Assembly: GCA_012519885.1 (NCBI GenBank)
Contig: JAAYPI010000014.1
Coordinates: forward strand, 1 to 57,541
Source: Bacteroidales bacterium
Lineage (GTDB): Bacteria; Bacteroidota; Bacteroidia; Bacteroidales; Paludibacteraceae
Length of the DNA: 57,541 nt
Direction: 5' to 3'
Shown here piece by piece: positions 1 to 57,541 of this stretch. The translations under genes and the position numbers were made by a program. The notes beneath the pieces are model-generated. The model did no database searches. It was not told where the DNA came from and was given only the letters and a program-made list of their open reading frames with translations. Numbering within the stretch: position 1 is the first letter of the stretch; each line of letters starts with the position of its first letter.

Positions 1-764
1 AAAATACTTTTTTCAGAAACAAAGAAAAAAGTATTTTATATCTCATATATGGTATATTTCTATTATTAGTTTTTTCTTTTCTGAAACTGGCTATGCTGCT
101 ACTATTTGATGGAAGATTAGCCCACCAACTAAGCGATCCAACAAACTTGTATAGTATAACTTTATTGTTTATTCTTTTTTTATTAAAATTACAATTTTTT
201 GAATTTACCTCTCACTATGTTAAATTATTAAATCATAAAATAAAATCAAAGTTTAGTTTATCCCTCATTGGCATGATTATAATTATTCCAGTTTTTATAA
301 ATTTCCATAAAATTATTGATTTAATTGCACCGTATGGAACTTTTAATTGGTTGTTAACTATCATTTTATGGCTATCACAAAAGTTTATGTTTTTGCTTGG
401 TTATAGTGAAACAATTATTGTAAATAATCTGATCTACTTAGGCATCAATTATGTTGGAGTCGGAGCTCAATGTTTGGGTATTGGCATTATGACAAGCTTC
501 ACTTTACTAATTTTACTTATTCGTAGTTCTATGATAAATAGACTTTTCTATATTTTTTTTGGTATAATTTTCATGATTATGATGAACAGTCTTAGAATTG
601 TATTTTTGCTCTTACATTTACATAAAAATCAAAGCTATCAATTAGCTATGGATGCCCATGATTTATCTAACTACTTCTTTTATATTGTAGTGTTCTTATT
701 GTTCTTAGGATATATCCTTTGGTTTCAATACGTCCCTTTATTTAGGGGAAAGGTTGGGCGTTGA
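1..764 (+). CDS. Exosortase/archaeosortase family transpeptidase (5' end outside window)
   Basis: Polytopic membrane protein of the exosortase family, cysteine enzymes that cut and re-attach proteins carrying a short C-terminal sorting tail at the membrane. The three family catalytic residues are visible: Cys (codon 471-473, context GAQCLGIG), Arg (594-596, context NSLRIVFLL) and His (657-659, context DAHDLSNYF). Almost all the rest is hydrophobic helix. The reading frame is open without a stop back to base 3, and the upstream translation (FRNKEKSILYLIYGIFLLLV) is another plausible membrane helix. I therefore treat it as truncated by the window edge rather than starting at the ATG at 93. No protein in this window carries an obvious exosortase tail. 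Subfamily not assigned. Transcription probably ends at the bidirectional hairpin at 818-855. Confidence 0.8.
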   Translation, partial: NTFFRNKEKSILYLIYGIFLLLVFSFLKLAMLLLFDGRLAHQLSDPTNLYSITLLFILFLLKLQFFEFTSHYVKLLNHKIKSKFSLSLIGMIIIIPVFINFHKIIDLIAPYGTFNWLLTIILWLSQKFMFLLGYSETIIVNNLIYLGINYVGVGAQCLGIGIMTSFTLLILLIRSSMINRLFYIFFGIIFMIMMNSLRIVFLLLHLHKNQSYQLAMDAHDLSNYFFYIVVFLLFLGYILWFQYVPLFRGKVGR

Positions 765-797
765 GCGTTGAGCGTTTAACGTTTAGTGTTTAGCGTT
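756..797. repeat. Degenerate 7-bp tandem repeat, six units
   Basis: Six consecutive heptamers of the form KRRYGTT: GGGCGTT, GAGCGTT, GAGCGTT, TAACGTT, TAGTGTT, TAGCGTT. The array begins inside the last codons of the exosortase gene; the TGA stop at 762-764 straddles units 1 and 2. The rest is intergenic, just before the terminator. Confidence 0.8.
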
Positions 798-817
798 TAT
801 TTCTGTCAACTACTTAT

Positions 818-855
818 AAAAAAATGTCCAAGAATTTCTTGGACATTTTTTTTAA
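818..855. terminator. Bidirectional intrinsic terminator
   Basis: Inverted repeat ATGTCCAAGAA / TTCTTGGACAT with a short T loop, an A-run on the left and a T-run on the right, so it works on either strand. It separates the convergent exosortase and amylomaltase genes. Confidence 0.85.
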
Positions 856-858
856 TAA

Positions 859-3552
859 TTAACGATTAGCTTGTACTATGTAGTTTTTCAGCTCTTTATT
901 AAAGGTTTCTTGTTCGATTAATTCTTCTACGGTAAGGTGCATTCTGTATCTCCAACTATGTTTGGAGTTTGATGGCACATTTATTCGCTCTTCATGTGGA
1001 TTTTGACGTCTTAATGTATCTGAAATACTTAATAAATCTTGTAACTGGAATATTGCCCACATAGCTGGAGAATATAAGTGCTGAACAATCATATCTCTAC
1101 ATACCCACCATTCGGCAAAGTAAGGAGCTTCACCCCAATGACCAAGTTGTTGGTTGTAAAATCGTTGGGTAACTTCCCTATCCTCTTCCCACCAGCCTCT
1201 GATGGTACTCATATCGTGGGTAGAAGGTGTAACTACTGATAAATATTTAGCATCGGCAGGATGGAAGAATTCGATGGTGTCAACTTTAGGAGCACGTTGT
1301 ATTTCTAAACTTAAAATACCTAATTCATTCATAACGCTAGTTACACAATCTGCCATCATACCTAAGTCTTCGCCACAAATCATCATATTGGTAGAACGTT
1401 TGATAGCTGGTAGTTTTTTTAATGCTGAATATTTCCAAAAACTATCTTGACGACGATAGAAATAATCTACATACAGTTCTTCAATTTTATTTTTCGTAAA
1501 ATTATCTAAATAACGGAAACTAGTAGTGGTTTGCATACCATAACGTGGGTAATACATCATTCCATTCGACCATTCAACTTCAAAAAACAATACATTTGAA
1601 ATTAAATCAAATAAGCCCCACTTAATTTTTTCAGTAATCATGTTTTTATCAAACATTTCCATTACTTTCTTTTGGGTATTGCATATTGGTTTAAGGCGTA
1701 AAATCCAACCATCAATGATGTCGATGCAATTTGTTTTCACCCAGTTGGCATCATCACCAAATACTTCCCACAATACTGCATCGGTAATAAATGGCACACA
1801 GAATCTATTGTAATCAAAATGTACGCCTTTTTCGCCAAACTCATTAATATGTACTGGAATTGATGGGTTTAAATACCCCATAATACCTTCTTCTTGGTGC
1901 AAAGGAATTTGCCAGATACGGAAAAATCCTAAGATATGGTCGATACGGAAGGTGTCAAAATAATACCCCATTTGTTGAAAACGTTTTTTCCACCAATCAA
2001 ATCCTGTTTCTTCCATCTTCTCCCAATTATAGGTAGGAAGTTCCCAGTTTTGACCTTTGATAGCAAACATATCGGGTGGAGCTCCAGCTTGCATATGCAT
2101 ATTATATAATTCAGGAGCAACCCATGTATCAACACTGTTTCTGTTTACACCAATAGGAATATCTCCTTTCAGAATTACTCCGTTTTCATGAGCATATTCA
2201 GCTGCTTCTAATAACTGTAAATGCAAATGGTATTGTATAAAATAATTTACTGCAATATCATCAAAATGAGCTTGTTCTGGAGATGTTAATCTTTCCAATT
2301 TTGCCTCAGAAAATGTTGCATATTCGCCCCATTTAGAATGGTCAGCAGTTCCATTTTTATCACGTAAATAGCAAAATGCAGCGTAAGAAACTAACCAGTG
2401 TTTGTTTTCTTGGAAAAATTTAAGGTATGATTTGTTTTTTAGAAATTTTTCTTTATTCACTAAATACAATTCTTTTGCATACGCTAGTTTGAAGTTTACA
2501 ATTTCTAGGAACTCAACCAAAGGCAAGGCATTTAATTCTTTTTGTTTGGTTTTATACTGGCTAGACAAAGGATGAGTGCTTGGCAATTTCCCCATTTTGG
2601 GTAAATTTAAATATAACGGACTCAACGCAAACGCCGAAATAGCCGCATAAGGCAATACATCGGCTGCGGTATGTGTACCAATGGTGTCATTTAAAGGTAA
2701 AACCTGAATAAGTTTCAGACCTACTTTTTTTGCCCAGTCAACCATTAATTTGATGTCGATAAAATCACCTACCCCAAAACTTGATTTTGTGCGGATACTA
2801 AACACAGGAATACTTACACCAGCACCTTTAAAATCGTATGATCCAATACGTGCAAAAGAATCAGAAACGATAACGAGCGATTTCTTTGTTGTTACTACGG
2901 TAGCTTTTCTATCTGCACCGTATTCAAAATATTTAAGAGACTGGTCTTCAATATCATATACTCCATATTTATAATTTACAACATCGACCTTGGTTGTTGC
3001 TAAATTTACTTTTGCTACCCACCAATTTTTGTCTTCATTGCTCATCACAACTGGTTTCTCACTTGCCCAATCGCCTAATTCTTTAGTGCTTCCTACCACA
3101 CACAACGCTTCCCCTTTTTTCAAGGTTGGAGCTTTTACTCTAAAAATATGTGTATATTTTTTAGGGGTAATGGCAGGTACAGGGATATGATTTTCTTTGA
3201 ATAATACATTTTGAAAGGGTGAGGTCATAAACACATTTTCTACAGCACCAGCAGGATTCCAACTATCATAGCAATATATATTTTCATCTCTTAATGGATC
3301 GACTAAAATTGTTCGGTCATCACCCCACTCCAACACATCCAATCCATTGGTGTCTTTTAATACGTATTTGTATGTTAATTCAAATGGAGCATCACGTTGC
3401 ACGTCAATATCCAACGACCAATCCTCTTTCCATGCAAAATTCATATACAATGCCTTAGAAGGATCATTGTTCGATAATTCTGGGATAGACCCCATTATGG
3501 CAATATTCTGCCCCCATTTTGTAAAGTAATTTAATTTGAAATGAATTTTCAT
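859..3552 (-). CDS. malQ: 4-alpha-glucanotransferase (amylomaltase), GH77 with two CBM20 domains
   Basis: Transfers alpha-1,4-glucan segments between maltodextrins in the cytoplasm, feeding glycogen/starch breakdown. The 897 residues split into two N-terminal CBM20-like starch-binding domains (about 1-105 and 130-235) and a GH77 catalytic barrel (about 245-890). Catalytic residues are in place: nucleophile Asp538 (DTFRIDH), acid/base Glu728 (CGEDLG) and third carboxylate Asp780 (STHDMSTIRG). The CBM20-CBM20-GH77 order is that of plant DPE2-type enzymes and of the usual Bacteroidetes homologue, and the length is normal. There is no signal peptide. It is monocistronic, with a near-ideal promoter 49 bp upstream (3601-3631) and a terminator at 818-855. 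Confidence 0.93.
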   Translation of the reverse strand: MKIHFKLNYFTKWGQNIAIMGSIPELSNNDPSKALYMNFAWKEDWSLDIDVQRDAPFELTYKYVLKDTNGLDVLEWGDDRTILVDPLRDENIYCYDSWNPAGAVENVFMTSPFQNVLFKENHIPVPAITPKKYTHIFRVKAPTLKKGEALCVVGSTKELGDWASEKPVVMSNEDKNWWVAKVNLATTKVDVVNYKYGVYDIEDQSLKYFEYGADRKATVVTTKKSLVIVSDSFARIGSYDFKGAGVSIPVFSIRTKSSFGVGDFIDIKLMVDWAKKVGLKLIQVLPLNDTIGTHTAADVLPYAAISAFALSPLYLNLPKMGKLPSTHPLSSQYKTKQKELNALPLVEFLEIVNFKLAYAKELYLVNKEKFLKNKSYLKFFQENKHWLVSYAAFCYLRDKNGTADHSKWGEYATFSEAKLERLTSPEQAHFDDIAVNYFIQYHLHLQLLEAAEYAHENGVILKGDIPIGVNRNSVDTWVAPELYNMHMQAGAPPDMFAIKGQNWELPTYNWEKMEETGFDWWKKRFQQMGYYFDTFRIDHILGFFRIWQIPLHQEEGIMGYLNPSIPVHINEFGEKGVHFDYNRFCVPFITDAVLWEVFGDDANWVKTNCIDIIDGWILRLKPICNTQKKVMEMFDKNMITEKIKWGLFDLISNVLFFEVEWSNGMMYYPRYGMQTTTSFRYLDNFTKNKIEELYVDYFYRRQDSFWKYSALKKLPAIKRSTNMMICGEDLGMMADCVTSVMNELGILSLEIQRAPKVDTIEFFHPADAKYLSVVTPSTHDMSTIRGWWEEDREVTQRFYNQQLGHWGEAPYFAEWWVCRDMIVQHLYSPAMWAIFQLQDLLSISDTLRRQNPHEERINVPSNSKHSWRYRMHLTVEELIEQETFNKELKNYIVQANR

Positions 3553-3600
3553 GTTTCTTTTCTATTTTTAGGGTTAATCTTACGTTTTAAATGTATGTTT

Positions 3601-3631
3601 CAAAGGTACAACAAATTTTCATATCGACAAA
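3601..3631 (-). promoter_or_regulatory. Bacteroidetes-type promoter of malQ
   Basis: On the minus strand, TTTG (3631-3628), then exactly 19 bp, then TACCTTTG (3608-3601). This matches the TTTG-N19-TAnnTTTG consensus of the Bacteroidetes primary sigma factor. Predicted start of transcription is near 3595, about 43 nt before the ATG. Confidence 0.8.
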
Positions 3632-3648
3632 TAGTCTGGTTTATTTCG

Positions 3649-5982
3649 TTATTCTAAATCGAATATTTGATCAAAACTTTCTTCTGTATTTGGTTCAGAA
3701 CGGCAGTCATAACCTTGTCGAATATCTGTAGGTATATCAAATTTAACATTTTCTGAATAAGGCAAACTAGTATCTGCATACACTTTTTTCATAAAAATTG
3801 CCCAAATAGGTAAGGCTGTATTAGCCCCTTGACCATCTGCTATATTGTCAAAGTGAATGGATCTGTCTTCTCCACCAACCCATACTCCGGCGACTAATTG
3901 AGGAGTTGTAGCAATAAACCAACCGTCTGAATTATTTTGCGTTGTACCTGTTTTAGCTGCTATTTCCCCTCTAAGCTGAAAACGATAACGTAGGCGAACA
4001 CCAGTACCCTCATTTACAACGGCTCCTAAGAGTGTCAGCATCTTATAGGAAGTTTCTTCGCTAAATATTTCTACCAATTGGGGAGTAAAAGTTGCTAACA
4101 CATTTCCTTTATTATCTTCTATACGTGTAACAAACAGCGGTTCAACACGTATACCTTTGTTTACAAAAGAAGAATAGGCTCCCACCATCTCTTTAACAGA
4201 CACATCAGCAGGTCCTAAACACAATGAAACAACTGGCTCCATATGACTTTGAATACCAAAAGAATGTATCATCCTAACCAATGCTTGTGGGGTAATTTGT
4301 TTCATTAAATAAGCTGTAATCCAGTTGTTTGAATTTGCCAATCCCCAACGTAACGTAACTAATTCTCCCTCTTTCGAGTTGCTTGCATTACGTGGTGTCC
4401 ATTTTTTTCCATCCTCTAGATAAAAGGTTTGCGGAATATTGGGCACTTTCTGACAAGGAGTCAACCCTTCTTCCATAGCCAGTGTATATAAATAAGGCTT
4501 GATGGTAGAACCCACTTGCCGTTTTCCTTGCGTTACCATATCATATTGGAATTCAGCAAAGTTTGGACCACCTACATAGGCTTTTACATGTCCGTTATAG
4601 GGATCCATAGACATAAATCCACAGCGTAAAAAGTGTTTTTGCCATTTGATAGAATCCATTGGGCTCATAATAGTATCACGAACACCTGTCCAAGTAAATA
4701 CACTCATCGGTATTTTTTTAGCAAAAGCACGATCAATTTCAGCATTTGTATAATTGGCTTTTTTCATATTGCGATACCTATCTGACTGACGTTTTGCTTT
4801 TGTTAAAATGCTAGACATTTCTTCTGGAGTAATATTTCGAGAAAATGGAGCATACGAACGTCCACGTTTTTCGTTAAAAAAACGTTTTTGCAAATTATCT
4901 CCAATATGCTCTTTCACTGCCTCTTCTGCATACCGTTGCATGCGTGCATCTATCGTAGTATAAATGCGTAATCCATCTGCATAAATATTGTAATTTGACC
5001 CATTTGGTTTTTTATTTTTTTTACACCAACCATACAATGGATTTGTTTCCCAGGCTAACGAGTCTTCTTTATATTTTTGCATTTGCCACGACATATAATT
5101 GCTTCTTTGGGGTTTATCAGCCATCATCGTTTGACGCAAATATTCTCTAAAATAAGGAGCTAAACCTAACTTATGATCAACTCGTTGGAAATTCAATTTA
5201 ATTGGAATTGATTTTAATGAATCTACTTCTTGTTTAGTAATATAATCATACTTATACAATTGGTCAAGTACTGTATTACGCCTATTTTTAGCACGTTCTG
5301 GAAAGCGGTTTGGATTAAATAACGAAGGGTTTTTACACATTCCTACAAGCAAAGCTGCTTGTTCTCTAGTTAGTTCATTGGGTGCAACATTGAAATATAC
5401 CTGTGAAGCTGATTTTATACCAACGGCATTATTCAAAAAATCAAATTGGTTAAGATACATTGCAATTATTTCCTCTTTAGCATAAAAACGTTCTAGTTGT
5501 ACAGCTATCACCCATTCTATAGGTTTTTGCATAGCACGCTGAAAGAGATTATCTGCATTAGGAGAATAAAGTAATTTAGCTAACTGTTGTGTAATAGTAC
5601 TACCCCCACCCGCACTGGCTTTTCCAAGTAAACCTCGTAAAATAATAGCTCTTCCCAAAGAACGTGCATCAATACCAGAATGGTTAAAAAAACGAATATC
5701 TTCTGTAGCTACCAATGCTTCTATCATGTAAGGAGATATTTGGGTATAATTTACCGCTACTCGGTTGTCTTTACCATAGAAAAATCTTCCTAAAACCTCT
5801 CCATCTGCCGTGTATATTTCAGATGCAAATTTATTTTTTGGATTTTGCAACTCTTCAATTTCTGGTATATAACCAATAACACCTTTTGCTATAAGGAAAA
5901 ATAGCAATACTGTACCAACTATGATTGACGCAAAAAGTGTCCAAAGTCCAATAAGAATTGTTTTTTTAGTTTTTGGTTTCAT
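3649..5982 (-). CDS. Class A penicillin-binding protein 1A (bifunctional transglycosylase/transpeptidase)
   Basis: Polymerises and crosslinks peptidoglycan at the periplasmic face. Order: short basic tail, one membrane anchor (about 9-33), a GT51 transglycosylase with catalytic Glu94 (ATEDIRFFNHSG) and the GGSTITQQLAK motif (126-136), then the transpeptidase with Ser492-x-x-Lys495 (GSTIK), Ser551-Asn-Asn and Lys677-Thr-Gly. All active-site motifs are intact and 777 residues is typical of Bacteroidetes mrcA/ponA products. The ATG at 5982 is followed directly by the basic cytoplasmic tail. A TACCTTTG box (6019-6012) sits 30 bp upstream on the same strand. Which of several class A paralogues it is cannot be told from here. 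Confidence 0.93.
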   Translation of the reverse strand: MKPKTKKTILIGLWTLFASIIVGTVLLFFLIAKGVIGYIPEIEELQNPKNKFASEIYTADGEVLGRFFYGKDNRVAVNYTQISPYMIEALVATEDIRFFNHSGIDARSLGRAIILRGLLGKASAGGGSTITQQLAKLLYSPNADNLFQRAMQKPIEWVIAVQLERFYAKEEIIAMYLNQFDFLNNAVGIKSASQVYFNVAPNELTREQAALLVGMCKNPSLFNPNRFPERAKNRRNTVLDQLYKYDYITKQEVDSLKSIPIKLNFQRVDHKLGLAPYFREYLRQTMMADKPQRSNYMSWQMQKYKEDSLAWETNPLYGWCKKNKKPNGSNYNIYADGLRIYTTIDARMQRYAEEAVKEHIGDNLQKRFFNEKRGRSYAPFSRNITPEEMSSILTKAKRQSDRYRNMKKANYTNAEIDRAFAKKIPMSVFTWTGVRDTIMSPMDSIKWQKHFLRCGFMSMDPYNGHVKAYVGGPNFAEFQYDMVTQGKRQVGSTIKPYLYTLAMEEGLTPCQKVPNIPQTFYLEDGKKWTPRNASNSKEGELVTLRWGLANSNNWITAYLMKQITPQALVRMIHSFGIQSHMEPVVSLCLGPADVSVKEMVGAYSSFVNKGIRVEPLFVTRIEDNKGNVLATFTPQLVEIFSEETSYKMLTLLGAVVNEGTGVRLRYRFQLRGEIAAKTGTTQNNSDGWFIATTPQLVAGVWVGGEDRSIHFDNIADGQGANTALPIWAIFMKKVYADTSLPYSENVKFDIPTDIRQGYDCRSEPNTEESFDQIFDLE

Positions 5983-6102
5983 GTAGTAGTTTCTTCATAA
6001 ATTTTTGCCCACAAAGGTACAGTATTTTTTTCAAACGACTAGTAAAGACTCTATTTTTAAACAAAAAAGTATGAATATCATTATTATTCAAAAATAAAAA
6101 AC

Positions 6103-6193
6103 TACCTTTGTACCGCAATAATTATTTATTTTATATACAACATCTTTTATATAGTGAAAAAATAGGTTTACTAAATGACACGGACTAATTTTG
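6103..6193 (+). promoter_or_regulatory. Two candidate -7 boxes and long 5' leader of the DEAD-box gene
   Basis: TACCTTTG at 6103-6110 and TAATTTTG at 6186-6193 both fit TAnnTTTG; neither has a clear TTTG at -33. They would give leaders of about 143 or 60 nt before the ATG at 6260. The 277-bp gap between the divergent PBP1A and helicase genes holds only these boxes and the PBP1A box at 6012-6019. Confidence 0.5.
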
Positions 6194-6259
6194 CCGTTTT
6201 TAATACGCATCCCTCTTTGTTTTTTCGCTATTTATTTTCCTCATCATTTATTATTTTAC

Positions 6260-8044
6260 ATGAACACATTTGAAAATTTAGGTCTTGAACAATCAATTCT
6301 TCAGGGCATTAGTGAGATGGGATTTGTTTCTCCAACACCCATACAAGAAGAAGTTATCCCTTACATGCTTTCTAATCAATCTGATATCATTGGTTTAGCA
6401 CAAACAGGAACAGGAAAAACAGCAGCTTTTGGTTTGCCTCTAATTCAGTTAATCAGCACAAAAGAAAGAACAACACAAGGTTTAGTCTTAGCTCCAACAC
6501 GTGAATTATGCATGCAAATAGCCACAGAATTACGTAAATATAGTACCTACAAAGAAGGTATACATATCGTAGCGGTATATGGTGGTGAAGACATTATGAA
6601 ACAATTAAAACAACTCGATAAAACACCGCATATTGTAGTAGCTACTCCAGGTAGATTAATTGATTTGATTAATCGTAGAAAAGTTTCGTTGCAAGGAATT
6701 AAACATTTAATATTAGATGAAGCAGATGAGATGCTAAAAATGGGATTTTTAGATGATATAACAACTATCATCGAAGAAACTCCTGATAGCCGACAAACAT
6801 TATTATTTTCGGCTACTATGCCCACAGAGATAAGCAGTATTGCTCGTCGTTATATGAGTAATGCAAAAGAAATTGCTGTTGGTAAAAAAAATGAGGCATC
6901 CAAAAATGTTGAGCATGTATGTGTGGTAGTACGTAAAGACCAAAAATATTTAGCTCTAAAACGAATTTTGGATAGCAACCCAGATATTTATGGCATTATA
7001 TTTTGTAGAACTCGCCAACAAACCAAAGATATTGCAGATCTACTTATAGTCGATGGGTATAATGCTGATGCCTTGCATGGCGATTTGTCGCAAGCACAAC
7101 GTGACATGGTAATGAATAAATTCCGTATTAAAAATTTACAGATTTTAGTAGCTACAGATGTTGCTGCACGGGGATTAGATGTAAACAATTTGACACATGT
7201 TATTAACTATGATTTGCCTGATGATAAAGAAACGTATACCCATAGAAGCGGACGTACAGGGCGTGTCAATAAATCAGGAATTTCTATTGCTATTGTAACT
7301 CCTAGAGAAAAGGGTTCTCTTAGCACAATTGAAAAAGCAATAAATAGAAAATTCAAACAAGAACTCATTCCTACAGGATTAGAGGCATGCCAAAAACAAT
7401 TAAACCACCTTATACACCGTATGCGTGAAGTGGAGGTTAGCGAGGATTTAGATGATAACTACTTGAGCGAGATTTTTGAGATGCTAACAGATATGAGCAA
7501 AGAAGAAGTGATTACTCGTTTTGTTTCGTTAGAATTTAATCGCTTTTTAAGTTATTACAAAGATTCTAAAGATTTGAATAACGATATTAAGGCAGAAAAA
7601 GATGGAGGCGAGGCACGCAATCGTAGAACAGGGAAATCGGATAGAATTCGGTTAAAAATAGACCAAGGTAAAAACGATGGGTATGAACCAAAACGATTAT
7701 TAAAACTCATTAATGAGGTAACTGATAGTAAAGATATTAATATTGGAGATATTGAAGTTACATCTAAATTTACATTTTTTGATGTAGATAAAGACCAAGT
7801 TACTCGTTTAAAAACAGCATTTGCTACTAGCAAATTTAGTCGTAGTATCGAATTAAATGAGGTAAAAGGAGATAGGTCAAGTCGCTCTTCCTCTTCTTCT
7901 CCATCACGCAGAAGACAAGCTCCTGCTAATCAATCTTCATCATCTGCTTCACGCAGTCAATCGTCAGGAAGAGGCAGAGATAGGAATAAAGAAACAGATA
8001 AAAACAAAAAATCCGATCGTTATAGCAAGCGTAAAACTTGGTAA
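6260..8044 (+). CDS. DEAD-box ATP-dependent RNA helicase (DeaD/CsdA type)
   Basis: Unwinds structured RNA; homologues act in ribosome assembly and RNA decay, often in the cold. Helicase core about residues 1-370: Q motif (GFVSPTPIQ, 21-29), Walker A AQTGTGKT (Lys53), Asp153-Glu-Ala-Asp, SAT (184-186) and HRSGRTGR. A DbpA-type RNA-binding domain follows (about 460-540), then a Ser/Arg/Lys-rich disordered tail. I start at ATG 6260: the frame is open further up, but that stretch is a hydrophobic leader unlike the family and runs through a TAATTTTG promoter box (6186-6193). The gene is alone on its strand and ends at the hairpin 8063-8099. Confidence 0.93.
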   Translation: MNTFENLGLEQSILQGISEMGFVSPTPIQEEVIPYMLSNQSDIIGLAQTGTGKTAAFGLPLIQLISTKERTTQGLVLAPTRELCMQIATELRKYSTYKEGIHIVAVYGGEDIMKQLKQLDKTPHIVVATPGRLIDLINRRKVSLQGIKHLILDEADEMLKMGFLDDITTIIEETPDSRQTLLFSATMPTEISSIARRYMSNAKEIAVGKKNEASKNVEHVCVVVRKDQKYLALKRILDSNPDIYGIIFCRTRQQTKDIADLLIVDGYNADALHGDLSQAQRDMVMNKFRIKNLQILVATDVAARGLDVNNLTHVINYDLPDDKETYTHRSGRTGRVNKSGISIAIVTPREKGSLSTIEKAINRKFKQELIPTGLEACQKQLNHLIHRMREVEVSEDLDDNYLSEIFEMLTDMSKEEVITRFVSLEFNRFLSYYKDSKDLNNDIKAEKDGGEARNRRTGKSDRIRLKIDQGKNDGYEPKRLLKLINEVTDSKDINIGDIEVTSKFTFFDVDKDQVTRLKTAFATSKFSRSIELNEVKGDRSSRSSSSSPSRRRQAPANQSSSSASRSQSSGRGRDRNKETDKNKKSDRYSKRKTW

Positions 8045-8062
8045 AATGGGACATATAAACAT

Positions 8063-8099
8063 AAAAAAAACGAACCTCTATTATGATGTTCGTTTTTTT
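8063..8099. terminator. Bidirectional terminator between helicase gene and leu operon
   Basis: A-run, CGAAC, 12-nt loop, GTTCG, T-run: a perfect stem of about 12 bp including the A/T runs. It lies between the convergent helicase gene and leuB and would stop both transcripts. Confidence 0.85.
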
Positions 8100-8127
8100 A
8101 TGTTTAACTAGCAAATATAAATGTAAC

Positions 8128-9201
8128 TTAGTTATTTTTAATCCAGTTTTTAATCCACTCTCCTACTTCACTGCATTTGTACCCTTCTTTTCCTTCTACT
8201 TGAATATCAGCGGTACGTACATTAGCATCCATTGAGGCGTCTACAGCTTTGCGAATTAAAGCAGCTTCTTCTTTTAAGTCAAAAGCATATTCAAACATCA
8301 TAGCAGCAGATAAAATAGTTGCTAATGGATTTGCAATGTCTTTTCCAGCAGCTTGGGGCCACGATCCATGAATTGGTTCAAATACAGAAGTATGTTCGCC
8401 TATAGAGGCTGAAGGCAACATTCCCATAGATCCAGTTATAACGGAACCTTCGTCAGTTAAAATATCACCAAACATATTTTCGGTTACCATCACATCAAAA
8501 TCTTTGGGCCACTGAATCATACGCATAGCCGCATTATCCACAAACATAAATTCTGTTTCTACATCAGGGTAATTTTGTGCCATTTCTTTAGCTACTTCTC
8601 TCCACAAACGCGAAGTTGCCAATACATTTGCTTTATCTACAACAGTCAATTTTTTCCTACGTTTTAACGCATAGCTATATGCCAACGTCAACACACGTTC
8701 AATTTCCATCCGACTATAAACGCAGGTATCATAAGCTACTGTTCCATCTTCACTTCTACCTTGAGGACGACCAAAATACATACCACCTGTTAATTCTCTG
8801 ATACATACAAAATCGGCACCATCAATTAAATCCGCACGTAATGGAGATTTGTGAATCAACGACGGAAACGTTGTAACAGGACGAATATTTCCATATAAAC
8901 CAAGTTTTTTACGCATAGCTAATAAGCCTTGTTCGGGACGTACTTTAGCACTTGGGTTGTTATCAAAACGAGGATCTCCTACTGCTCCAAAAAGTACAGC
9001 ATTGGATTTCATACATAATTCATGTGTAGCATCAGGATAAGGATTACCAACTTGGTCAATGGCAGTAGCTCCCACTAACCCATACTCATAGGTTAATTCG
9101 TGTCCAAATTTTTCACAAACAGCAATGGTTACATCTAACCCTTGTTTAATAATTTCTGGTCCTATGCCATCTCCAGGCAAAACTGCAATGTTTAATTTCA
9201 T
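8128..9201 (-). CDS. leuB: 3-isopropylmalate dehydrogenase
   Basis: Oxidises and decarboxylates 3-isopropylmalate to 2-oxoisocaproate with NAD+, the third leucine-specific step. The 357 residues begin with the family start ([15 protein letters not shown]) and contain the substrate-loop region [10 protein letters not shown], the conserved DKANVL segment and the metal/NAD region near [12 protein letters not shown] and [10 protein letters not shown]. Length and start are typical. It is the last gene of the leu operon, 73 bp after mgsA, and is followed by the terminator at 8063-8099. Confidence 0.95.
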
Positions 9202-9274
9202 TTTAGTAGTTATTGTTTATGTTAAAAGTATACTTAATAGAGATAATTGGGGATTATTTTTTGCTAATGTTGTA

Positions 9275-9721
9275 CTATTTCCGTTCAAATACAACATATT
9301 TTGGTTCAGTTGGCTGATAAGTAGGATTATCCCACAACGTACTAGTTATCATCAAATCAGCACTGTATCTATTACAAGCAATAGGCACATTATGCACCCT
9401 ACATTGTCGCAAAAGCATTTGAATATCAGCTTCGTGAGGTTGTGGATTTAAGTCATCAATCAAAAATATAGCTAAATCTATTTGGTGTTTAACGACCATA
9501 GCAGCAATCTCTGCATCACCACCCATTGGACCTGAATTAACTCGTGTAATATCAGCAGCAATTGATTTATTTTCAAAAGCTTCTTGTATTAAACCTCCAG
9601 TAGTACCTGTACACACTAACTTATGTTGAGATAAAGTTTCGGCATTATGCAACGCCCATTCTACCATATCTGCCTTTCTTCTGTCGTGAGCTACCAAAGC
9701 AATGGTTAGTTGTTTATTCAT
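9275..9721 (-). CDS. mgsA: Methylglyoxal synthase
   Basis: Converts dihydroxyacetone phosphate to methylglyoxal and phosphate, a bypass of lower glycolysis. At 148 residues it is a single MGS-like domain, and the residues known to matter in the E. coli enzyme are all recognisable: His12-Asp13 (VAHDRRK), the phosphate loop TGTTGG (39-43 region), catalytic Asp69 in GPMGGD, and His96/Asp99 (PQPHEAD). The stand-alone size and the GPxGGD motif separate it from the MGS domains of CarB and PurH. It lies inside the leu operon, 73 bp before leuB and 42 bp after the second LeuA-type gene, which is not its usual partner set. Confidence 0.93.
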   Translation of the reverse strand: MNKQLTIALVAHDRRKADMVEWALHNAETLSQHKLVCTGTTGGLIQEAFENKSIAADITRVNSGPMGGDAEIAAMVVKHQIDLAIFLIDDLNPQPHEADIQMLLRQCRVHNVPIACNRYSADLMITSTLWDNPTYQPTEPKYVVFERK

Positions 9722-9763
9722 TTTATTACTGTTTATTCAATTTACTCCATTCATTTGAAGTAA

Positions 9764-11266
9764 TTATATACGATTTAGCATTTTCAGTGTAGCCTTAATA
9801 GCAGCAGCCGTTTGGTCGCCATCTAGTCCATGTGTTTTAAACACATTTCCATCCAAATCCCAAGTTATTAACGTTTGTACCAAAGCATCTGTGCGACCTC
9901 CAGGAGGAATAGTTACCAAATAATCCAGCAAAATGGGATGAGGTTTTCCTAATGTATCGTAAATTTTCCATAATGCCTTCATAAATGCATCGTATTGACC
10001 ATCGCCAGTTGCATATTCTTGGTATATTTCTCCATTTATTTCTATCAAAATATTAGCTATTGGCTTTAATCCCTGAGCCAGTGATAGAGAATAATTAAGG
10101 ATACGTACATTTTCAGCAATATTTTCTTCTTTTACAATATCCGAAACAATATATGGCAAATCGTCTTGTGTTACCACTTGTTTTTGGTCGCCCAACTCAA
10201 TGATCCGCTGAGTTACTTTATGCATGGACTCTTCATCCAACTCAATACCTAAAGCCTCAAGATTTTTTCTGATGTTGGCTTTTCCAGATGTTTTACCAAG
10301 AGCGTATTCTCTAATGCGACCAAAGCGTTCGGGCAATAAATCATTAAAGTATAAATTCTTTTTTGCATCACCATCAGCGTGAATACCAGCACATTGTGTA
10401 AACACATTATCGCCCACAACAGGTTTGTTTGGTGGAATACGGATACCCGAATATGCTTCTACAAGCTTACTTACACGGTTTAATTCTGGCTCATTAATAT
10501 TGGTCGATAAGTGAAGTTGGTCATGTAGCATTGCTACGACACTAGCAAGAGGAGCATTACCTGCACGTTCACCTAATCCATTGATAGTAACGTGAATACC
10601 TTGAATACCTACTTGTACTGCTTCAAATACATTTGCAACAGCCATATCGTAATCGTTATTAGCATGAAAATCAAACTGCAACGAAGGATATCGTTCAACC
10701 ATCATTGAACAATACGTGCGAGTTTGGTTTGGATTTAGAATCCCCAGTGTATCTGGTAACATGAAATGTACAATTGGTTCATCTTTTAGACTGTCCATTA
10801 AGGTAAAAACATATTCAGAACTTTGCTGTATACCATTCGACCAATCTTCTAGGTATATATTTACTGTAATCCCCATTGATTGTGCGTTGGCAACTACTTG
10901 CTTAATGTCAGCTATGTGCTCTTGGGGTGTTTTTCTTAGCTGATGAGTACAATGATTTAACGAGCCTTTACAAAGTAAATTAATTACTCTCCCTCCCGCT
11001 TTTTCTATCCATTTAAGGGATGTAAAACCATCGACAAAACCAAGAATTTCAACCTTATCCAATACATTTTTGCTTTTTGCCCATTTGGTAATTTGTTGAA
11101 CAGAAGCAAATTCGCCATCCGACACGCGTGCAGAAGCCACTTCAATTCTATCAATTTGTAAATCTTCTAGCAATAAGCGTGCGATACTCAGCTTTTCTTG
11201 TATAGCAAACGAAACCCCTGAGGTTTGCTCTCCATCACGCAATGTTGTATCTAAAATTTTTATCAT
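9764..11266 (-). CDS. LeuA-family acyltransferase with regulatory domain, probable citramalate synthase
   Basis: HMGL-like Claisen condensing enzyme with a C-terminal LeuA allosteric domain. It has the start motif [11 protein letters not shown], the metal-binding HANNDYDMA and the NGLGERAGNAP segment, then PPGGRTDALVQTLITW in the regulatory domain. It is clearly diverged from the LeuA at 13390-14883, so I infer a different 2-oxo acid: pyruvate plus acetyl-CoA to citramalate, giving 2-oxobutyrate for isoleucine via LeuCD/LeuB. A second isopropylmalate synthase remains possible. Start: the frame extends to a TTG at 11278 abutting the leuD stop, but the ATG at 11266 gives the family-like start MIKILDTTLRDG and leaves 12 bp after leuD. 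Confidence 0.8.
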   Translation of the reverse strand: MIKILDTTLRDGEQTSGVSFAIQEKLSIARLLLEDLQIDRIEVASARVSDGEFASVQQITKWAKSKNVLDKVEILGFVDGFTSLKWIEKAGGRVINLLCKGSLNHCTHQLRKTPQEHIADIKQVVANAQSMGITVNIYLEDWSNGIQQSSEYVFTLMDSLKDEPIVHFMLPDTLGILNPNQTRTYCSMMVERYPSLQFDFHANNDYDMAVANVFEAVQVGIQGIHVTINGLGERAGNAPLASVVAMLHDQLHLSTNINEPELNRVSKLVEAYSGIRIPPNKPVVGDNVFTQCAGIHADGDAKKNLYFNDLLPERFGRIREYALGKTSGKANIRKNLEALGIELDEESMHKVTQRIIELGDQKQVVTQDDLPYIVSDIVKEENIAENVRILNYSLSLAQGLKPIANILIEINGEIYQEYATGDGQYDAFMKALWKIYDTLGKPHPILLDYLVTIPPGGRTDALVQTLITWDLDGNVFKTHGLDGDQTAAAIKATLKMLNRI

Positions 11267-11278
11267 TCTTTGTGTCAA

Positions 11279-11890
11279 TTAAGTTGTAAGAAAATAAGCT
11301 ACATCAGATTGCTTATCTTCGTATTGTTCAATTATTTGCTTTTTAGCTAATAAATAATCAATATCATCAAATCCTTGCAAAAAACACTCTTTTTTATACG
11401 AATTTATATCAAATTTTTCGGATTTATTTGTAGCAGTGTTAGTTACTGTTTGGTTTTGAAGATCTACTGTAATAATCGTCTTAGGGTTATTTTCAACAGA
11501 AGAGAATATTTCGGCTAAAAATGCTTCAGAAACCACTACTGGCAATACCCCATTGTTCATGGCATTATTTTTAAAAATATCCGCAAAAAAACTTGATATT
11601 ACAATCTTAAATCCGTACCCTGCAATAGCCCATGCAGCATGTTCGCGACTTGAACCACTACCAAAATTTTTACCTGCTACCAATATTTCGCCACTATAGG
11701 TTGGATTATTAAGCACAAAATCAGGATTTGGTTGGTCGTTTTTATCGTATCTCCAATCTCGAAAAAGATTATCTCCAAAGCCTAATTTGGAAGTAGCTTT
11801 TAAAAACCGTGCTGGTATAATTTGATCAGTATCCACATTTTCGATAGGCAAAGGCACTACTGTACTACTGATTGTTTTAAACTTTTCCAT
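11279..11890 (-). CDS. leuD: 3-isopropylmalate dehydratase small subunit
   Basis: Swivel-domain subunit that, with LeuC, isomerises 2-isopropylmalate to 3-isopropylmalate. The 203 residues carry VDTDQIIPARFLK near the N-terminus and the GSGSSREHAAWAI motif that reaches the LeuC active site. Full length for the bacterial small subunit. It sits 47 bp after leuC and 12 bp before the next gene, so it is co-transcribed. Confidence 0.95.
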   Translation of the reverse strand: MEKFKTISSTVVPLPIENVDTDQIIPARFLKATSKLGFGDNLFRDWRYDKNDQPNPDFVLNNPTYSGEILVAGKNFGSGSSREHAAWAIAGYGFKIVISSFFADIFKNNAMNNGVLPVVVSEAFLAEIFSSVENNPKTIITVDLQNQTVTNTATNKSEKFDINSYKKECFLQGFDDIDYLLAKKQIIEQYEDKQSDVAYFLTT

Positions 11891-11937
11891 ATTCTATCTA
11901 TATTACTATACTATTAATACTAAAAATCATTTACTCT

Positions 11938-13332
11938 CTACAACGTTCTTGGATCGGTAATTTTTCCCGTTATCGCAGCTGCTGCTGCAACTAACGGACC
12001 TGCCAAAATTGTGCGTGCTCCAGGTCCTTGACGACCTTCAAAATTTCTGTTTGAAGTCGAAACAGCATATTTACCAGCAGGAACTTTATCATCGTTCATC
12101 GCCAAACATGCCGAACAACCAGGTTGACGAAGCACAAAACCTGCTTCGGTTAAAATGGTATCAATACCCTCTTCTTTTATTTGCTTTTCAACAGCCCACG
12201 AACCAGGAACTAACCATACTACAACATTATCAGCTTTTTTCTTTCCTTTAACTAGCGAAGCAAATGCTCTAAAATCTTCAATACGTCCATTCGTACAGCT
12301 TCCAAGAAATACATAATCAATGGGTTTACCTATCATTTTATCTCCAGGTTTAAAGCCCATATAATCCAATGATTTAACAAAAGAAATGCGACCTGCCTCA
12401 TCAATACTATCCAATGAAGGAATTGATTCGGTAATTCCTAACCCCATTCCTGGATTTGTTCCATAGGTAATCATTGGTTCAATATCAGCTGCATCGAATG
12501 CAATATCTTTATCAAATTGAGCCCCTTCGTCAGTTGGTAATGATTTCCAATACGCTAAGGCTTTATCCCATTCTTCGCCTTTTGGAGCAAATTCACGACC
12601 TTTGATGTATTCGAAAGTAGTTTCATCTGGAGCAACCATACCTCCACGAGCTCCCATTTCGATTGAAAGATTACACAAGGTTAAACGACCTTCCATCGAA
12701 AGTGCTTGTACGGCACTACCTGCATATTCTACAAAATACCCAGTAGCACCACCAGTTGTCATTTTAGCAATAATATATAAAGCAATATCTTTAGCTGAAA
12801 CACCATCTTTTAAGTTTCCATTCACGCTAATACGCATGGTTTTAGGTTTTGACTGAAAAATACATTGTGTCGCCAATACCATTTCTACCTCACTAGTACC
12901 TATACCAAAAGCAACAGCCCCTAAAGCTCCGTGAGTAGATGTGTGCGAATCGCCACATACCATTGTCATTCCAGGCAATGATAAACCATTTTCTGGTCCT
13001 ACTACGTGAATAATACCATTTTTATTGTGCCCCATCGGAAAATACTGCAAGTTATATTCTTTTGCATTACTATCCAAGGCTTGTACTTGGTGTCTTGAAA
13101 TTGGATCTTCAATAGGTTTTTCCTGATTGATAGTAGGGATATTATGATCAGGAATACATGTTACTTGCTTTGGGCGAAATACCGTTAGACCCCTTTTTCT
13201 AATTCCATCAAATGCCTGAGGACTAGTTACTTCGTGACAATACATGCGATCGATATACAATTGAGTAGGACCATCATTTACTTCAGAAATGACATGTGCA
13301 TCCCATATTTTCTCAAATAAAGTCTTTTTCAT
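11938..13332 (-). CDS. leuC: 3-isopropylmalate dehydratase large subunit
   Basis: Aconitase-family subunit holding a [4Fe-4S] cluster. The 464 residues contain [13 protein letters not shown] and the cluster cysteines in [13 protein letters not shown] and [10 protein letters not shown], as expected for LeuC of the LeuC/LeuD two-subunit enzyme. It lies 57 bp downstream of leuA. The same enzyme could also serve citramalate if the downstream LeuA-type enzyme makes it. Confidence 0.95.
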
Positions 13333-13389
13333 GAGTTAAACTATTATGTAGGTTAGTATTATAAATGAATAATGTGTGTATGTTATTTT

Positions 13390-14883
13390 TTATTTCACAA
13401 ACTTATTAATTGCATCAATGTATGCTTCTAAAGAGGCTGCCACAATATCAGTATTGGCACCAAAACCATAATACACGCTACCTTTGTATTGTACTTGCAT
13501 GTGTACCTTACCTATATCATCACTTCCTTTATTAATAGCCTGAATAGTGAACTCTTGTAATGACATTTCGCGTTTAATAATCTGTTTTAACGCTTTGATA
13601 GCTGCATCTACTGGACCATTACCCGAAGCTGCTGCTTCAAATTTTTCGCCAGCAATATCTAATCCCACACTTGCTACAGCACGTACACCTTTTCCTGATG
13701 TTACTTGTAAATAATCAAGTTTAATACGGCTATTGCTTGTGCGTTCCATACCAGCCAACATCAATACGTCATCATCGTTCACGTCTTTTTTCTTATCGGC
13801 AAGCACTAAAAAGTCTTGGTAAATTTTGTCCAAGACATCGCCTTCTACAGCAACACCCAATATACTTAAACGATGTTTAAGAGCAGCACGACCACTACGA
13901 GCAGTTAAAACAATTGCATTTTCATCAATTCCCACATCTTTAGGATCCATAATCTCATAGCTCTCTCTGTTCTTCAACACACCATCTTGGTGAATACCTG
14001 ATGAATGTGCAAAGGCATTACGACCCACAATCGCTTTGTTGGGTTGTATAGGCATATTCATTAAACTAGACACCAAACGACTAGTGCTTGCAATTTTCTG
14101 TGTGTTAATTTGGGTATCTATTTCTAAATGTTTGTGGCATTTCAAAATCATTGCTATTTCTTCTAATGAGGTGTTACCAGCTCTTTCGCCAATACCATTC
14201 ATGGTTACTTCTACCTGACGTGCTCCGTTTAATACCCCAGCCATTGTATTAGCAGTAGCCATTCCTAAGTCGTTGTGGCAATGAGTAGAAAGGATAGCAT
14301 TATGAACTCCTTTTACATTTTCCATCAAAAATTTAATTTTCTCTCCGTATTGTGATGGCAAACAATAGCCTGTTGTATCAGGAATGTTAACCACAGTTGC
14401 TCCAGCTTTGATTACAGCCTCTACAACTCTTGCTAAGTATTCGTTATCACTACGACCAGCATCTTCGCAATAAAATTCCACATCTTCCACATACTTCTTG
14501 GCATATTTTACAGCAGCAACAGCACGTTCTAATATTTCTTCGCGTGTAGAATTAAATTTGTGTTTTATATGATAATCTGATGTACCAATACCTGTATGAA
14601 TACGTTTATTTTTAGCATATTGTAAAGCTTCAGCAGCTACTTCAATGTCTTTTTGTACACCACGTGTAAGTGCACAAATTGTGGGCCACGTTACAGCTTT
14701 GGATATTTCTACCACTGATTTAAAGTCTCCTGGGCTAGATACTGGAAATCCTGCTTCAATTACATCTACACCTAAAGATTCTAAGGCTTTTGCTACCTGA
14801 ATTTTTTCTACTGTATTCAACTGACACCCTGGCACTTGTTCTCCATCTCTCAAAGTGGTGTCAAAAATAAATAATCTGTCCAT
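13390..14883 (-). CDS. leuA: 2-isopropylmalate synthase
   Basis: Condenses acetyl-CoA with 2-oxoisovalerate, the committed and normally leucine-inhibited step. The 497 residues start with [16 protein letters not shown], carry the metal ligands in [14 protein letters not shown] and [14 protein letters not shown], and end in a LeuA dimerisation/allosteric domain with [12 protein letters not shown]. First structural gene of the operon, 36 bp beyond the attenuator hairpin (14920-14957) and about 185 nt after the predicted transcription start. Confidence 0.95.
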
Positions 14884-14919
14884 ATCCTTACGTATTTATA
14901 TTGTTCTTACAAAAATTAC

Positions 14920-14957
14920 AAGAAAAAGCCTCTCATTACCGAAGTAAGAAAGGCTTT
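14920..14957 (-). terminator. Attenuator-type terminator in the leuA leader
   Basis: Read on the minus strand: GAAAGCCTTTCTTAC, a TTCG tetraloop, GTAATGAGAGGCTTT and then a T-run. It pairs over about 14 bp with a single bulged base. A UUCG-capped stem with a U-tract, placed between a promoter and the gene it drives and just after a Leu-rich leader ORF, is best read as a regulated terminator. Confidence 0.88.
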
Positions 14958-14998
14958 CTATGTTATTATTAATTTTCCACATACCAAACTCACTCCGC

Positions 14999-15055
14999 TC
15001 ATCCTTTACAGAGAAGAATACTAAGTAAAATAGTATGTAGAGTGCTAAATGACAT
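14999..15055 (-). CDS. Leucine leader peptide
   Basis: Short ORF encoding MSFSTLHTILLSILLCKG: 5 Leu (CTA, TTA, CTT, CTT, CTC) and 2 Ile in 18 codons. Its ATG lies about 12 nt after the predicted transcription start and its stop is 41 nt before the attenuator stem. A stalled ribosome at the Leu codons would cover the segment 15041-15031, which can pair over 11 bp (including G-U pairs) with 14986-14976. This is the arrangement of a translation-coupled amino-acid attenuator; the call is inference from sequence, with no expression evidence. Confidence 0.75.
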   Translation of the reverse strand: MSFSTLHTILLSILLCKG

Positions 15056-15073
15056 AATCGTTGTTTTGTTTGG

Positions 15074-15105
15074 CAAAGATACTGTCTTTTTTTTATTCAA
15101 ACAAA
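15074..15105 (-). promoter_or_regulatory. Promoter of the leu operon
   Basis: On the minus strand, TTTG (15105-15102), 20 bp, TATCTTTG (15081-15074). Predicted transcription start near 15068. A second TTTG at 15101-15098 would give a 16-bp spacer. The remaining 95 bp to the end of the CDF gene show nothing I can identify. Confidence 0.72.
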
Positions 15106-15200
15106 CTATTTAAAAGAAAAATATTAAAAAAAATGTCAAAAAACAACTGTATCTTTCTAAATAAAATCAAATATAAAAAATAATGCACATGATTAAACCT

Positions 15201-16103
15201 TTATTTTTTTTCTTCATAAGGTTCTGTATGTATATTCACAACTGTTTGATTACCATATTGATGACGCAACAAAGATTCTACGTCTGTAGCAATATCATGA
15301 GACTCTACAAAACTTATATGTTTGTTCAGTTTAATATGAATATCAATTGCAATGAGATTACCTACTTTTCTAGTACGCAAATGATGATATGTAATTACAC
15401 CTGGTATAGACAATACGTGGTCAATTATTTCATCTTCTTTTTCTTTTGGCAAAGAAGACTCCAACAGTTCTTTTACACTAGGCATTGCTAATTCATAACT
15501 GACTTTCATAATAAAGAAACTCACTAGTACACTAGCAATTGGATCCAAGATTCTAAATTTTTCTCCTAAAAATATTGCTCCTGCAATACCTAAGGCTGTT
15601 GCTATAGAAGAAAATGCATCTGAACGATGATGCCATGCATTTGCAATAACAGCATCACTATTCACTTTTTTACCAATCTTAAATGTATACCAAAACAACG
15701 CTTCTTTTAAAGCAATCGAAACAAGAGCCGCATAAAAAGCCAACAGACTCGGTTGCATTATTTCATTCCCCTTATAAAAATAAACAATCTTATCAATACC
15801 ACCTATTAACAACCCTATTCCAACGACAAATAAGCAGATACTTATTATTAAAATAGCAAAGGTTTCGAATTTACCATGACCATATTTATGATTCTCATCA
15901 CTTTCTTTGTCTGATACTCTCATAAAAACAATAACCACAATGTCTGTCGCAAAATCAGACAAAGAATGCACCCCATCAGCAATCATAGCAGAACTTTTAC
16001 CTACAATACCTGCAAAAAGTTTGGCAAGGGTAAGCAATGGATTAACCACAAAACCAATAAGCGTTACATTTCTAATTTCTTTGTATCGTTCTCCTTGTTG
16101 CAT
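15201..16103 (-). CDS. Cation diffusion facilitator (FieF-like divalent metal exporter)
   Basis: Exports divalent metals (Zn, Fe, Cd, Mn in characterised relatives) by proton antiport. The 300 residues show a six-helix membrane domain with the metal-site signature ADGVHSLSDFATD near the second helix and a HHRSDAFSS segment in helix five, then a cytoplasmic ferredoxin-like domain (about 205-295) ending in His/Glu-rich residues (NIHTEPYEEKK). The metal cannot be told from sequence. Divergent from the Rnf operon; a TACCTTTG box at 16134-16127 lies 24 bp before its ATG. Confidence 0.88.
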   Translation of the reverse strand: MQQGERYKEIRNVTLIGFVVNPLLTLAKLFAGIVGKSSAMIADGVHSLSDFATDIVVIVFMRVSDKESDENHKYGHGKFETFAILIISICLFVVGIGLLIGGIDKIVYFYKGNEIMQPSLLAFYAALVSIALKEALFWYTFKIGKKVNSDAVIANAWHHRSDAFSSIATALGIAGAIFLGEKFRILDPIASVLVSFFIMKVSYELAMPSVKELLESSLPKEKEDEIIDHVLSIPGVITYHHLRTRKVGNLIAIDIHIKLNKHISFVESHDIATDVESLLRHQYGNQTVVNIHTEPYEEKK

Positions 16104-16198
16104 TTAGTTAAAATTTTATATGCTTGCAAAGGTACTCTTTTTGGTAAAATAAAATAAAAAATTAACTAAAAAATAGGTATAAGATATAAAATAAACAG

Positions 16199-16206
16199 TA
16201 ACTTTG
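16199..16206 (+). promoter_or_regulatory. -7 box of the rnf operon
   Basis: TAACTTTG fits TAnnTTTG; no TTTG is seen at -33. A GTG within this box (16206) could be misread as the start of the first gene. With transcription beginning near 16213, the ATG at 16230 is the reasonable start. Confidence 0.55.
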
Positions 16207-16229
16207 TGCTTTCAAAAAATGATTTACGT

Positions 16230-16652
16230 ATGAATTCTTCTCAGGAATATACTGGAACCATCGTAAAAATAAACCAAGAAACAGTAACAGTCTGCATAAA
16301 ACAACTTGCTGCTTGTGTTTCTTGTCAAACGAAAGGTGCTTGTAGTTCTGCTGATGTTAGCTCTAAATTAATAGAAGCAACTATTAATAATGAGAGTTTT
16401 GAGATTGGCGAAACAGTACGTATAATAGGCAAAAAAAACTTTGGGTTAAAAGCTGTTCTCATGGCTTTTGTTATTCCTGTTTTTCTAATATTGCTTATTT
16501 TGTTTGTTGCGGAGTATTACAAAAAAGATGATTTAACAATGGCAATTAGTACATTATTTGTGCTAATACCATATTATTTAATACTATTTCTATTGCAGAA
16601 TAAACTGAAGGCTCAGTTTATGTTTTATGTTGAAAAAATAGATAAAAAATGA
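16230..16652 (+). CDS. RseC/MucC-like regulator of the Rnf complex
   Basis: Small membrane protein of the SoxR-reducing-system RseC family, which commonly heads rnf operons in Bacteroidetes. About 140 residues: N-terminal beta-rich part with a Cys cluster (AACVSCQTKGAC), then two membrane helices and a short tail. Its exact role is unsettled; it is thought to support maturation or redox function of the Rnf/Rsx complex. Start ATG 16230 chosen because the longer frame begins inside the promoter box. Its stop overlaps the rnfB start (ATGA), so translation is probably coupled. Confidence 0.85.
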   Translation: MNSSQEYTGTIVKINQETVTVCIKQLAACVSCQTKGACSSADVSSKLIEATINNESFEIGETVRIIGKKNFGLKAVLMAFVIPVFLILLILFVAEYYKKDDLTMAISTLFVLIPYYLILFLLQNKLKAQFMFYVEKIDKK

Positions 16653-17500
16653 ATACAATTTTTCTTTCATTAGTAGTTTTGGGCACCATTGGATTGCTTG
16701 CTGCGATTATTTTGTACGTTGTTTCTCAAAAATTTAAAGTAGAAGAAAACCCCATCATTGATGAGGTTGAAGCAGCATTACCTAGTGCCAATTGTGGTGG
16801 ATGTGGTTTTCCTGGATGTAGAGGATTTGCTGTAGCATGCAGTGAAGCAACAGATTTAAGTAATTTGTTTTGTCCTGTTGGCGGAAATGATACCATGAAA
16901 ACTGTTGCTCATATAGTAGGATTAAGCGTAGTGGAAACAAAACCCAAAATTGCAGTGTTAAAATGCAACGGAACCTGCGAGCACCGTCCACGCACTAATC
17001 AATACGACGGAGCGAAATCATGCAAAATTATTCACAACTTATACATAGGAGAAACAGCCTGTCATTATGGTTGTTTGGGTGGTGGCGACTGCGAAGTGGC
17101 TTGTGCCTTTGATGCTTTGCATATAAACCCAGTAACAGGAATACCAGAAATTGATGAAGAAAAATGTACTGCGTGTGGTGCTTGTGTAAAGGCATGCCCA
17201 AAATTATTGTTAGAATTACGATTTAAAGGACCCAAAGGCAAACGCATCTATGTAGCATGTAGTAATAAAGAAAAAGGAGGAATTGCAAAAAAAGCATGCG
17301 AAGTAGCATGTATCGGATGCTCTAAATGCTTTAAAGTATGCCCACATGATGCCATAATTATTGAAAACAATTTGGCGTATATAATAGACGATAAATGTCG
17401 TTTGTGTACAAAATGTGTGGATGAATGTCCAACAGGTAGTATTCAAAAATTAAATTTCCCTATTAAGAAAAAAGAAGTAGCTGAACAAGCACAAGCATAA
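16649..17500 (+). CDS. rnfB: Rnf complex subunit RnfB (ferredoxin-like electron input)
   Basis: Iron-sulfur subunit that takes electrons from ferredoxin. Order: one N-terminal membrane helix (about 4-27), the Fe-S domain with NCGGCGFPGCRGF and a distal FCP, then ferredoxin-type clusters including CTACGACVKACP, CIGCSKCFKVCP and CRLCTKCVDECP. 283 residues, as usual for Bacteroidetes RnfB. It overlaps the preceding RseC-like gene by 4 bp. Confidence 0.95.
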   Translation: MNTIFLSLVVLGTIGLLAAIILYVVSQKFKVEENPIIDEVEAALPSANCGGCGFPGCRGFAVACSEATDLSNLFCPVGGNDTMKTVAHIVGLSVVETKPKIAVLKCNGTCEHRPRTNQYDGAKSCKIIHNLYIGETACHYGCLGGGDCEVACAFDALHINPVTGIPEIDEEKCTACGACVKACPKLLLELRFKGPKGKRIYVACSNKEKGGIAKKACEVACIGCSKCFKVCPHDAIIIENNLAYIIDDKCRLCTKCVDECPTGSIQKLNFPIKKKEVAEQAQA

Positions 17501-17549
17501 AACTAAGTTAGTAGTATATAACTATTACGTATATTCTGAAATAAGACGT

Positions 17550-18887
17550 ATGAAAACATTTACCTTTGGAGGCATTCATACTGCGGATATGAAATTATCG
17601 GCAGGAAAAAAAATTCAAATAGTACCGATCCCTAGTGAAGTAATTATCCCCTTAGAACAGCATATTGGGGCTCCTACAAACCCAGTGGTAGCTGTAGGTG
17701 AAACGGTTAAAGTGGGTCAGTTAATTGGTAAAGCTGTAGGGTTTATTTCGGCAAATATTCACTCATCCGTTTCAGGAAAAGTAACCAAGATTGATACAGT
17801 TATAGATGCATGGGGATACAAAAGACCTGCCGTATACATAGCAGTAGAAGGCGACGAATGGATGGAAAATATAGATAAAAAAGATGTAGTTCGCAAAGAA
17901 ATAACAACGAAAAGAGAAGATATTATACAGAAAATAGCAGATGCTGGCATTGTGGGTTTAGGTGGAGCTTGTTTTCCTACACATGTTAAGCTATCTCCTC
18001 CCCCCAATACAAAGGCAGAATTACTACTAATTAATGCAGTAGAATGTGAACCATATTTAACTTGCGACCATCAATTAATGCTCGAAAAAGCAGAAGAAAT
18101 AATTGTAGGTATTCAAATTTTAATGACTGTATTGCAAGTAAACAAAGCCATTATTGGCATAGAAAATAACAAAAAAGATGCCATTTCTCTATTACAGCAA
18201 ATCACAAGTTCATATTCAACTATTGAAGTTTGCCCCTTAGCAATGTGTTACCCACAGGGAGGCGAAAAGCAACTAATTGAGGCAATCACAAAAAAACAAG
18301 TGCCAAGTGGTCAATTACCTATTAATATTGGTATTGTCGTTCAGAATGTGGCAACAACATATGCCATTTACGAAGCAGTTCAAAAAAACAAACCTTTAAT
18401 AGAACGTGTAATAACAGTTACGGGGAAAAAAGTTGCAAAACCAGGTAATTTTTTAGTACGTATTGGAACTCCTTTACGCGTTCCATTAGATATGGCTGGG
18501 GGAATGCCCGAAGATACTGGAAAAATTATAGGTGGAGGTCCAATGATGGGACGAGCTTTTATGAACGCAGATGTACCTGTTACGAAACGTAGTGCTGGTT
18601 TATTAGTAATGCCTACCCTTGAGTCTGCCCGTAAAGAAATGCAAAATTGCATTCGTTGTGCCAAATGTGTAACAGCTTGTCCAATGGGTCTAGAACCCTA
18701 TTTATTGATGTCTCAGGCTGAAAAAAGCATGTGGAAAGAAATGGAAGAAACATACATTACTGATTGTATTGAATGTGGTTGCTGTTTGTTTTCTTGTCCT
18801 AGTAATCGACCACTATTAGACTATCTACGTATGGGGAAAAGCACTGTTTTGGAACAAATACGTAATCGCGTTCAAAAAGTTAACTAA
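17550..18887 (+). CDS. rnfC: Rnf complex subunit RnfC (NADH/FMN and Fe-S subunit)
   Basis: Peripheral subunit binding NAD(H) and FMN (Complex I 51-kDa-like fold) and two [4Fe-4S] clusters. The 445 residues have GLGGACFPTHVKL (the dinucleotide/FMN region, about 135-147), EPYLTCDHQLM, then the cluster motifs CIRCAKCVTACP and CIECGCCLFSCP near the C-terminus. Length is close to the compact Bacteroidetes form, without the long C-terminal repeats of gamma-proteobacterial RnfC. Confidence 0.95.
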   Translation: MKTFTFGGIHTADMKLSAGKKIQIVPIPSEVIIPLEQHIGAPTNPVVAVGETVKVGQLIGKAVGFISANIHSSVSGKVTKIDTVIDAWGYKRPAVYIAVEGDEWMENIDKKDVVRKEITTKREDIIQKIADAGIVGLGGACFPTHVKLSPPPNTKAELLLINAVECEPYLTCDHQLMLEKAEEIIVGIQILMTVLQVNKAIIGIENNKKDAISLLQQITSSYSTIEVCPLAMCYPQGGEKQLIEAITKKQVPSGQLPINIGIVVQNVATTYAIYEAVQKNKPLIERVITVTGKKVAKPGNFLVRIGTPLRVPLDMAGGMPEDTGKIIGGGPMMGRAFMNADVPVTKRSAGLLVMPTLESARKEMQNCIRCAKCVTACPMGLEPYLLMSQAEKSMWKEMEETYITDCIECGCCLFSCPSNRPLLDYLRMGKSTVLEQIRNRVQKVN

Positions 18888-18908
18888 TTGAAATCTACAC
18901 AAAGTATT

Positions 18909-19880
18909 ATGAATAAACTAATTATTTCGCCAGCTCCACATATACATAGTGGCGATTCTATTTCTAAAAATATGTATGCAGTACTACTTGCATTAGTACC
19001 TGCCTATTTAGTTGGTTTGTATTTTTTTGGAATTGGTGCTTTTGTTGTCAGTATTACTGCCGTTTTATCTTGTATTATTTTTGAATTTTTAATTCAAAAA
19101 TTTATTTTCAAAACTACCACTACTATCCATGATGGTTCTGCCATGCTTACGGGCTTATTATTAGCTTTTAACCTCCCATCTAACCTACCCATATGGATTA
19201 TTATTATTGGAGCATTAGTAGCGATAGGTATTGGTAAAATGAGTTTTGGAGGATTAGGTAACAATCCATTTAATCCAGCTTTAGTTGGTCGTGTATTTTT
19301 ATTAATATCTTTTCCTGTACAAATGACAACTTGGCCCAAACCAATACCATTTAATACAAGTTATTTGGATGCTGAGACTGCTGCTACACCTTTGGCTATG
19401 ATTAAATATAACTTTGGTAATTTACCAGAAAAAATGGACTTACTCATTGGTAATATGGGTGGTAGTATTGGAGAGGTATCTGCTATCGCATTAATTCTAG
19501 GAGGAATCTATTTGCTGATCAAACGTGTTATTACATGGCATATCCCAGTAAGTATGTTAGTTACTACATTTTTGTTTACAGGGATATTGCATTTGATTAA
19601 TCCTTCTTTATATGTATCTCCCGACATTCACCTGTTAACTGGAGGATTGCTATTGGGAGCTATTTTTATGGCTACTGATTATGCCACATCGCCTATGAAT
19701 ACAGTAGCACAGTTGGTATACGGAATAGGTATCGGACTGATTACAGTAACAATACGTTTATTTGGAGCCTATCCAGAGGGAGTATCTTTTGCTATATTGA
19801 TTATGAATGGTGTTACACCATTATTGAATCTATATGTTAAACCCAAACGATTTGGGGCACCAAAAACGAAAAAAAACTAA
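18909..19880 (+). CDS. rnfD: Rnf complex subunit RnfD (flavinylated membrane subunit)
   Basis: Polytopic membrane subunit that carries covalent FMN. The hydrophobic stretches fit the usual multi-helix topology, and ETAATPLAMIK matches the flavinylation site, in which the Thr of the AT-P motif bears FMN. GGLGNNPFNPALVGR is a conserved family segment. The frame extends to a TTG directly after the rnfC stop, but ATG 18909 gives the normal start MNKLIISPAPHIHSG, so I use it (323 residues). Confidence 0.94.
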   Translation: MNKLIISPAPHIHSGDSISKNMYAVLLALVPAYLVGLYFFGIGAFVVSITAVLSCIIFEFLIQKFIFKTTTTIHDGSAMLTGLLLAFNLPSNLPIWIIIIGALVAIGIGKMSFGGLGNNPFNPALVGRVFLLISFPVQMTTWPKPIPFNTSYLDAETAATPLAMIKYNFGNLPEKMDLLIGNMGGSIGEVSAIALILGGIYLLIKRVITWHIPVSMLVTTFLFTGILHLINPSLYVSPDIHLLTGGLLLGAIFMATDYATSPMNTVAQLVYGIGIGLITVTIRLFGAYPEGVSFAILIMNGVTPLLNLYVKPKRFGAPKTKKN

Positions 19881-19906
19881 AGTAGGTATTCAAAATAACA
19901 TACTAA

Positions 19907-20530
19907 ATGAAAAAATTAGAATCAAATTTGCCTAATATGGTCATGGTTTTGACTGCTATTACCTTAATAGCATCATTTTTGTTGGCAAGTGTTTATGGTG
20001 TTACTAAAGCACCAATTGAGTTGGCTAAAGAAAAAAAGAAAGAAGTCGCAATTAAAAATGTACTGCCTCCTTTTAATCGGATAGAAAATGACACAATTGA
20101 GGGAATTGTTGTATACAAAGGTTATAAAGATGCTAACTGGGTAGGAACAGCTGTAGAAAGTGTATCAAAAAATGGGTTTGGTGGAGAAATAAAAATAATT
20201 GTAGGTTTTGATGCAAAGGGATGTATTTTCAATTATACAGTTTTAGAACAAAAGGAAACGCCAGGACTAGGTACTAAAATGATAGATTGGTTTAAAACTT
20301 CAAAGAATAAGCAAAGTATTCTTGGTAAGAATATAGCTCAGGAAGAGTTAAAGGTTTCAAAAGATGGTGGAAATATTGATGCAATGACAGCATCAACGAT
20401 TAGTTCAAGGGCGTTTTTAGAAGCGGTGAATAATGCCTATTCCACCATATCACATTACGACACACATACTAGTGCTACACAAGTATCAGATGCTGCTACA
20501 GCAGCTACACCATGGGTAGAAAATAAATAA
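19907..20530 (+). CDS. rnfG: Rnf complex subunit RnfG (FMN-binding)
   Basis: Single-span periplasmic subunit with covalent FMN. N-terminal membrane helix (about 10-30), then an FMN-binding domain with KNGFGGEIKIIVGFD, ETPGLGTKM and the flavinylation motif DAMTASTISSRAF. The acceptor Thr is present, but the preceding residues are Ala-Ser where the usual motif has Gly-Ala or Ala-Ala. The tail after the domain is Thr/Ala-rich. 207 residues, 26 bp after rnfD. Confidence 0.93.
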   Translation: MKKLESNLPNMVMVLTAITLIASFLLASVYGVTKAPIELAKEKKKEVAIKNVLPPFNRIENDTIEGIVVYKGYKDANWVGTAVESVSKNGFGGEIKIIVGFDAKGCIFNYTVLEQKETPGLGTKMIDWFKTSKNKQSILGKNIAQEELKVSKDGGNIDAMTASTISSRAFLEAVNNAYSTISHYDTHTSATQVSDAATAATPWVENK

Positions 20531-20544
20531 AAACAATAGGATAC

Positions 20545-21132
20545 ATGAATGCAATTAAAATCGTTCTAAATGGGATATTAAAAGAAAATCCTGTTTTTGT
20601 TTTGTTACTGGGGATGTGCCCCACTTTAGGAACTACAAGTTCTGCTATTAATGGGCTCGGAATGGGCATAGCTACTATGTTTGTTCTTATTGGTTCAAAT
20701 ACGGTAATTTCTCTGATTAAGAATGTAATACCTGATAAAATTCGCATTCCTGCATTTGTTGTTGTCATTGCTGCATTTGTAAGTATTATTCAAATGTTAA
20801 TGGAGGCTTATTTACCAGAATTATATGCCAGTTTAGGCTTGTTTATTCCTCTTATTGTTGTAAACTGTATCGTATTAGGTAGAGCCGAAGCTTTTGCTGC
20901 CAAAAATGGCGTATTTCATTCAGCCTTAGATGGATTGGGTATGGGATTGGGGTTTTCGTTGGCATTAACCCTATTAGGATCAACAAGAGAATTACTAGGA
21001 ACAGGTAAAATATTTAATATGTTTATTTATCCAGAACATTATGGAATGCTAATTTTTGTTTTGGCACCTGGAGCGTTTATTGTTTTGGGATTCTTAATCG
21101 TCTTTGTTACAAAGCTACAAACATCAAAATAA
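20545..21132 (+). CDS. rnfE: Rnf complex subunit RnfE
   Basis: Integral membrane subunit, about six helices, homologous to NqrD. It contains LLGMCPTLGTTSSAINGLGMG and the half-helix segment NCIVLGRAEAFA; the Cys residues in these two places belong to the intramembrane iron site shared with RnfA. Distinguished from RnfA by the GMCPTLG start and the AEAFA signature. 195 residues, 14 bp after rnfG. Confidence 0.94.
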   Translation: MNAIKIVLNGILKENPVFVLLLGMCPTLGTTSSAINGLGMGIATMFVLIGSNTVISLIKNVIPDKIRIPAFVVVIAAFVSIIQMLMEAYLPELYASLGLFIPLIVVNCIVLGRAEAFAAKNGVFHSALDGLGMGLGFSLALTLLGSTRELLGTGKIFNMFIYPEHYGMLIFVLAPGAFIVLGFLIVFVTKLQTSK

Positions 21133-21139
21133 ATACATC

Positions 21140-21712
21140 ATGAGTTATATCATTATTTTTATCGCAGCTGTTTTTGTAAACAACATTGTATTATCACAAT
21201 TTTTAGGTATTTGTCCGTTCTTGGGGGTATCTAAAAAAATTAACACTGCCCTTGGAATGAGTGGTGCGGTAGCCTTTGTAATGACAATTTCAACCATTAT
21301 TACGTATTTGCTACAAAAATACGTTCTAGAACAATTTGATATTTTATTTTTACAGACCATTGTATTTATCTTAATTATTTCTGCTCTGGTACAATTAGTA
21401 GAAATTATATTAAAAAAAGTCTCTCCTCCTCTATACCAAGCATTGGGGGTATTTTTGCCATTAATAACCACCAATTGTACTATTTTAGGAGTTGCAATTA
21501 TGACAATTCAAAAAGATTACACTTTGCTTGAGGGGGTTGTTTTTGCGATATCTACAGCTCTCGGTTTTGGACTTGCTTTAGTGATATTTGCTGGTATTAG
21601 AGAACAACTTGTATTTGCAAAAATACCCAAAGCGATGCAAGGAGCACCTATAGCTTTACTAGTAGCAGGCTTATTGGCTATGGCATTTATGGGATTTACA
21701 GGTATTGTGTAA
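21140..21712 (+). CDS. rnfA: Rnf complex subunit RnfA
   Basis: Integral membrane subunit homologous to NqrE, about six helices, partner of RnfE in the ion-translocating core. Shows NNIVLSQFLGICPFLGVSKK near the start and TTNCTILGVAIM in the mirrored half, with the two Cys of the shared iron site. ATG 21140 chosen: the longer frame starts at a TTG inside rnfE and adds a polar, non-homologous leader. 190 residues, 7 bp after rnfE; it completes the set B-C-D-G-E-A. Confidence 0.94.
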   Translation: MSYIIIFIAAVFVNNIVLSQFLGICPFLGVSKKINTALGMSGAVAFVMTISTIITYLLQKYVLEQFDILFLQTIVFILIISALVQLVEIILKKVSPPLYQALGVFLPLITTNCTILGVAIMTIQKDYTLLEGVVFAISTALGFGLALVIFAGIREQLVFAKIPKAMQGAPIALLVAGLLAMAFMGFTGIV

Positions 21713-21740
21713 TTTCTATAAAAAAAAAAGAGTATGTATT

Positions 21741-22115
21741 ATGTTTAATTTTGGACTTTTAGCATCTACTACACCCTATATTGTTATGGCATTTTTATGT
21801 GCCATGTCTTATGTATGGATGTTATTTGACAAAAAACCTGCAGATCAAATAGAATATATTTCTGACCAACAACAGCTTAACTTTGATATTGAACATACTA
21901 ACAAAAATAAGGCAACTACGTATGTAGTAGCTAATGATGAGTTCAAGACTTCGCCTTGCAAATATGAAACTGTTGATTGTATCAATACTAAAACGAATAA
22001 CATTGTTTGTTTGTCTTTTTTAACTGCAAAATTATATAGTAAAACTTGTCTTACTCAACTATCCTCCATTTACCAACATTTTTATTTCTCTAGACCTCCT
22101 CCCTTTTCTTGTTAA
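21741..22115 (+). CDS. Small membrane-anchored protein of unknown function
   Basis: I do not recognise this 124-residue protein. It has one N-terminal hydrophobic segment (about residues 7-23, TPYIVMAFLCAMSYVWMLF), a polar middle with several Cys (SPCKYETVDC, IVC, KTC) and a C-terminus ending FSRPPPFSC. An N-anchored protein exposing a Cys-containing tail to the periplasm is the simplest reading. It lies 28 bp after rnfA on the same strand, so it may be co-transcribed with rnf; it is also 103 bp before a TonB receptor gene, and small anchored proteins near such receptors are common in Bacteroidetes. The start ATG 21741 avoids an overlap with rnfA. Confidence 0.55.
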   Translation: MFNFGLLASTTPYIVMAFLCAMSYVWMLFDKKPADQIEYISDQQQLNFDIEHTNKNKATTYVVANDEFKTSPCKYETVDCINTKTNNIVCLSFLTAKLYSKTCLTQLSSIYQHFYFSRPPPFSC

Positions 22116-22160
22116 TGTATTTATACAAGACACTCTGTGAAACGAGTTGTTATTTTTTTG

Positions 22161-22182
22161 TTGACATTTAACTATTTGTCAA
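22161..22182. repeat. Short inverted repeat upstream of a TonB receptor gene
   Basis: TTGACA, 10 bp, TGTCAA, centred about 48 bp before the receptor ATG. Spacing would suit a dimeric regulator, but six-base arms also occur by chance in AT-rich DNA. No clear TAnnTTTG box accompanies it. Confidence 0.25.
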
Positions 22183-22218
22183 TCAACCATTTTATTAACA
22201 TTAACATACTATTTTTTT

Positions 22219-24432
22219 ATGAAAATTATTAGTACTGCATGTCTTCTCATGCTAGTATCCTTTTTCGTTTTAGCTGACGATAAAAGTACCGTAGAACTCA
22301 ACGAATTTGTTGTAAACAGTTTGCCAAAAGAATCAGCATTTACAACACAATTGGCTACTACAAATTATACCATTGGAATGCAACAAGTTGAAAAACTTGG
22401 GGTGCAATCAATAAAAAATCTATCTGCCCATATTCCCAATTATTACTTACCAGATTATGGCTCAAAAATCACGTCATCCATGTATATTAGAGGTATAGGG
22501 AGTAGAATGAATGAACCTGCTATTGGAATGTATGTGGACAATGTGCCTTATATTCATCGTAGTGCTTTTGATATTATGTTGCATGATATACAGCAGTTTC
22601 AGTTTCTTCAAGGTCCGCAAGGAACCTTATATGGCAGAAATACGATTGGAGGGTTGATGAATATATATACGATAAGCCCTCTTGTTTACCAAGGAACAAG
22701 GTTAAACGTATCGTATGCCACATACAATGATGCCAATGTGTCTGTATCTCATTACCAAAAATTGAACGATTCATTGGGCGTAAGTATCTCTGGGTATGTT
22801 CAGCACCAGGATGGACATTTTACCAATATGGGACGAATGGAGAAAAATAAATCAGATGAATTTGGTATTAGAGGAAAACTGGAATGGAAAATGAAAAACA
22901 ATTGGCAATCAATGTTTCAAATTTCTTACGATTACACCGACCAAATAGCCTACCCGTATGCCAAATTTGACACAATAAGCAAGCAAATATATCCTATTAA
23001 CTACAACGAACAAGGTGCATATAGACGTAAAATGTTATCTTCTGGATTCACACTTCAAAAAATAACGGATAATTATGCATTTACTTCTGCAACTGGTTTT
23101 CAAAACATTACGGATAGAATGGATATAGATCAAGATTTTACTTCCGACTCTATTATGGTATTACAACAAAATCAACATTTAAAGAGCATTACGCAGGAAT
23201 TTGTATTTCGTTCAAATAATTCAAATAATTGGCAATGGGTAAATGGCTTATTTTTATTTGGAGCAAGTAATACTATCGATTCTCCGATGACATTCCAAAA
23301 AGGTGGTATAAAGATGATACAAAACTTTATGGATATGGCAAAAATGTTTAATCCCAATATGCCTACAATTACTATTTTAAATGAAGAAATGCTTGTTGCT
23401 GGATTATTTAGTAAACCATCTATTGGTGCAGCTTTGTACCACCAATCAAGCTATTCATTCACCAATAAATTCAGTGTAACCGCTGGAATTCGATTGGATT
23501 ATGAAAAAGCATTTATCGACTACGATTCGGAAGCAACCTTGCAGACAAGTGTAAAATTACCTTCCCCATTTGTTCCTGCTTTTCGGGTGGACTCAACATA
23601 TGCCGTAAAAGGCTTTAAAAGCAAAGACTTTATAGAAGTATTACCGAAAGTTGCATTACACTATAAAATAGATAATCAACACATAGTATATACTTCATTA
23701 ACCAAAGGATATAAAGCTGGAGGATATAATTATTCGATGTTTTCTGATATTTTACAAGCACAAATGCAAGGAAACAAAGATGTAACGATTGATGACAAAA
23801 TATATTATAAGCCCGAAGAATCATGGAATATTGAGGTTGGTAGTAATGGTACATTCGGTAACAATCGTTTTAATTACCAAACTGCAATTTTTTATATTCA
23901 TCACTATAACCAACAATTGAGTACAACCACTAGCAATGGAAGTCGTATGATTAGCAATGCAGAAGTAAGCCAAAGTATAGGTGGAGAACTAAGTGTAAAG
24001 GCATGTTTAAGTAAACAAATAGCGGGGTATATCCATTACGGACATACAAATGCAAGCTTTATTAAATACAATGCGAATAACATTAATTACAACAATAAAT
24101 CAATACCTTTCGCACCTAAAAACACACTCTCTTTAGGTATTGAAACTAAGGTACCAATAACCGAAGAATGGCTCGATGAAATCGTTCTTTCTGCACATTA
24201 CACAGGCATTGGTCCACTATACTGGAATGCACAAAATACGCTCTCTCAAGAATATTATGGTATTGCAAATGGCGATATAACATTCTCAAAAAATAATACA
24301 CATCTGAAATTTTGGGTCAAAAATGCACTCAATCAATCGTACAATGTGTTTTATTTTGAATCACTTGGAAATAGTTTTGTACAAAAAGGTATTCCGATAT
24401 CTTTTGGCATTCATGTGAAACACATTTTGTAA
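22219..24432 (+). CDS. TonB-dependent outer-membrane receptor (siderophore/iron-complex type)
   Basis: Energised outer-membrane importer of 737 residues. Signal peptide about 1-19 (ends VLADD), a TonB-box-like segment (STVELNEFVV), plug domain to about 155 with the signature VDNVPYIHRSAFD and LQGPQGTLYGRNTIGG, then a 22-strand-type barrel ending in hydrophobic residues (VKHIL). Unlike SusC proteins it lacks the carboxypeptidase-regulatory N-domain and has no SusD neighbour, which points to an iron-complex or similar small ligand rather than a glycan. The ligand is not predictable. A 13-bp stem terminator follows at 24441-24488. Confidence 0.85.
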   Translation: MKIISTACLLMLVSFFVLADDKSTVELNEFVVNSLPKESAFTTQLATTNYTIGMQQVEKLGVQSIKNLSAHIPNYYLPDYGSKITSSMYIRGIGSRMNEPAIGMYVDNVPYIHRSAFDIMLHDIQQFQFLQGPQGTLYGRNTIGGLMNIYTISPLVYQGTRLNVSYATYNDANVSVSHYQKLNDSLGVSISGYVQHQDGHFTNMGRMEKNKSDEFGIRGKLEWKMKNNWQSMFQISYDYTDQIAYPYAKFDTISKQIYPINYNEQGAYRRKMLSSGFTLQKITDNYAFTSATGFQNITDRMDIDQDFTSDSIMVLQQNQHLKSITQEFVFRSNNSNNWQWVNGLFLFGASNTIDSPMTFQKGGIKMIQNFMDMAKMFNPNMPTITILNEEMLVAGLFSKPSIGAALYHQSSYSFTNKFSVTAGIRLDYEKAFIDYDSEATLQTSVKLPSPFVPAFRVDSTYAVKGFKSKDFIEVLPKVALHYKIDNQHIVYTSLTKGYKAGGYNYSMFSDILQAQMQGNKDVTIDDKIYYKPEESWNIEVGSNGTFGNNRFNYQTAIFYIHHYNQQLSTTTSNGSRMISNAEVSQSIGGELSVKACLSKQIAGYIHYGHTNASFIKYNANNINYNNKSIPFAPKNTLSLGIETKVPITEEWLDEIVLSAHYTGIGPLYWNAQNTLSQEYYGIANGDITFSKNNTHLKFWVKNALNQSYNVFYFESLGNSFVQKGIPISFGIHVKHIL

Positions 24433-24440
24433 ACCCATTT

Positions 24441-24488
24441 ATACAAAGATGCATCTTTTTGATTAAATTTGCATCTTTGTATTTTTTT
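24441..24488 (+). terminator. Intrinsic terminator after the TonB receptor gene
   Basis: ATACAAAGATGCA and TGCATCTTTGTAT form a perfect 13-bp stem with a 16-nt loop, followed by a T-run. It ends just before the SdhC-like gene. Confidence 0.85.
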
Positions 24489-24499
24489 AGATTTTAAAA

Positions 24500-25117
24500 A
24501 TGAATAAACCAATTATTTCAATCATATCTAGTATTGCAGGTATTTGCACGCTCTTATTTATTGTATTACATTTAGCTGTTAACTTATTACTTATACTAGA
24601 TGCTATTGCTAACACACAGGGATATTATTACAATTCAATGCACTATTTTATGCAACATAATAGTGTAGCATATACCCTAGAAAAGACTTTTGCATTGGGT
24701 TTCGTGTTACATATTTTATTGGCAAATATACTAGCCTTTAACAAAATACGAAACAAGCAAGGTTCTAAAGACATGATAATTATGGGATTTCTTTTATTGA
24801 TATTTACGGTATTGCATGTATTGCAATTTAAAGTAAAACGGACAATAGAATACGTAGAGTTAGATGGGGTATTAAAGCCTGATATCTACCAGTTTATCAG
24901 TCATTTCTTTTCGAGTAATTGGCAATACTCCTTGCTATATATGTTTTCTGGGATATTACTTGGTGTGCATTTACAAAACGGATTTGTATCTATGATAAAA
25001 AAAATCAACATTGATAAAAAATATCAAAAATTAATCTCTATTACAATTAAAATAACGAGCTATTCCATTATGATAGGATTCTTGCTAATCCCATTGTATT
25101 TTCTTTTTTTCTCTTGA
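24500..25117 (+). CDS. SdhC-like diheme cytochrome b membrane protein, orphan
   Basis: Five-helix membrane protein of 205 residues resembling the cytochrome b558 subunit of Bacteroidetes/Bacillus succinate dehydrogenase-fumarate reductase. Four helix-embedded histidines, His24 (VLHLAVN), His71 (FVLHILLAN), His106 (VLHVLQF) and His157 (LLGVHLQNG), match the spacing of the two-heme ligand set of B. subtilis SdhC (28, 70, 113, 155), which is why I favour this family over a generic membrane protein. No flavoprotein or iron-sulfur subunit gene is adjacent: upstream is a terminated TonB receptor gene and downstream a convergent TPR gene 3 bp away. It may serve Sdh/Frd subunits encoded elsewhere or be a diverged paralogue. 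Confidence 0.6.
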   Translation: MNKPIISIISSIAGICTLLFIVLHLAVNLLLILDAIANTQGYYYNSMHYFMQHNSVAYTLEKTFALGFVLHILLANILAFNKIRNKQGSKDMIIMGFLLLIFTVLHVLQFKVKRTIEYVELDGVLKPDIYQFISHFFSSNWQYSLLYMFSGILLGVHLQNGFVSMIKKINIDKKYQKLISITIKITSYSIMIGFLLIPLYFLFFS

Positions 25118-25120
25118 TTT

Positions 25121-26647
25121 TTATTTGCAGAAAACGGCAATGACCTCAAAAGCTTTATAAAAACCAAGTTGAGATGCTTTGGAAAAATCTGCACATGCTG
25201 CATCTTTTTGAGCTAACGCTAAATAAGATACTCCTCTATTAAAAATTGCTTCTGCATAATTCATTTTATAATTCATAGCCTGTGTAAAATCTTCAATAGA
25301 GGATTGATGTTCTTGCAATCTTCCTTTAAATACACCCCTATTGTAATACGCTTCAGCAGATTCTGGGTTTAATTTGATTGCTTCATTGTAATCTAAAATA
25401 GCCCCACTAAAATCATTAAGCATATTTTTTACTATACCTCTATACATATATGCTTCAAAGAGTTGGGGATTAAACGTTATTGCTTGTGTAAAATCAGTAA
25501 TAGATCCAGATAAATCAGAAATATAGTATTTCACAATACCCCTATGATAATACGCTTCTGCATTTTTCGGAGTTAAAACAAGTAATTTGTCATAATCAGC
25601 CATTGCCGCTTTATAATTATTCATTTTACGATATAACACCCCCCTATTGTTATACGCTTCAGAAAATGATGGATTAAGCTCAATAGCTTTATTATAATCA
25701 ATTAAAGCCCCTTGATAATCATTTACACTTTCTTTGCATATTCCTCTGTTATTATAGGTTTCGGCATCATTTGAATTTAATTCTAATGCTCTATTGTAGT
25801 CAATAATTGCCCCTTGATAATCCAATAACATCATCTTCACAATACCTCTGTTATAATACGCTTTGGTATAACTTGGATTAACATCAATTGCGCTATTGTA
25901 ATCGGCAATAGCCCCTCTATAATCTACTAATTTTACTTTTGCTACCCCTCTATTATTGTAAGCTTCAGCTAGCTGAGGAGTAAACTCCAAGGCTTTGGTA
26001 TAATCAGCAATAGCCTCATTCAATTCATTAGATTTTCTATTTGCTAACCCTCTATTAAAATATACTTGAGCATACGATAATTTAATAGCTAGGGCTGTAT
26101 TATAATCAGCTATAGCTTCAGTATATTGTTCTAACTGAAATCTAGTTACCCCCCTGTTATTATAAGCTTCGGCATATTTAGGATCAATATCAATAGCTTT
26201 GGTAAAATCAGCCAATGCCGACTGAAAATCACGTAACACGTGTTTTGTAACGCCTCTGTTGTTATACACTTCAGCATACATACTGTTAAGTTGAATAGCT
26301 CTATTATAATCCTCCAATGCACTCTGGTATAATTGTATCTGATGTTTAACCACTCCTCTATTATTGTAAGCTTCGGCATAATGGGGATGTATTTCAATTG
26401 CTTTTGTGTAATCAGTTATTGCAACTTGATATTTTTTTAAATATCTATTGGCAATGCCTCGATGATTATATGCTTCAGCAAATGTGGCATCTAAAGAAAT
26501 TGCTTTTGTAAAATCAATTATAGCCGCTTCAAAGTCCAATTGTTGAGATTTGGCAAAACCACTATTGAAATAATCTTCTGACGTTTGAGTATAAGCTTTT
26601 ATAGATAGAAAAAAAAGTATAAATAAAACGAATCTATATATTTTCAT
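25121..26647 (-). CDS. Secreted protein made of 14 tetratricopeptide repeats
   Basis: Signal peptide (about 1-20, ending IKAYTQ) followed by 14 nearly contiguous 34-residue TPR units covering almost the whole 508 residues, with the recurrent signature AEAYNNRGV...YxxAIxDYxKAIELNP. No enzymatic domain. TPR arrays bind peptides or scaffold complexes; the export signal places this one in the periplasm or at the outer membrane. The first ATG of the mature-looking start is at 26647; a longer frame lacks a signal-like N-terminus. A perfect 30-bp palindrome (26669-26698) lies 21 bp upstream. The partner is unknown. Confidence 0.85.
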   Translation of the reverse strand: MKIYRFVLFILFFLSIKAYTQTSEDYFNSGFAKSQQLDFEAAIIDFTKAISLDATFAEAYNHRGIANRYLKKYQVAITDYTKAIEIHPHYAEAYNNRGVVKHQIQLYQSALEDYNRAIQLNSMYAEVYNNRGVTKHVLRDFQSALADFTKAIDIDPKYAEAYNNRGVTRFQLEQYTEAIADYNTALAIKLSYAQVYFNRGLANRKSNELNEAIADYTKALEFTPQLAEAYNNRGVAKVKLVDYRGAIADYNSAIDVNPSYTKAYYNRGIVKMMLLDYQGAIIDYNRALELNSNDAETYNNRGICKESVNDYQGALIDYNKAIELNPSFSEAYNNRGVLYRKMNNYKAAMADYDKLLVLTPKNAEAYYHRGIVKYYISDLSGSITDFTQAITFNPQLFEAYMYRGIVKNMLNDFSGAILDYNEAIKLNPESAEAYYNRGVFKGRLQEHQSSIEDFTQAMNYKMNYAEAIFNRGVSYLALAQKDAACADFSKASQLGFYKAFEVIAVFCK

Positions 26648-26668
26648 AATGCAAATTTTACAGGTTAC

Positions 26669-26698
26669 TGATAATAGCACTTTAAAGTGCTATTATCA
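26669..26698. repeat. Perfect 30-bp palindrome upstream of the TPR gene
   Basis: TGATAATAGCACTTT followed immediately by its exact reverse complement, with no spacer. It lies between the TPR start codon (26647) and the terminator at 26717-26758. It could be a dimeric operator, a leader RNA hairpin or a cruciform; it lacks the T-run of a terminator. Confidence 0.85.
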
Positions 26699-26716
26699 AT
26701 TAAACGTAAATGTAAT

Positions 26717-26758
26717 AAAAAAAAGTATCACAAATAATAGAATGTGATACTTTTTTTT
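26717..26758. terminator. Terminator after the HMA-domain gene
   Basis: A-run, AGTATCAC, 12-nt loop, GTGATACT, T-run: symmetrical and strong, about 16 bp. It ends the HYC-TonB-HMA transcript (minus strand) and isolates the TPR gene. Confidence 0.85.
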
Positions 26759-26763
26759 ACTCA

Positions 26764-27120
26764 TTACCTCATGGTTGATTCAGGATGTATTGCGTTTAAA
26801 CAACCCTCCTTACTCCCTATACAACTAACCTCTTGAATAGTAGCGACATAACCTAATTTTTTAAATACCGACAATAAATTACTTACTGAATTTTTATCAG
26901 ACATAAAAGTAATTGCAACCGTTTTATCCTTCATATTAATTTTAATTTTTTTTAATCCTTTTTCTTCTTGCATAGCTGTCGTAATTTTTTCTTTGCAAGA
27001 ATGGCAATGAATATTTACCATAAACGTTGCTGAAATTTTCTCTGCTTTTGGTTGTTGTGCTACTAGCATTGGTAAAAACACTAACAGAGATAAAATTGTA
27101 GTTATAACCTTGTTTTTCAT
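26764..27120 (-). CDS. Secreted heavy-metal-associated (HMA) domain protein
   Basis: Signal peptide (about 1-21, ending LVAQQ), then one ferredoxin-like HMA domain with the soft-metal motif CHSC (VNIHCHSCKEKI). A further Cys pair (EVSCIGSKEGC) lies near the C-terminus. Such domains bind Cu(I), Zn or similar ions; export suggests a periplasmic chaperone or scavenger. 118 residues. It is the last gene of a three-gene unit, 10 bp after a TonB receptor gene, which argues that the receptor handles a metal. Confidence 0.85.
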   Translation of the reverse strand: MKNKVITTILSLLVFLPMLVAQQPKAEKISATFMVNIHCHSCKEKITTAMQEEKGLKKIKINMKDKTVAITFMSDKNSVSNLLSVFKKLGYVATIQEVSCIGSKEGCLNAIHPESTMR

Positions 27121-27130
27121 ATTTATATAT

Positions 27131-29299
27131 TTAATTTTGTTTTGGTAAATTGTAGCGTAAACCCAGATAAAATTTTCTTCCGTGCAAAGGTCCCCAAATC
27201 ATTGTAGCATCAAATGTATCTGATTGTGGATTAGAAGCACTAATAATTGGATTTGATTGTGTAAAGTTAGTAATATTTTCAATACCTACATACACAGATG
27301 CATTTTTAAAGTAACGAGTAACTTGAGCATTGTATTGTTGGTAGGCACTAAACGTTTTATTCCATAATGGATTTATTGCATCAGGCGTTGGCATACGTCC
27401 GCCACCATTTAATTGCGAGGTAATATCATACTGCCATCTGCCTAAGGAAGTTTTGTAAGATGCTGTTATTAAACCTCTATGCATGCTCATTAGTGGTTTT
27501 AGTTGTAATACACCTCCTGTTACAGATTTCGTATCATTATATCGATAAGCTCCAAGAATTGTTAACCCATCCGCTATTTCAGTGCTAACTTCTATTTGTG
27601 CATTGTGTGCATAAGACGTGCCTAATGCATTGTAAAAAAGGATTTTATTAGCAAATGAATCAAAATCAATAACAAGTTGATTGTCAAATAATGTATAATA
27701 ATACTCTGTAGAAATCATTACTGTTCGGTAGCCAATTGGAATGTCAAATACTGCATTTACGCCTGTATTCCAAGCAGCTTCTTGTTGTAGTGGAGTAGAA
27801 ATAACAAACTCTCTGTTACTTGCAAGTAAGTTATTATTCTCTATCATTACATTTGGCGATCGATACCCTTTACCTATAGAAAAACGCAAGGTAACAGCAT
27901 TTATTGGCATGTATTTAATATGCAAACGTGGGGTTACAAATAGAGCATATTGTTTATTATAATCAGCTCGTATACCTGCCAACACAATCCATTTATCTGC
28001 CAGTTTTAATGTATACTCACCAAAAATACCAGGAGTAATGTAGTCCGTTTCTGTTATCTGGGTATTCCACTTCTCTTCATATAAATCCGCTTCCATACTT
28101 AGCCCTGTTTTAATGAAATGCGTTTCTTCGTCGGTTAAATGACTCTGTAAGATTGCATTTAAATAGAAAGAATACTGTGATGCATCATATGTTTGAGCAC
28201 CGTATAGGCTCTCTTGGCGATGAAATACCCCGTTAGTAATCAAACCAATACTGGTTTCTTTCTCTTCGTTCAATTCAATTCCATGTTTCATAAACACGTC
28301 GGCTCTCCACGTATCAATATGTATAGCATACGAATTTGGTGCTATTTGTCCCCCCATCCTATTTTCGTACAAACCTTTTACACCAAATTGGGCGGTATAC
28401 TGTTTATTGGCATATTGCCACCTATTAAAAAGAGAATATTGCTCTACTTGTGGATAATCAGCGAATCCATCATTATTTTTATCATGATGTTGAAAATCTT
28501 TATCTGCGTGCACAAATAGCATCGTTGACAAATTCTTTGTCAGCTTAGTGCTTGCATCAGCGTTAAGTTCAACCCTACCATCGCTACTACCAAACAGATT
28601 CACTGAAAATGGGTCTGCTAACTGAGGTTTTTTGTACTCAACATTAATCTGCCCTGTAATCGATTCATATCCATTAGATACAGAGGATGTTCCCTTAGAA
28701 ATTAAAATACCATCCATCCACGTACCAGGCACATACGATAAACCATAGGTACTACCTAATCCTCTAAAACTTGGTATATTTTCATTTATCATTTGTACAT
28801 AAATACCTGATAAACCTAACAACCTAATTTGCTTTGCACCTGTAGCTGCATCTGTGTAAGAGACGTCTACCGAAGGATTTGTTTCAAAACTCTCAGACAA
28901 ATTACAACAAGCAGCACGACATAATTCTGAATAAGATATCTCTTGCGTTTGAATAGGTGTAGCCCTAAAAGTTACTAGACCTGATTTTCTGCCCGAAACC
29001 TCTACTTCATCTAATTCTGTAACTTGTGCCAATTGCACAATATAGGGAGAAGAATATGTAATCTGTATTGTGTCTGATTTATATCCTAAATAACTTATAA
29101 TCAAACGATCCGATGTATTCATTTTTTCTATCTCAAAATTTCCATCAATAGAAGAAAGAACACCATAATTTGTATTTTCCCAATAAATATTAGCACCAAT
29201 AAGGGGTTCTTTGTTTTCTCCCAACACTTTGCCAATTATTTGAGAATGCATGGATGCAGATACCAGCAATCCAATTAAAAAGATATAAAATGTTTTCAT
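27131..29299 (-). CDS. TonB-dependent receptor of a probable metal-handling cassette
   Basis: Outer-membrane receptor with signal peptide (about 1-19), a carboxypeptidase-regulatory-like domain (about 20-100: GKVLGENKEPLIGANIYWEN), plug and barrel ending in YNLPKQN. The plug has the unusual CRAACCNLSESFETNP with three Cys, followed by TGAKQIRLLGLSGIYVQM, a combination I associate with Bacteroidetes receptors encoded beside HMA proteins. Flanked on the same strand by an HYC_CC_PP-type protein upstream and an HMA protein 10 bp downstream. The start ATG 29299 is the one followed by a proper signal sequence; the longer frame adds another hydrophobic stretch. Copper or zinc is a guess from context. 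722 residues. Confidence 0.82.
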   Translation of the reverse strand: MKTFYIFLIGLLVSASMHSQIIGKVLGENKEPLIGANIYWENTNYGVLSSIDGNFEIEKMNTSDRLIISYLGYKSDTIQITYSSPYIVQLAQVTELDEVEVSGRKSGLVTFRATPIQTQEISYSELCRAACCNLSESFETNPSVDVSYTDAATGAKQIRLLGLSGIYVQMINENIPSFRGLGSTYGLSYVPGTWMDGILISKGTSSVSNGYESITGQINVEYKKPQLADPFSVNLFGSSDGRVELNADASTKLTKNLSTMLFVHADKDFQHHDKNNDGFADYPQVEQYSLFNRWQYANKQYTAQFGVKGLYENRMGGQIAPNSYAIHIDTWRADVFMKHGIELNEEKETSIGLITNGVFHRQESLYGAQTYDASQYSFYLNAILQSHLTDEETHFIKTGLSMEADLYEEKWNTQITETDYITPGIFGEYTLKLADKWIVLAGIRADYNKQYALFVTPRLHIKYMPINAVTLRFSIGKGYRSPNVMIENNNLLASNREFVISTPLQQEAAWNTGVNAVFDIPIGYRTVMISTEYYYTLFDNQLVIDFDSFANKILFYNALGTSYAHNAQIEVSTEIADGLTILGAYRYNDTKSVTGGVLQLKPLMSMHRGLITASYKTSLGRWQYDITSQLNGGGRMPTPDAINPLWNKTFSAYQQYNAQVTRYFKNASVYVGIENITNFTQSNPIISASNPQSDTFDATMIWGPLHGRKFYLGLRYNLPKQN

Positions 29300-29450
29300 T
29301 ATTAAAAAAAATGAAGTGAATAAACTAAAATAAAAAACGTAAATGTGTAACAAACACACCCTTTTTTCTTACTTTTATCTTGAGTACAACCCATTATATC
29401 GTAAATGGACACAATGATGATACATAGATAAAACTAGAGTTTAGTTCAAA

Positions 29451-29909
29451 TCAAATAATAAAAACAGCTATTTTGGATAAATAATCTTCGTACAAATAGT
29501 ACTTATACAAATTAATTGAAAGGCATTCTTTTTTACCATTAATTTGTTGAATATCAGAAGGTATTGCAAGAACAGCAGAAAGTAAAAAAGACGGAATAGT
29601 AGATAAAGGCTGTGTTATTTGCACCTTAGCTATGTAACTATCCAAAGGTATAGATAAGCGTTGAGATGTACAATCTTGATGATGATCATCATGTTTGTGA
29701 GGGATATCTTGTGCTTCGCTATCATCACAAGAACTAGTACAACAGATAGCAAGATCACCCTTTACTGAATGGTGTACATCCATGCATGACTGACCCATTA
29801 AAATAGGAAAATACTCCCTACAAGCATCACATCCATAGTGAACAACATTTACTCCTAAACTAGCAAAAAAGAGTAATACGGCAAAAAACTGTAAAATAAA
29901 TCGTTTCAT
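29451..29909 (-). CDS. HYC_CC_PP-like secreted Cys/His-rich protein
   Basis: 152-residue exported protein: signal peptide (about 1-20), then HYGCDACREYF, AICCTSSCDD and a His cluster (HKHDDHHQDC). The HYxC and CC motifs match the HYC_CC_PP family of Bacteroidetes, named for these motifs; the final PP motif is not evident. The pattern suggests a metal-binding periplasmic or surface protein, but no function is established. First gene of the unit with the TonB receptor and HMA genes, though a 151-bp gap before the receptor leaves room for separate control. Start ATG 29909 chosen for the signal peptide. Confidence 0.7.
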   Translation of the reverse strand: MKRFILQFFAVLLFFASLGVNVVHYGCDACREYFPILMGQSCMDVHHSVKGDLAICCTSSCDDSEAQDIPHKHDDHHQDCTSQRLSIPLDSYIAKVQITQPLSTIPSFLLSAVLAIPSDIQQINGKKECLSINLYKYYLYEDYLSKIAVFII

Positions 29910-29940
29910 TGACAAGAAAGTAGTGTTAATTACTTTTTTG

Positions 29941-29990
29941 CAAAGATACACACAAAAAATTTTTACAGATATAGAAAAAACGTATCTTTG
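29941..29990. promoter_or_regulatory. Divergent promoter pair
   Basis: TATCTTTG on the minus strand (29948-29941) faces TATCTTTG on the plus strand (29983-29990). They serve the HYC gene (about 32 bp upstream of its ATG) and rsmG (about 33 bp upstream). No good -33 box on either side. Confidence 0.6.
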
Positions 29991-30022
29991 ACATAAAATT
30001 ATGAATTTTTAATTTTTTAAGC

Positions 30023-30643
30023 ATGAATGTGATTATTAAATACTTCCCAAATTTATCAATACAACAAGTTGCTCAATTTGAAGCACTTTTTCCATTATAT
30101 ATGGATTGGAATAGCAAAATTAACGTCATTTCACGTAAAGATATTGAGAATTTATACGTTCATCACGTATTACATTCATTAGCGATAGCAAAGATTATAC
30201 CTTTTGTTGATCAAACATCTGTTATTGACATTGGCACTGGTGGCGGTTTTCCTGGTATTCCGTTAGCTATATTGTTTCCTAACGTACAGTTTCATTTAGT
30301 TGATTCAATCGGTAAAAAAATTAAAGTAGCTCAAGAAATAGCTCAAGAAATTGGACTTGAAAATACAACCTTTCTCCACGATAGAATCGAAAATGAAAAA
30401 AAAACAGTTGATTTTGTGGTTAGTAGAGCTGTTATGCCTCTGGGAGATTTAGTTCGTTTTTGTAAAAAAAATATTAAAAAAGAACAAAAAAATTCCCTCC
30501 CTAATGGATTAATATGTTTAAAAGGAGGGGAACTTCAATCAGAAATACAAGCTTTTAAAAAAAGTGCAACAATATATGAGTTAACTGATTTCTTCAATGA
30601 AGATTATTTTAAAACAAAAAAAGCTGTTTATATTCCTTTGTAA
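30023..30643 (+). CDS. rsmG: 16S rRNA (guanine-N7) methyltransferase
   Basis: Methylates N7 of G527 in 16S rRNA (E. coli numbering) using SAM. 206 residues with YMDWNSKINVISRKD, the SAM motif VIDIGTGGGFPGIPLAI (the family-specific GGGFPG) and VSRAVMPLGDLV. Length and start are typical. First of four closely spaced genes on this strand, 8 bp before pcm. Confidence 0.94.
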   Translation: MNVIIKYFPNLSIQQVAQFEALFPLYMDWNSKINVISRKDIENLYVHHVLHSLAIAKIIPFVDQTSVIDIGTGGGFPGIPLAILFPNVQFHLVDSIGKKIKVAQEIAQEIGLENTTFLHDRIENEKKTVDFVVSRAVMPLGDLVRFCKKNIKKEQKNSLPNGLICLKGGELQSEIQAFKKSATIYELTDFFNEDYFKTKKAVYIPL

Positions 30644-30651
30644 AAGTTATT

Positions 30652-31278
30652 ATGCATCAACTAAAATACGCCGCAAGAAGAAAAGAGTTAGTAGAAATAC
30701 TAGCAATGAAAGGAAATTTCTCAACACATGTATTGCAAGCAATTGGCAAAGTTCCTCGACATTTATTTATGGATAAAACGCTAATTGAGTTTGCATACGA
30801 AGACAAAGCATTTCCTATAGGATCAAACCAAACTATTTCTCAACCTTACACTGTTGCCTACCAATCGGAATTACTGAACATCCAAAAAGGAGATAAAGTG
30901 TTAGAAATAGGCACAGGATCTGGATATCAATCAGCTGTTTTAGTCGAATTAGGAGCTCAAGTTTTTAGCATTGAACGTCAAAAAGTCCTATTTCATCACA
31001 CATATTCGCTATTACCTGAAATTGGGTATCGTATTCGGATGTTTCATGGAGATGGCTATGTGGGATTACCCAAATATGCACCGTTTGACAAAATTATAGT
31101 TACTGCTAGTGCAGAAGAAATACCTCAAGAATTGATTCAACAACTTAAAATAGGTGGTATTATGGTCATTCCTGTAGGAAATACAATGTTTAAAGTTACC
31201 AAATTAACCGATACAACAACAGAAAAAATTGAAGTAGACAATTGTGCTTTTGTGCCTATGCTACGTGGAATTAATTAA
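30652..31278 (+). CDS. pcm: Protein-L-isoaspartate O-methyltransferase
   Basis: Repairs isoaspartyl residues in aged proteins by SAM-dependent methylation. 208 residues with the active-site loop GSNQTISQPYTVA and SAM motif VLEIGTGSGYQSAVL, plus DGYVGLPKYAPFDKIIVTA downstream. Typical length. 8 bp after rsmG and 9 bp before the next gene. Confidence 0.93.
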   Translation: MHQLKYAARRKELVEILAMKGNFSTHVLQAIGKVPRHLFMDKTLIEFAYEDKAFPIGSNQTISQPYTVAYQSELLNIQKGDKVLEIGTGSGYQSAVLVELGAQVFSIERQKVLFHHTYSLLPEIGYRIRMFHGDGYVGLPKYAPFDKIIVTASAEEIPQELIQQLKIGGIMVIPVGNTMFKVTKLTDTTTEKIEVDNCAFVPMLRGIN

Positions 31279-31287
31279 TATATTAAC

Positions 31288-31938
31288 ATGAATATTATCA
31301 ATAAAATGAACGTTAAGACATTTATTTTTAACCCTTTTCAAGAAAATACCTATGTATTGAGCGACAGCAACAATAAGTGCATTATTATTGATGCAGGTTG
31401 CCTAAATTTGGAAGAAAAAAATGATTTGTATTCCTACATTAAAGAAAATAATTTACTCGTTGAACGTATTTTAAATACTCACCTACATATTGACCATTGC
31501 TTTGGTAATCAATTTGTTTCAGAAACATTTAATAAAAAAATTGAAGCTCATCCCGATGATGAAGCTCTATTAAATGGTATGAATAAATATGCTCAGACGT
31601 TCGGAATTGAATATACTGAAAATCACCCTACTATCAGTTATATTTTTGAAGGAGATACCATTACAGTAGGTGAAATTTCATTAAAAGCAATACATGTGCC
31701 AGGGCATTCAAAAGGGAGCTTAGTCTTTTATGCAGAAAAAGAAAAATATCTTTTTGCAGGTGATGTATTATTTAGTGGTTCCATCGGAAGAACAGATCTT
31801 CCTGGAGGAAACTTTCACGATTTAATTGATAATATTAAGCAAAAATTACTTATTTTGCCCGATGAAACAGTTGTTTTTTCTGGTCATGGGGCTCAAACAA
31901 CCATATTGCACGAAAAACAATACAACCCTTTTTTATAA
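31288..31938 (+). CDS. MBL-fold hydrolase, glyoxalase II-like
   Basis: Metallo-beta-lactamase fold enzyme of about 210 residues with THLHIDHCFGN (the HxHxDH zinc motif), HVPGHSKGS, FAGDVLF and a C-terminal SGHGAQT. These place it with the small hydroxyacylglutathione-hydrolase-like family common in bacteria without a settled substrate; thioester hydrolysis is the general expectation. An alternative start at 31306 (MNVKTFIFNPFQENTY) fits homologues slightly better than the ATG at 31288. Confidence 0.85.
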   Translation: MNIINKMNVKTFIFNPFQENTYVLSDSNNKCIIIDAGCLNLEEKNDLYSYIKENNLLVERILNTHLHIDHCFGNQFVSETFNKKIEAHPDDEALLNGMNKYAQTFGIEYTENHPTISYIFEGDTITVGEISLKAIHVPGHSKGSLVFYAEKEKYLFAGDVLFSGSIGRTDLPGGNFHDLIDNIKQKLLILPDETVVFSGHGAQTTILHEKQYNPFL

Positions 31939-31993
31939 AACGTAAAATATCATCTCCTCATAATATGTACCTCCAAATCTAATTTCCAATGGT

Positions 31994-33493
31994 ATGAAAA
32001 TATTCAATTCTACAGCTATTCGCCAAATAGACGCTTATACCATTGAAAAAAACCACATTAAATCAATTGAATTAATGGAGGTAGCTGCTCGTTCTGTATT
32101 TGAATATATTATACAACATTATGATATAGAAAAAAAAATAATCATTTTTGCAGGACAAGGCAACAATGGTGGAGATGCTTTAGCCCTAGCTCGTTTGTTA
32201 CACATAGCAGGCTTTTCAATCAAAGTAATTACTGTGTTTTTATCGGATAATTTATCAGATGATTGTGAAACAAACTATAAAGCACTACTTAATAAAAATA
32301 TACCTATCTACCATTATAGCATATACTTAGAACTAAACATAAAAGAAGATTACTTGATTATTGATGGCATTTTTGGCACTGGACTAAACAAACCAATAAC
32401 TGGTAAACTTGCTGACATGATTGTGTATATCAATTCACGTAATTGCGAAATTATAGCCATTGATATCCCTTCTGGACTACCCTCTGATGGAGTTACTGAA
32501 ACTAATCCTATTGCTATTAAAGCTACTATTACCATTAGTTTTCAATTTCCAAAGATATCTTTTTTCTTTGCCGAGTACGAATCATTTATAGGAAAATGGA
32601 TACTTACTAATATTGGACTTGATAAAGAATATATTGCTAATAAAGAGACAAATTTCTATACAATTACGAAAGAGAGAATTCAGAAGATTCTAAAAAAACG
32701 CTCTGTATTTTCTCACAAAGGCACTTTTGGGCACTGCCTATTAATGAATGGAAGTTATGGAAAAATGGGTGCTGGCATCTTATCAGCTAAGGCTTGTTTA
32801 CGATCTGGAGTAGGCTTGCTCACAACACATATTCCTGTTTGTGGAAACACCGTAATGCAAATAGCTGTACCAGAAGCAATGACATATACAGATATGCAAG
32901 AACTTACATTGACTAGTGTACATGATAACATCAACGATTTTGATGCAGTAGGTTGTGGTTGTGGTATTGGTACTGCAATACATACTCAAAAAATGATACA
33001 TAACTTACTTTTATCTACCAATACCCCTTTTGTTTTAGATGCCGATGCTCTTAACTGTATTGCACTAAATAACTGGAAACATTTATTACCTAAAAATACA
33101 ATCATCACTCCTCACCCTAAGGAATTTGATAGACTGGTAGGCGAAAGCAAGCATAATGGTGAAAGATTACAAAAAGCCATCCTTCTAAGCAAACAATTAA
33201 CTATTGTTATCATACTGAAAGGTGCATATACCAGAGTCGTTCTTCCCAATGGAAAAGTGTATTTTAATACAACAGGAAACCCAGGTATGGCAACTGCGGG
33301 TAGTGGAGATGTGCTTACAGGAATTATAGCAGGATTACGGGCACAAAAATACGATGCAATAGAGGCATCCTTACTCGGAGTGTACCTTCATGGCTTGGCT
33401 GGGGATTACGCTAAAGAGAAATATTCCGAAAAATCACTTGTTGCAACAGATATTATTGAGAACATAAGCGAAGCATACAAATTTATACTATAG
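31994..33493 (+). CDS. nnr: Bifunctional NAD(P)HX epimerase / ADP-dependent NAD(P)HX dehydratase
   Basis: Repairs hydrated NADH/NADPH. 499 residues with two domains: an N-terminal epimerase (YjeF_N, about 1-215; GQGNNGGDALALARLL and DIPSGLPSDG) and a C-terminal ribokinase-like dehydratase (about 225-495; HKGTFGHCLLMNGS, DADALNC, TAGSGDVLTGIIAGL). Full-length fusion as in E. coli YjeF. It is convergent, 17 bp away, with nadE, another NAD-metabolism gene. Confidence 0.94.
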   Translation: MKIFNSTAIRQIDAYTIEKNHIKSIELMEVAARSVFEYIIQHYDIEKKIIIFAGQGNNGGDALALARLLHIAGFSIKVITVFLSDNLSDDCETNYKALLNKNIPIYHYSIYLELNIKEDYLIIDGIFGTGLNKPITGKLADMIVYINSRNCEIIAIDIPSGLPSDGVTETNPIAIKATITISFQFPKISFFFAEYESFIGKWILTNIGLDKEYIANKETNFYTITKERIQKILKKRSVFSHKGTFGHCLLMNGSYGKMGAGILSAKACLRSGVGLLTTHIPVCGNTVMQIAVPEAMTYTDMQELTLTSVHDNINDFDAVGCGCGIGTAIHTQKMIHNLLLSTNTPFVLDADALNCIALNNWKHLLPKNTIITPHPKEFDRLVGESKHNGERLQKAILLSKQLTIVIILKGAYTRVVLPNGKVYFNTTGNPGMATAGSGDVLTGIIAGLRAQKYDAIEASLLGVYLHGLAGDYAKEKYSEKSLVATDIIENISEAYKFIL

Positions 33494-33510
33494 AAAACAG
33501 TATTCGCAAA

Positions 33511-35457
33511 TTATAAATTACCCGAAATTTCTTTTAACCATTCGTGTGCAACGGCATCACTTGGCATACGCCAATCGCCTCTCGGAGACAAACAAATACT
33601 CCCTACTTTAGGACCATCAGGCATACAGTTACGTTTAAATTGTTGACTAAAAAACCGTTTATAAAACACAATAAGCCATTTTTGTATGGTTTCATCGTCA
33701 AATAACACATCTTCCTCTGTTTCTTTTTTAGAAAATATGTGCTTTGCAAGAAATAAAATTTTACTTGGACTAAACCCATAACGCATCACATAAAACAAAA
33801 AGAAATCATGCAATTCGTAAGGACCTACGCTATCTTCGGTTTTTTGTATCATTTCGCCATTTTTTCCTATTGGTAATAATTCTGGACTTACTGGAGTGTC
33901 TAATATGTCTAACAAAACCTGTTTAATCTTTTCCTCTTGTGTGTGGGCTATATTCAACACTAAACTACGAATTAACGTTTTGGGTATACTTACATTCACA
34001 GCATACATACTCATATGATCACCATTGTACGTGCACCAACCCAAAGCAAGTTCGCTCAAATCGCCAGTTCCGATAACAAAACCTCTATGCTTATTCGCTA
34101 AATTCATTAACAGTTTAGTTCGCTCCCGTGCTTGTGTATTTTCGTAAGTAATATCATGGATAGTCTCATCATGCTCTATGTCTTCAAAATGCTGATAACA
34201 AGATTTTTTAATATCAATAACTCTACGTGTAACTCCAAGTTCCTGAATCAAGGTAAGAGCATTATCATACGTTCTATTCGTAGTACCAAACCCTGGCATA
34301 GTTACAGCAAGTATACCTTTTCTGTCTTTTTTCAGTTCATCAAAAGCTTGCACACACACCAAAAGAGCTAAAGTAGAATCCAATCCCCCTGATATACCTA
34401 TTACAACAGTTGGAGCATTTGTATGAACTAAACGTTTGACTAAACCTGCTACTTGCATAGCAACTATTTCTTGACACCGATTATCGCGTAGGTGTAAATT
34501 ACTAGGTACAAAAGGCTTTCGGCTAATAGGATAGTCAAGCGATACATTATGTTTACTTTGAACATCAGATGGTATGCACCTAATGTCTTTAAAATAGGCT
34601 CGATGGGTTTCTTTGTAGGTTGTATATTTGCATCTATCTACACGTAACTTATCTATGTCTACATGTGAGGAAAGTAGATAATCTGAATCTATTAATTGTG
34701 TGTTCTCTTTTAGCAAAACGCCATTTTCTGCAATCATAGAGTGCCCACTAAACACTAAATCAGTTGTTGATTCAGTCCCTCCAGCACTCGCATATACATA
34801 GGCACACATACAACGTGCTGACTGCTGAACGACTAAATTTCTTCTATATTGTCTTTTGGCAACAGTTTCGTTGCTAGCCGATAAATTAAGAATAATATCT
34901 GCTCCAGACACACAAAGACCTGCACTAGGAGGAATTGGAACCCACAAATCTTCACAAATTTCAACACCAATTTTAGTGCCATTGTGCAACGAAAATAACA
35001 AATCGGTACCTATTGGTATTACCTGACTACATATGTTTATTGTGTTTATTTTCAAATCAAATGCAGATGAAAACCAACGCTGTTCGTAAAATTCATTATA
35101 ATTTGGGATATACGTTTTAGGTACTATTCCTACTATCTTACCTTTTGACAAAACAATAGCACAATTAAAGAGTTGATTATCAATACACAATGGAGCTCCT
35201 ACAGCAACAAGCATATCTATACTTTCTGTTGCAGAAAGTATTCGTTGTAAAGCGTCTAAAGTGGCTTTTTGTAGTGTCTGTTGAAAAAATAAATCACCAC
35301 AAGTATATCCTGTTATGCATAATTCTGGAAAAACCAATACCTCAATACCAAGATGTCTTGCTTCCATAATTTTTGCACAAATTGATTCTTGATTAAAATA
35401 ACAATTTGCAACTTCGAGATTGGGTACTGCGGCTGCTACCTTTACATAATTATACAT
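33511..35457 (-). CDS. nadE: Glutamine-dependent NAD+ synthetase
   Basis: Amidates deamido-NAD to NAD+ with glutamine-derived ammonia. 648 residues: an N-terminal nitrilase-fold glutaminase (about 1-280) with its Glu (FPELCITGYT), Lys (VPKTYIPNYNEF) and Cys (GVEICEDLW) residues, and a C-terminal synthetase (about 330-640) with the ATP loop GISGGLDSTLAL. Normal length for the two-domain form. A TACTTTTG box (35487-35480) lies 22 bp upstream of the ATG. Confidence 0.94.
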   Translation of the reverse strand: MYNYVKVAAAVPNLEVANCYFNQESICAKIMEARHLGIEVLVFPELCITGYTCGDLFFQQTLQKATLDALQRILSATESIDMLVAVGAPLCIDNQLFNCAIVLSKGKIVGIVPKTYIPNYNEFYEQRWFSSAFDLKINTINICSQVIPIGTDLLFSLHNGTKIGVEICEDLWVPIPPSAGLCVSGADIILNLSASNETVAKRQYRRNLVVQQSARCMCAYVYASAGGTESTTDLVFSGHSMIAENGVLLKENTQLIDSDYLLSSHVDIDKLRVDRCKYTTYKETHRAYFKDIRCIPSDVQSKHNVSLDYPISRKPFVPSNLHLRDNRCQEIVAMQVAGLVKRLVHTNAPTVVIGISGGLDSTLALLVCVQAFDELKKDRKGILAVTMPGFGTTNRTYDNALTLIQELGVTRRVIDIKKSCYQHFEDIEHDETIHDITYENTQARERTKLLMNLANKHRGFVIGTGDLSELALGWCTYNGDHMSMYAVNVSIPKTLIRSLVLNIAHTQEEKIKQVLLDILDTPVSPELLPIGKNGEMIQKTEDSVGPYELHDFFLFYVMRYGFSPSKILFLAKHIFSKKETEEDVLFDDETIQKWLIVFYKRFFSQQFKRNCMPDGPKVGSICLSPRGDWRMPSDAVAHEWLKEISGNL

Positions 35458-35605
35458 ATAGCTACATATTTAGTTGTTACAAAAGTATAAAAAATATCTA
35501 ATATTGTTGATAAGATACAACCTAATTGTCTCTTTGAATTGTTAAGATATAATGAATTGTTAGGTTTTTTACAAAAATATATTTTTTTCTAAAAAAAATA
35601 TACAC

Positions 35606-35613
35606 TATATTTG
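35606..35613 (+). promoter_or_regulatory. -7 box of the secreted-protein gene
   Basis: TATATTTG matches TAnnTTTG; a leader of about 49 nt would follow. No TTTG at -33. The 211-bp gap from nadE contains only this box, the nadE box and AT-rich sequence. Confidence 0.5.
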
Positions 35614-35668
35614 TGTCTAGTAGAAATAAATACATCATAAATTATTCACACATAAAATTTAAAACATT

Positions 35669-36619
35669 ATGAACAAAAACTTTACACAAAAAATGACCAT
35701 TTTGTTTGCTTCTGTCTTATTTAGCGGAGCAACAGCATTTGCAACAGTCGATATTGAAGCAAACGAAACGTATACGCAAAACTTTGATGGTATAGGAACT
35801 GAAGCTACGGCTACTTTACCTACAGGATGGAAAGCCGATAAACAAACATCCGTTAAAACAGTCGGAACCTATGCAGCTGGTGTTAGTGCAACAGAACGTC
35901 AAGGAGGTAACAATATGAGTACCACAGCATCTAATGGGATTTATAACTTTGGTGCAGGTGATTTAGCAACAGCAACTGATAGAGCTGTAGGAGGACTATC
36001 TTCTAGTTCTGCATCAAAAAGTGTAAACTTCTATGTAAAACTTACTAATAATGGAACTACTCCTATTTCTTCTTTTACAATAAGTTATGATGTTGAGAAA
36101 TACCGTATGGGTTCAAGAACTGAAGAATTTGCTATCGAAATGTACTATTCTGCTAATGATGAAACATATACTTCTGCTGGGACTGACTTTGTAACAAGTT
36201 TTGCTGGCGATGCAACTAATTTAGGTTATGAATCAACTCCTGGTGTTACTAAATCCGTAACAAGTAAAACACTGAGCCAACCCTTAGCTGTAGGCGAAAG
36301 CATTTATTTGGCATGGAGCTACTCTGTAGCTAGTGGTACATTTACTTCGAATGCACAAGCCTTAGGTTTAGATAATGTTTCTATTACTGCCAATGCAGCT
36401 ACTGGTATAGCAAATATTACAAACAATGCAACTGTTGTTGCAAACAATGGTTCTATTGTTGTAACTGCAACAGAAGGAGCAGAAATTGAAGTATATACTA
36501 CTGCTGGTCAAAAAATTGCATCTGCAATAGCTACTGGAAACCAAGATATTATTGCTGTTTCTGCTAAAGGTATTGTGATTGTAAAAGTTGGTACTGAAAC
36601 TGTGAAAGTTGTTTTATAA
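35669..36619 (+). CDS. Secreted protein with a T9SS-like C-terminal sorting domain
   Basis: I do not recognise the central domain. The 316 residues start with a signal peptide (about 1-25, cut near TAFA-TVD), followed by a beta-rich, Ser/Thr/Asn-rich region starting ETYTQNFDGIGTEATATLPTGW, a phrase typical of the first strand of extracellular jelly-roll modules. The last 70 residues (TATEGAEIEVYTTAGQKI... GIVIVKVGTETVKVVL) have the short beta-strand pattern of Bacteroidetes Por/T9SS C-terminal domains or DUF6383. It is probably surface-attached or released. Alone on its strand and ended by a strong hairpin. Confidence 0.7.
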   Translation: MNKNFTQKMTILFASVLFSGATAFATVDIEANETYTQNFDGIGTEATATLPTGWKADKQTSVKTVGTYAAGVSATERQGGNNMSTTASNGIYNFGAGDLATATDRAVGGLSSSSASKSVNFYVKLTNNGTTPISSFTISYDVEKYRMGSRTEEFAIEMYYSANDETYTSAGTDFVTSFAGDATNLGYESTPGVTKSVTSKTLSQPLAVGESIYLAWSYSVASGTFTSNAQALGLDNVSITANAATGIANITNNATVVANNGSIVVTATEGAEIEVYTTAGQKIASAIATGNQDIIAVSAKGIVIVKVGTETVKVVL

Positions 36620-36635
36620 TCTAATACTGCTTAAT

Positions 36636-36671
36636 AAAAAAAGAGATTTGCAAAAGCAAATCTCTTTTTTT
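36636..36671. terminator. Bidirectional terminator
   Basis: AAAAAAAGAGATTTGC, AAAA loop, GCAAATCTCTTTTTTT: a perfect stem of about 16 bp with an A-run and a T-run. It ends the secreted-protein gene and, on the other strand, the tkt/tRNA-Lys transcript. Confidence 0.88.
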
Positions 36672-36685
36672 ATGCCCTAATTTAG

Positions 36686-36758
36686 TGACCTCGGTGGGGC
36701 TCGAACCCACGACCCATTGATTAAGAGTCAATTGCTCTACCAGCTGAGCTACGAAGTC
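36686..36758 (-). tRNA. tRNA-Lys (anticodon CTT)
   Basis: Complete cloverleaf of 73 nt read on the minus strand: acceptor GACTTCG/CGAGGTC (one T-G wobble), D arm GCTC..GAGC, anticodon arm TTGA-CTCTTAA-TCAA with anticodon CTT, and T arm GTGGG-TTCGAGC-CCCAC. The 3' CCA is not encoded. It lies only 10 bp beyond tkt and before the terminator, so it may be processed from the tkt transcript. Confidence 0.95.
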
Positions 36759-36768
36759 TACATCAGCA

Positions 36769-38811
36769 TTAAGGCTGTATATGTAAATACTCACATACTT
36801 GTTTGTAAACATTTTCAGGAGTAAACCCAAACTTCTCATCTAATACATTAAAAGGTGCAGAGTATCCAAAATGATTTAATCCAAATACACGACCATTATA
36901 TCCAACAAGATTTTGTAATGTAATAGATAAACCAGCCGTTAATCCAAACACAGGCGTTGATGACGGAATAACAGATTCTTTATAAGATGCATCTTGATTC
37001 ATGTACAACCCTTCGGAAGGTGCAGATACAATCTGTATCGCTAGTTTTTTTCTTGTTTCCAGTAATTGAGCTGCTTCAAACAAAGTAGCTACTTCCGAAC
37101 CACTTGCAAGCAACACAACATCAGGGGTTGACATCGCTTTTTTAACTATATATGCTCCTCTTTCTACCTGAGTAGCTTCTTGATAAGGATTAGCACTTCT
37201 TGGTATGTTTTTTATGTTTTGTCTTGACAAAATAAGTCCTGTAGGCGAATCGATATTTTCTAATGCCATTTTCCAAGCCACTGTTGTTTCTTCTACATCA
37301 GCAGGTCTTAGTACCAACATCGAATTTTTTCCACTATGATTTTTTAGCGATTCCAACAAACGCACTTGCATTTCTTGTTCAATAGGTTGATGCGTAGGAC
37401 CATCCTCACCCACTCTAAACGCATCGTGTGTCCAAACATACTTTACAGGCAATTCCATCAATGCAGACATACGCAAGGCTGGTTTCATATAATCCGAAAA
37501 CACAAAGAATGTGCCACACACAGCAATAACACCACCATGCAAAGCCAACCCATTCATAATACATGCCATGGTTAATTCGCTTACACCAGCATGTAAAAAA
37601 GCTCCAGTAAAATCTCCTTTTTGTATAGGTTTCGTGTGTTTTAGGAATCCATCTGTTTTATCGGAATTGGATAAATCAGCTGAAGAAACAATCATATTCT
37701 CTATCTTTTCAGAAAAATGTCCCAATATGGTAGCTGATGCAACTCGAGTTGCTTGGTCTGGCTTTTGAACGATGGAAGCAAAATCAATATTAGGTAATTC
37801 ATTTGCATAAAACGAATGAAACTTAAGAGCTAATGCGGGGTTTTCTTTTTCCCATTGTGCTTGCACGAGCTTACGTTGATCTACTATTTTCTTTAAACTC
37901 TCTTTGCGAGAAGCATATAATTGGGCAACGTCATCAAAAATCTGAAATGGCTCATCAGGATTTCCACCCAAATTTTCAATTGTTTTCCTTATACATGCAC
38001 CAGCGGCAGTTAAAGGTTGACCATGTGTCGACACTTTGTTTTCAAAGCTATTACCATTAGCATCCATGGAGCCTTTACCCATTAAGGTTTTTCCTATAAT
38101 AAGAGTAGGTTTTTGTGTTTCTTCGTTTGCTTTTTTCAAAGCCATTCTAATTTCATGAGCATCATTCCCATTAATAGAAATAACACTCCAACCCCAAGCC
38201 TCATATTTTTTAGCAGTATCTTCGTCTGTTATATCATCTACATAGGTAGATAGTTGCACATTATTTGCATCATAAAACATGATTAGATTACTCAACCCCA
38301 GCGAACCTGCTATACGACCTGCTCCTTGAGATATCTCTTCTTGAATTCCCCCATCTGAAATAAAGGTGTAAATTTTATGAGATGTCCAATCGCCAAAACG
38401 AGCGGCTAAAAAACGTTCTGCAATAGCTGCACCTACAGCCATGGTATGTCCTTGTCCTAATGGACCTGAGGTATTTTCCACTCCTCTTTCTACGTCTAAT
38501 TCGGGATGTCCTGGTGTAATACTACCCCATTGTCTAAATGCTTTCAAATCATCCATTGAGTAGTTACCCATTAATGACAATACTGCATACAACATTGGCG
38601 ACATATGTCCAGGATCTAAAAAGAATCTATCTCTATTTTCCCAACGTGGATTCTCTGGATCAAAAACTAAGAATTCAGAATATAAAATATTAATAAAATC
38701 CGCCCCACCCATAGCACCTCCTGGATGACCAGATTTGGCTTTTTCTACCATAGATGCTGATAAAATACGTATGTTATCGGCTGCTTTATTTACTAGATGT
38801 ATATCAGACAT
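36769..38811 (-). CDS. tkt: Transketolase
   Basis: Thiamine-diphosphate enzyme of the non-oxidative pentose phosphate pathway. The 680 residues have SGHPGGAMGGADF near the start, the ThDP motif SDGGIQEEISQGAG with DANNVQLS, and in the pyrimidine domain THDAFRVGEDGPTHQP. Full length. Textbook promoter at 38855-38885 and terminator beyond tRNA-Lys. Confidence 0.95.
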   Translation of the reverse strand: MSDIHLVNKAADNIRILSASMVEKAKSGHPGGAMGGADFINILYSEFLVFDPENPRWENRDRFFLDPGHMSPMLYAVLSLMGNYSMDDLKAFRQWGSITPGHPELDVERGVENTSGPLGQGHTMAVGAAIAERFLAARFGDWTSHKIYTFISDGGIQEEISQGAGRIAGSLGLSNLIMFYDANNVQLSTYVDDITDEDTAKKYEAWGWSVISINGNDAHEIRMALKKANEETQKPTLIIGKTLMGKGSMDANGNSFENKVSTHGQPLTAAGACIRKTIENLGGNPDEPFQIFDDVAQLYASRKESLKKIVDQRKLVQAQWEKENPALALKFHSFYANELPNIDFASIVQKPDQATRVASATILGHFSEKIENMIVSSADLSNSDKTDGFLKHTKPIQKGDFTGAFLHAGVSELTMACIMNGLALHGGVIAVCGTFFVFSDYMKPALRMSALMELPVKYVWTHDAFRVGEDGPTHQPIEQEMQVRLLESLKNHSGKNSMLVLRPADVEETTVAWKMALENIDSPTGLILSRQNIKNIPRSANPYQEATQVERGAYIVKKAMSTPDVVLLASGSEVATLFEAAQLLETRKKLAIQIVSAPSEGLYMNQDASYKESVIPSSTPVFGLTAGLSITLQNLVGYNGRVFGLNHFGYSAPFNVLDEKFGFTPENVYKQVCEYLHIQP

Positions 38812-38854
38812 ATCATTTATATATTAATTTCGATTCAAAAAAAATTAGAAAGTG

Positions 38855-38885
38855 CAAAGTTACAAGAATAATCACTTTCTACAAA
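38855..38885 (-). promoter_or_regulatory. Promoter of tkt
   Basis: On the minus strand, TTTG (38885-38882), exactly 19 bp, TAACTTTG (38862-38855). It matches the Bacteroidetes consensus and would start transcription about 36 nt before the ATG. It overlaps nothing upstream except the end of the DUF6048 gene gap. Confidence 0.8.
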
Positions 38886-38893
38886 AAAAAATA

Positions 38894-39568
38894 TCAAAAT
38901 GGTAATTTATATGTTATAGAATATGTAAATAACCACTTATTGGGTAAAAATAATCCATAATTTGGTATAAAAGTTGGATATCCCAGCAAAGACTTTGAGA
39001 ACGAAGGAGCAAATCCGTAACGAACACTTGTACCTAATAATACTGATGGAAACAATTCTGCTCTCACTCCTAATACTATTTCTCCCCAAGTTGCAAGGCT
39101 CTTCGTTGGCATAAGAGAAACCTCTCCTTGTTCATTCCAATAACTTTCAGTAACCTGAGTTGCCAATTCGTAAGTAGTAGAGGCTATAGCATAGCGTGCT
39201 CCTATGTAAAATATATTATTGGGAACAAGTGTAGAAGTTTTCAAAAAATTATAATTAATCCCAAACTTAGCAAAATATCCTGATGAATTATAGGTATAAT
39301 CGGAAGTTAATAGTTTTCTATTTTCAATACCTGCCTCAACTATAGGAAAATATTTTTGTTTTAAACTAACATCTATCGAAACTTCTGTTGAAAAATAGGA
39401 TGGTACATAGAAACTCTCTACAGACGGTGCAAGATTTAATCCAATAAAAGAGCCTTGATACAATGGCATGGAAAGTTTCTCTGGATTAGAAAGTTCCTGT
39501 GCATTCGTATTGAGTACAGAAACTATGCACAGAAAACAACTACAAACGTATATAAATATGTTTTTCAT
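38894..39568 (-). CDS. DUF6048 family protein, probable outer-membrane protein
   Basis: Signal peptide (about 1-23, ending LNTNAQ) followed by about 200 residues rich in alternating hydrophobic/polar strands, ending YSITYKLPF with a terminal Phe; both features suggest a small outer-membrane barrel. The pairing with a DUF6452-type lipoprotein gene directly upstream is the reason for naming DUF6048. No function is known to me. The start ATG 39568 gives the signal peptide and still overlaps the preceding gene by 29 bp. Confidence 0.65.
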   Translation of the reverse strand: MKNIFIYVCSCFLCIVSVLNTNAQELSNPEKLSMPLYQGSFIGLNLAPSVESFYVPSYFSTEVSIDVSLKQKYFPIVEAGIENRKLLTSDYTYNSSGYFAKFGINYNFLKTSTLVPNNIFYIGARYAIASTTYELATQVTESYWNEQGEVSLMPTKSLATWGEIVLGVRAELFPSVLLGTSVRYGFAPSFSKSLLGYPTFIPNYGLFLPNKWLFTYSITYKLPF

Positions 39569-40019
39569 TCTCTCGATTTTGTACATGTGTATTCTCAACT
39601 TGAATAACTGCTTGTATTTCTCCATCAATAGTAGCATCCTCTATTTTATGAAACATTACTGTTCCACATTCGATGCTCAAAAGCTGAGGGATATTCTGAT
39701 GTGTAATAGATAAAACAAAGGGAGTTTCATTCAATACAATATCAAAACTAGTGGTGTTACTAACTGATTTTAATGGTAAATAAATGGATGAAATGTTTTT
39801 TGCATTATCGTAAATAATTTCATCCGATCCTACTCCTTTTACCGTAATACTATCCGCAGTATACACAGTATTGGATGTATCTTGTATCAATTCAATGCCC
39901 ACTAAAACATGTTTATAAGTAATGCATTCCTTTTCTACACATGCAGAAAAAATACATGCCAAACAAATAAATACAATCAATCTATTATATATGTTTTTCA
40001 CCAAACTAGTTATTTCCAT
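39540..40019 (-). CDS. DUF6452 family lipoprotein
   Basis: 159 residues with an N-terminal hydrophobic stretch ending in a lipobox-like FSAC (Cys27), so probably a lipoprotein; then beta-rich sequence with CVEKECITY at the start and LLSIECGTVMFHKIEDATIDG. The position beside the DUF6048 gene supports the family call. The gene overlaps its upstream neighbour by 10 bp and its downstream neighbour by 29 bp, implying coupled translation. Function unknown. Confidence 0.65.
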   Translation of the reverse strand: MEITSLVKNIYNRLIVFICLACIFSACVEKECITYKHVLVGIELIQDTSNTVYTADSITVKGVGSDEIIYDNAKNISSIYLPLKSVSNTTSFDIVLNETPFVLSITHQNIPQLLSIECGTVMFHKIEDATIDGEIQAVIQVENTHVQNRENEKHIYIRL

Positions 40020-40516
40020 TCAACAATATCTTGTATCGATTTTCGTTTCTTTTCATTCAGAGAATCGTTAGGATACCCTATCGGCAAAATGACAATAGGC
40101 TCTATATGATTAGGTAATTCAAATAACTCGGCACACAATACAGCATCAAAATTACACACCCAACATGTCCCCAAACCAACTTCTTGAACTGCTAAAGCAA
40201 TATGTTCAACTGCAATAGCAATATCTATGGAACAATGGTCGTTATTATCATATTTTCGTTTCCACGATTCTTGATGATTACCACACACAAGCATATACAT
40301 AGGAGCTTGTTTGAACCATTCTCTTTGATAACATTGGTGGAGGGCTCGTTTATTCTTTTCTTGTTGCACAACTATTATATGCCATGGTTGAGCGTTAACC
40401 GCCGAAGGAGCCCATCTAGCACATTCTAACAAATAATCAATTTTTTCTTTTTCTACCTGTGTTGGCAAGAAAGACCTTACAGAATATCTTGTTTGTATAC
40501 GTTCTAACAATTTCAT
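40010..40516 (-). CDS. Nitroreductase family flavoprotein
   Basis: FMN-dependent NAD(P)H oxidoreductase fold of 168 residues. RYSVRSFLPTQVEKEKI and ARWAPSAVNAQPWHIIVV are the FMN-binding and substrate loops, and GLGTCWVCNFD plus IVILPIGYPND complete the fold. Typical short nitroreductase-like protein; substrate unknown. The frame extends to a TTG at 40543 that would run into the next gene, so I use ATG 40516. Confidence 0.88.
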   Translation of the reverse strand: MKLLERIQTRYSVRSFLPTQVEKEKIDYLLECARWAPSAVNAQPWHIIVVQQEKNKRALHQCYQREWFKQAPMYMLVCGNHQESWKRKYDNNDHCSIDIAIAVEHIALAVQEVGLGTCWVCNFDAVLCAELFELPNHIEPIVILPIGYPNDSLNEKKRKSIQDIVEWK

Positions 40517-40535
40517 AGTTATTTTTATCTCATTA

Positions 40536-41063
40536 TCAACCAAAATATTGTTTAATTTCTGATTTTAAGAAATTTATTGCAAACATTGTGGGAGTTTCAT
40601 TCGATGTGTTTTGATATGTATCTAAAATAACCTTTGCCAATTCAAACGAAGGCACTTGGGGTGGAACGTTAGATGCCGATGTATTGATAAGCTGAATCAT
40701 ACTTTCTTTTGCATTCTTCACAAAAGTCCATGCTTCGGGGCTTACATATACTTGTTGAGATAAATTGTGTTCGTATTCAGCACGTATAGTTGCTAACAAA
40801 AATGAATGAAATTGTGCTGAGGTAAGCGAACTATCTTGTACTCTTACCATTAATGAATCAGGACTAATCCTCTCAACAAACAGCACTAATCTTTCGTATG
40901 CTGTTAATCTAACTGGTGTAATTAAAGATAAGTTTGCTTTAAAAAGTTCGTATCTACGTCTTTTTTCTTCATTTTGAAACACCATCTTTAGAGTAAAATA
41001 TGCCACAATCAAAACAAATAAAGACGGAATAGTGTATGAGAGTATTTGCCAAAGTATATCCAT
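40536..41063 (-). CDS. Single-span membrane protein, DUF7935-like
   Basis: 175-residue protein with one N-terminal membrane helix (about 5-28, LSYTIPSLFVLIVAYFTLKM) and a cytoplasmic helical part (EEKRRRYELFKANLSLITPVRL, LTAYERLVLFVERISP). It matches my memory of a conserved Bacteroidetes family now called DUF7935. Function unknown. It lies between a glycosyltransferase and a nitroreductase gene with gaps of 11 and 19 bp. Confidence 0.65.
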   Translation of the reverse strand: MDILWQILSYTIPSLFVLIVAYFTLKMVFQNEEKRRRYELFKANLSLITPVRLTAYERLVLFVERISPDSLMVRVQDSSLTSAQFHSFLLATIRAEYEHNLSQQVYVSPEAWTFVKNAKESMIQLINTSASNVPPQVPSFELAKVILDTYQNTSNETPTMFAINFLKSEIKQYFG

Positions 41064-41074
41064 TTGTTCTTAAA

Positions 41075-42040
41075 TTAAATATGTTCAATATTATGTGTTC
41101 TTTCTATATGATAATTATTACGCTCAGCAGCATTACGTGAAATTAATTCGCCTAAAAACCCTGTTACGAAAAATTGTGTACCAAGTACCATAGCAAGCAT
41201 TGCAAGATAAAAATATGGACTATCGGTAACCAAAGGAGCTCGTACACCCTGTATAATAGCAAACAACTTATTTGCACCTACCGCTACAACAGATAACAAC
41301 CCAAGTAAAAACATAATACTACCTGCTACACCAAAAAAGTGCATAGGTTTTACACCAAATCGCGAAATAAACCACAATGATAGTAAATCTAAATATCCGT
41401 TTATAAATCGAGCAAACCCAAATTTGCTATTTCCATATTTACGTGCTTGATGACTTACAACTTTTTCTCCAATACGTGTATAGCCAGCATTTTTTGCTAA
41501 AAATGGGATATAACGATGCATTTCTCCATACACCTCAATATTTTTCACTACTTCATTTTTATATGCTTTCAAGCCACAATTGAAGTCATGCAACTTAATA
41601 CCCGAAATTTTACGTGCAGTAGCATTAAATAATTTACTGGGTAGATTTTTTGTAAAGACAGGATCAAAACGTTTCTTTTTCCAACCCGAAACTAAGTCAT
41701 ATCTATCTTTCATAATCATCTGATACAAAGCGGGTATTTCTTCAGGACTATCTTGTAAATCAGCATCCATAGTAATAACAACATCTCCTTGAGATTCTTT
41801 AAATCCACAATACAAGGCTGGTGATTTACCATAATTTCGTCGAAATTTTATACCACGTACTGCTACATTCTCTTTTCCCAATTGTTCAATTACTTGCCAT
41901 GATTTATCTGTACTTCCGTCAGAAATAAATATTACTTCATAACTAAAGCCATGATCATCCATCACACGTTTAATCCATGAAAATAATTCTGAAATAGACT
42001 CTTCTTCATTGTATAAAGGCACTACAACTGATATATCCAT
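41075..42040 (-). CDS. GT2 glycosyltransferase, polyprenyl-phosphate sugar transferase type
   Basis: DPM1/ArnC/GtrB-like enzyme of 321 residues. Catalytic domain (about 1-225) starts ISVVVPLYNEEESI, with the nucleotide/metal DADLQDSPEEI and HDFNCGLKAYK; two membrane helices follow (about 235-258 and 270-300). Such enzymes put a sugar on undecaprenyl phosphate for later transfer to glycans or lipids. Sugar unknown. 4 bp after the DUF4199 gene. Confidence 0.9.
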   Translation of the reverse strand: MDISVVVPLYNEEESISELFSWIKRVMDDHGFSYEVIFISDGSTDKSWQVIEQLGKENVAVRGIKFRRNYGKSPALYCGFKESQGDVVITMDADLQDSPEEIPALYQMIMKDRYDLVSGWKKKRFDPVFTKNLPSKLFNATARKISGIKLHDFNCGLKAYKNEVVKNIEVYGEMHRYIPFLAKNAGYTRIGEKVVSHQARKYGNSKFGFARFINGYLDLLSLWFISRFGVKPMHFFGVAGSIMFLLGLLSVVAVGANKLFAIIQGVRAPLVTDSPYFYLAMLAMVLGTQFFVTGFLGELISRNAAERNNYHIERTHNIEHI

Positions 42041-42044
42041 TACT

Positions 42045-42578
42045 CTATGTTTTTTGTTTTGTTTTTACTATCAATCCAAGTACAATCCCTATGATAATGC
42101 CAGTAAACGAATATATCCAGATATTTTGACTAGCAACAGCAATAGCTGATGGTACCCCCGATTGTTTTAATTCTTGTATAAAAGGTTTCATCTGTGGAAA
42201 TTCTTGCAAAAGCAATGTGGAATTTTGCAATACTACTTGGTATTGTTGATATAAAAAATCTGTATTTATATATTGGTAATAAAAATATTGCACAATAGCT
42301 AAAATTAAACTACCAAATAGAAAAAGAAAAAATGTAAACATATAAGCTTGCCTAAAGTTTATCTCCATTAAAGGTAAACTTTTTTTAAATCTTACTAGTA
42401 ATATGTAAGCCAATATTGGGATAAAAAGAGTGAGAAAAAAAACAACAAAAGAAAGTATAACTGTATCAGTAGCAAGCACATTCAAACCAAATCGAAACAA
42501 TAAAAATGCACCTAGATACATACCATAAAACATGGCAGACTGAACCAATGTAGAGGAAGAAGAAGAATCTTTCATCAT
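42045..42578 (-). CDS. DUF4199 family membrane protein
   Basis: Bacteroidetes-specific membrane protein of about 177 residues with four predicted helices (near 12-32, 38-60, 82-102 and 145-168); the third is followed by YFYYQYINTDFL, a segment characteristic of the family. The gene is usually found next to a GT2 glycosyltransferase, as here. Start at ATG 42578: the longer frame begins with a TTG inside the TACCTTTG promoter box (42604-42597). First gene of a six-gene transcript reaching the DUF6048 gene. Confidence 0.82.
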   Translation of the reverse strand: MMKDSSSSSTLVQSAMFYGMYLGAFLLFRFGLNVLATDTVILSFVVFFLTLFIPILAYILLVRFKKSLPLMEINFRQAYMFTFFLFLFGSLILAIVQYFYYQYINTDFLYQQYQVVLQNSTLLLQEFPQMKPFIQELKQSGVPSAIAVASQNIWIYSFTGIIIGIVLGLIVKTKQKT

Positions 42579-42596
42579 AAACAAAATAAATATCCA

Positions 42597-42604
42597 CAAA
42601 GGTA
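42597..42604 (-). promoter_or_regulatory. -7 box of the DUF4199-GT2-DUF6048 operon
   Basis: TACCTTTG on the minus strand, 19 bp upstream of the DUF4199 ATG, giving a leader of roughly 12 nt. No TTTG at -33. Confidence 0.55.
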
Positions 42605-42707
42605 CAACTATTTAGCATATTATTATAAGTTGTAATACTAAAAAAAATGAATAACGATATTGATTTACAAAAAAATGGTTTTTTGTGTCATTTTTTTAAG
42701 CACTTTC

Positions 42708-42738
42708 TTGGTCAATTAAGCAAAAAGCATTACTTTTG
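42708..42738 (+). promoter_or_regulatory. Promoter of the SRP RNA
   Basis: TTG (42708-42710), 20 bp, TACTTTTG (42731-42738), placed 2 bp before the 5' end of the SRP RNA stem. This is the right distance for a -7 box. Confidence 0.65.
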
Positions 42739-42740
42739 CG

Positions 42741-42839
42741 GTGGGTAAGTCCTATACGATCTGCTCCTTTCGAATCCCCCAGGGCTTGACCGCAGCAAGG
42801 GTAGTTAGTTGAGCGATGCGATGTAGATAGCTTACCCAC
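42741..42839 (+). ncRNA. ffs: Bacterial small SRP RNA (4.5S)
   Basis: About 99 nt closed by a perfect 9-bp terminal stem, GTGGGTAAG (42741-42749) with CTTACCCAC (42831-42839). The apical part CAGGGCTTGACCGCAGCAAGG is the bacterial SRP signature that binds Ffh. Promoter directly upstream; tRNA-Thr begins 2 bp after. Confidence 0.9.
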
Positions 42840-42841
42840 TT

Positions 42842-42915
42842 GCCAGCATAGCTCAGTTGGCCAGAGCACGTGATTTGTAATCTCGGGGTCGTGGGTTCGA
42901 ATCCCTCTGCCGGCT
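42842..42915 (+). tRNA. tRNA-Thr (anticodon TGT)
   Basis: 74-nt cloverleaf with anticodon loop TTTGTAA. Three stems each contain one mispair: A4-C69 in the acceptor (GCCAGCA/TGCCGGC), T29-T41 in the anticodon stem (CGTGA/TCTCG) and T50-T64 in the T stem (GTGGG/CCCTC). The fold and all conserved loop bases (GTTCGAAT) remain, so it is probably functional. No encoded CCA. Probably co-transcribed with ffs; terminator follows. Confidence 0.92.
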
Positions 42916-42916
42916 C

Positions 42917-42945
42917 AAAATCCCATTTAGGTGGGATTTTTTTTT
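42917..42945 (+). terminator. Terminator of the ffs-tRNA-Thr unit
   Basis: AAAATCCCA, 6-nt loop, TGGGATTTT and a longer T-run, immediately after the tRNA. Confidence 0.85.
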
Positions 42946-42974
42946 AAATTTAATGCATTTTAAAACCTAAAATC

Positions 42975-43388
42975 ATGGCAAAACAAGAAGAAATCAACCA
43001 AGGTATTTCGCACAATACCATTGCTGCAGGTACCGTAATTAAAGGAGAAATCCGTTCTGAAGGCGATGTAAGAATTGATGGTTCTGTTGAAGGAACTATT
43101 AGTTGCAAAGGGAAAATTATTATTGGCACAAAAGGGGAGTTTAAAGGAACACTTACCGCAGCAAATATTGATGTGATGGGCTTAATTCAAGGAGAAGTAA
43201 TATCAGAAAATTTATTATCGATTAAATCTACTGGAAAAATAGAAGGAGAAGTTACCACCAAAACTCTTATTATTGAGCAAGAAGCTATCTTACATGGAAA
43301 CTGCACAATGATAAGTAATAATGAGAACAAACCAAAATTGGATGTTACCATTTCCCCTATTATAAACAAAGAAAGCAAAACTAACTAA
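42975..43388 (+). CDS. Bactofilin (polymer-forming cytoskeletal protein)
   Basis: Self-polymerising scaffold that localises cell-wall or motility factors. 137 residues; the core (about 15-110) is a run of short hydrophobic beta repeats (TVIKGEIRSEGDVRIDG, GTISCKGKIIIGTKG, GKIEGEVTTKTLIIEQ) typical of the bactofilin right-handed beta helix, with short disordered ends. No peptidase gene is adjacent, unlike in some species. Its stop codon lies in the loop of a terminator hairpin. Confidence 0.9.
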   Translation: MAKQEEINQGISHNTIAAGTVIKGEIRSEGDVRIDGSVEGTISCKGKIIIGTKGEFKGTLTAANIDVMGLIQGEVISENLLSIKSTGKIEGEVTTKTLIIEQEAILHGNCTMISNNENKPKLDVTISPIINKESKTN

Positions 43389-43402
43389 GTTTTGCTTTCT
43401 TT
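43368..43402 (+). terminator. Terminator overlapping the bactofilin stop codon
   Basis: AAAGAAAGCAAAAC and GTTTTGCTTTCTTT form a perfect 14-bp stem with a 7-nt loop that contains the TAA stop (43386-43388), so translation runs through the left arm. Downstream T-rich sequence. Confidence 0.8.
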
Positions 43403-43420
43403 ATTTTATTTTTAACAATG

Positions 43421-43723
43421 CTATTTTTTTTTAGGATTCTTTGGAAACCACCCTTTGTCCACGCGTTTTTTTTGTTCGAAAATTTCCAATATACTCCAAA
43501 AAGAAGAAAAAGCAAAAACAGCTAATAAGGAGGAAAATAAAATATGTTTTACTATAATAGACATACAAATACCTACAACTCCTATTAACAAAAATAACCA
43601 CCAACAACGTGTTCCAAAATAATACTCACATTTAATTACGATGGGATGAAATAATCCAATAATACAAAATGTACTTATACCTATCAGTACACCAATTAAA
43701 TTATTGTGCATTAAAAAGTCCAT
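43421..43723 (-). CDS. DUF4491 family small membrane protein
   Basis: 100-residue protein with three hydrophobic helices and the family pattern ISTFCIIGLFHPIVIKCEYYFGTRCWW, ending in a basic tail (GWFPKNPKKK). Widespread in Bacteroidetes and of unknown function. A start at the next ATG (43711) is also possible. It lies 3 bp after the NamZ gene on the same strand. Confidence 0.8.
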   Translation of the reverse strand: MDFLMHNNLIGVLIGISTFCIIGLFHPIVIKCEYYFGTRCWWLFLLIGVVGICMSIIVKHILFSSLLAVFAFSSFWSILEIFEQKKRVDKGWFPKNPKKK

Positions 43724-43726
43724 AAT

Positions 43727-44956
43727 TTACTCTTTATAAATCCAATATTTGGTTGATTTCTTCTTAAAATCCTCCTCATCTTTTCTCCAATAGTGTTTGA
43801 TTTTATCAAAAGAATAGTTATTTTTTTGTAATTCGATACGAATAAAATCACTACCACATACCTTATCAAACATATTCCATCTACTACTATTTTCATTCGT
43901 AAAAACCTCAAATTCTGGATATAACTGTTTTACAATCTGCAATACATAAAACTGAACCTCTGACAGACGTGCCGTTGTGTAATTTGTAAAAAACACTTGT
44001 ACTCCTTTTAGATTTTTATCTTTACCATATCCATAATACGGCTTATAATGAATTGGGCGAAATACAACTCCATTTAAACGAAGAGCATTTAGACTTGATG
44101 ATAGTTTTTCTGCATCAAATATTTCATGAGCAAAGGTCTGAAATGGCACAGTATATCCTACTCCAATAGACATTATTCCTAACTCGCCTAAAATGCCTGA
44201 AGCAGGATAATATACAGCAGACTGCATGTACGGAATATGCGGAGAAGTCAATACCCAAGGTAATTCTGTTTCATTAAAACGCATAGATCGTTTCCAGCCC
44301 TCCATTGGTACAATATGTAATTCACATTTAGCTCCTAACATATTTTCTTCATTCAACATATACGCCAACTCTCCTACTGTTAATCCATAGATGTATGGAA
44401 TTTTAAATTGACTCACAAAAGAAATAAACGAGTCTTCCGTAGTATTTCCTTCAATTTTTAATCCTCCTAACGGATTAGGTCGGTCTAACACATATACAGG
44501 AATCTTCTTTTCAGCTGCAGCTTGCATAGCAAGCCCTAGTGTGCTAATAAAAGTATATGAACGGCATCCAATATCCTGAATATCATATACTAATGCATCT
44601 ATTCCCTGTAGCATTTCTTGCGTTGGTTTGCGTGTATTGCCATACAAAGAATATACTTTTACACCCGTTTTTGTATCTATCAAATTACTTACCTTTTCGC
44701 CTGCAGGAATATCTCCCCTTACGCCATGTTCTGGGGCATACAATGCAATTAGCTTAACATTAGTTGCCTCATGTAATATATCCACAGTGGATTTGAGATT
44801 TTTATTTACTCCAGTGGGATTCGTTATCAACCCAACTCTTTTACCACTTAAAACATCAAAGTTTCTCTGCTGCAATACATCAATACCTGTTTTTACTACT
44901 TGCGAAAATAGTGTAAACGATACATAAAAAAACAATATACATATTTTATACTTCAT
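43727..44956 (-). CDS. NamZ-like exo-beta-N-acetylmuramidase (DUF1343)
   Basis: 409-residue exported protein: signal peptide (about 1-19), then the DUF1343/NamZ fold with RVGLITNPTGVNKN, LIALYAPEHGVRGDIPAG, YDIQDIGCRSYTFISTLG and DRPNPLGG. The family removes MurNAc from the non-reducing ends of peptidoglycan fragments; here it would act in the periplasm on wall turnover products. Its start overlaps the upstream glycosyltransferase stop by 11 bp. Confidence 0.88.
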   Translation of the reverse strand: MKYKICILFFYVSFTLFSQVVKTGIDVLQQRNFDVLSGKRVGLITNPTGVNKNLKSTVDILHEATNVKLIALYAPEHGVRGDIPAGEKVSNLIDTKTGVKVYSLYGNTRKPTQEMLQGIDALVYDIQDIGCRSYTFISTLGLAMQAAAEKKIPVYVLDRPNPLGGLKIEGNTTEDSFISFVSQFKIPYIYGLTVGELAYMLNEENMLGAKCELHIVPMEGWKRSMRFNETELPWVLTSPHIPYMQSAVYYPASGILGELGIMSIGVGYTVPFQTFAHEIFDAEKLSSSLNALRLNGVVFRPIHYKPYYGYGKDKNLKGVQVFFTNYTTARLSEVQFYVLQIVKQLYPEFEVFTNENSSRWNMFDKVCGSDFIRIELQKNNYSFDKIKHYWRKDEEDFKKKSTKYWIYKE

Positions 44957-45890
44957 CTTTATTGGGTAATAAACTGTTGTTATTTGCTAATAAACTCTCT
45001 TTACACAATAATCCTAAACGATAAAAATCAAATAAAACTAATAATGGATGATGAGAATGAAAATTTTTTTCAAGATTTTCTTTACTCACATCATATAAAA
45101 AAGCTCCCATAGCACACAATCGCATCTTTTTTATCTTTTCAAATACTCTTATCAATTTAATTTGTTCAAACATACTCATTTTATCTGATGTAGTGTATAA
45201 TGTATATAGATTTTTAACAGCATTTCTAGATTTTTCTAAATAGATATCAGTCTTATCAATAGATACTTGAAATAATTCGTTATCAATATGTATAACAGGT
45301 ACCTTATTCTCTTTTAGTGCAATACCAAACCATGTATCTTCATGACCATATCCTTTAATTGTTTCATCGAATTGTATACTCGCAAACACCTTGCTAGGCA
45401 TACAGAAATTAAACGAACTAAACGATTTATAAGGAAACTTATTTCGTTCAACAGCCAGATTTTGTTCTCTATTTCTTCCATATTTCCAACGAAATAACTG
45501 CTGTGTATCCACTGGCGGTTGAAGCGAATATTTATATCCTCCACAAATTACGCCGTTTTGATAGGAATTTGATTGAAGACATTGAATATAATTATGTAAA
45601 TAATAATCGCTTGCTGGATATGTATCGCAGTCCATAAATAGAAGATAGTCATATTTTGCAATAGTAGCTAATTTGTTGCGAATAGCAGCACGACCGATAT
45701 TATTTGGTAATTCAATATACCTATGATTTGTATTGTTTAGTGCTTTCCTATTTTCTTCTTTATAAACTATTGAAGCATCGTCAATTGCAACTATCTCAAC
45801 AGGAACATCAAGCTGATCTATTTGATGTTGCAAAGCATAAATTAAGTTGCTACAATTTTGGTTATAAATTGGTATTAATACAGAAAGCAT
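44946..45890 (-). CDS. GT2 family glycosyltransferase
   Basis: 314-residue GT-A fold enzyme: starts SVLIPIYNQNCSNLI, has a DDAS nucleotide-binding segment, the metal-binding DCDTYP and the GYGHEDTWFGI acceptor-site motif of chondroitin-synthase-like GT2 proteins. No membrane helices, so cytosolic or peripheral. Acceptor unknown. It overlaps the NamZ gene, which suggests translation coupling rather than a shared pathway. Confidence 0.85.
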   Translation of the reverse strand: MLSVLIPIYNQNCSNLIYALQHQIDQLDVPVEIVAIDDASIVYKEENRKALNNTNHRYIELPNNIGRAAIRNKLATIAKYDYLLFMDCDTYPASDYYLHNYIQCLQSNSYQNGVICGGYKYSLQPPVDTQQLFRWKYGRNREQNLAVERNKFPYKSFSSFNFCMPSKVFASIQFDETIKGYGHEDTWFGIALKENKVPVIHIDNELFQVSIDKTDIYLEKSRNAVKNLYTLYTTSDKMSMFEQIKLIRVFEKIKKMRLCAMGAFLYDVSKENLEKNFHSHHPLLVLFDFYRLGLLCKESLLANNNSLLPNKDEV

Positions 45891-45956
45891 ACAAAAGTGA
45901 GTATTACTAAAAATGGTTCATAAAGATAAGAAGAAAATTACTATTTGTATACATGA

Positions 45957-46003
45957 ATAAAAAAAAAGTGAAGCTCCCTTTATTTGGAAACTTCACTTTT
46001 TTA
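45957..46003. terminator. Terminator after the biotin-carrier gene
   Basis: A-run, AGTGAAG, 17-nt loop, CTTCACT, T-run. Serves the carboxyltransferase operon on the minus strand. Confidence 0.82.
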
Positions 46004-46019
46004 ACTGACTCAACTTTTT

Positions 46020-46346
46020 CTATTCTATTTCAATCATTAAAAAGTTTTTTGGTATCTTCTCTCCTACATTTACGTTTACAGATTTTATAATACCATCAAA
46101 TGGCATGTCTATTCTGTTTTGCATTTTCATTGCCTCCAAACGTAACAATAATTCGCCTTGTTTTACCTTTTGACCAGGTTTTACATTCAACTCAATAATT
46201 GTTCCAGGAATATATGATTTTATATTATTGGGATTAGGAGTTTCCCATTCTTTTCTGTTTATAAATTTTTTTGTCAGCAAAGTTTTATATTTACGTGCAG
46301 TTACCGCAAAATCTACAAATTCACTGTCCTTAGTTGCTTCTGTCAT
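46020..46346 (-). CDS. Biotin carboxyl carrier subunit
   Basis: 108 residues whose C-terminal half is a biotinyl/lipoyl domain with the biotinylation motif EAMKM (Lys74) and the PGTIIELNVKPGQKVKQGELLL repeat. It accepts carboxyl groups from the carboxyltransferase encoded 63 bp upstream. With no biotin carboxylase gene next to it, a role in methylmalonyl-CoA decarboxylase is more likely than in acetyl-CoA carboxylase. Confidence 0.9.
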   Translation of the reverse strand: MTEATKDSEFVDFAVTARKYKTLLTKKFINRKEWETPNPNNIKSYIPGTIIELNVKPGQKVKQGELLLRLEAMKMQNRIDMPFDGIIKSVNVNVGEKIPKNFLMIEIE

Positions 46347-46409
46347 AACTAACTATTTTTTGTTACTAAATAATACTACTTAAGCTATGAAATATAATAT
46401 GAGTACACA

Positions 46410-47954
46410 TTAAAATGGAGGTATTCCATGTTTCTTTTCAGGACGATAATCATCTTTATCTTTGGATACCGAAAGTGTATTTATTAATAAGTTACGTGTT
46501 TCATTAGGCTCAATTACAGCATCTATATATCCTTTAGCAGCTGCAACGAATGGATTTGCAAATTTATCAACATACTCTTGTACTTTAGCAGCACGCATAG
46601 CATCAGGATCTGCAGCTTCTTTAATTTCTTTGGCAAAAATAATATTAGCAGCACCTTCTGGACCCATTACAGCAATTTCTGCTGATGGCAATGCAAATAC
46701 AAAATCAGCACCTAAATGACGCGAATTCATCGCAATATAACCACCACCATATGCTTTACGTAAAATAACGGTTACTTTTGGCACAGTAGCTTCTGAATAA
46801 GCATACAATACTTTCGCTCCATGACGAATAACACCAGCATGCTCTTGATCTACTCCAGGTAAATATCCTGGCATATCTTCTAATGTAATCAATGGTATAT
46901 TAAACGAATCGCAAAAACGAATAAAACGAGCCGCTTTATCCGAACTATCACAGTCTAGTACTCCTGCAAGATACAATGGTTGATTTGCTACAAAACCTAC
47001 TGTATCACCATTTAAGCGTGCAAATCCAATAACAATATTCGGAGCAAATAATTCTTGTACTTCAAAAAAATCTGAATCATCTACTACCGCACGTATTACA
47101 TCTCTTACATCGTATGGTTTTTTAGGGTCTTGTGGTATAATTTGTCCTATTTGTTTTTTTAATGATGGAACTTTAGGCTCAACTTTTGCCGCACGTTTTG
47201 TATTGCTTGCTGGTAATAAACTGATTAATTTTTTTATTTGATCAAAGCAATCAAATTCACTTTGAGCATAAAAATGAGCATTTCCAGTAATTTCGGCATG
47301 AATACGTGCTCCACCAAGTTCTTCTTGTGAAATAACTTCACCTAACACAGACTCAATAACACCTGGTCCTGTGATAAACATCTTTGAAATATTTTCAACC
47401 ACAAATACAAAATCAGTAAGAGCTGGCGAATACACTGCTCCACCTGCACATGGTCCTAAAATTACAGAAATCTGAGGAATTACACCCGACGCCATTGTGT
47501 TGCGATAAAAAATCTCGCCATATCCTGCTAATGCACCAATACCTTCTTGAATACGAGCTCCACCTGAATCGTTAATACCTATGCAAGGAACTTTCATTTT
47601 CAATGCATGATCCATAATTTTGGTAATCTTACGAGCATGTTTTAAACCCAAAGAACCTCCCATTACTGTAAAATCTTGTGCATAAATACAAACAGGCTCA
47701 CCAAACATGGTACCAATACCTGTAATAACACCATCACCATGGAGTGTTTTTTTATCCATGCCAAAATTACGCTCTTCGTGCTCAACAAACAAATCATACT
47801 CTTGAAAAGAATGTTCATCCAATAGAGCTAAAATACGTTGGCGGGCTGTTAATTTCCCCATAGCCATTTGTTTTTCGATAGCTGTGTCGCCACCACCTTT
47901 TTCATAGATGGCTTTTTTCTCACGTAATTCTAAAATGTCTTTTTGTAGTGACAT
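46410..47954 (-). CDS. Acyl-CoA carboxyltransferase, methylmalonyl-CoA decarboxylase alpha type
   Basis: Carboxyltransferase with two crotonase-like halves, 514 residues. Landmarks: YDLFVEHEERNFGM, the oxyanion-hole segments GINDSGGARIQEGI and LGPCAGGAVYSPAL, and DMPGYLPGVDQEHAG plus AYGGGYIAMNS in the second half. This is the MmdA/PccB family. In succinate-fermenting Bacteroidales it decarboxylates methylmalonyl-CoA to propionyl-CoA; the membrane Na+-pump beta subunit would be encoded elsewhere. A TAACTTTG box (48006-47999) lies 44 bp upstream. Confidence 0.9.
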   Translation of the reverse strand: MSLQKDILELREKKAIYEKGGGDTAIEKQMAMGKLTARQRILALLDEHSFQEYDLFVEHEERNFGMDKKTLHGDGVITGIGTMFGEPVCIYAQDFTVMGGSLGLKHARKITKIMDHALKMKVPCIGINDSGGARIQEGIGALAGYGEIFYRNTMASGVIPQISVILGPCAGGAVYSPALTDFVFVVENISKMFITGPGVIESVLGEVISQEELGGARIHAEITGNAHFYAQSEFDCFDQIKKLISLLPASNTKRAAKVEPKVPSLKKQIGQIIPQDPKKPYDVRDVIRAVVDDSDFFEVQELFAPNIVIGFARLNGDTVGFVANQPLYLAGVLDCDSSDKAARFIRFCDSFNIPLITLEDMPGYLPGVDQEHAGVIRHGAKVLYAYSEATVPKVTVILRKAYGGGYIAMNSRHLGADFVFALPSAEIAVMGPEGAANIIFAKEIKEAADPDAMRAAKVQEYVDKFANPFVAAAKGYIDAVIEPNETRNLLINTLSVSKDKDDYRPEKKHGIPPF

Positions 47955-48226
47955 ACTTGTTACTTTTTAATGAATAATTGAAATTTTAATTCACATGGCA
48001 AAGTTAAACAAATCTTTTATTTGTGAACGGGATAAAGTAGATAAAAATATCAACAAAAAAAATCTATCATTGATTATCAAACACTTACAATACACAAAAA
48101 AGTATAAAATGTGTAAATTAACCCTTAAAAATTAAAAAAGAAACAAAAAACAAAAGTTTTTAAGAAGATAAAATTTAAAATACGCGAATGAAGAATAACA
48201 AATTACGTAAGTATAAAAAAATACAT

Positions 48227-49300
48227 CTAAAACCACTTTTTAGCTCTAAAATAGAGTACCATAGCACAAAATAAAACAATCATAATACCCCAAATGCCAT
48301 AATATCCGTACTTCCACTCAAGTTCTGGCATATGCACAAAATTCATACCATAAATACCTGCAATAAATGTAAGTGGCATAAAGATTGTAGCCACTATGGT
48401 TAAGGTTTTCATAACTTGATTCATACGATGCCCCTGAACTGAGAAAAATAAGTTTGTTGCACTTTCAAGCGAAGCAAGAATCATATCGCAACTATCAATC
48501 AATGTTAAACACAAATCTTTAATTTCAAGAAAATATTTTACGTGCCTTTGTTCTATATAGTTACAATCACCACGTTCAACAATTTGTGTAAATTCTTTTA
48601 TAGGTAATATAGATTTTTTTATATAATGAACAAATTTTTTATGTCCTTCAATTATAGCAAGAGCATTGGGGGATGGTTCTTTTGTGGTATCCGAAAAATT
48701 TAATTTTTCCACTTCCTCATCTAGCTTATTAATAGTTTTGAAGTAGTTATCGAGAGTTGATTCTAGCATAGCATAAAGCAAATAATCTGCACCTCGTTCT
48801 CGTAATTTACCTTTACTTTCTCTGAGTCTATATCGAAGATGCTCAAAAAAGTCCGCTTTTCTCTCTTGAAAAGACAATAGAAAGTTGGTACCAAATACAA
48901 AGCTAATTTGCTCAGTTATGATATTTTTCTCCGAAGGAACTATTGATTTTAATGTTAAAAAAGAAAAATGTTCAAATTCCTGAAATTTTGGTCGTTGATT
49001 TACATCTAAAATATCCTGAATAACTAGGTTATGAATCCCTTGTTGTTCACAAATAGACGCAATATTTTCTGGATTATTTAATCCATGTATATTTAACCAG
49101 TAATTTTTTTTATTTTTTTCAAACGTCGGAATACTATCTAGTAACATAATTTTATTTTCTACACATTCTTCCTCATTATAAGTAAATAACTGAATATCAA
49201 TATTTTTAGCACTCGAATTTCCTGTAAAAATATAGTTACTTGGGTCGTTTTTCTTTCTATTTAAAATAGAAACCGATCGTAATGGTTTGAGAGTTTCCAT
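48227..49300 (-). CDS. corA: CorA-type magnesium/cobalt channel
   Basis: Pentameric divalent-cation channel subunit. 357 residues: a long cytoplasmic domain with helical stretch to about 290, then two C-terminal membrane helices; the selectivity signature YGMN (IYGMNFVHMPELEWKYGY) sits at the loop between them. C-terminus ends in a short basic tail (RAKKWF). Monocistronic. The 272-bp gap to mmdA holds that gene's -7 box and AT-rich sequence with nothing else I can identify. Confidence 0.92.
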   Translation of the reverse strand: METLKPLRSVSILNRKKNDPSNYIFTGNSSAKNIDIQLFTYNEEECVENKIMLLDSIPTFEKNKKNYWLNIHGLNNPENIASICEQQGIHNLVIQDILDVNQRPKFQEFEHFSFLTLKSIVPSEKNIITEQISFVFGTNFLLSFQERKADFFEHLRYRLRESKGKLRERGADYLLYAMLESTLDNYFKTINKLDEEVEKLNFSDTTKEPSPNALAIIEGHKKFVHYIKKSILPIKEFTQIVERGDCNYIEQRHVKYFLEIKDLCLTLIDSCDMILASLESATNLFFSVQGHRMNQVMKTLTIVATIFMPLTFIAGIYGMNFVHMPELEWKYGYYGIWGIMIVLFCAMVLYFRAKKWF

Positions 49301-49411
49301 GTTTTTTGCTAGTTACTTATATATTCTTTACATACATTTTTTACTTATAGACTTCGAAGATAACTACATTTTTTATATTTTCATCGTAAATTTGCCATTA
49401 AATGTCTGAAC

Positions 49412-49444
49412 AAAAAAAATAGGAAACAAAAAGCCTCCTATTTT
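49412..49444 (-). terminator. Terminator of serS
   Basis: On the minus strand AAAATAGGA, 11-nt loop, TCCTATTTT and a T-run. It ends the L21-L27-SerRS stretch before corA. Confidence 0.75.
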
Positions 49445-49471
49445 AAATATACAGTAAGAAATGAGTATTTG

Positions 49472-50743
49472 TTACGAAATAAGTGTAAAACCAGTAAATG
49501 GAACTAAGGCTTTTGGAATAACAATACCCTCTTCAGTTTGGTTATTTTCTAACAATGCAGCTACGATACGAGGCAACGCAAGTGCACTACCATTAAGTGT
49601 ATGACATAAACTAGTTTTTTTATCATCTCCTTTGTACCTACATTTTAATCTATTTGCTTGAAAACTTTCAAAGTTGGATACAGAACTTACTTCTAACCAA
49701 CGGTTTTGAGCAGCCGAAAATACCTCAAAGTCGAAAGTTAATGCCGAAGTAAAACTCATATCTCCACCACAAAGGCGTAATATACGCCAAGGCAATTCAA
49801 GTTTTTCGACCAATGTTTGTACATAATTAACCATTTCATCCAATGTTTCATAGGATTTATCTGGATGTTGAATTTGCACTATTTCAACCTTATCAAATTG
49901 GTGTAAGCGATTTAATCCACGCACATCTTTTCCATAAGACCCTGCTTCTCTTCTAAAGCAAGCTGAATATGCCGTATTTTTTATTGGCAATTCCTTTTCT
50001 TGCAAAATCACATCGCGATAAATATTGGTTACTGGCACTTCTGCAGTTGGAATTAAATACAAATCATCAATCGTTGCATGATACATTTGCCCATCCTTAT
50101 CAGGTAATTGACCAGTTCCATAACCCGATGCTGCATTCACCACATACGGAGGTTGTATTTCGAGATAACCTGCTTGAGAGGCATTAGATAAAAAGAAATT
50201 TATCAAAGCACGTTGCAATTGTGCCCCTTTTCCTTTATAAACAGGGAAACCTGCTCCTGATATTTTAACTCCTAACTCAAAATCAATCAGATCGTATTTT
50301 TTTGCTAATTCCCAATGAGGCAAAGCATTTGCTGGTAAAGAAGGAATTGTGCCACCACTACGCTCAATAGTATTATCGTCAGCTCCTTTTCCTTCAGGTA
50401 CAGATGCATGAGGCAAATTAGGTATTTGTAATAATAGTGTATGTAACTTTTGTTCAGCACTATCCAAAATATCACTTAACTCTTTGCTTTTTTCTTTTAA
50501 CACAACGGTCTTTTCTTTAGCCTCATCCGCCTCCTGTTTTTTGCCTTGTTTGTACAAATCTCCAATTGCTTTGGAGATAGCATTCATTTCGGCTAATACT
50601 TCGTCTAATTTTGTTTGTGTTGTTTTACGTAATGTATCTAAAGAAATTACTTCAGATACTATTAACGATGCATCAAAATGTTTTTTTGCCAAACGAGCAA
50701 TAACTTCTGTGGCATTTTCTGTAATAAACTTGGTAGTGAGCAT
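49472..50743 (-). CDS. serS: Seryl-tRNA synthetase
   Basis: Class II synthetase of 423 residues: N-terminal antiparallel coiled-coil arm (about 30-105) that reads the tRNA-Ser variable arm, and the catalytic core with motif 2 (FRREAGSYGKDVRGLNRLHQFDKVE region), TAEVPVTN and motif 3 (NGSALALPRIVAALLENNQ). The start MLTTKFITENATEVIARL fits homologues. It is separated from rpmA by the terminator at 50770-50815. Confidence 0.96.
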   Translation of the reverse strand: MLTTKFITENATEVIARLAKKHFDASLIVSEVISLDTLRKTTQTKLDEVLAEMNAISKAIGDLYKQGKKQEADEAKEKTVVLKEKSKELSDILDSAEQKLHTLLLQIPNLPHASVPEGKGADDNTIERSGGTIPSLPANALPHWELAKKYDLIDFELGVKISGAGFPVYKGKGAQLQRALINFFLSNASQAGYLEIQPPYVVNAASGYGTGQLPDKDGQMYHATIDDLYLIPTAEVPVTNIYRDVILQEKELPIKNTAYSACFRREAGSYGKDVRGLNRLHQFDKVEIVQIQHPDKSYETLDEMVNYVQTLVEKLELPWRILRLCGGDMSFTSALTFDFEVFSAAQNRWLEVSSVSNFESFQANRLKCRYKGDDKKTSLCHTLNGSALALPRIVAALLENNQTEEGIVIPKALVPFTGFTLIS

Positions 50744-50769
50744 AAGTTGTGCTATTATAAAAGTAAATA

Positions 50770-50815
50770 AAAAAAACCCACCCTTTTCTTCAAGAAGAAT
50801 CCAGGAGGGTTTTTA
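50770..50815 (-). terminator. Terminator of rplU-rpmA
   Basis: On the minus strand AAACCCTCCTGG... pairs with ...GGGTGGGTTT around an inner TTCTTC/GAAGAA stem, followed by a long T-run. It lies 19 bp past rpmA. Confidence 0.8.
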
Positions 50816-50834
50816 TAAATATAGTTTTCTAAAC

Positions 50835-51098
50835 TTAGTTTTGTTCGATTGCTTGAACAGAAACAAAAGAGCGATTGTCTTTTTTTCTTCTAAAAACAAC
50901 AGTACCTTCGATTAAAGCAAATAATGTATGATCTTTACCGATACCTACATTCTCACCTGGGTGATGAACTGTACCACGTTGTCTGATAATGATACTACCT
51001 GCCTTAGCATATTGACCTCCAAATATTTTCACTCCAAGTCGTTTACTTTCCGATTCACGTCCATTCTTTGAACTACCGACTCCTTTCTTATGTGCCAT
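50835..51098 (-). CDS. rpmA: 50S ribosomal protein L27
   Basis: 87 residues beginning [28 protein letters not shown], the universal L27 start. The N-terminus begins directly with the mature sequence, so there is no Firmicutes-type cleaved leader. 19 bp after rplU. Confidence 0.97.
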
Positions 51099-51117
51099 TT
51101 CTGTAAATTTTTATTTG

Positions 51118-51429
51118 TTAAGCAACTAGTTCTTTAATCATAATCTCTGTAAAACATTGGCGATGACCGTTTCTTACTCTATAACCTTTTCTTCTTTTCT
51201 TTTTGAAAATGATTACTTTTTCTCCTTTTACATGAGAAATAACTTCTGCCAATACTTTTGCTCCTTTTATAGTTGGAGCACCAACTTTTACTTTTCCATC
51301 AGCATCAATCAATAGAACTTTGTCAAATTCTACAGTTGCACCTCTTTCTTCGTTTAAGCGATGAACAAACAACGTTCTGTCTTTTTCAACTTTAAATTGT
51401 TGTCCCGCAATTTCTACAATAGCGTACAT
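51118..51429 (-). CDS. rplU: 50S ribosomal protein L21
   Basis: 103 residues with [18 protein letters not shown] and the C-terminal [17 protein letters not shown] typical of L21. First gene of the L21-L27 unit; TATCTTTG (51518-51511) with a CTTG about 20 bp upstream is the likely promoter, giving a leader of about 75 nt that holds only a short 4-bp stem. Confidence 0.97.
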
Positions 51430-51510
51430 AGTTATAAATTAATTATAAAATACCTTCGTGAGGTGAATGCTTTAGCTGCATTTCTTTTCTACCTTTCAGA
51501 ATTTGAGTGG

Positions 51511-51518
51511 CAAAGATA
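51511..51518 (-). promoter_or_regulatory. -7 box of rplU-rpmA
   Basis: TATCTTTG on the minus strand; the -33 region has CTTG at 51542-51539, one base from the consensus and 20 bp away. Confidence 0.6.
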
Positions 51519-51563
51519 CTATATAATTTTATTCTGTACAAGTAATTTATATTCTTTTTTGTG

Positions 51564-52310
51564 TCATATAGTGATTTTCAACCCATCGTATGCCAACATC
51601 ATATTGTGAGGAAGTAAACTTTGAATCTCATCATGTTTGCCCAACTGATGGCTAATGTGTGTAAAATACACTTCTTTAGCATTTGTTTTTTCTGCAAAAC
51701 TGATGGCTTGTTCTAAGGTAAAGTGAGAAAAATGTGGTTTAAGGCGTAGTGCATCTACTACTAATACATCCAAATTTTGGAGTTTTTCGTATTCTTTGTC
51801 ATCGATCCCACTAATGTCGGTTAAATAAGCAAAAGCACCTATTCTAAAACCTAAAATAGGTAATTTATGATGCCAAATACGTATAGGAACAATCTCCGTA
51901 TTGTGTAAATCAAAAGGCATTTCATCAATTTCGTGTAACGAAATAAGAGGAACTCCTGGGTATTTAATTTCGCCAAAACAATACGGTATGGTTCGTTTTA
52001 ATGATTGACACACTCGCTCTTCTGCATAAATTTCTACTTCGCCATAGGCTCGTAAATCATCTATGCCAGTAACGTGGTCAAAATGCTCGTGTGTAAGCAG
52101 AACAGCTGATATTGTGGAAATATCATTAACAATGGCTTGTTGACGAAAATCAGGTCCACAATCTATCAATATTTCTTTCGTATCGACTGAAACTAAAACA
52201 GAGGATCGTAATCGCTTATCTTTACTATCAGTAGATTGACATACATCGCAAGGACAATTAATATATGGAACACCAGTAGATGTGCCTGTTCCTAAAAATA
52301 TGACTTCCAT
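51564..52310 (-). CDS. MBL-fold phosphodiesterase-like hydrolase (PhnP type)
   Basis: 248-residue metallo-beta-lactamase protein with EVIFLGTGTSTGVPYINCPC at the start, a Cys pair (CPCDVC), THEHFDHVTGIDDLR as zinc motif, TDISGI and FTHISHQLGKHDE at the C-terminal metal ligands. The start motif and the Cys region resemble PhnP/tRNase Z-like phosphodiesterases. Substrate unknown. 6 bp after the RsmF-like gene, so co-transcribed with it. Confidence 0.87.
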   Translation of the reverse strand: MEVIFLGTGTSTGVPYINCPCDVCQSTDSKDKRLRSSVLVSVDTKEILIDCGPDFRQQAIVNDISTISAVLLTHEHFDHVTGIDDLRAYGEVEIYAEERVCQSLKRTIPYCFGEIKYPGVPLISLHEIDEMPFDLHNTEIVPIRIWHHKLPILGFRIGAFAYLTDISGIDDKEYEKLQNLDVLVVDALRLKPHFSHFTLEQAISFAEKTNAKEVYFTHISHQLGKHDEIQSLLPHNMMLAYDGLKITI

Positions 52311-52316
52311 TATGGT

Positions 52317-53681
52317 TTATATGATTTGAATGTTTGTAAAATGTGAAATATCCATACGTACTTTCCACGAACTTGGATACATATTATTACACCTGTTGCC
52401 TATATTTTTGACCCATCCTAATGGTACATTATTGTATTGCAACAACACATAACCTTTTGATGCGTCGGGTAAAAACAAGGCTTCTCGTTTAAGAAATTGA
52501 ATGGCTGTTATCCAATCAACATCTACTACTTGAAAAGAATTAGTATTAAGTTGTTTAGAAAGGGCTAAGTGCTCGTGAGGAACAAAGTCATTGCCTTTTT
52601 TTTCAGCCAGTTGAATTCCTGAAAACAATACATATAAGTGTTTTTCAATCCATTTAATTTCTTGTTGTTTGGAGGCTAATATTGCTCTGTACTGTTGGTT
52701 ATTTTGCTGTATTATCCAATCTGACGAATCGTTTATGTATAAATTAAGAGCCTCAATATCAGCAGTATTTTGTTTATTCTTGTCTATTTTTAGTTTTATA
52801 TTTTGTTTATTACAAGCACTTTTTTTTTGAACTAATGCCATAAACAAGCCTTCTCCTTTTGTTTTGTGTGGATAAAAACGATAACCAACATCTGTATTTG
52901 TTATTTCAGGAAAGTTATCGATGGCAATCGGTATATATTCAGCACCCAATTCGTGTATCAACCATTTTATATTTTCTTCGTTTTCTTTTTCATTAAAGGT
53001 ACAGGTGCTGTAAACCAAAAAACCATCTTCTGCTAATGCTTGCCACGCTTGTTTTAAAATATGTCGTTGCCGAGTTACACACATTTCTACATTTAGCAAC
53101 GACCACTCATTGATGGCATTTACATCTTTGCGAAACATACCTTCGCCAGAGCAAGGGGCATCTACCAAAATAAAATCAAAAAAACTTTCTAATTGAGCAA
53201 TTTCATCAGAAGAATTGGAGGAAATTATCATGTTGCCATTACCCCACTTCATACAATTTTCTGCTAAAATATTGGCTCTTGAACGGATAAACTCGTTGCT
53301 TACCAACAAACTATTTGCTGAGAGTAAAGAAGCTAAATGCGTACTTTTCCCTCCTGGAGCAGCACACAAATCCAAGGCTATTACATCGTGTTGTACGTGT
53401 TGTTTAATAATTTGTTCAATGAACATAGAACTTGCCTCTTGTACATAATAAGCTCCTGCATGAAACAATGGATCGGCTGTAAATAAAGGTCGTGAAGGTA
53501 AATAATATCCATTTTTACACCAACTTACTGATTGGTATTTGTTTACTTGTGCAGATGTAAATTTGGTATTTAATCGGATTGAAACGGGAGGTTCCTGTTG
53601 TAAAGCCTCAAAAAATAATGAATAGTCAGACTCGCCTAGCAAGCCTTTCATACCATGAATAAAATCTACAGGAAGTTGCAT
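52317..53681 (-). CDS. RsmF-like rRNA m5C methyltransferase
   Basis: NOL1/NOP2/Sun-family enzyme of 454 residues. The SAM domain has LDLCAAPGGKSTHLASLL, the two catalytic cysteines sit in DAPCSGEGMFRKD and YSTCTFNEKENEE, and a C-terminal RNA-binding (PUA-like) part follows. It fits RsmF, which makes m5C1407 in 16S rRNA, better than RsmB because there is no NusB-like N-domain. A TACTTTTG box (53707-53700) lies 19 bp upstream. Confidence 0.88.
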   Translation of the reverse strand: MQLPVDFIHGMKGLLGESDYSLFFEALQQEPPVSIRLNTKFTSAQVNKYQSVSWCKNGYYLPSRPLFTADPLFHAGAYYVQEASSMFIEQIIKQHVQHDVIALDLCAAPGGKSTHLASLLSANSLLVSNEFIRSRANILAENCMKWGNGNMIISSNSSDEIAQLESFFDFILVDAPCSGEGMFRKDVNAINEWSLLNVEMCVTRQRHILKQAWQALAEDGFLVYSTCTFNEKENEENIKWLIHELGAEYIPIAIDNFPEITNTDVGYRFYPHKTKGEGLFMALVQKKSACNKQNIKLKIDKNKQNTADIEALNLYINDSSDWIIQQNNQQYRAILASKQQEIKWIEKHLYVLFSGIQLAEKKGNDFVPHEHLALSKQLNTNSFQVVDVDWITAIQFLKREALFLPDASKGYVLLQYNNVPLGWVKNIGNRCNNMYPSSWKVRMDISHFTNIQII

Positions 53682-53699
53682 AGTTCATTATTAAGTACA

Positions 53700-53727
53700 C
53701 AAAAGTACAATTTTTTTAGTAATTTTG
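53700..53727. promoter_or_regulatory. Divergent -7 boxes
   Basis: TACTTTTG on the minus strand (53707-53700) for the RsmF-like gene and TAATTTTG on the plus strand (53720-53727) for the RsmI-like gene, 12 bp apart. The second predicts transcription starting about 11 nt before ATG 53745. Confidence 0.5.
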
Positions 53728-53744
53728 CAGAAAATACCAACTAT

Positions 53745-54449
53745 ATGTCTGCAAAATTATACCTATTACCAACAACCCTTGGCGAATCAGAAATCAATGC
53801 TGTACTACCCTCTACAAACAATGAAATTTGCTCGCAACTAAAACACTATATAGTAGAGGATATTCGAACAGCCCGACGATTTTTAAAGAAAGTGGATAAA
53901 ACCATTGATATTGATAGCATTCAATTTTACGTATTGAACAAACACACTACTGCTGAAGAGCTTAGCACATTTTTGAAGCCCTTAGTAGCAGGATTCGATA
54001 TGGGGGTATTATCAGAGGCTGGTTGTCCTGCAATTGCCGACCCAGGTGCAGATGTGGTACGTATGGCTCAAGAAAAAAATATACAAGTAGTTCCCTTAGT
54101 TGGACCTTCTTCTATTATTTTATCGCTCATGGCATCAGGATTTAATGGACAGAATTTTGCATTTAATGGCTATCTTCCCATTCAAGATGATGAGCGTATT
54201 GCAATGCTTAAAAAATTAGAGAAAAAAGTGTACAACGAGCAACAAACACAGATTTTTATCGAAACTCCTTATCGCAATATGAAATTAGTTGCAGACATTG
54301 TACAACATTGTATGCCAAACACGAAATTATGCATTGCTACGGACATCACATTAGAAAGCGAATATATCAAAACAAAAACAAACGCTGAATGGAAAAAAGG
54401 TATTCCTGATTTACACAAGCGTCCTTGTATATTTCTGCTTTACAAGTAA
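53745..54449 (+). CDS. RsmI-like SAM-dependent methyltransferase (TP_methylase fold)
   Basis: 234-residue protein with LYLLPTTLGE, MGVLSEAGCPAIADPGADVV and LVGPSSIILSLMASGFNGQNFAFNGYLP. These match the RsmI branch of the tetrapyrrole-methylase fold (2'-O-methylation of C1402 in 16S rRNA), but the N-terminal third diverges as in the second Bacteroidetes paralogue, so the exact target is uncertain. I start at ATG 53745, after the promoter box, and not at the ATG 30 codons earlier. Confidence 0.8.
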   Translation: MSAKLYLLPTTLGESEINAVLPSTNNEICSQLKHYIVEDIRTARRFLKKVDKTIDIDSIQFYVLNKHTTAEELSTFLKPLVAGFDMGVLSEAGCPAIADPGADVVRMAQEKNIQVVPLVGPSSIILSLMASGFNGQNFAFNGYLPIQDDERIAMLKKLEKKVYNEQQTQIFIETPYRNMKLVADIVQHCMPNTKLCIATDITLESEYIKTKTNAEWKKGIPDLHKRPCIFLLYK

Positions 54450-55220
54450 TTAGTCTATTTTTTTTTGATTTTTCAAAAATGTAAGAGCTTGTGCCAGATC
54501 ATCAGGCGTATCAATTCCTATTGTTTCGTGTTCAGTTATTGCCACTTTAATACGATACCCGTTCTCCAACCAACGTAGTTGCTCTAGCGACTCTGCTTTT
54601 TCGAGTGATGATGGCTCTAATTGCGTAATTTCCTTTAAAACAGTATGTTTATAAGCGTACATGCCTATGTGTTTATAATAGGTGTGAGTTTGTAACCAAA
54701 TATGTCTATCTGTTCCTCTTTTATACGGAATAATTGAACGACTAAAATACAACGCGTAATTATCTTTCGTAATAACCACTTTTGGAGTATTAGGTGTTGC
54801 TAAATTATCTACAATATCATCGTACGAATACGGTTTAACTAAGGTGGCTATTTCGGTTTTGGAGTCATCAAAACAAGTTTTAAGTAAACTTATTTGTTCA
54901 GGATGAATAAAAGGCTCATCTCCTTGCACATTAATAACAACATCAAAATCACCCCTAATTTTTGTAAAAGCCTCGTAACACCTATCTGTACCGCTTGTGT
55001 GTAACGGACTTGTCATTACATATTTACCTCCAAAACGTGCCACCTCCAATGCAATACGCTCATCATCAGTAGCCACATACACATCTTGTATTTCTGAAGA
55101 AGCTCGTTCGTATACGTGTTGAATCATGGTTTTTCCATCAAGTATAGCCATAGGCTTGCCAGGAAAACGTGTTGATGCATAACGTGCTGGGATGATAGCG
55201 AGGAAACGTAATGTATTCAT
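54450..55220 (-). CDS. kdsB: 3-deoxy-manno-octulosonate cytidylyltransferase
   Basis: Activates KDO as CMP-KDO for lipid A/LPS core assembly. 256 residues with AIIPARYASTRFPGKPM (the nucleotide loop), VQGDEPFI and GIDTPDDLAQAL. Full length. The gene follows hisB by 23 bp on the same strand and ends exactly where the convergent methyltransferase gene ends (stop codons at 54450-54452 and 54447-54449, no gap). Confidence 0.95.
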   Translation of the reverse strand: MNTLRFLAIIPARYASTRFPGKPMAILDGKTMIQHVYERASSEIQDVYVATDDERIALEVARFGGKYVMTSPLHTSGTDRCYEAFTKIRGDFDVVINVQGDEPFIHPEQISLLKTCFDDSKTEIATLVKPYSYDDIVDNLATPNTPKVVITKDNYALYFSRSIIPYKRGTDRHIWLQTHTYYKHIGMYAYKHTVLKEITQLEPSSLEKAESLEQLRWLENGYRIKVAITEHETIGIDTPDDLAQALTFLKNQKKID

Positions 55221-55243
55221 TTTTGAAGTATTATAAAAAATAA

Positions 55244-56380
55244 TTATAAAACACCTTTCGTACTAGGCAATTCTCCATTAAAAACATCCCTTTTAATAGC
55301 CATTTTAATAGCACGAGCAAGGGCTTTAAATATTCCTTCAATTTTATGATGTTCGTTGGCTCCTTCAGCTTTTATATTCAAATTCATTTTAGCAGTATCG
55401 CTCAATGATTTAAAAAAGTGCATAAACATTTCTGTTGGCATATCTCCTACTTTCTCTCTTGTAAAAGTAGCATCCCATACCAACCAGGGTCGTCCACCAA
55501 AATCCAAAGCAACTTGACATAAGCATTCGTCCATAGGCAAACAATAGCCATAACGCTCTACACCTCTTTTGTTTCCTAAAGCTACTAAAAGGGCTTCTCC
55601 CAAAGCTAAAGCAGTATCTTCTATGGTATGATGCTCATCAACTTGCAAATCTCCTTTTACGTGTATGGTAAGATCCATTCCCGAATGTTTACCAATTTGG
55701 TCTAACATATGATCGAAAAAACCTAAACCAGTATGAATAGAAGTTTTACCTTTGCCATCTAAATTAACATACACTAAAATATCTGTTTCTTTGGTGGTTC
55801 GTTGCACAGTAGCGGTGCGTTCTTTTGCAACTAAATATGCAGCAATTTCGTCCCAATCCGTTGATATTAAAGCACAATAATCTGCTAGTTTATACTCCTC
55901 CAATATGCTTGTTGCATTTTCTATGTTTTGCAAAAAAATTGCTTTACAACCAATATTTTTTGCCAATTCTACATCTGTAATTCTATCTCCAATTACAAAA
56001 GAATGTTGTAAATCGTAACCTCCAGAAATGTAGGATGTTAACAATCCAGTTTGGGGTTTTCGTGTAGGCAAATTTTGCTCAGGAAAAGAAGTATCAATCA
56101 AAATATCGTCGAATACAACTCCCTCATTTTGTAATACTTGCAACATTTTTGCTTGTACCGAATCAAAATTTTCTTGAGGATAAACCTCTGTTCCAAGCCC
56201 ATCCTGATTGGTTACCATAACAAACTCAAAATCAGTATGTTTGCGTATAAGATACAAATTACGAATTACTGATGGCAAAAACTCCAATTGTTGTAGATTA
56301 TCTACTTGAAATGTAACAGGAGGCTCTGCAATGATAGTACCATCTCTATCGATAAAAAGGGCTTTTTTCAGATTATCCAT
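55244..56380 (-). CDS. hisB: Bifunctional histidinol-phosphatase / imidazoleglycerol-phosphate dehydratase
   Basis: Catalyses two histidine-pathway steps. 378 residues: an N-terminal HAD phosphatase (about 1-165; [14 protein letters not shown]) fused to a C-terminal IGPD (about 185-378; [48 protein letters not shown]) with the paired His clusters that bind metal. Starts 12 bp after the hisC stop. Confidence 0.95.
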
Positions 56381-56391
56381 TCGTTATAGAA

Positions 56392-57426
56392 TTAGTATGT
56401 ATATGCTTTTAAAGCTTGTAATAGTGTGTCATTTTCTTGTTGTGTTCCAATTGTTATTCGCAAACATCCTAAACACAATGCAACCGTGTTTCTATTTCGA
56501 ACAATGATACCTAAATCAACTAAATAACGATAAATGGCATTAGCATCTTCTACTTTTACCAACACAAAATTGGCATCGGTTTGGTATATTGTTTGTATGA
56601 GAGGAAGTTTGTTTAATTGTTCCACTAGATAAGTACGTTGTCCTAACAGCATAGTTACCCATTCTTCTTTTCGGTCTGTATTTTCAAGTTGCTCTTCAAC
56701 AAATTGTTGAGTTAATATATTGATATTGTAGGGATACTTAACTTTATTGAAAAAAGAGATAATTTTTTCAGAAGCAAAAGCCATTCCACACCGCACAGAA
56801 GCCAAGCCCCACGCTTTTGAGAATGTTTGTAACACAATGATATTTTGATACGTATTTATCTCAACTAGCCATGACTGTTCTGGAGAAAAATCAACATAAG
56901 CTTCATCAATTACCACGATTCCATCAAAGTTTTGTATGATGTGTTTCATCTCATTGCGATTCAACAGATTACCCGTCGGATTATTTGGTGAACAAAGAAA
57001 GATAATTTTAGTATGCTTATCAACAGTATTCATTACCCTTGTTGCATCCAACGAATAATCATCATTCAATAGCACTTTACGGTATTCCACATTATTAACA
57101 TCAGCACACACTTTGTACATACCATACGTAGGATCGATAGCTACAATATTATCGACTAAGGGTTCGCAAAAAATACGAATAACTAAATCAATGGGTTCGT
57201 CACTACCATTGCCCAGCATTATTTGTGATGGATTAACCGATTTTAGTTTTGCAATCTTTTCTTTTAACTTCCATTGCAAGGGGTCTGGATACCTATTGTA
57301 CGGTGCATTCATTGGATTTTCGTTGGCATCTAAATATACAGATGCTTCTCCTTGAAATTCATCACGTGCACAGGAATACGGTTTTAATGCTAAGATATTT
57401 TTTCTGACTAAATTTTCTACGTTCAT
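56392..57426 (-). CDS. hisC: Histidinol-phosphate aminotransferase
   Basis: PLP-dependent aminotransferase of 344 residues. PLP lysine lies in [15 protein letters not shown]; also [26 protein letters not shown] and the C-terminal [15 protein letters not shown] arginine. Start ATG 57426 matches homologues ([24 protein letters not shown]); a longer frame to 57501 runs through the dyad at 57438-57482 and adds a hydrophobic leader not expected for this soluble enzyme. Upstream partners, probably hisG and hisD, would lie outside the window. Confidence 0.94.
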
Positions 57427-57437
57427 AGTAAATAGAT

Positions 57438-57482
57438 AAATGAACAACAAAAATAGTAAATTTCTATATTGGTTGTTCATTT
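57438..57482. repeat. Long imperfect dyad overlapping the hisC -7 box
   Basis: Perfect 11-bp arms AAATGAACAAC (57438-57448) and GTTGTTCATTT (57472-57482), with inner arms AAAAATAG and CTATATTG matching at 6 of 8 positions around a 7-bp centre. A TATTTTTG box (57455-57448, minus strand) lies in the dyad, 22 bp upstream of the hisC ATG. Operator or leader hairpin are both possible; the remaining 59 bp to the window end show no gene. Confidence 0.6.
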
Positions 57483-57541
57483 CTTGAGGTATTTTATTCA
57501 ATAATCATGAAGCTTCAATATATTTAATTATTAGTATTCGT

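Follow-up and report, generated by a model that had tools for sequence, protein, structure and literature searches.

A small Cys/His-rich gene and an mRNA stem at its stop codon as a candidate metal-sensing leader of a TonB-dependent receptor operon in Bacteroidales

We analyzed a three-gene locus in a 57,541-nucleotide stretch of contig JAAYPI010000014.1 (assembly GCA_012519885.1) from a Bacteroidales bacterium of the Paludibacteraceae, and we refer to this whole stretch as the window. We consider it somewhat probable that the small first gene encodes a co-translational metal-sensing leader that controls the genes behind it. This reading builds on features established by sequence statistics, namely, the trio and its conservation, promoter elements that lie ahead of the leader only, a covarying stem (P1) in the leader-receptor gap, and, in the HYC_CC_PP family, a near-fixed distance from the Cys motif to the C terminus and an occurrence ahead of CusA-type pumps too.

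The operon and its recurrence in Bacteroidota

Window ORFs and a domain search confirmed the three minus-strand genes of the initial annotation, which form one operon in the order leader, TonB-dependent receptor (TBDT), and HMA-domain protein (Table 1). The promoter that had been proposed was upheld, with an exact −7 element, TATCTTTG, that is retained at the same-genus locus L004, where 106 of 145 upstream positions are identical to those of the window. Among related loci, TAnnTTTG was present in the 120 nt ahead of the leader gene in 35 of 46 (4.1 expected) and inside the leader-receptor gap in 5 of 47 (4.7 expected). This enrichment ahead of the leader, with chance-level occurrence in the gap, points to a single transcript, as had been suggested, and leaves separate transcription units unsupported. 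The strong terminator claimed for the 3' end also stood, as a 19-bp AT-rich hairpin that was absent from the list of a simple scan.

Table 1. Features of the locus, in window coordinates
Feature	Position	Strand	Basis or detail
Terminator hairpin, U-rich 3' arm, after HMA gene	26714..26761	-	−20.4 kcal/mol, z −6.9
HMA-domain protein, predicted exported, 118 aa	26764..27120	-	PF00403
CHSC putative metal site of HMA protein	26995..27006	-	Sequence
TonB-dependent receptor, 722 aa from ATG	27131..29299	-	CarbopepD_reg_2, barrel; plug just below cutoff
Plug Cys127, Cys131, Cys132 (LCRAACCN)	28904..28921	-	Plug motif ELCRAACCN
U8 tract directly after P1	29304..29311	-	Sequence; permits terminator-like reading in the window
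P1 3' arm, ending 12 nt before receptor ATG	29312..29326	-	Folding
Two inner hairpins within P1	29327..29430	-	Folding
P1 closing stem, 5' arm, from first base of leader stop codon	29438..29453	-	Folding
Small Cys/His-rich ORF, predicted exported, proposed metal-sensing leader	29451..29909	-	152 aa, 8 Cys; ATG 29909, stop 29451
Codons of conserved C-terminal 14 residues of leader	29454..29495	-	L004 pairwise alignment; A3 C-terminal conservation
Promoter −7 element of operon	29941..29948	-	Sequence; same-genus L004; TAnnTTTG upstream in relatives

The trio recurs around receptors with a CC plug in Bacteroidota, and the claim of conserved clustering thus survived the check that its own proposer had set for it. 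The clustering is more than chance, as an HMA protein, a small protein of this kind, or a CC plug was found at 0 of 20 control TBDT loci (the subset of an initial 30 in which the receptor is flanked by 1.6 kb or more on each side). With leader profiles, the Bacteroidales one built from upstream proteins, searched against every ORF of each locus, the matches lay upstream of the receptor at 69 of 69 CC-plug loci (42 of 78 in Bacteroidales and 27 of 35 in a wider phylum sample). A recognized leader was missing at the other 36 Bacteroidales and 8 wider-sample loci, some of them cut by contig ends.

The HMA protein matched PF00403 with 42.1 bits (gathering cutoff, 24.8) and contains the CxxC motif. 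A separate HMA gene lay within 1.5 kb of the CC-plug receptor at 58 of 78 Bacteroidales loci and at 19 of 35 loci of the wider sample, the latter count leaving out an ORF at L126 that overlaps the receptor; 9 of these 19 were upstream and 10 downstream of the receptor. No nearby HMA gene was found at 20 of 78 and 16 of 35 loci, respectively, some of them cut by contig ends, and 4 of the 16 (thus 4 of all 35) had HMA fused to the receptor, as did L031 and L032. This frequent adjacency, together with the fusions, supports HMA as a functional partner of the receptor. Of 80 Bacteroidales loci, 6 had a P1B-type ATPase (CPC, DKTGT) behind the HMA gene; each of these came from Bacteroides, and a link to CopA is not general.

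All three plug cysteines noted in the initial annotation are present in the receptor; the CC pair is the hallmark of the family, but C127 varies across it. The CC motif was found in 20 of 20 receptors of set A1, which was not chosen on the motif, and in 48 of 48 of set A2, partly by construction because that set was built from CC loci. The L097 receptor has CC (APCCN) and the L087 receptor is a fragment without the CC region; both have HMA nearby. When aligned to 9gbc, the plug cysteines fall where its first plug helix region begins, and Foldseek with the receptor model returned general TBDT matches only.

The small first gene and the stem at its stop codon

The small protein has a hydrophobic N terminus, HYGCDAC near that terminus, and a CC at residues 56 and 57. 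Its last conserved Cys is C80, which leaves 72 residues to the C terminus. Comparison with L004 gave a dN of 0.35 and a dS of 1.63, so the ORF behaves as a protein-coding gene, with purifying selection along most of its length. Strong conservation extends beyond the cysteines to the extreme C terminus (LYEDYLSKIAVFII) in both the L004 and A3 alignments; leaders of the window type mostly end in a hydrophobic xLI. A structure model of the leader was poorly ordered (pLDDT 58, pTM 0.31).

The protein had been labeled HYC_CC_PP, but this name marks only a resemblance: HYGC and CC are there, but the C-terminal PP is absent, as it is from 10 of 33 leaders in A3, and model NF047658 did not match at E values up to 5 (cutoff, 28 bits), so membership by model was rejected. 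Membership in DUF2946 was rejected as well, with no Pfam match, and no family exceeded its cutoff in the domain search. Genome G000 gave no match to NF047658; DUF2946 matched weakly in 5 of 148 Bacteroidota genomes, G000 not among them. The name HYC_CC_PP was absent from the literature searched (5.39 million papers, supplements aside). To call the cassette extracellular was too strong, since the sequences, judged on their own, suggest export and do not indicate release.

Folding of the 151-bp leader-receptor gap predicts that P1 has 13 pairs in the window, 11 of them with a pair probability of 0.75 to 0.81. In the folding model, blocking the first 16 nt to mimic occupancy of the stop codon by a ribosome released the 3' arm of P1. 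The stop codon was paired in P1 at 16 of 30 loci, and in most cases P1 was not a compact hairpin but a long-range pairing with hairpins enclosed in it.

The fold z score averaged −3.63 and was below −2 in 42 of 47 leader gaps, compared to −1.57 and 55 of 150 in control gaps (150 of 299 were used for fold z). Gap stability alone is unspecific, as over a third of the control gaps also had a z score below −2. A closing stem of at least 7 pairs was found in 30 of 47 leader gaps versus 38 of 150 control gaps (P = 2 × 10−6), leaving 17 of 47 leader loci without a P1 of this length. RNAalifold returned 0 pairs for six gaps, with the arms left out of register by the sequence alignment, and we therefore used an alignment-free test of cognate against swapped arms. 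For 20 of the 44 receptor gaps and 8 of the 10 pump gaps, the cognate arms scored within the top 5% of swapped arms; this held for only 4 of 59 and 1 of 60 control gaps (5 of 119 together; 120 were drawn, 119 being nonredundant). The rank was 0.00 for the window and only 0.16 for L004, where P1 has a different sequence and also starts at the stop codon. These statistics indicate that P1 covaries, with pairing kept while the sequence changes. In a further set, z was below −2 in 23 of 27 TBDT gaps and 22 of 27 RND and other gaps, counts that are not independent because some loci repeat earlier ones (e.g., L188 to L193). Leader-to-HMA gaps had a z score of −1.2 with 0 of 7 below −2, and 5 of 7 had at least 7 closing pairs (some are duplicates).

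Metal partners, proposed mechanism, and competing explanations

The metal theme assigned to the trio is supported. NF047658 had 58 matches in all, and metal genes lay behind it in all 30 loci whose neighborhoods were read. The next gene was a CusA/CzcA-type RND pump in 14 (5 Pfam confirmed), a TBDT in 7, HMA then TBDT in 3, HMBD then RND in 2, another HMA gene in 3, and OEP in 1. One such pump was closest to CusA (637 bits versus 394 for ZneA). By these statistics, the HYC_CC_PP family is common to receptor operons and CusA-type pump operons. The window protein, with its lack of PP and of a model match, shares with NF047658 the N-terminal hydrophobic segment and an HYxC-like motif (51 columns aligned by hhalign at a probability of 97), the first-gene position, and a gap stem. 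The last CC lies 69 to 73 residues from the C terminus in 20 of 23 members of the HYC_CC_PP family; in Bacteroidales leaders it is often further from the end, and the last Cys is 29 to 42 residues from the end in 15 of 33, so the Cys-to-end ruler is tight only outside Bacteroidales.

If the leader senses a metal, copper would be the likeliest one. The host genome (99% complete) had no match to COX1, Cu-oxidase_2, or Cu/Zn SOD, and copper uptake for a cuproenzyme would thus have no visible client there. An evident P1B ATPase was not found in the host, the sole E1-E2 ATPase match being P2-like by our reading. The Porphyromonas gingivalis tlr/PG0644 neighborhood, a heme-transport lead for the trio, was dropped, as the passages retrieved did not link it to the three genes.

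The mechanism that follows is inferred in its central steps, from ribosome arrest and the binding of metal, with copper favored, to the direction of control and uptake. The leader would be exported during its own translation, and once the stop codon is reached, about 70 residues would have been added behind the last conserved Cys, placing it outside the ribosome tunnel. Metal bound to the nascent Cys/His cluster may alter ribosome dwell at the conserved C terminus or stop codon. A dwelling ribosome would cover the P1 5' arm and free the 3' arm ahead of the receptor start codon, allowing translation of the receptor and the HMA protein; once the ribosome was gone, P1 would close and shield that start. 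Transport of the metal, or of a complex containing it, over the outer membrane would fall to the receptor, whose plug carries the Cys pair; in the periplasm, the HMA protein would receive it. A point against this scheme is that the leader family precedes both an importer-like receptor and exporters, so control would have to run in opposite directions in the two settings, or else metal would have to induce the receptor operon as well.

The initial annotation had regarded the first protein as a soluble metal-binding part. We judge unlikely a three-part metal machine of this kind, in which the small protein is a metallophore-like binder or periplasmic buffer, the TBDT imports, the HMA protein accepts, and P1 does no more than set mRNA stability or the expression ratio. 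The many Cys and His residues, the probable export, the conservation with receptor and HMA, and the purifying selection that acts on the protein over most of the ORF agree with it. However, the small gene is found upstream only, though HMA moves; the same family heads efflux pumps; the strong conservation of the extreme C terminus is not of Cys only; and a closing stem beyond shuffled sequence lies behind the leader family and not in control gaps. A leader fits the upstream-only position, the covarying stem, the Cys-to-end ruler, and the pump operons better.

The same stem could act without metal sensing or at the level of RNA. Under simple translational coupling, the receptor start would be masked by P1 until the stem is unfolded by whichever ribosome completes the leader, which is consistent with a stem that starts at the stop codon or close to it, pairs it at about half of the loci, and releases its 3' arm in the blocking model. 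We nevertheless think this very improbable, because it leaves unexplained the conserved cysteines, their near-fixed distance from the end, and the metal genes behind every NF047658 locus read. Quite unlikely, too, is a CruR- or TnaC-like transcription attenuator in which P1 and the U tract stop transcription before the receptor unless a leader-held ribosome opens P1. The U8 directly after P1 in the window would suit it, and CruR acts via transcription termination, which is Rho dependent there (PMC9426467), but a U tract follows P1 at only 3 of 30 loci, the window among them, and the usual long-range form of P1 is not that of a compact hairpin.

Returning to the metal-sensing leader, we suggest more tentatively that such nascent-chain sensors are phylum-wide in Bacteroidota, with a near-fixed Cys-to-end distance and a stem from their own stop codon, that they control import-like TBDT-HMA operons as well as copper-exporting CusA operons, and that many of them, with the window leader among these, do without PP and hold the ribosome at the stop codon. 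If the leader reading is right, a function open to test could be assigned to the uncharacterized HYC_CC_PP family and its unrecognized relatives in Bacteroidales, namely, co-translational metal sensing that gates the next gene via an RNA stem. The working of CutF/CruR-type control in the gut phylum Bacteroidota would then become visible, with a clear sequence signature, and the CC-plug receptor family with its HMA partner would be a candidate metal importer.

Comparison with known leaders and receptors

By analogy, the predicted anatomy of the leader matches that of CutF/CruR/SecM-type leaders. CutF of Rhodobacter capsulatus (DUF2946; cutFOG) is a small exported leader, first in its operon, with a Cys metal motif, a C-terminal arrest-like region, and an intergenic stem that shields the next start (PMC9973294). 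The window likewise has a first gene with an N-terminal hydrophobic export segment (by eye), a Cys motif, a C-terminal arrest-like region, and an intergenic stem that would shield the next start. It differs from CutF in having no DUF2946 match, in a next gene that is a TBDT with HMA rather than a multicopper oxidase gene, and in a P1 that fills nearly all of the gap and contains inner hairpins. The CutF survey counted CutF-like proteins in Bacteroidota and, in the neighborhoods behind such leaders, TonB and RND genes, but its filters removed proteins of >150 aa and kept only those with PP in the final 15 residues (PMC9973294), so the leader of the window would fail them.

CruR of Bordetella pertussis (cruR-crtA/bfrG-bp2921) is followed by a TBDT and a periplasm-facing third gene (PMC9426467), the same leader-TBDT-third gene order as in the window, with a Cys motif at a fixed distance from the end and a similar gap (162 nt versus 151 nt). 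Unlike the window, CruR has an RAPP motif and Rho-dependent termination (PMC9426467), its third gene encodes PepSY instead of HMA, and CrtA lacks conserved Cys (PMC12914433) where the receptor family of the window has the plug CC. OprC of Pseudomonas aeruginosa, with a copper site of C143xxxM147 and HxM (PMC8610252), shares with our receptor the TBDT fold and Cys in the plug. Its plug Cys, however, lies about 70 residues after the TonB box, compared to about 20 to 30 after the presumed box in the window, and the CxxxCC of the window aligns elsewhere than CxxxM-HxM, the AlphaFold plug being unreliable (pLDDT <50). SecM/secA resembles the window in its exported leader and a stem over the following start codon (according to PMC9973294), but its input is export status rather than the proposed metal, and the arrest motif is not common to both. 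The secDF-associated leaders of Bacteroidota, which end in NAP-stop or NSP-stop (PMC10987492), are also small, Bacteroidota specific, and conserved at the very C-terminal end; they precede secDF or secA, have a proline end, and have no metal link in the text available, whereas leaders of the window type mostly end in xLI.

Layout and surroundings of the trio

We confirmed the three-gene trio observed by the initial annotation: all three ORFs, the promoter element and the closing AT-rich terminator hairpin (19 bp) were found. Genes 1 and 2 are separated by 151 bp and genes 2 and 3 by 10 bp. The window is the entire contig G000:C48 of the host genome (2.28 Mb in 219 contigs, 99% complete), and it includes a Bacteroidales small SRP RNA.

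Features of the trio and of its surroundings in the window
Feature	Coordinates	Strand	Remark
Promoter element TATCTTTG	29948-29941	minus	heads the trio
Cys/His-rich ORF (first gene, leader)	29909-29451	minus	152 aa
TonB-dependent receptor (TBDT)	29299-27131	minus	722 aa
Exported HMA protein	27120-26764	minus	118 aa
Perfect 30-bp palindrome (TGATAATAGCACTTTAAAGTGCTATTATCA)	26670-26699		between trio terminator and TPR gene start
Second TATCTTTG element	29983-29990	plus	oriented to rsmG-like gene; kept in L004
rsmG-like gene	30023-30643
TonB receptor-like ORF	22219-24432		no CC plug motif; lies after Rnf-like cluster; judged by sequence
Rnf-like cluster	16649-21712
Cation diffusion facilitator-like ORF	15201-16103		possibly metal-related too; judged by sequence

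At 35 of 46 loci the motif TAnnTTTG occurred within 120 nt ahead of the leader (4.1 expected from mononucleotide shuffles), and at 5 of 47 it occurred in the gap behind the leader (4.7 expected). The trio is predicted to form one transcript. Because the plus-strand element points the other way and is kept in the same-genus locus L004, the opposed elements suggest divergent promoters in a common upstream region. The palindrome could be an operator or a second hairpin; the fold of the 46-nt stretch enclosing it had a z of -6.3.

The receptor family and its HMA partner

Strong receptor matches were found in many related genomes. With the threshold set at E <= 1e-100, the receptor profile matched 46 of the 148 genomes of Bacteroidota, relatives without the plug Cys pair (CC) being included in that count. 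The hallmark of the receptor is the plug motif ACCNLxESF; across 20 receptors of the comparison set the CC is invariant and the first Cys is variable. An HMA gene lies within 1.5 kb of the CC-plug receptor at 58/78 Bacteroidales loci and at 19/35 loci sampled from the wider phylum, 4 more of which have the HMA domain fused to the receptor N terminus. The small-ORF profiles matched at 42/78 and 27/35 of these loci, upstream every time, and leader and HMA were both present at 33/78 and 17/35. Neither was found near 5 distant receptors without CC or at 20 control TBDT loci, which were taken from related genomes and examined on both flanks. Six loci, all from Bacteroides, have a P1B-type ATPase gene behind the HMA gene.

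Natural fusions of HMA to the receptor N terminus (L031, L032, L120, L132, L145 and L146) tie the second gene to the third; the fused domains of L031 and L032 score 24.7 and 20.6 bits, slightly below the Pfam cut-off of 24.8. The distant family receptors L153 to L157 have plugs without CC. Because a neighbor of the L156 and L157 receptors resembles an MntR/DtxR-type metal regulator, this group suggests a manganese or iron receptor branch. The sole other HMA match in the host genome (L002 1489-2286, contig C193) shows CPSE instead of CxxC, and attached to it is a membrane protein of CDF-like appearance.

The receptor was modeled as a standard TBDT at pLDDT 80, and Foldseek matched it to Cir, PfeA, BtuB, OprC and ZnuD; its plug (94-162) is modeled at pLDDT < 50. 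In a profile alignment, the plug Cys trio maps to where the first plug helix region of 9gbc begins, away from the OprC position. The initial annotation had read the unit as an extracellular copper or zinc cassette. That reading is supported in part: adjacency and fusion back its assignment of the HMA protein as periplasmic partner of the receptor. The first gene is now read as a probable metal-sensing leader whose stem covaries, a new variant within a known leader type.

The first gene and the stem P1

The first gene behaves as protein coding under purifying selection (dN 0.35 and dS 1.63 against L004). Conservation between the two is best in the HYGCDAC segment, in a central block and over the 14 C-terminal residues, and it is poor (32% identity) in the stretch preceding those 14 residues. 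The HYC_CC_PP label originally given to this protein was not upheld, as NCBIfam and Pfam models give nothing over cut-off. A profile of 33 Bacteroidales relatives and one of 23 members of NF047658 (NCBIfam HYC_CC_PP) aligned over 51 N-terminal columns with probability 97. From this alignment the two leader sets are likely homologous, short of proof because the columns take in the hydrophobic N terminus. The last CC lies 69 to 73 residues from the C terminus in 20/23 NF047658 members, whose full lengths are 122 to 152; the last conserved Cys lies 72 residues from the end in the window leader (C80) and 71 in L004. The Bacteroidales relatives are looser (68 to 73 in 15/33 and 29 to 42 in another 15/33).

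NF047658 had 58 matches in 45/148 genomes. At 30 loci where we read the gene behind, it was a TBDT in 10 (3 with an HMA gene interposed), a CusA/CzcA-type RND pump in 14 (5 called by Pfam and the others by N-terminal sequence) and in 2 more behind an HMBD gene, another HMA gene in 3 and OEP in 1. The one pump tested was nearest to CusA (637 bits, versus 394 for ZneA), and aligned with CusA it retains three Met residues (M573, M623 and M672) that we take to be the CusA copper site, presuming a tag offset of 7. Copper is the favored metal on account of the leader family's link to CusA and not on account of the host genome, in which searches for COX1, Cu-oxidase_2 and Cu/Zn SOD gave no match and the sole E1-E2 ATPase found is P2-like on our reading of its sequence.

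The window gap between leader and receptor folds with a z of -3.9. Across 45 loci, the mean gap z was -3.36 (39 below -2), versus 0.01 (3 below -2) for equal-length stretches before the leader; against 150 other codirectional gaps from the same loci, means were -3.63 versus -1.57, with 42/47 leader gaps and 55/150 controls below -2. A stem of at least 7 pairs joining the gap ends (P1) was found in 30/47 leader gaps versus 38/150 controls, the latter being the shuffled-sequence level; 17/47 loci lacked such a stem. P1 starts at the leader stop codon or just past it, at a median distance of 1.5 bases from the first base of that codon; it pairs the stop codon in 16/30 and ends a median 7 nt 5' of the next start codon. 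Its arm sequences vary from locus to locus. In an alignment-free swap of arms, cognate arms ranked in the best 5% in 20/44 receptor gaps and 8/10 pump gaps, versus 4/59 and 1/60 control gaps. The window arms outrank all their swaps; P1 of L004 differs in sequence and likewise starts at the stop codon, with an arm rank of only 0.16. Leader-to-HMA gaps were unremarkable in stability (0/7 below z -2), and 5/7 had at least 7 closing pairs.

Because a U tract follows P1 at only 3/30 loci, the window included, P1 is not generally an intrinsic terminator, and it may act as one in the window. When the first 16 nt were blocked in the folding model to mimic a ribosome on the stop codon, the 3' arm came free in both the window and L004. 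Because the leader and gap anatomy matches that of CruR and CutF, we propose that metal would govern ribosome dwelling at the leader end and that P1 would then open. Metal may turn the receptor operon either on or off: it would be expected to turn an importer off and the pumps on, and the Bacteroides operons containing a P1B ATPase point to on.

Comparison with known leader systems

No paper using the name HYC_CC_PP was found in the literature searched; published supplementary files may list this protein set or the stem. In the available text, RAPP/RGPP leaders are described as spread across Gram-negative bacteria where they belong to TonB-related genes, and as absent from Bacteroidota where they belong to copper-related genes (PMC12992588). 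No RAPP/RGPP motif is present in the window leader. In the accessible part of a report on Bizionia, another TBDT, an OprC-like one, is put forward for copper (PMC11213822), and Bacteroidota leaders preceding secDF are described, in the text available, with conserved residues at their extreme end (PMC10987492). In the available portion of the CutF survey, Bacteroidota make up 19% of the CutF-like list (40% normalized), neighbors include TonB and ACR_tran, and intergenic RNA motifs are named in the approach, with gap lengths alone given in that portion of the results; its length and PP filters, as stated there, would leave out the window leader (PMC9973294).

As far as the available texts describe them, CruR and CutF share with the window unit a first gene, probably exported, with metal-transport genes behind it, a long structured gap and a Cys metal motif whose spacing from a conserved end is nearly fixed, and each differs from it in detail. 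Those texts report in vitro arrest for CruR (PMC12992588), cotranslational export and copper binding that open a stem shielding the cutO start for CutF (PMC9973294), and opposite effects of copper in the two systems (PMC9426467, PMC9973294).
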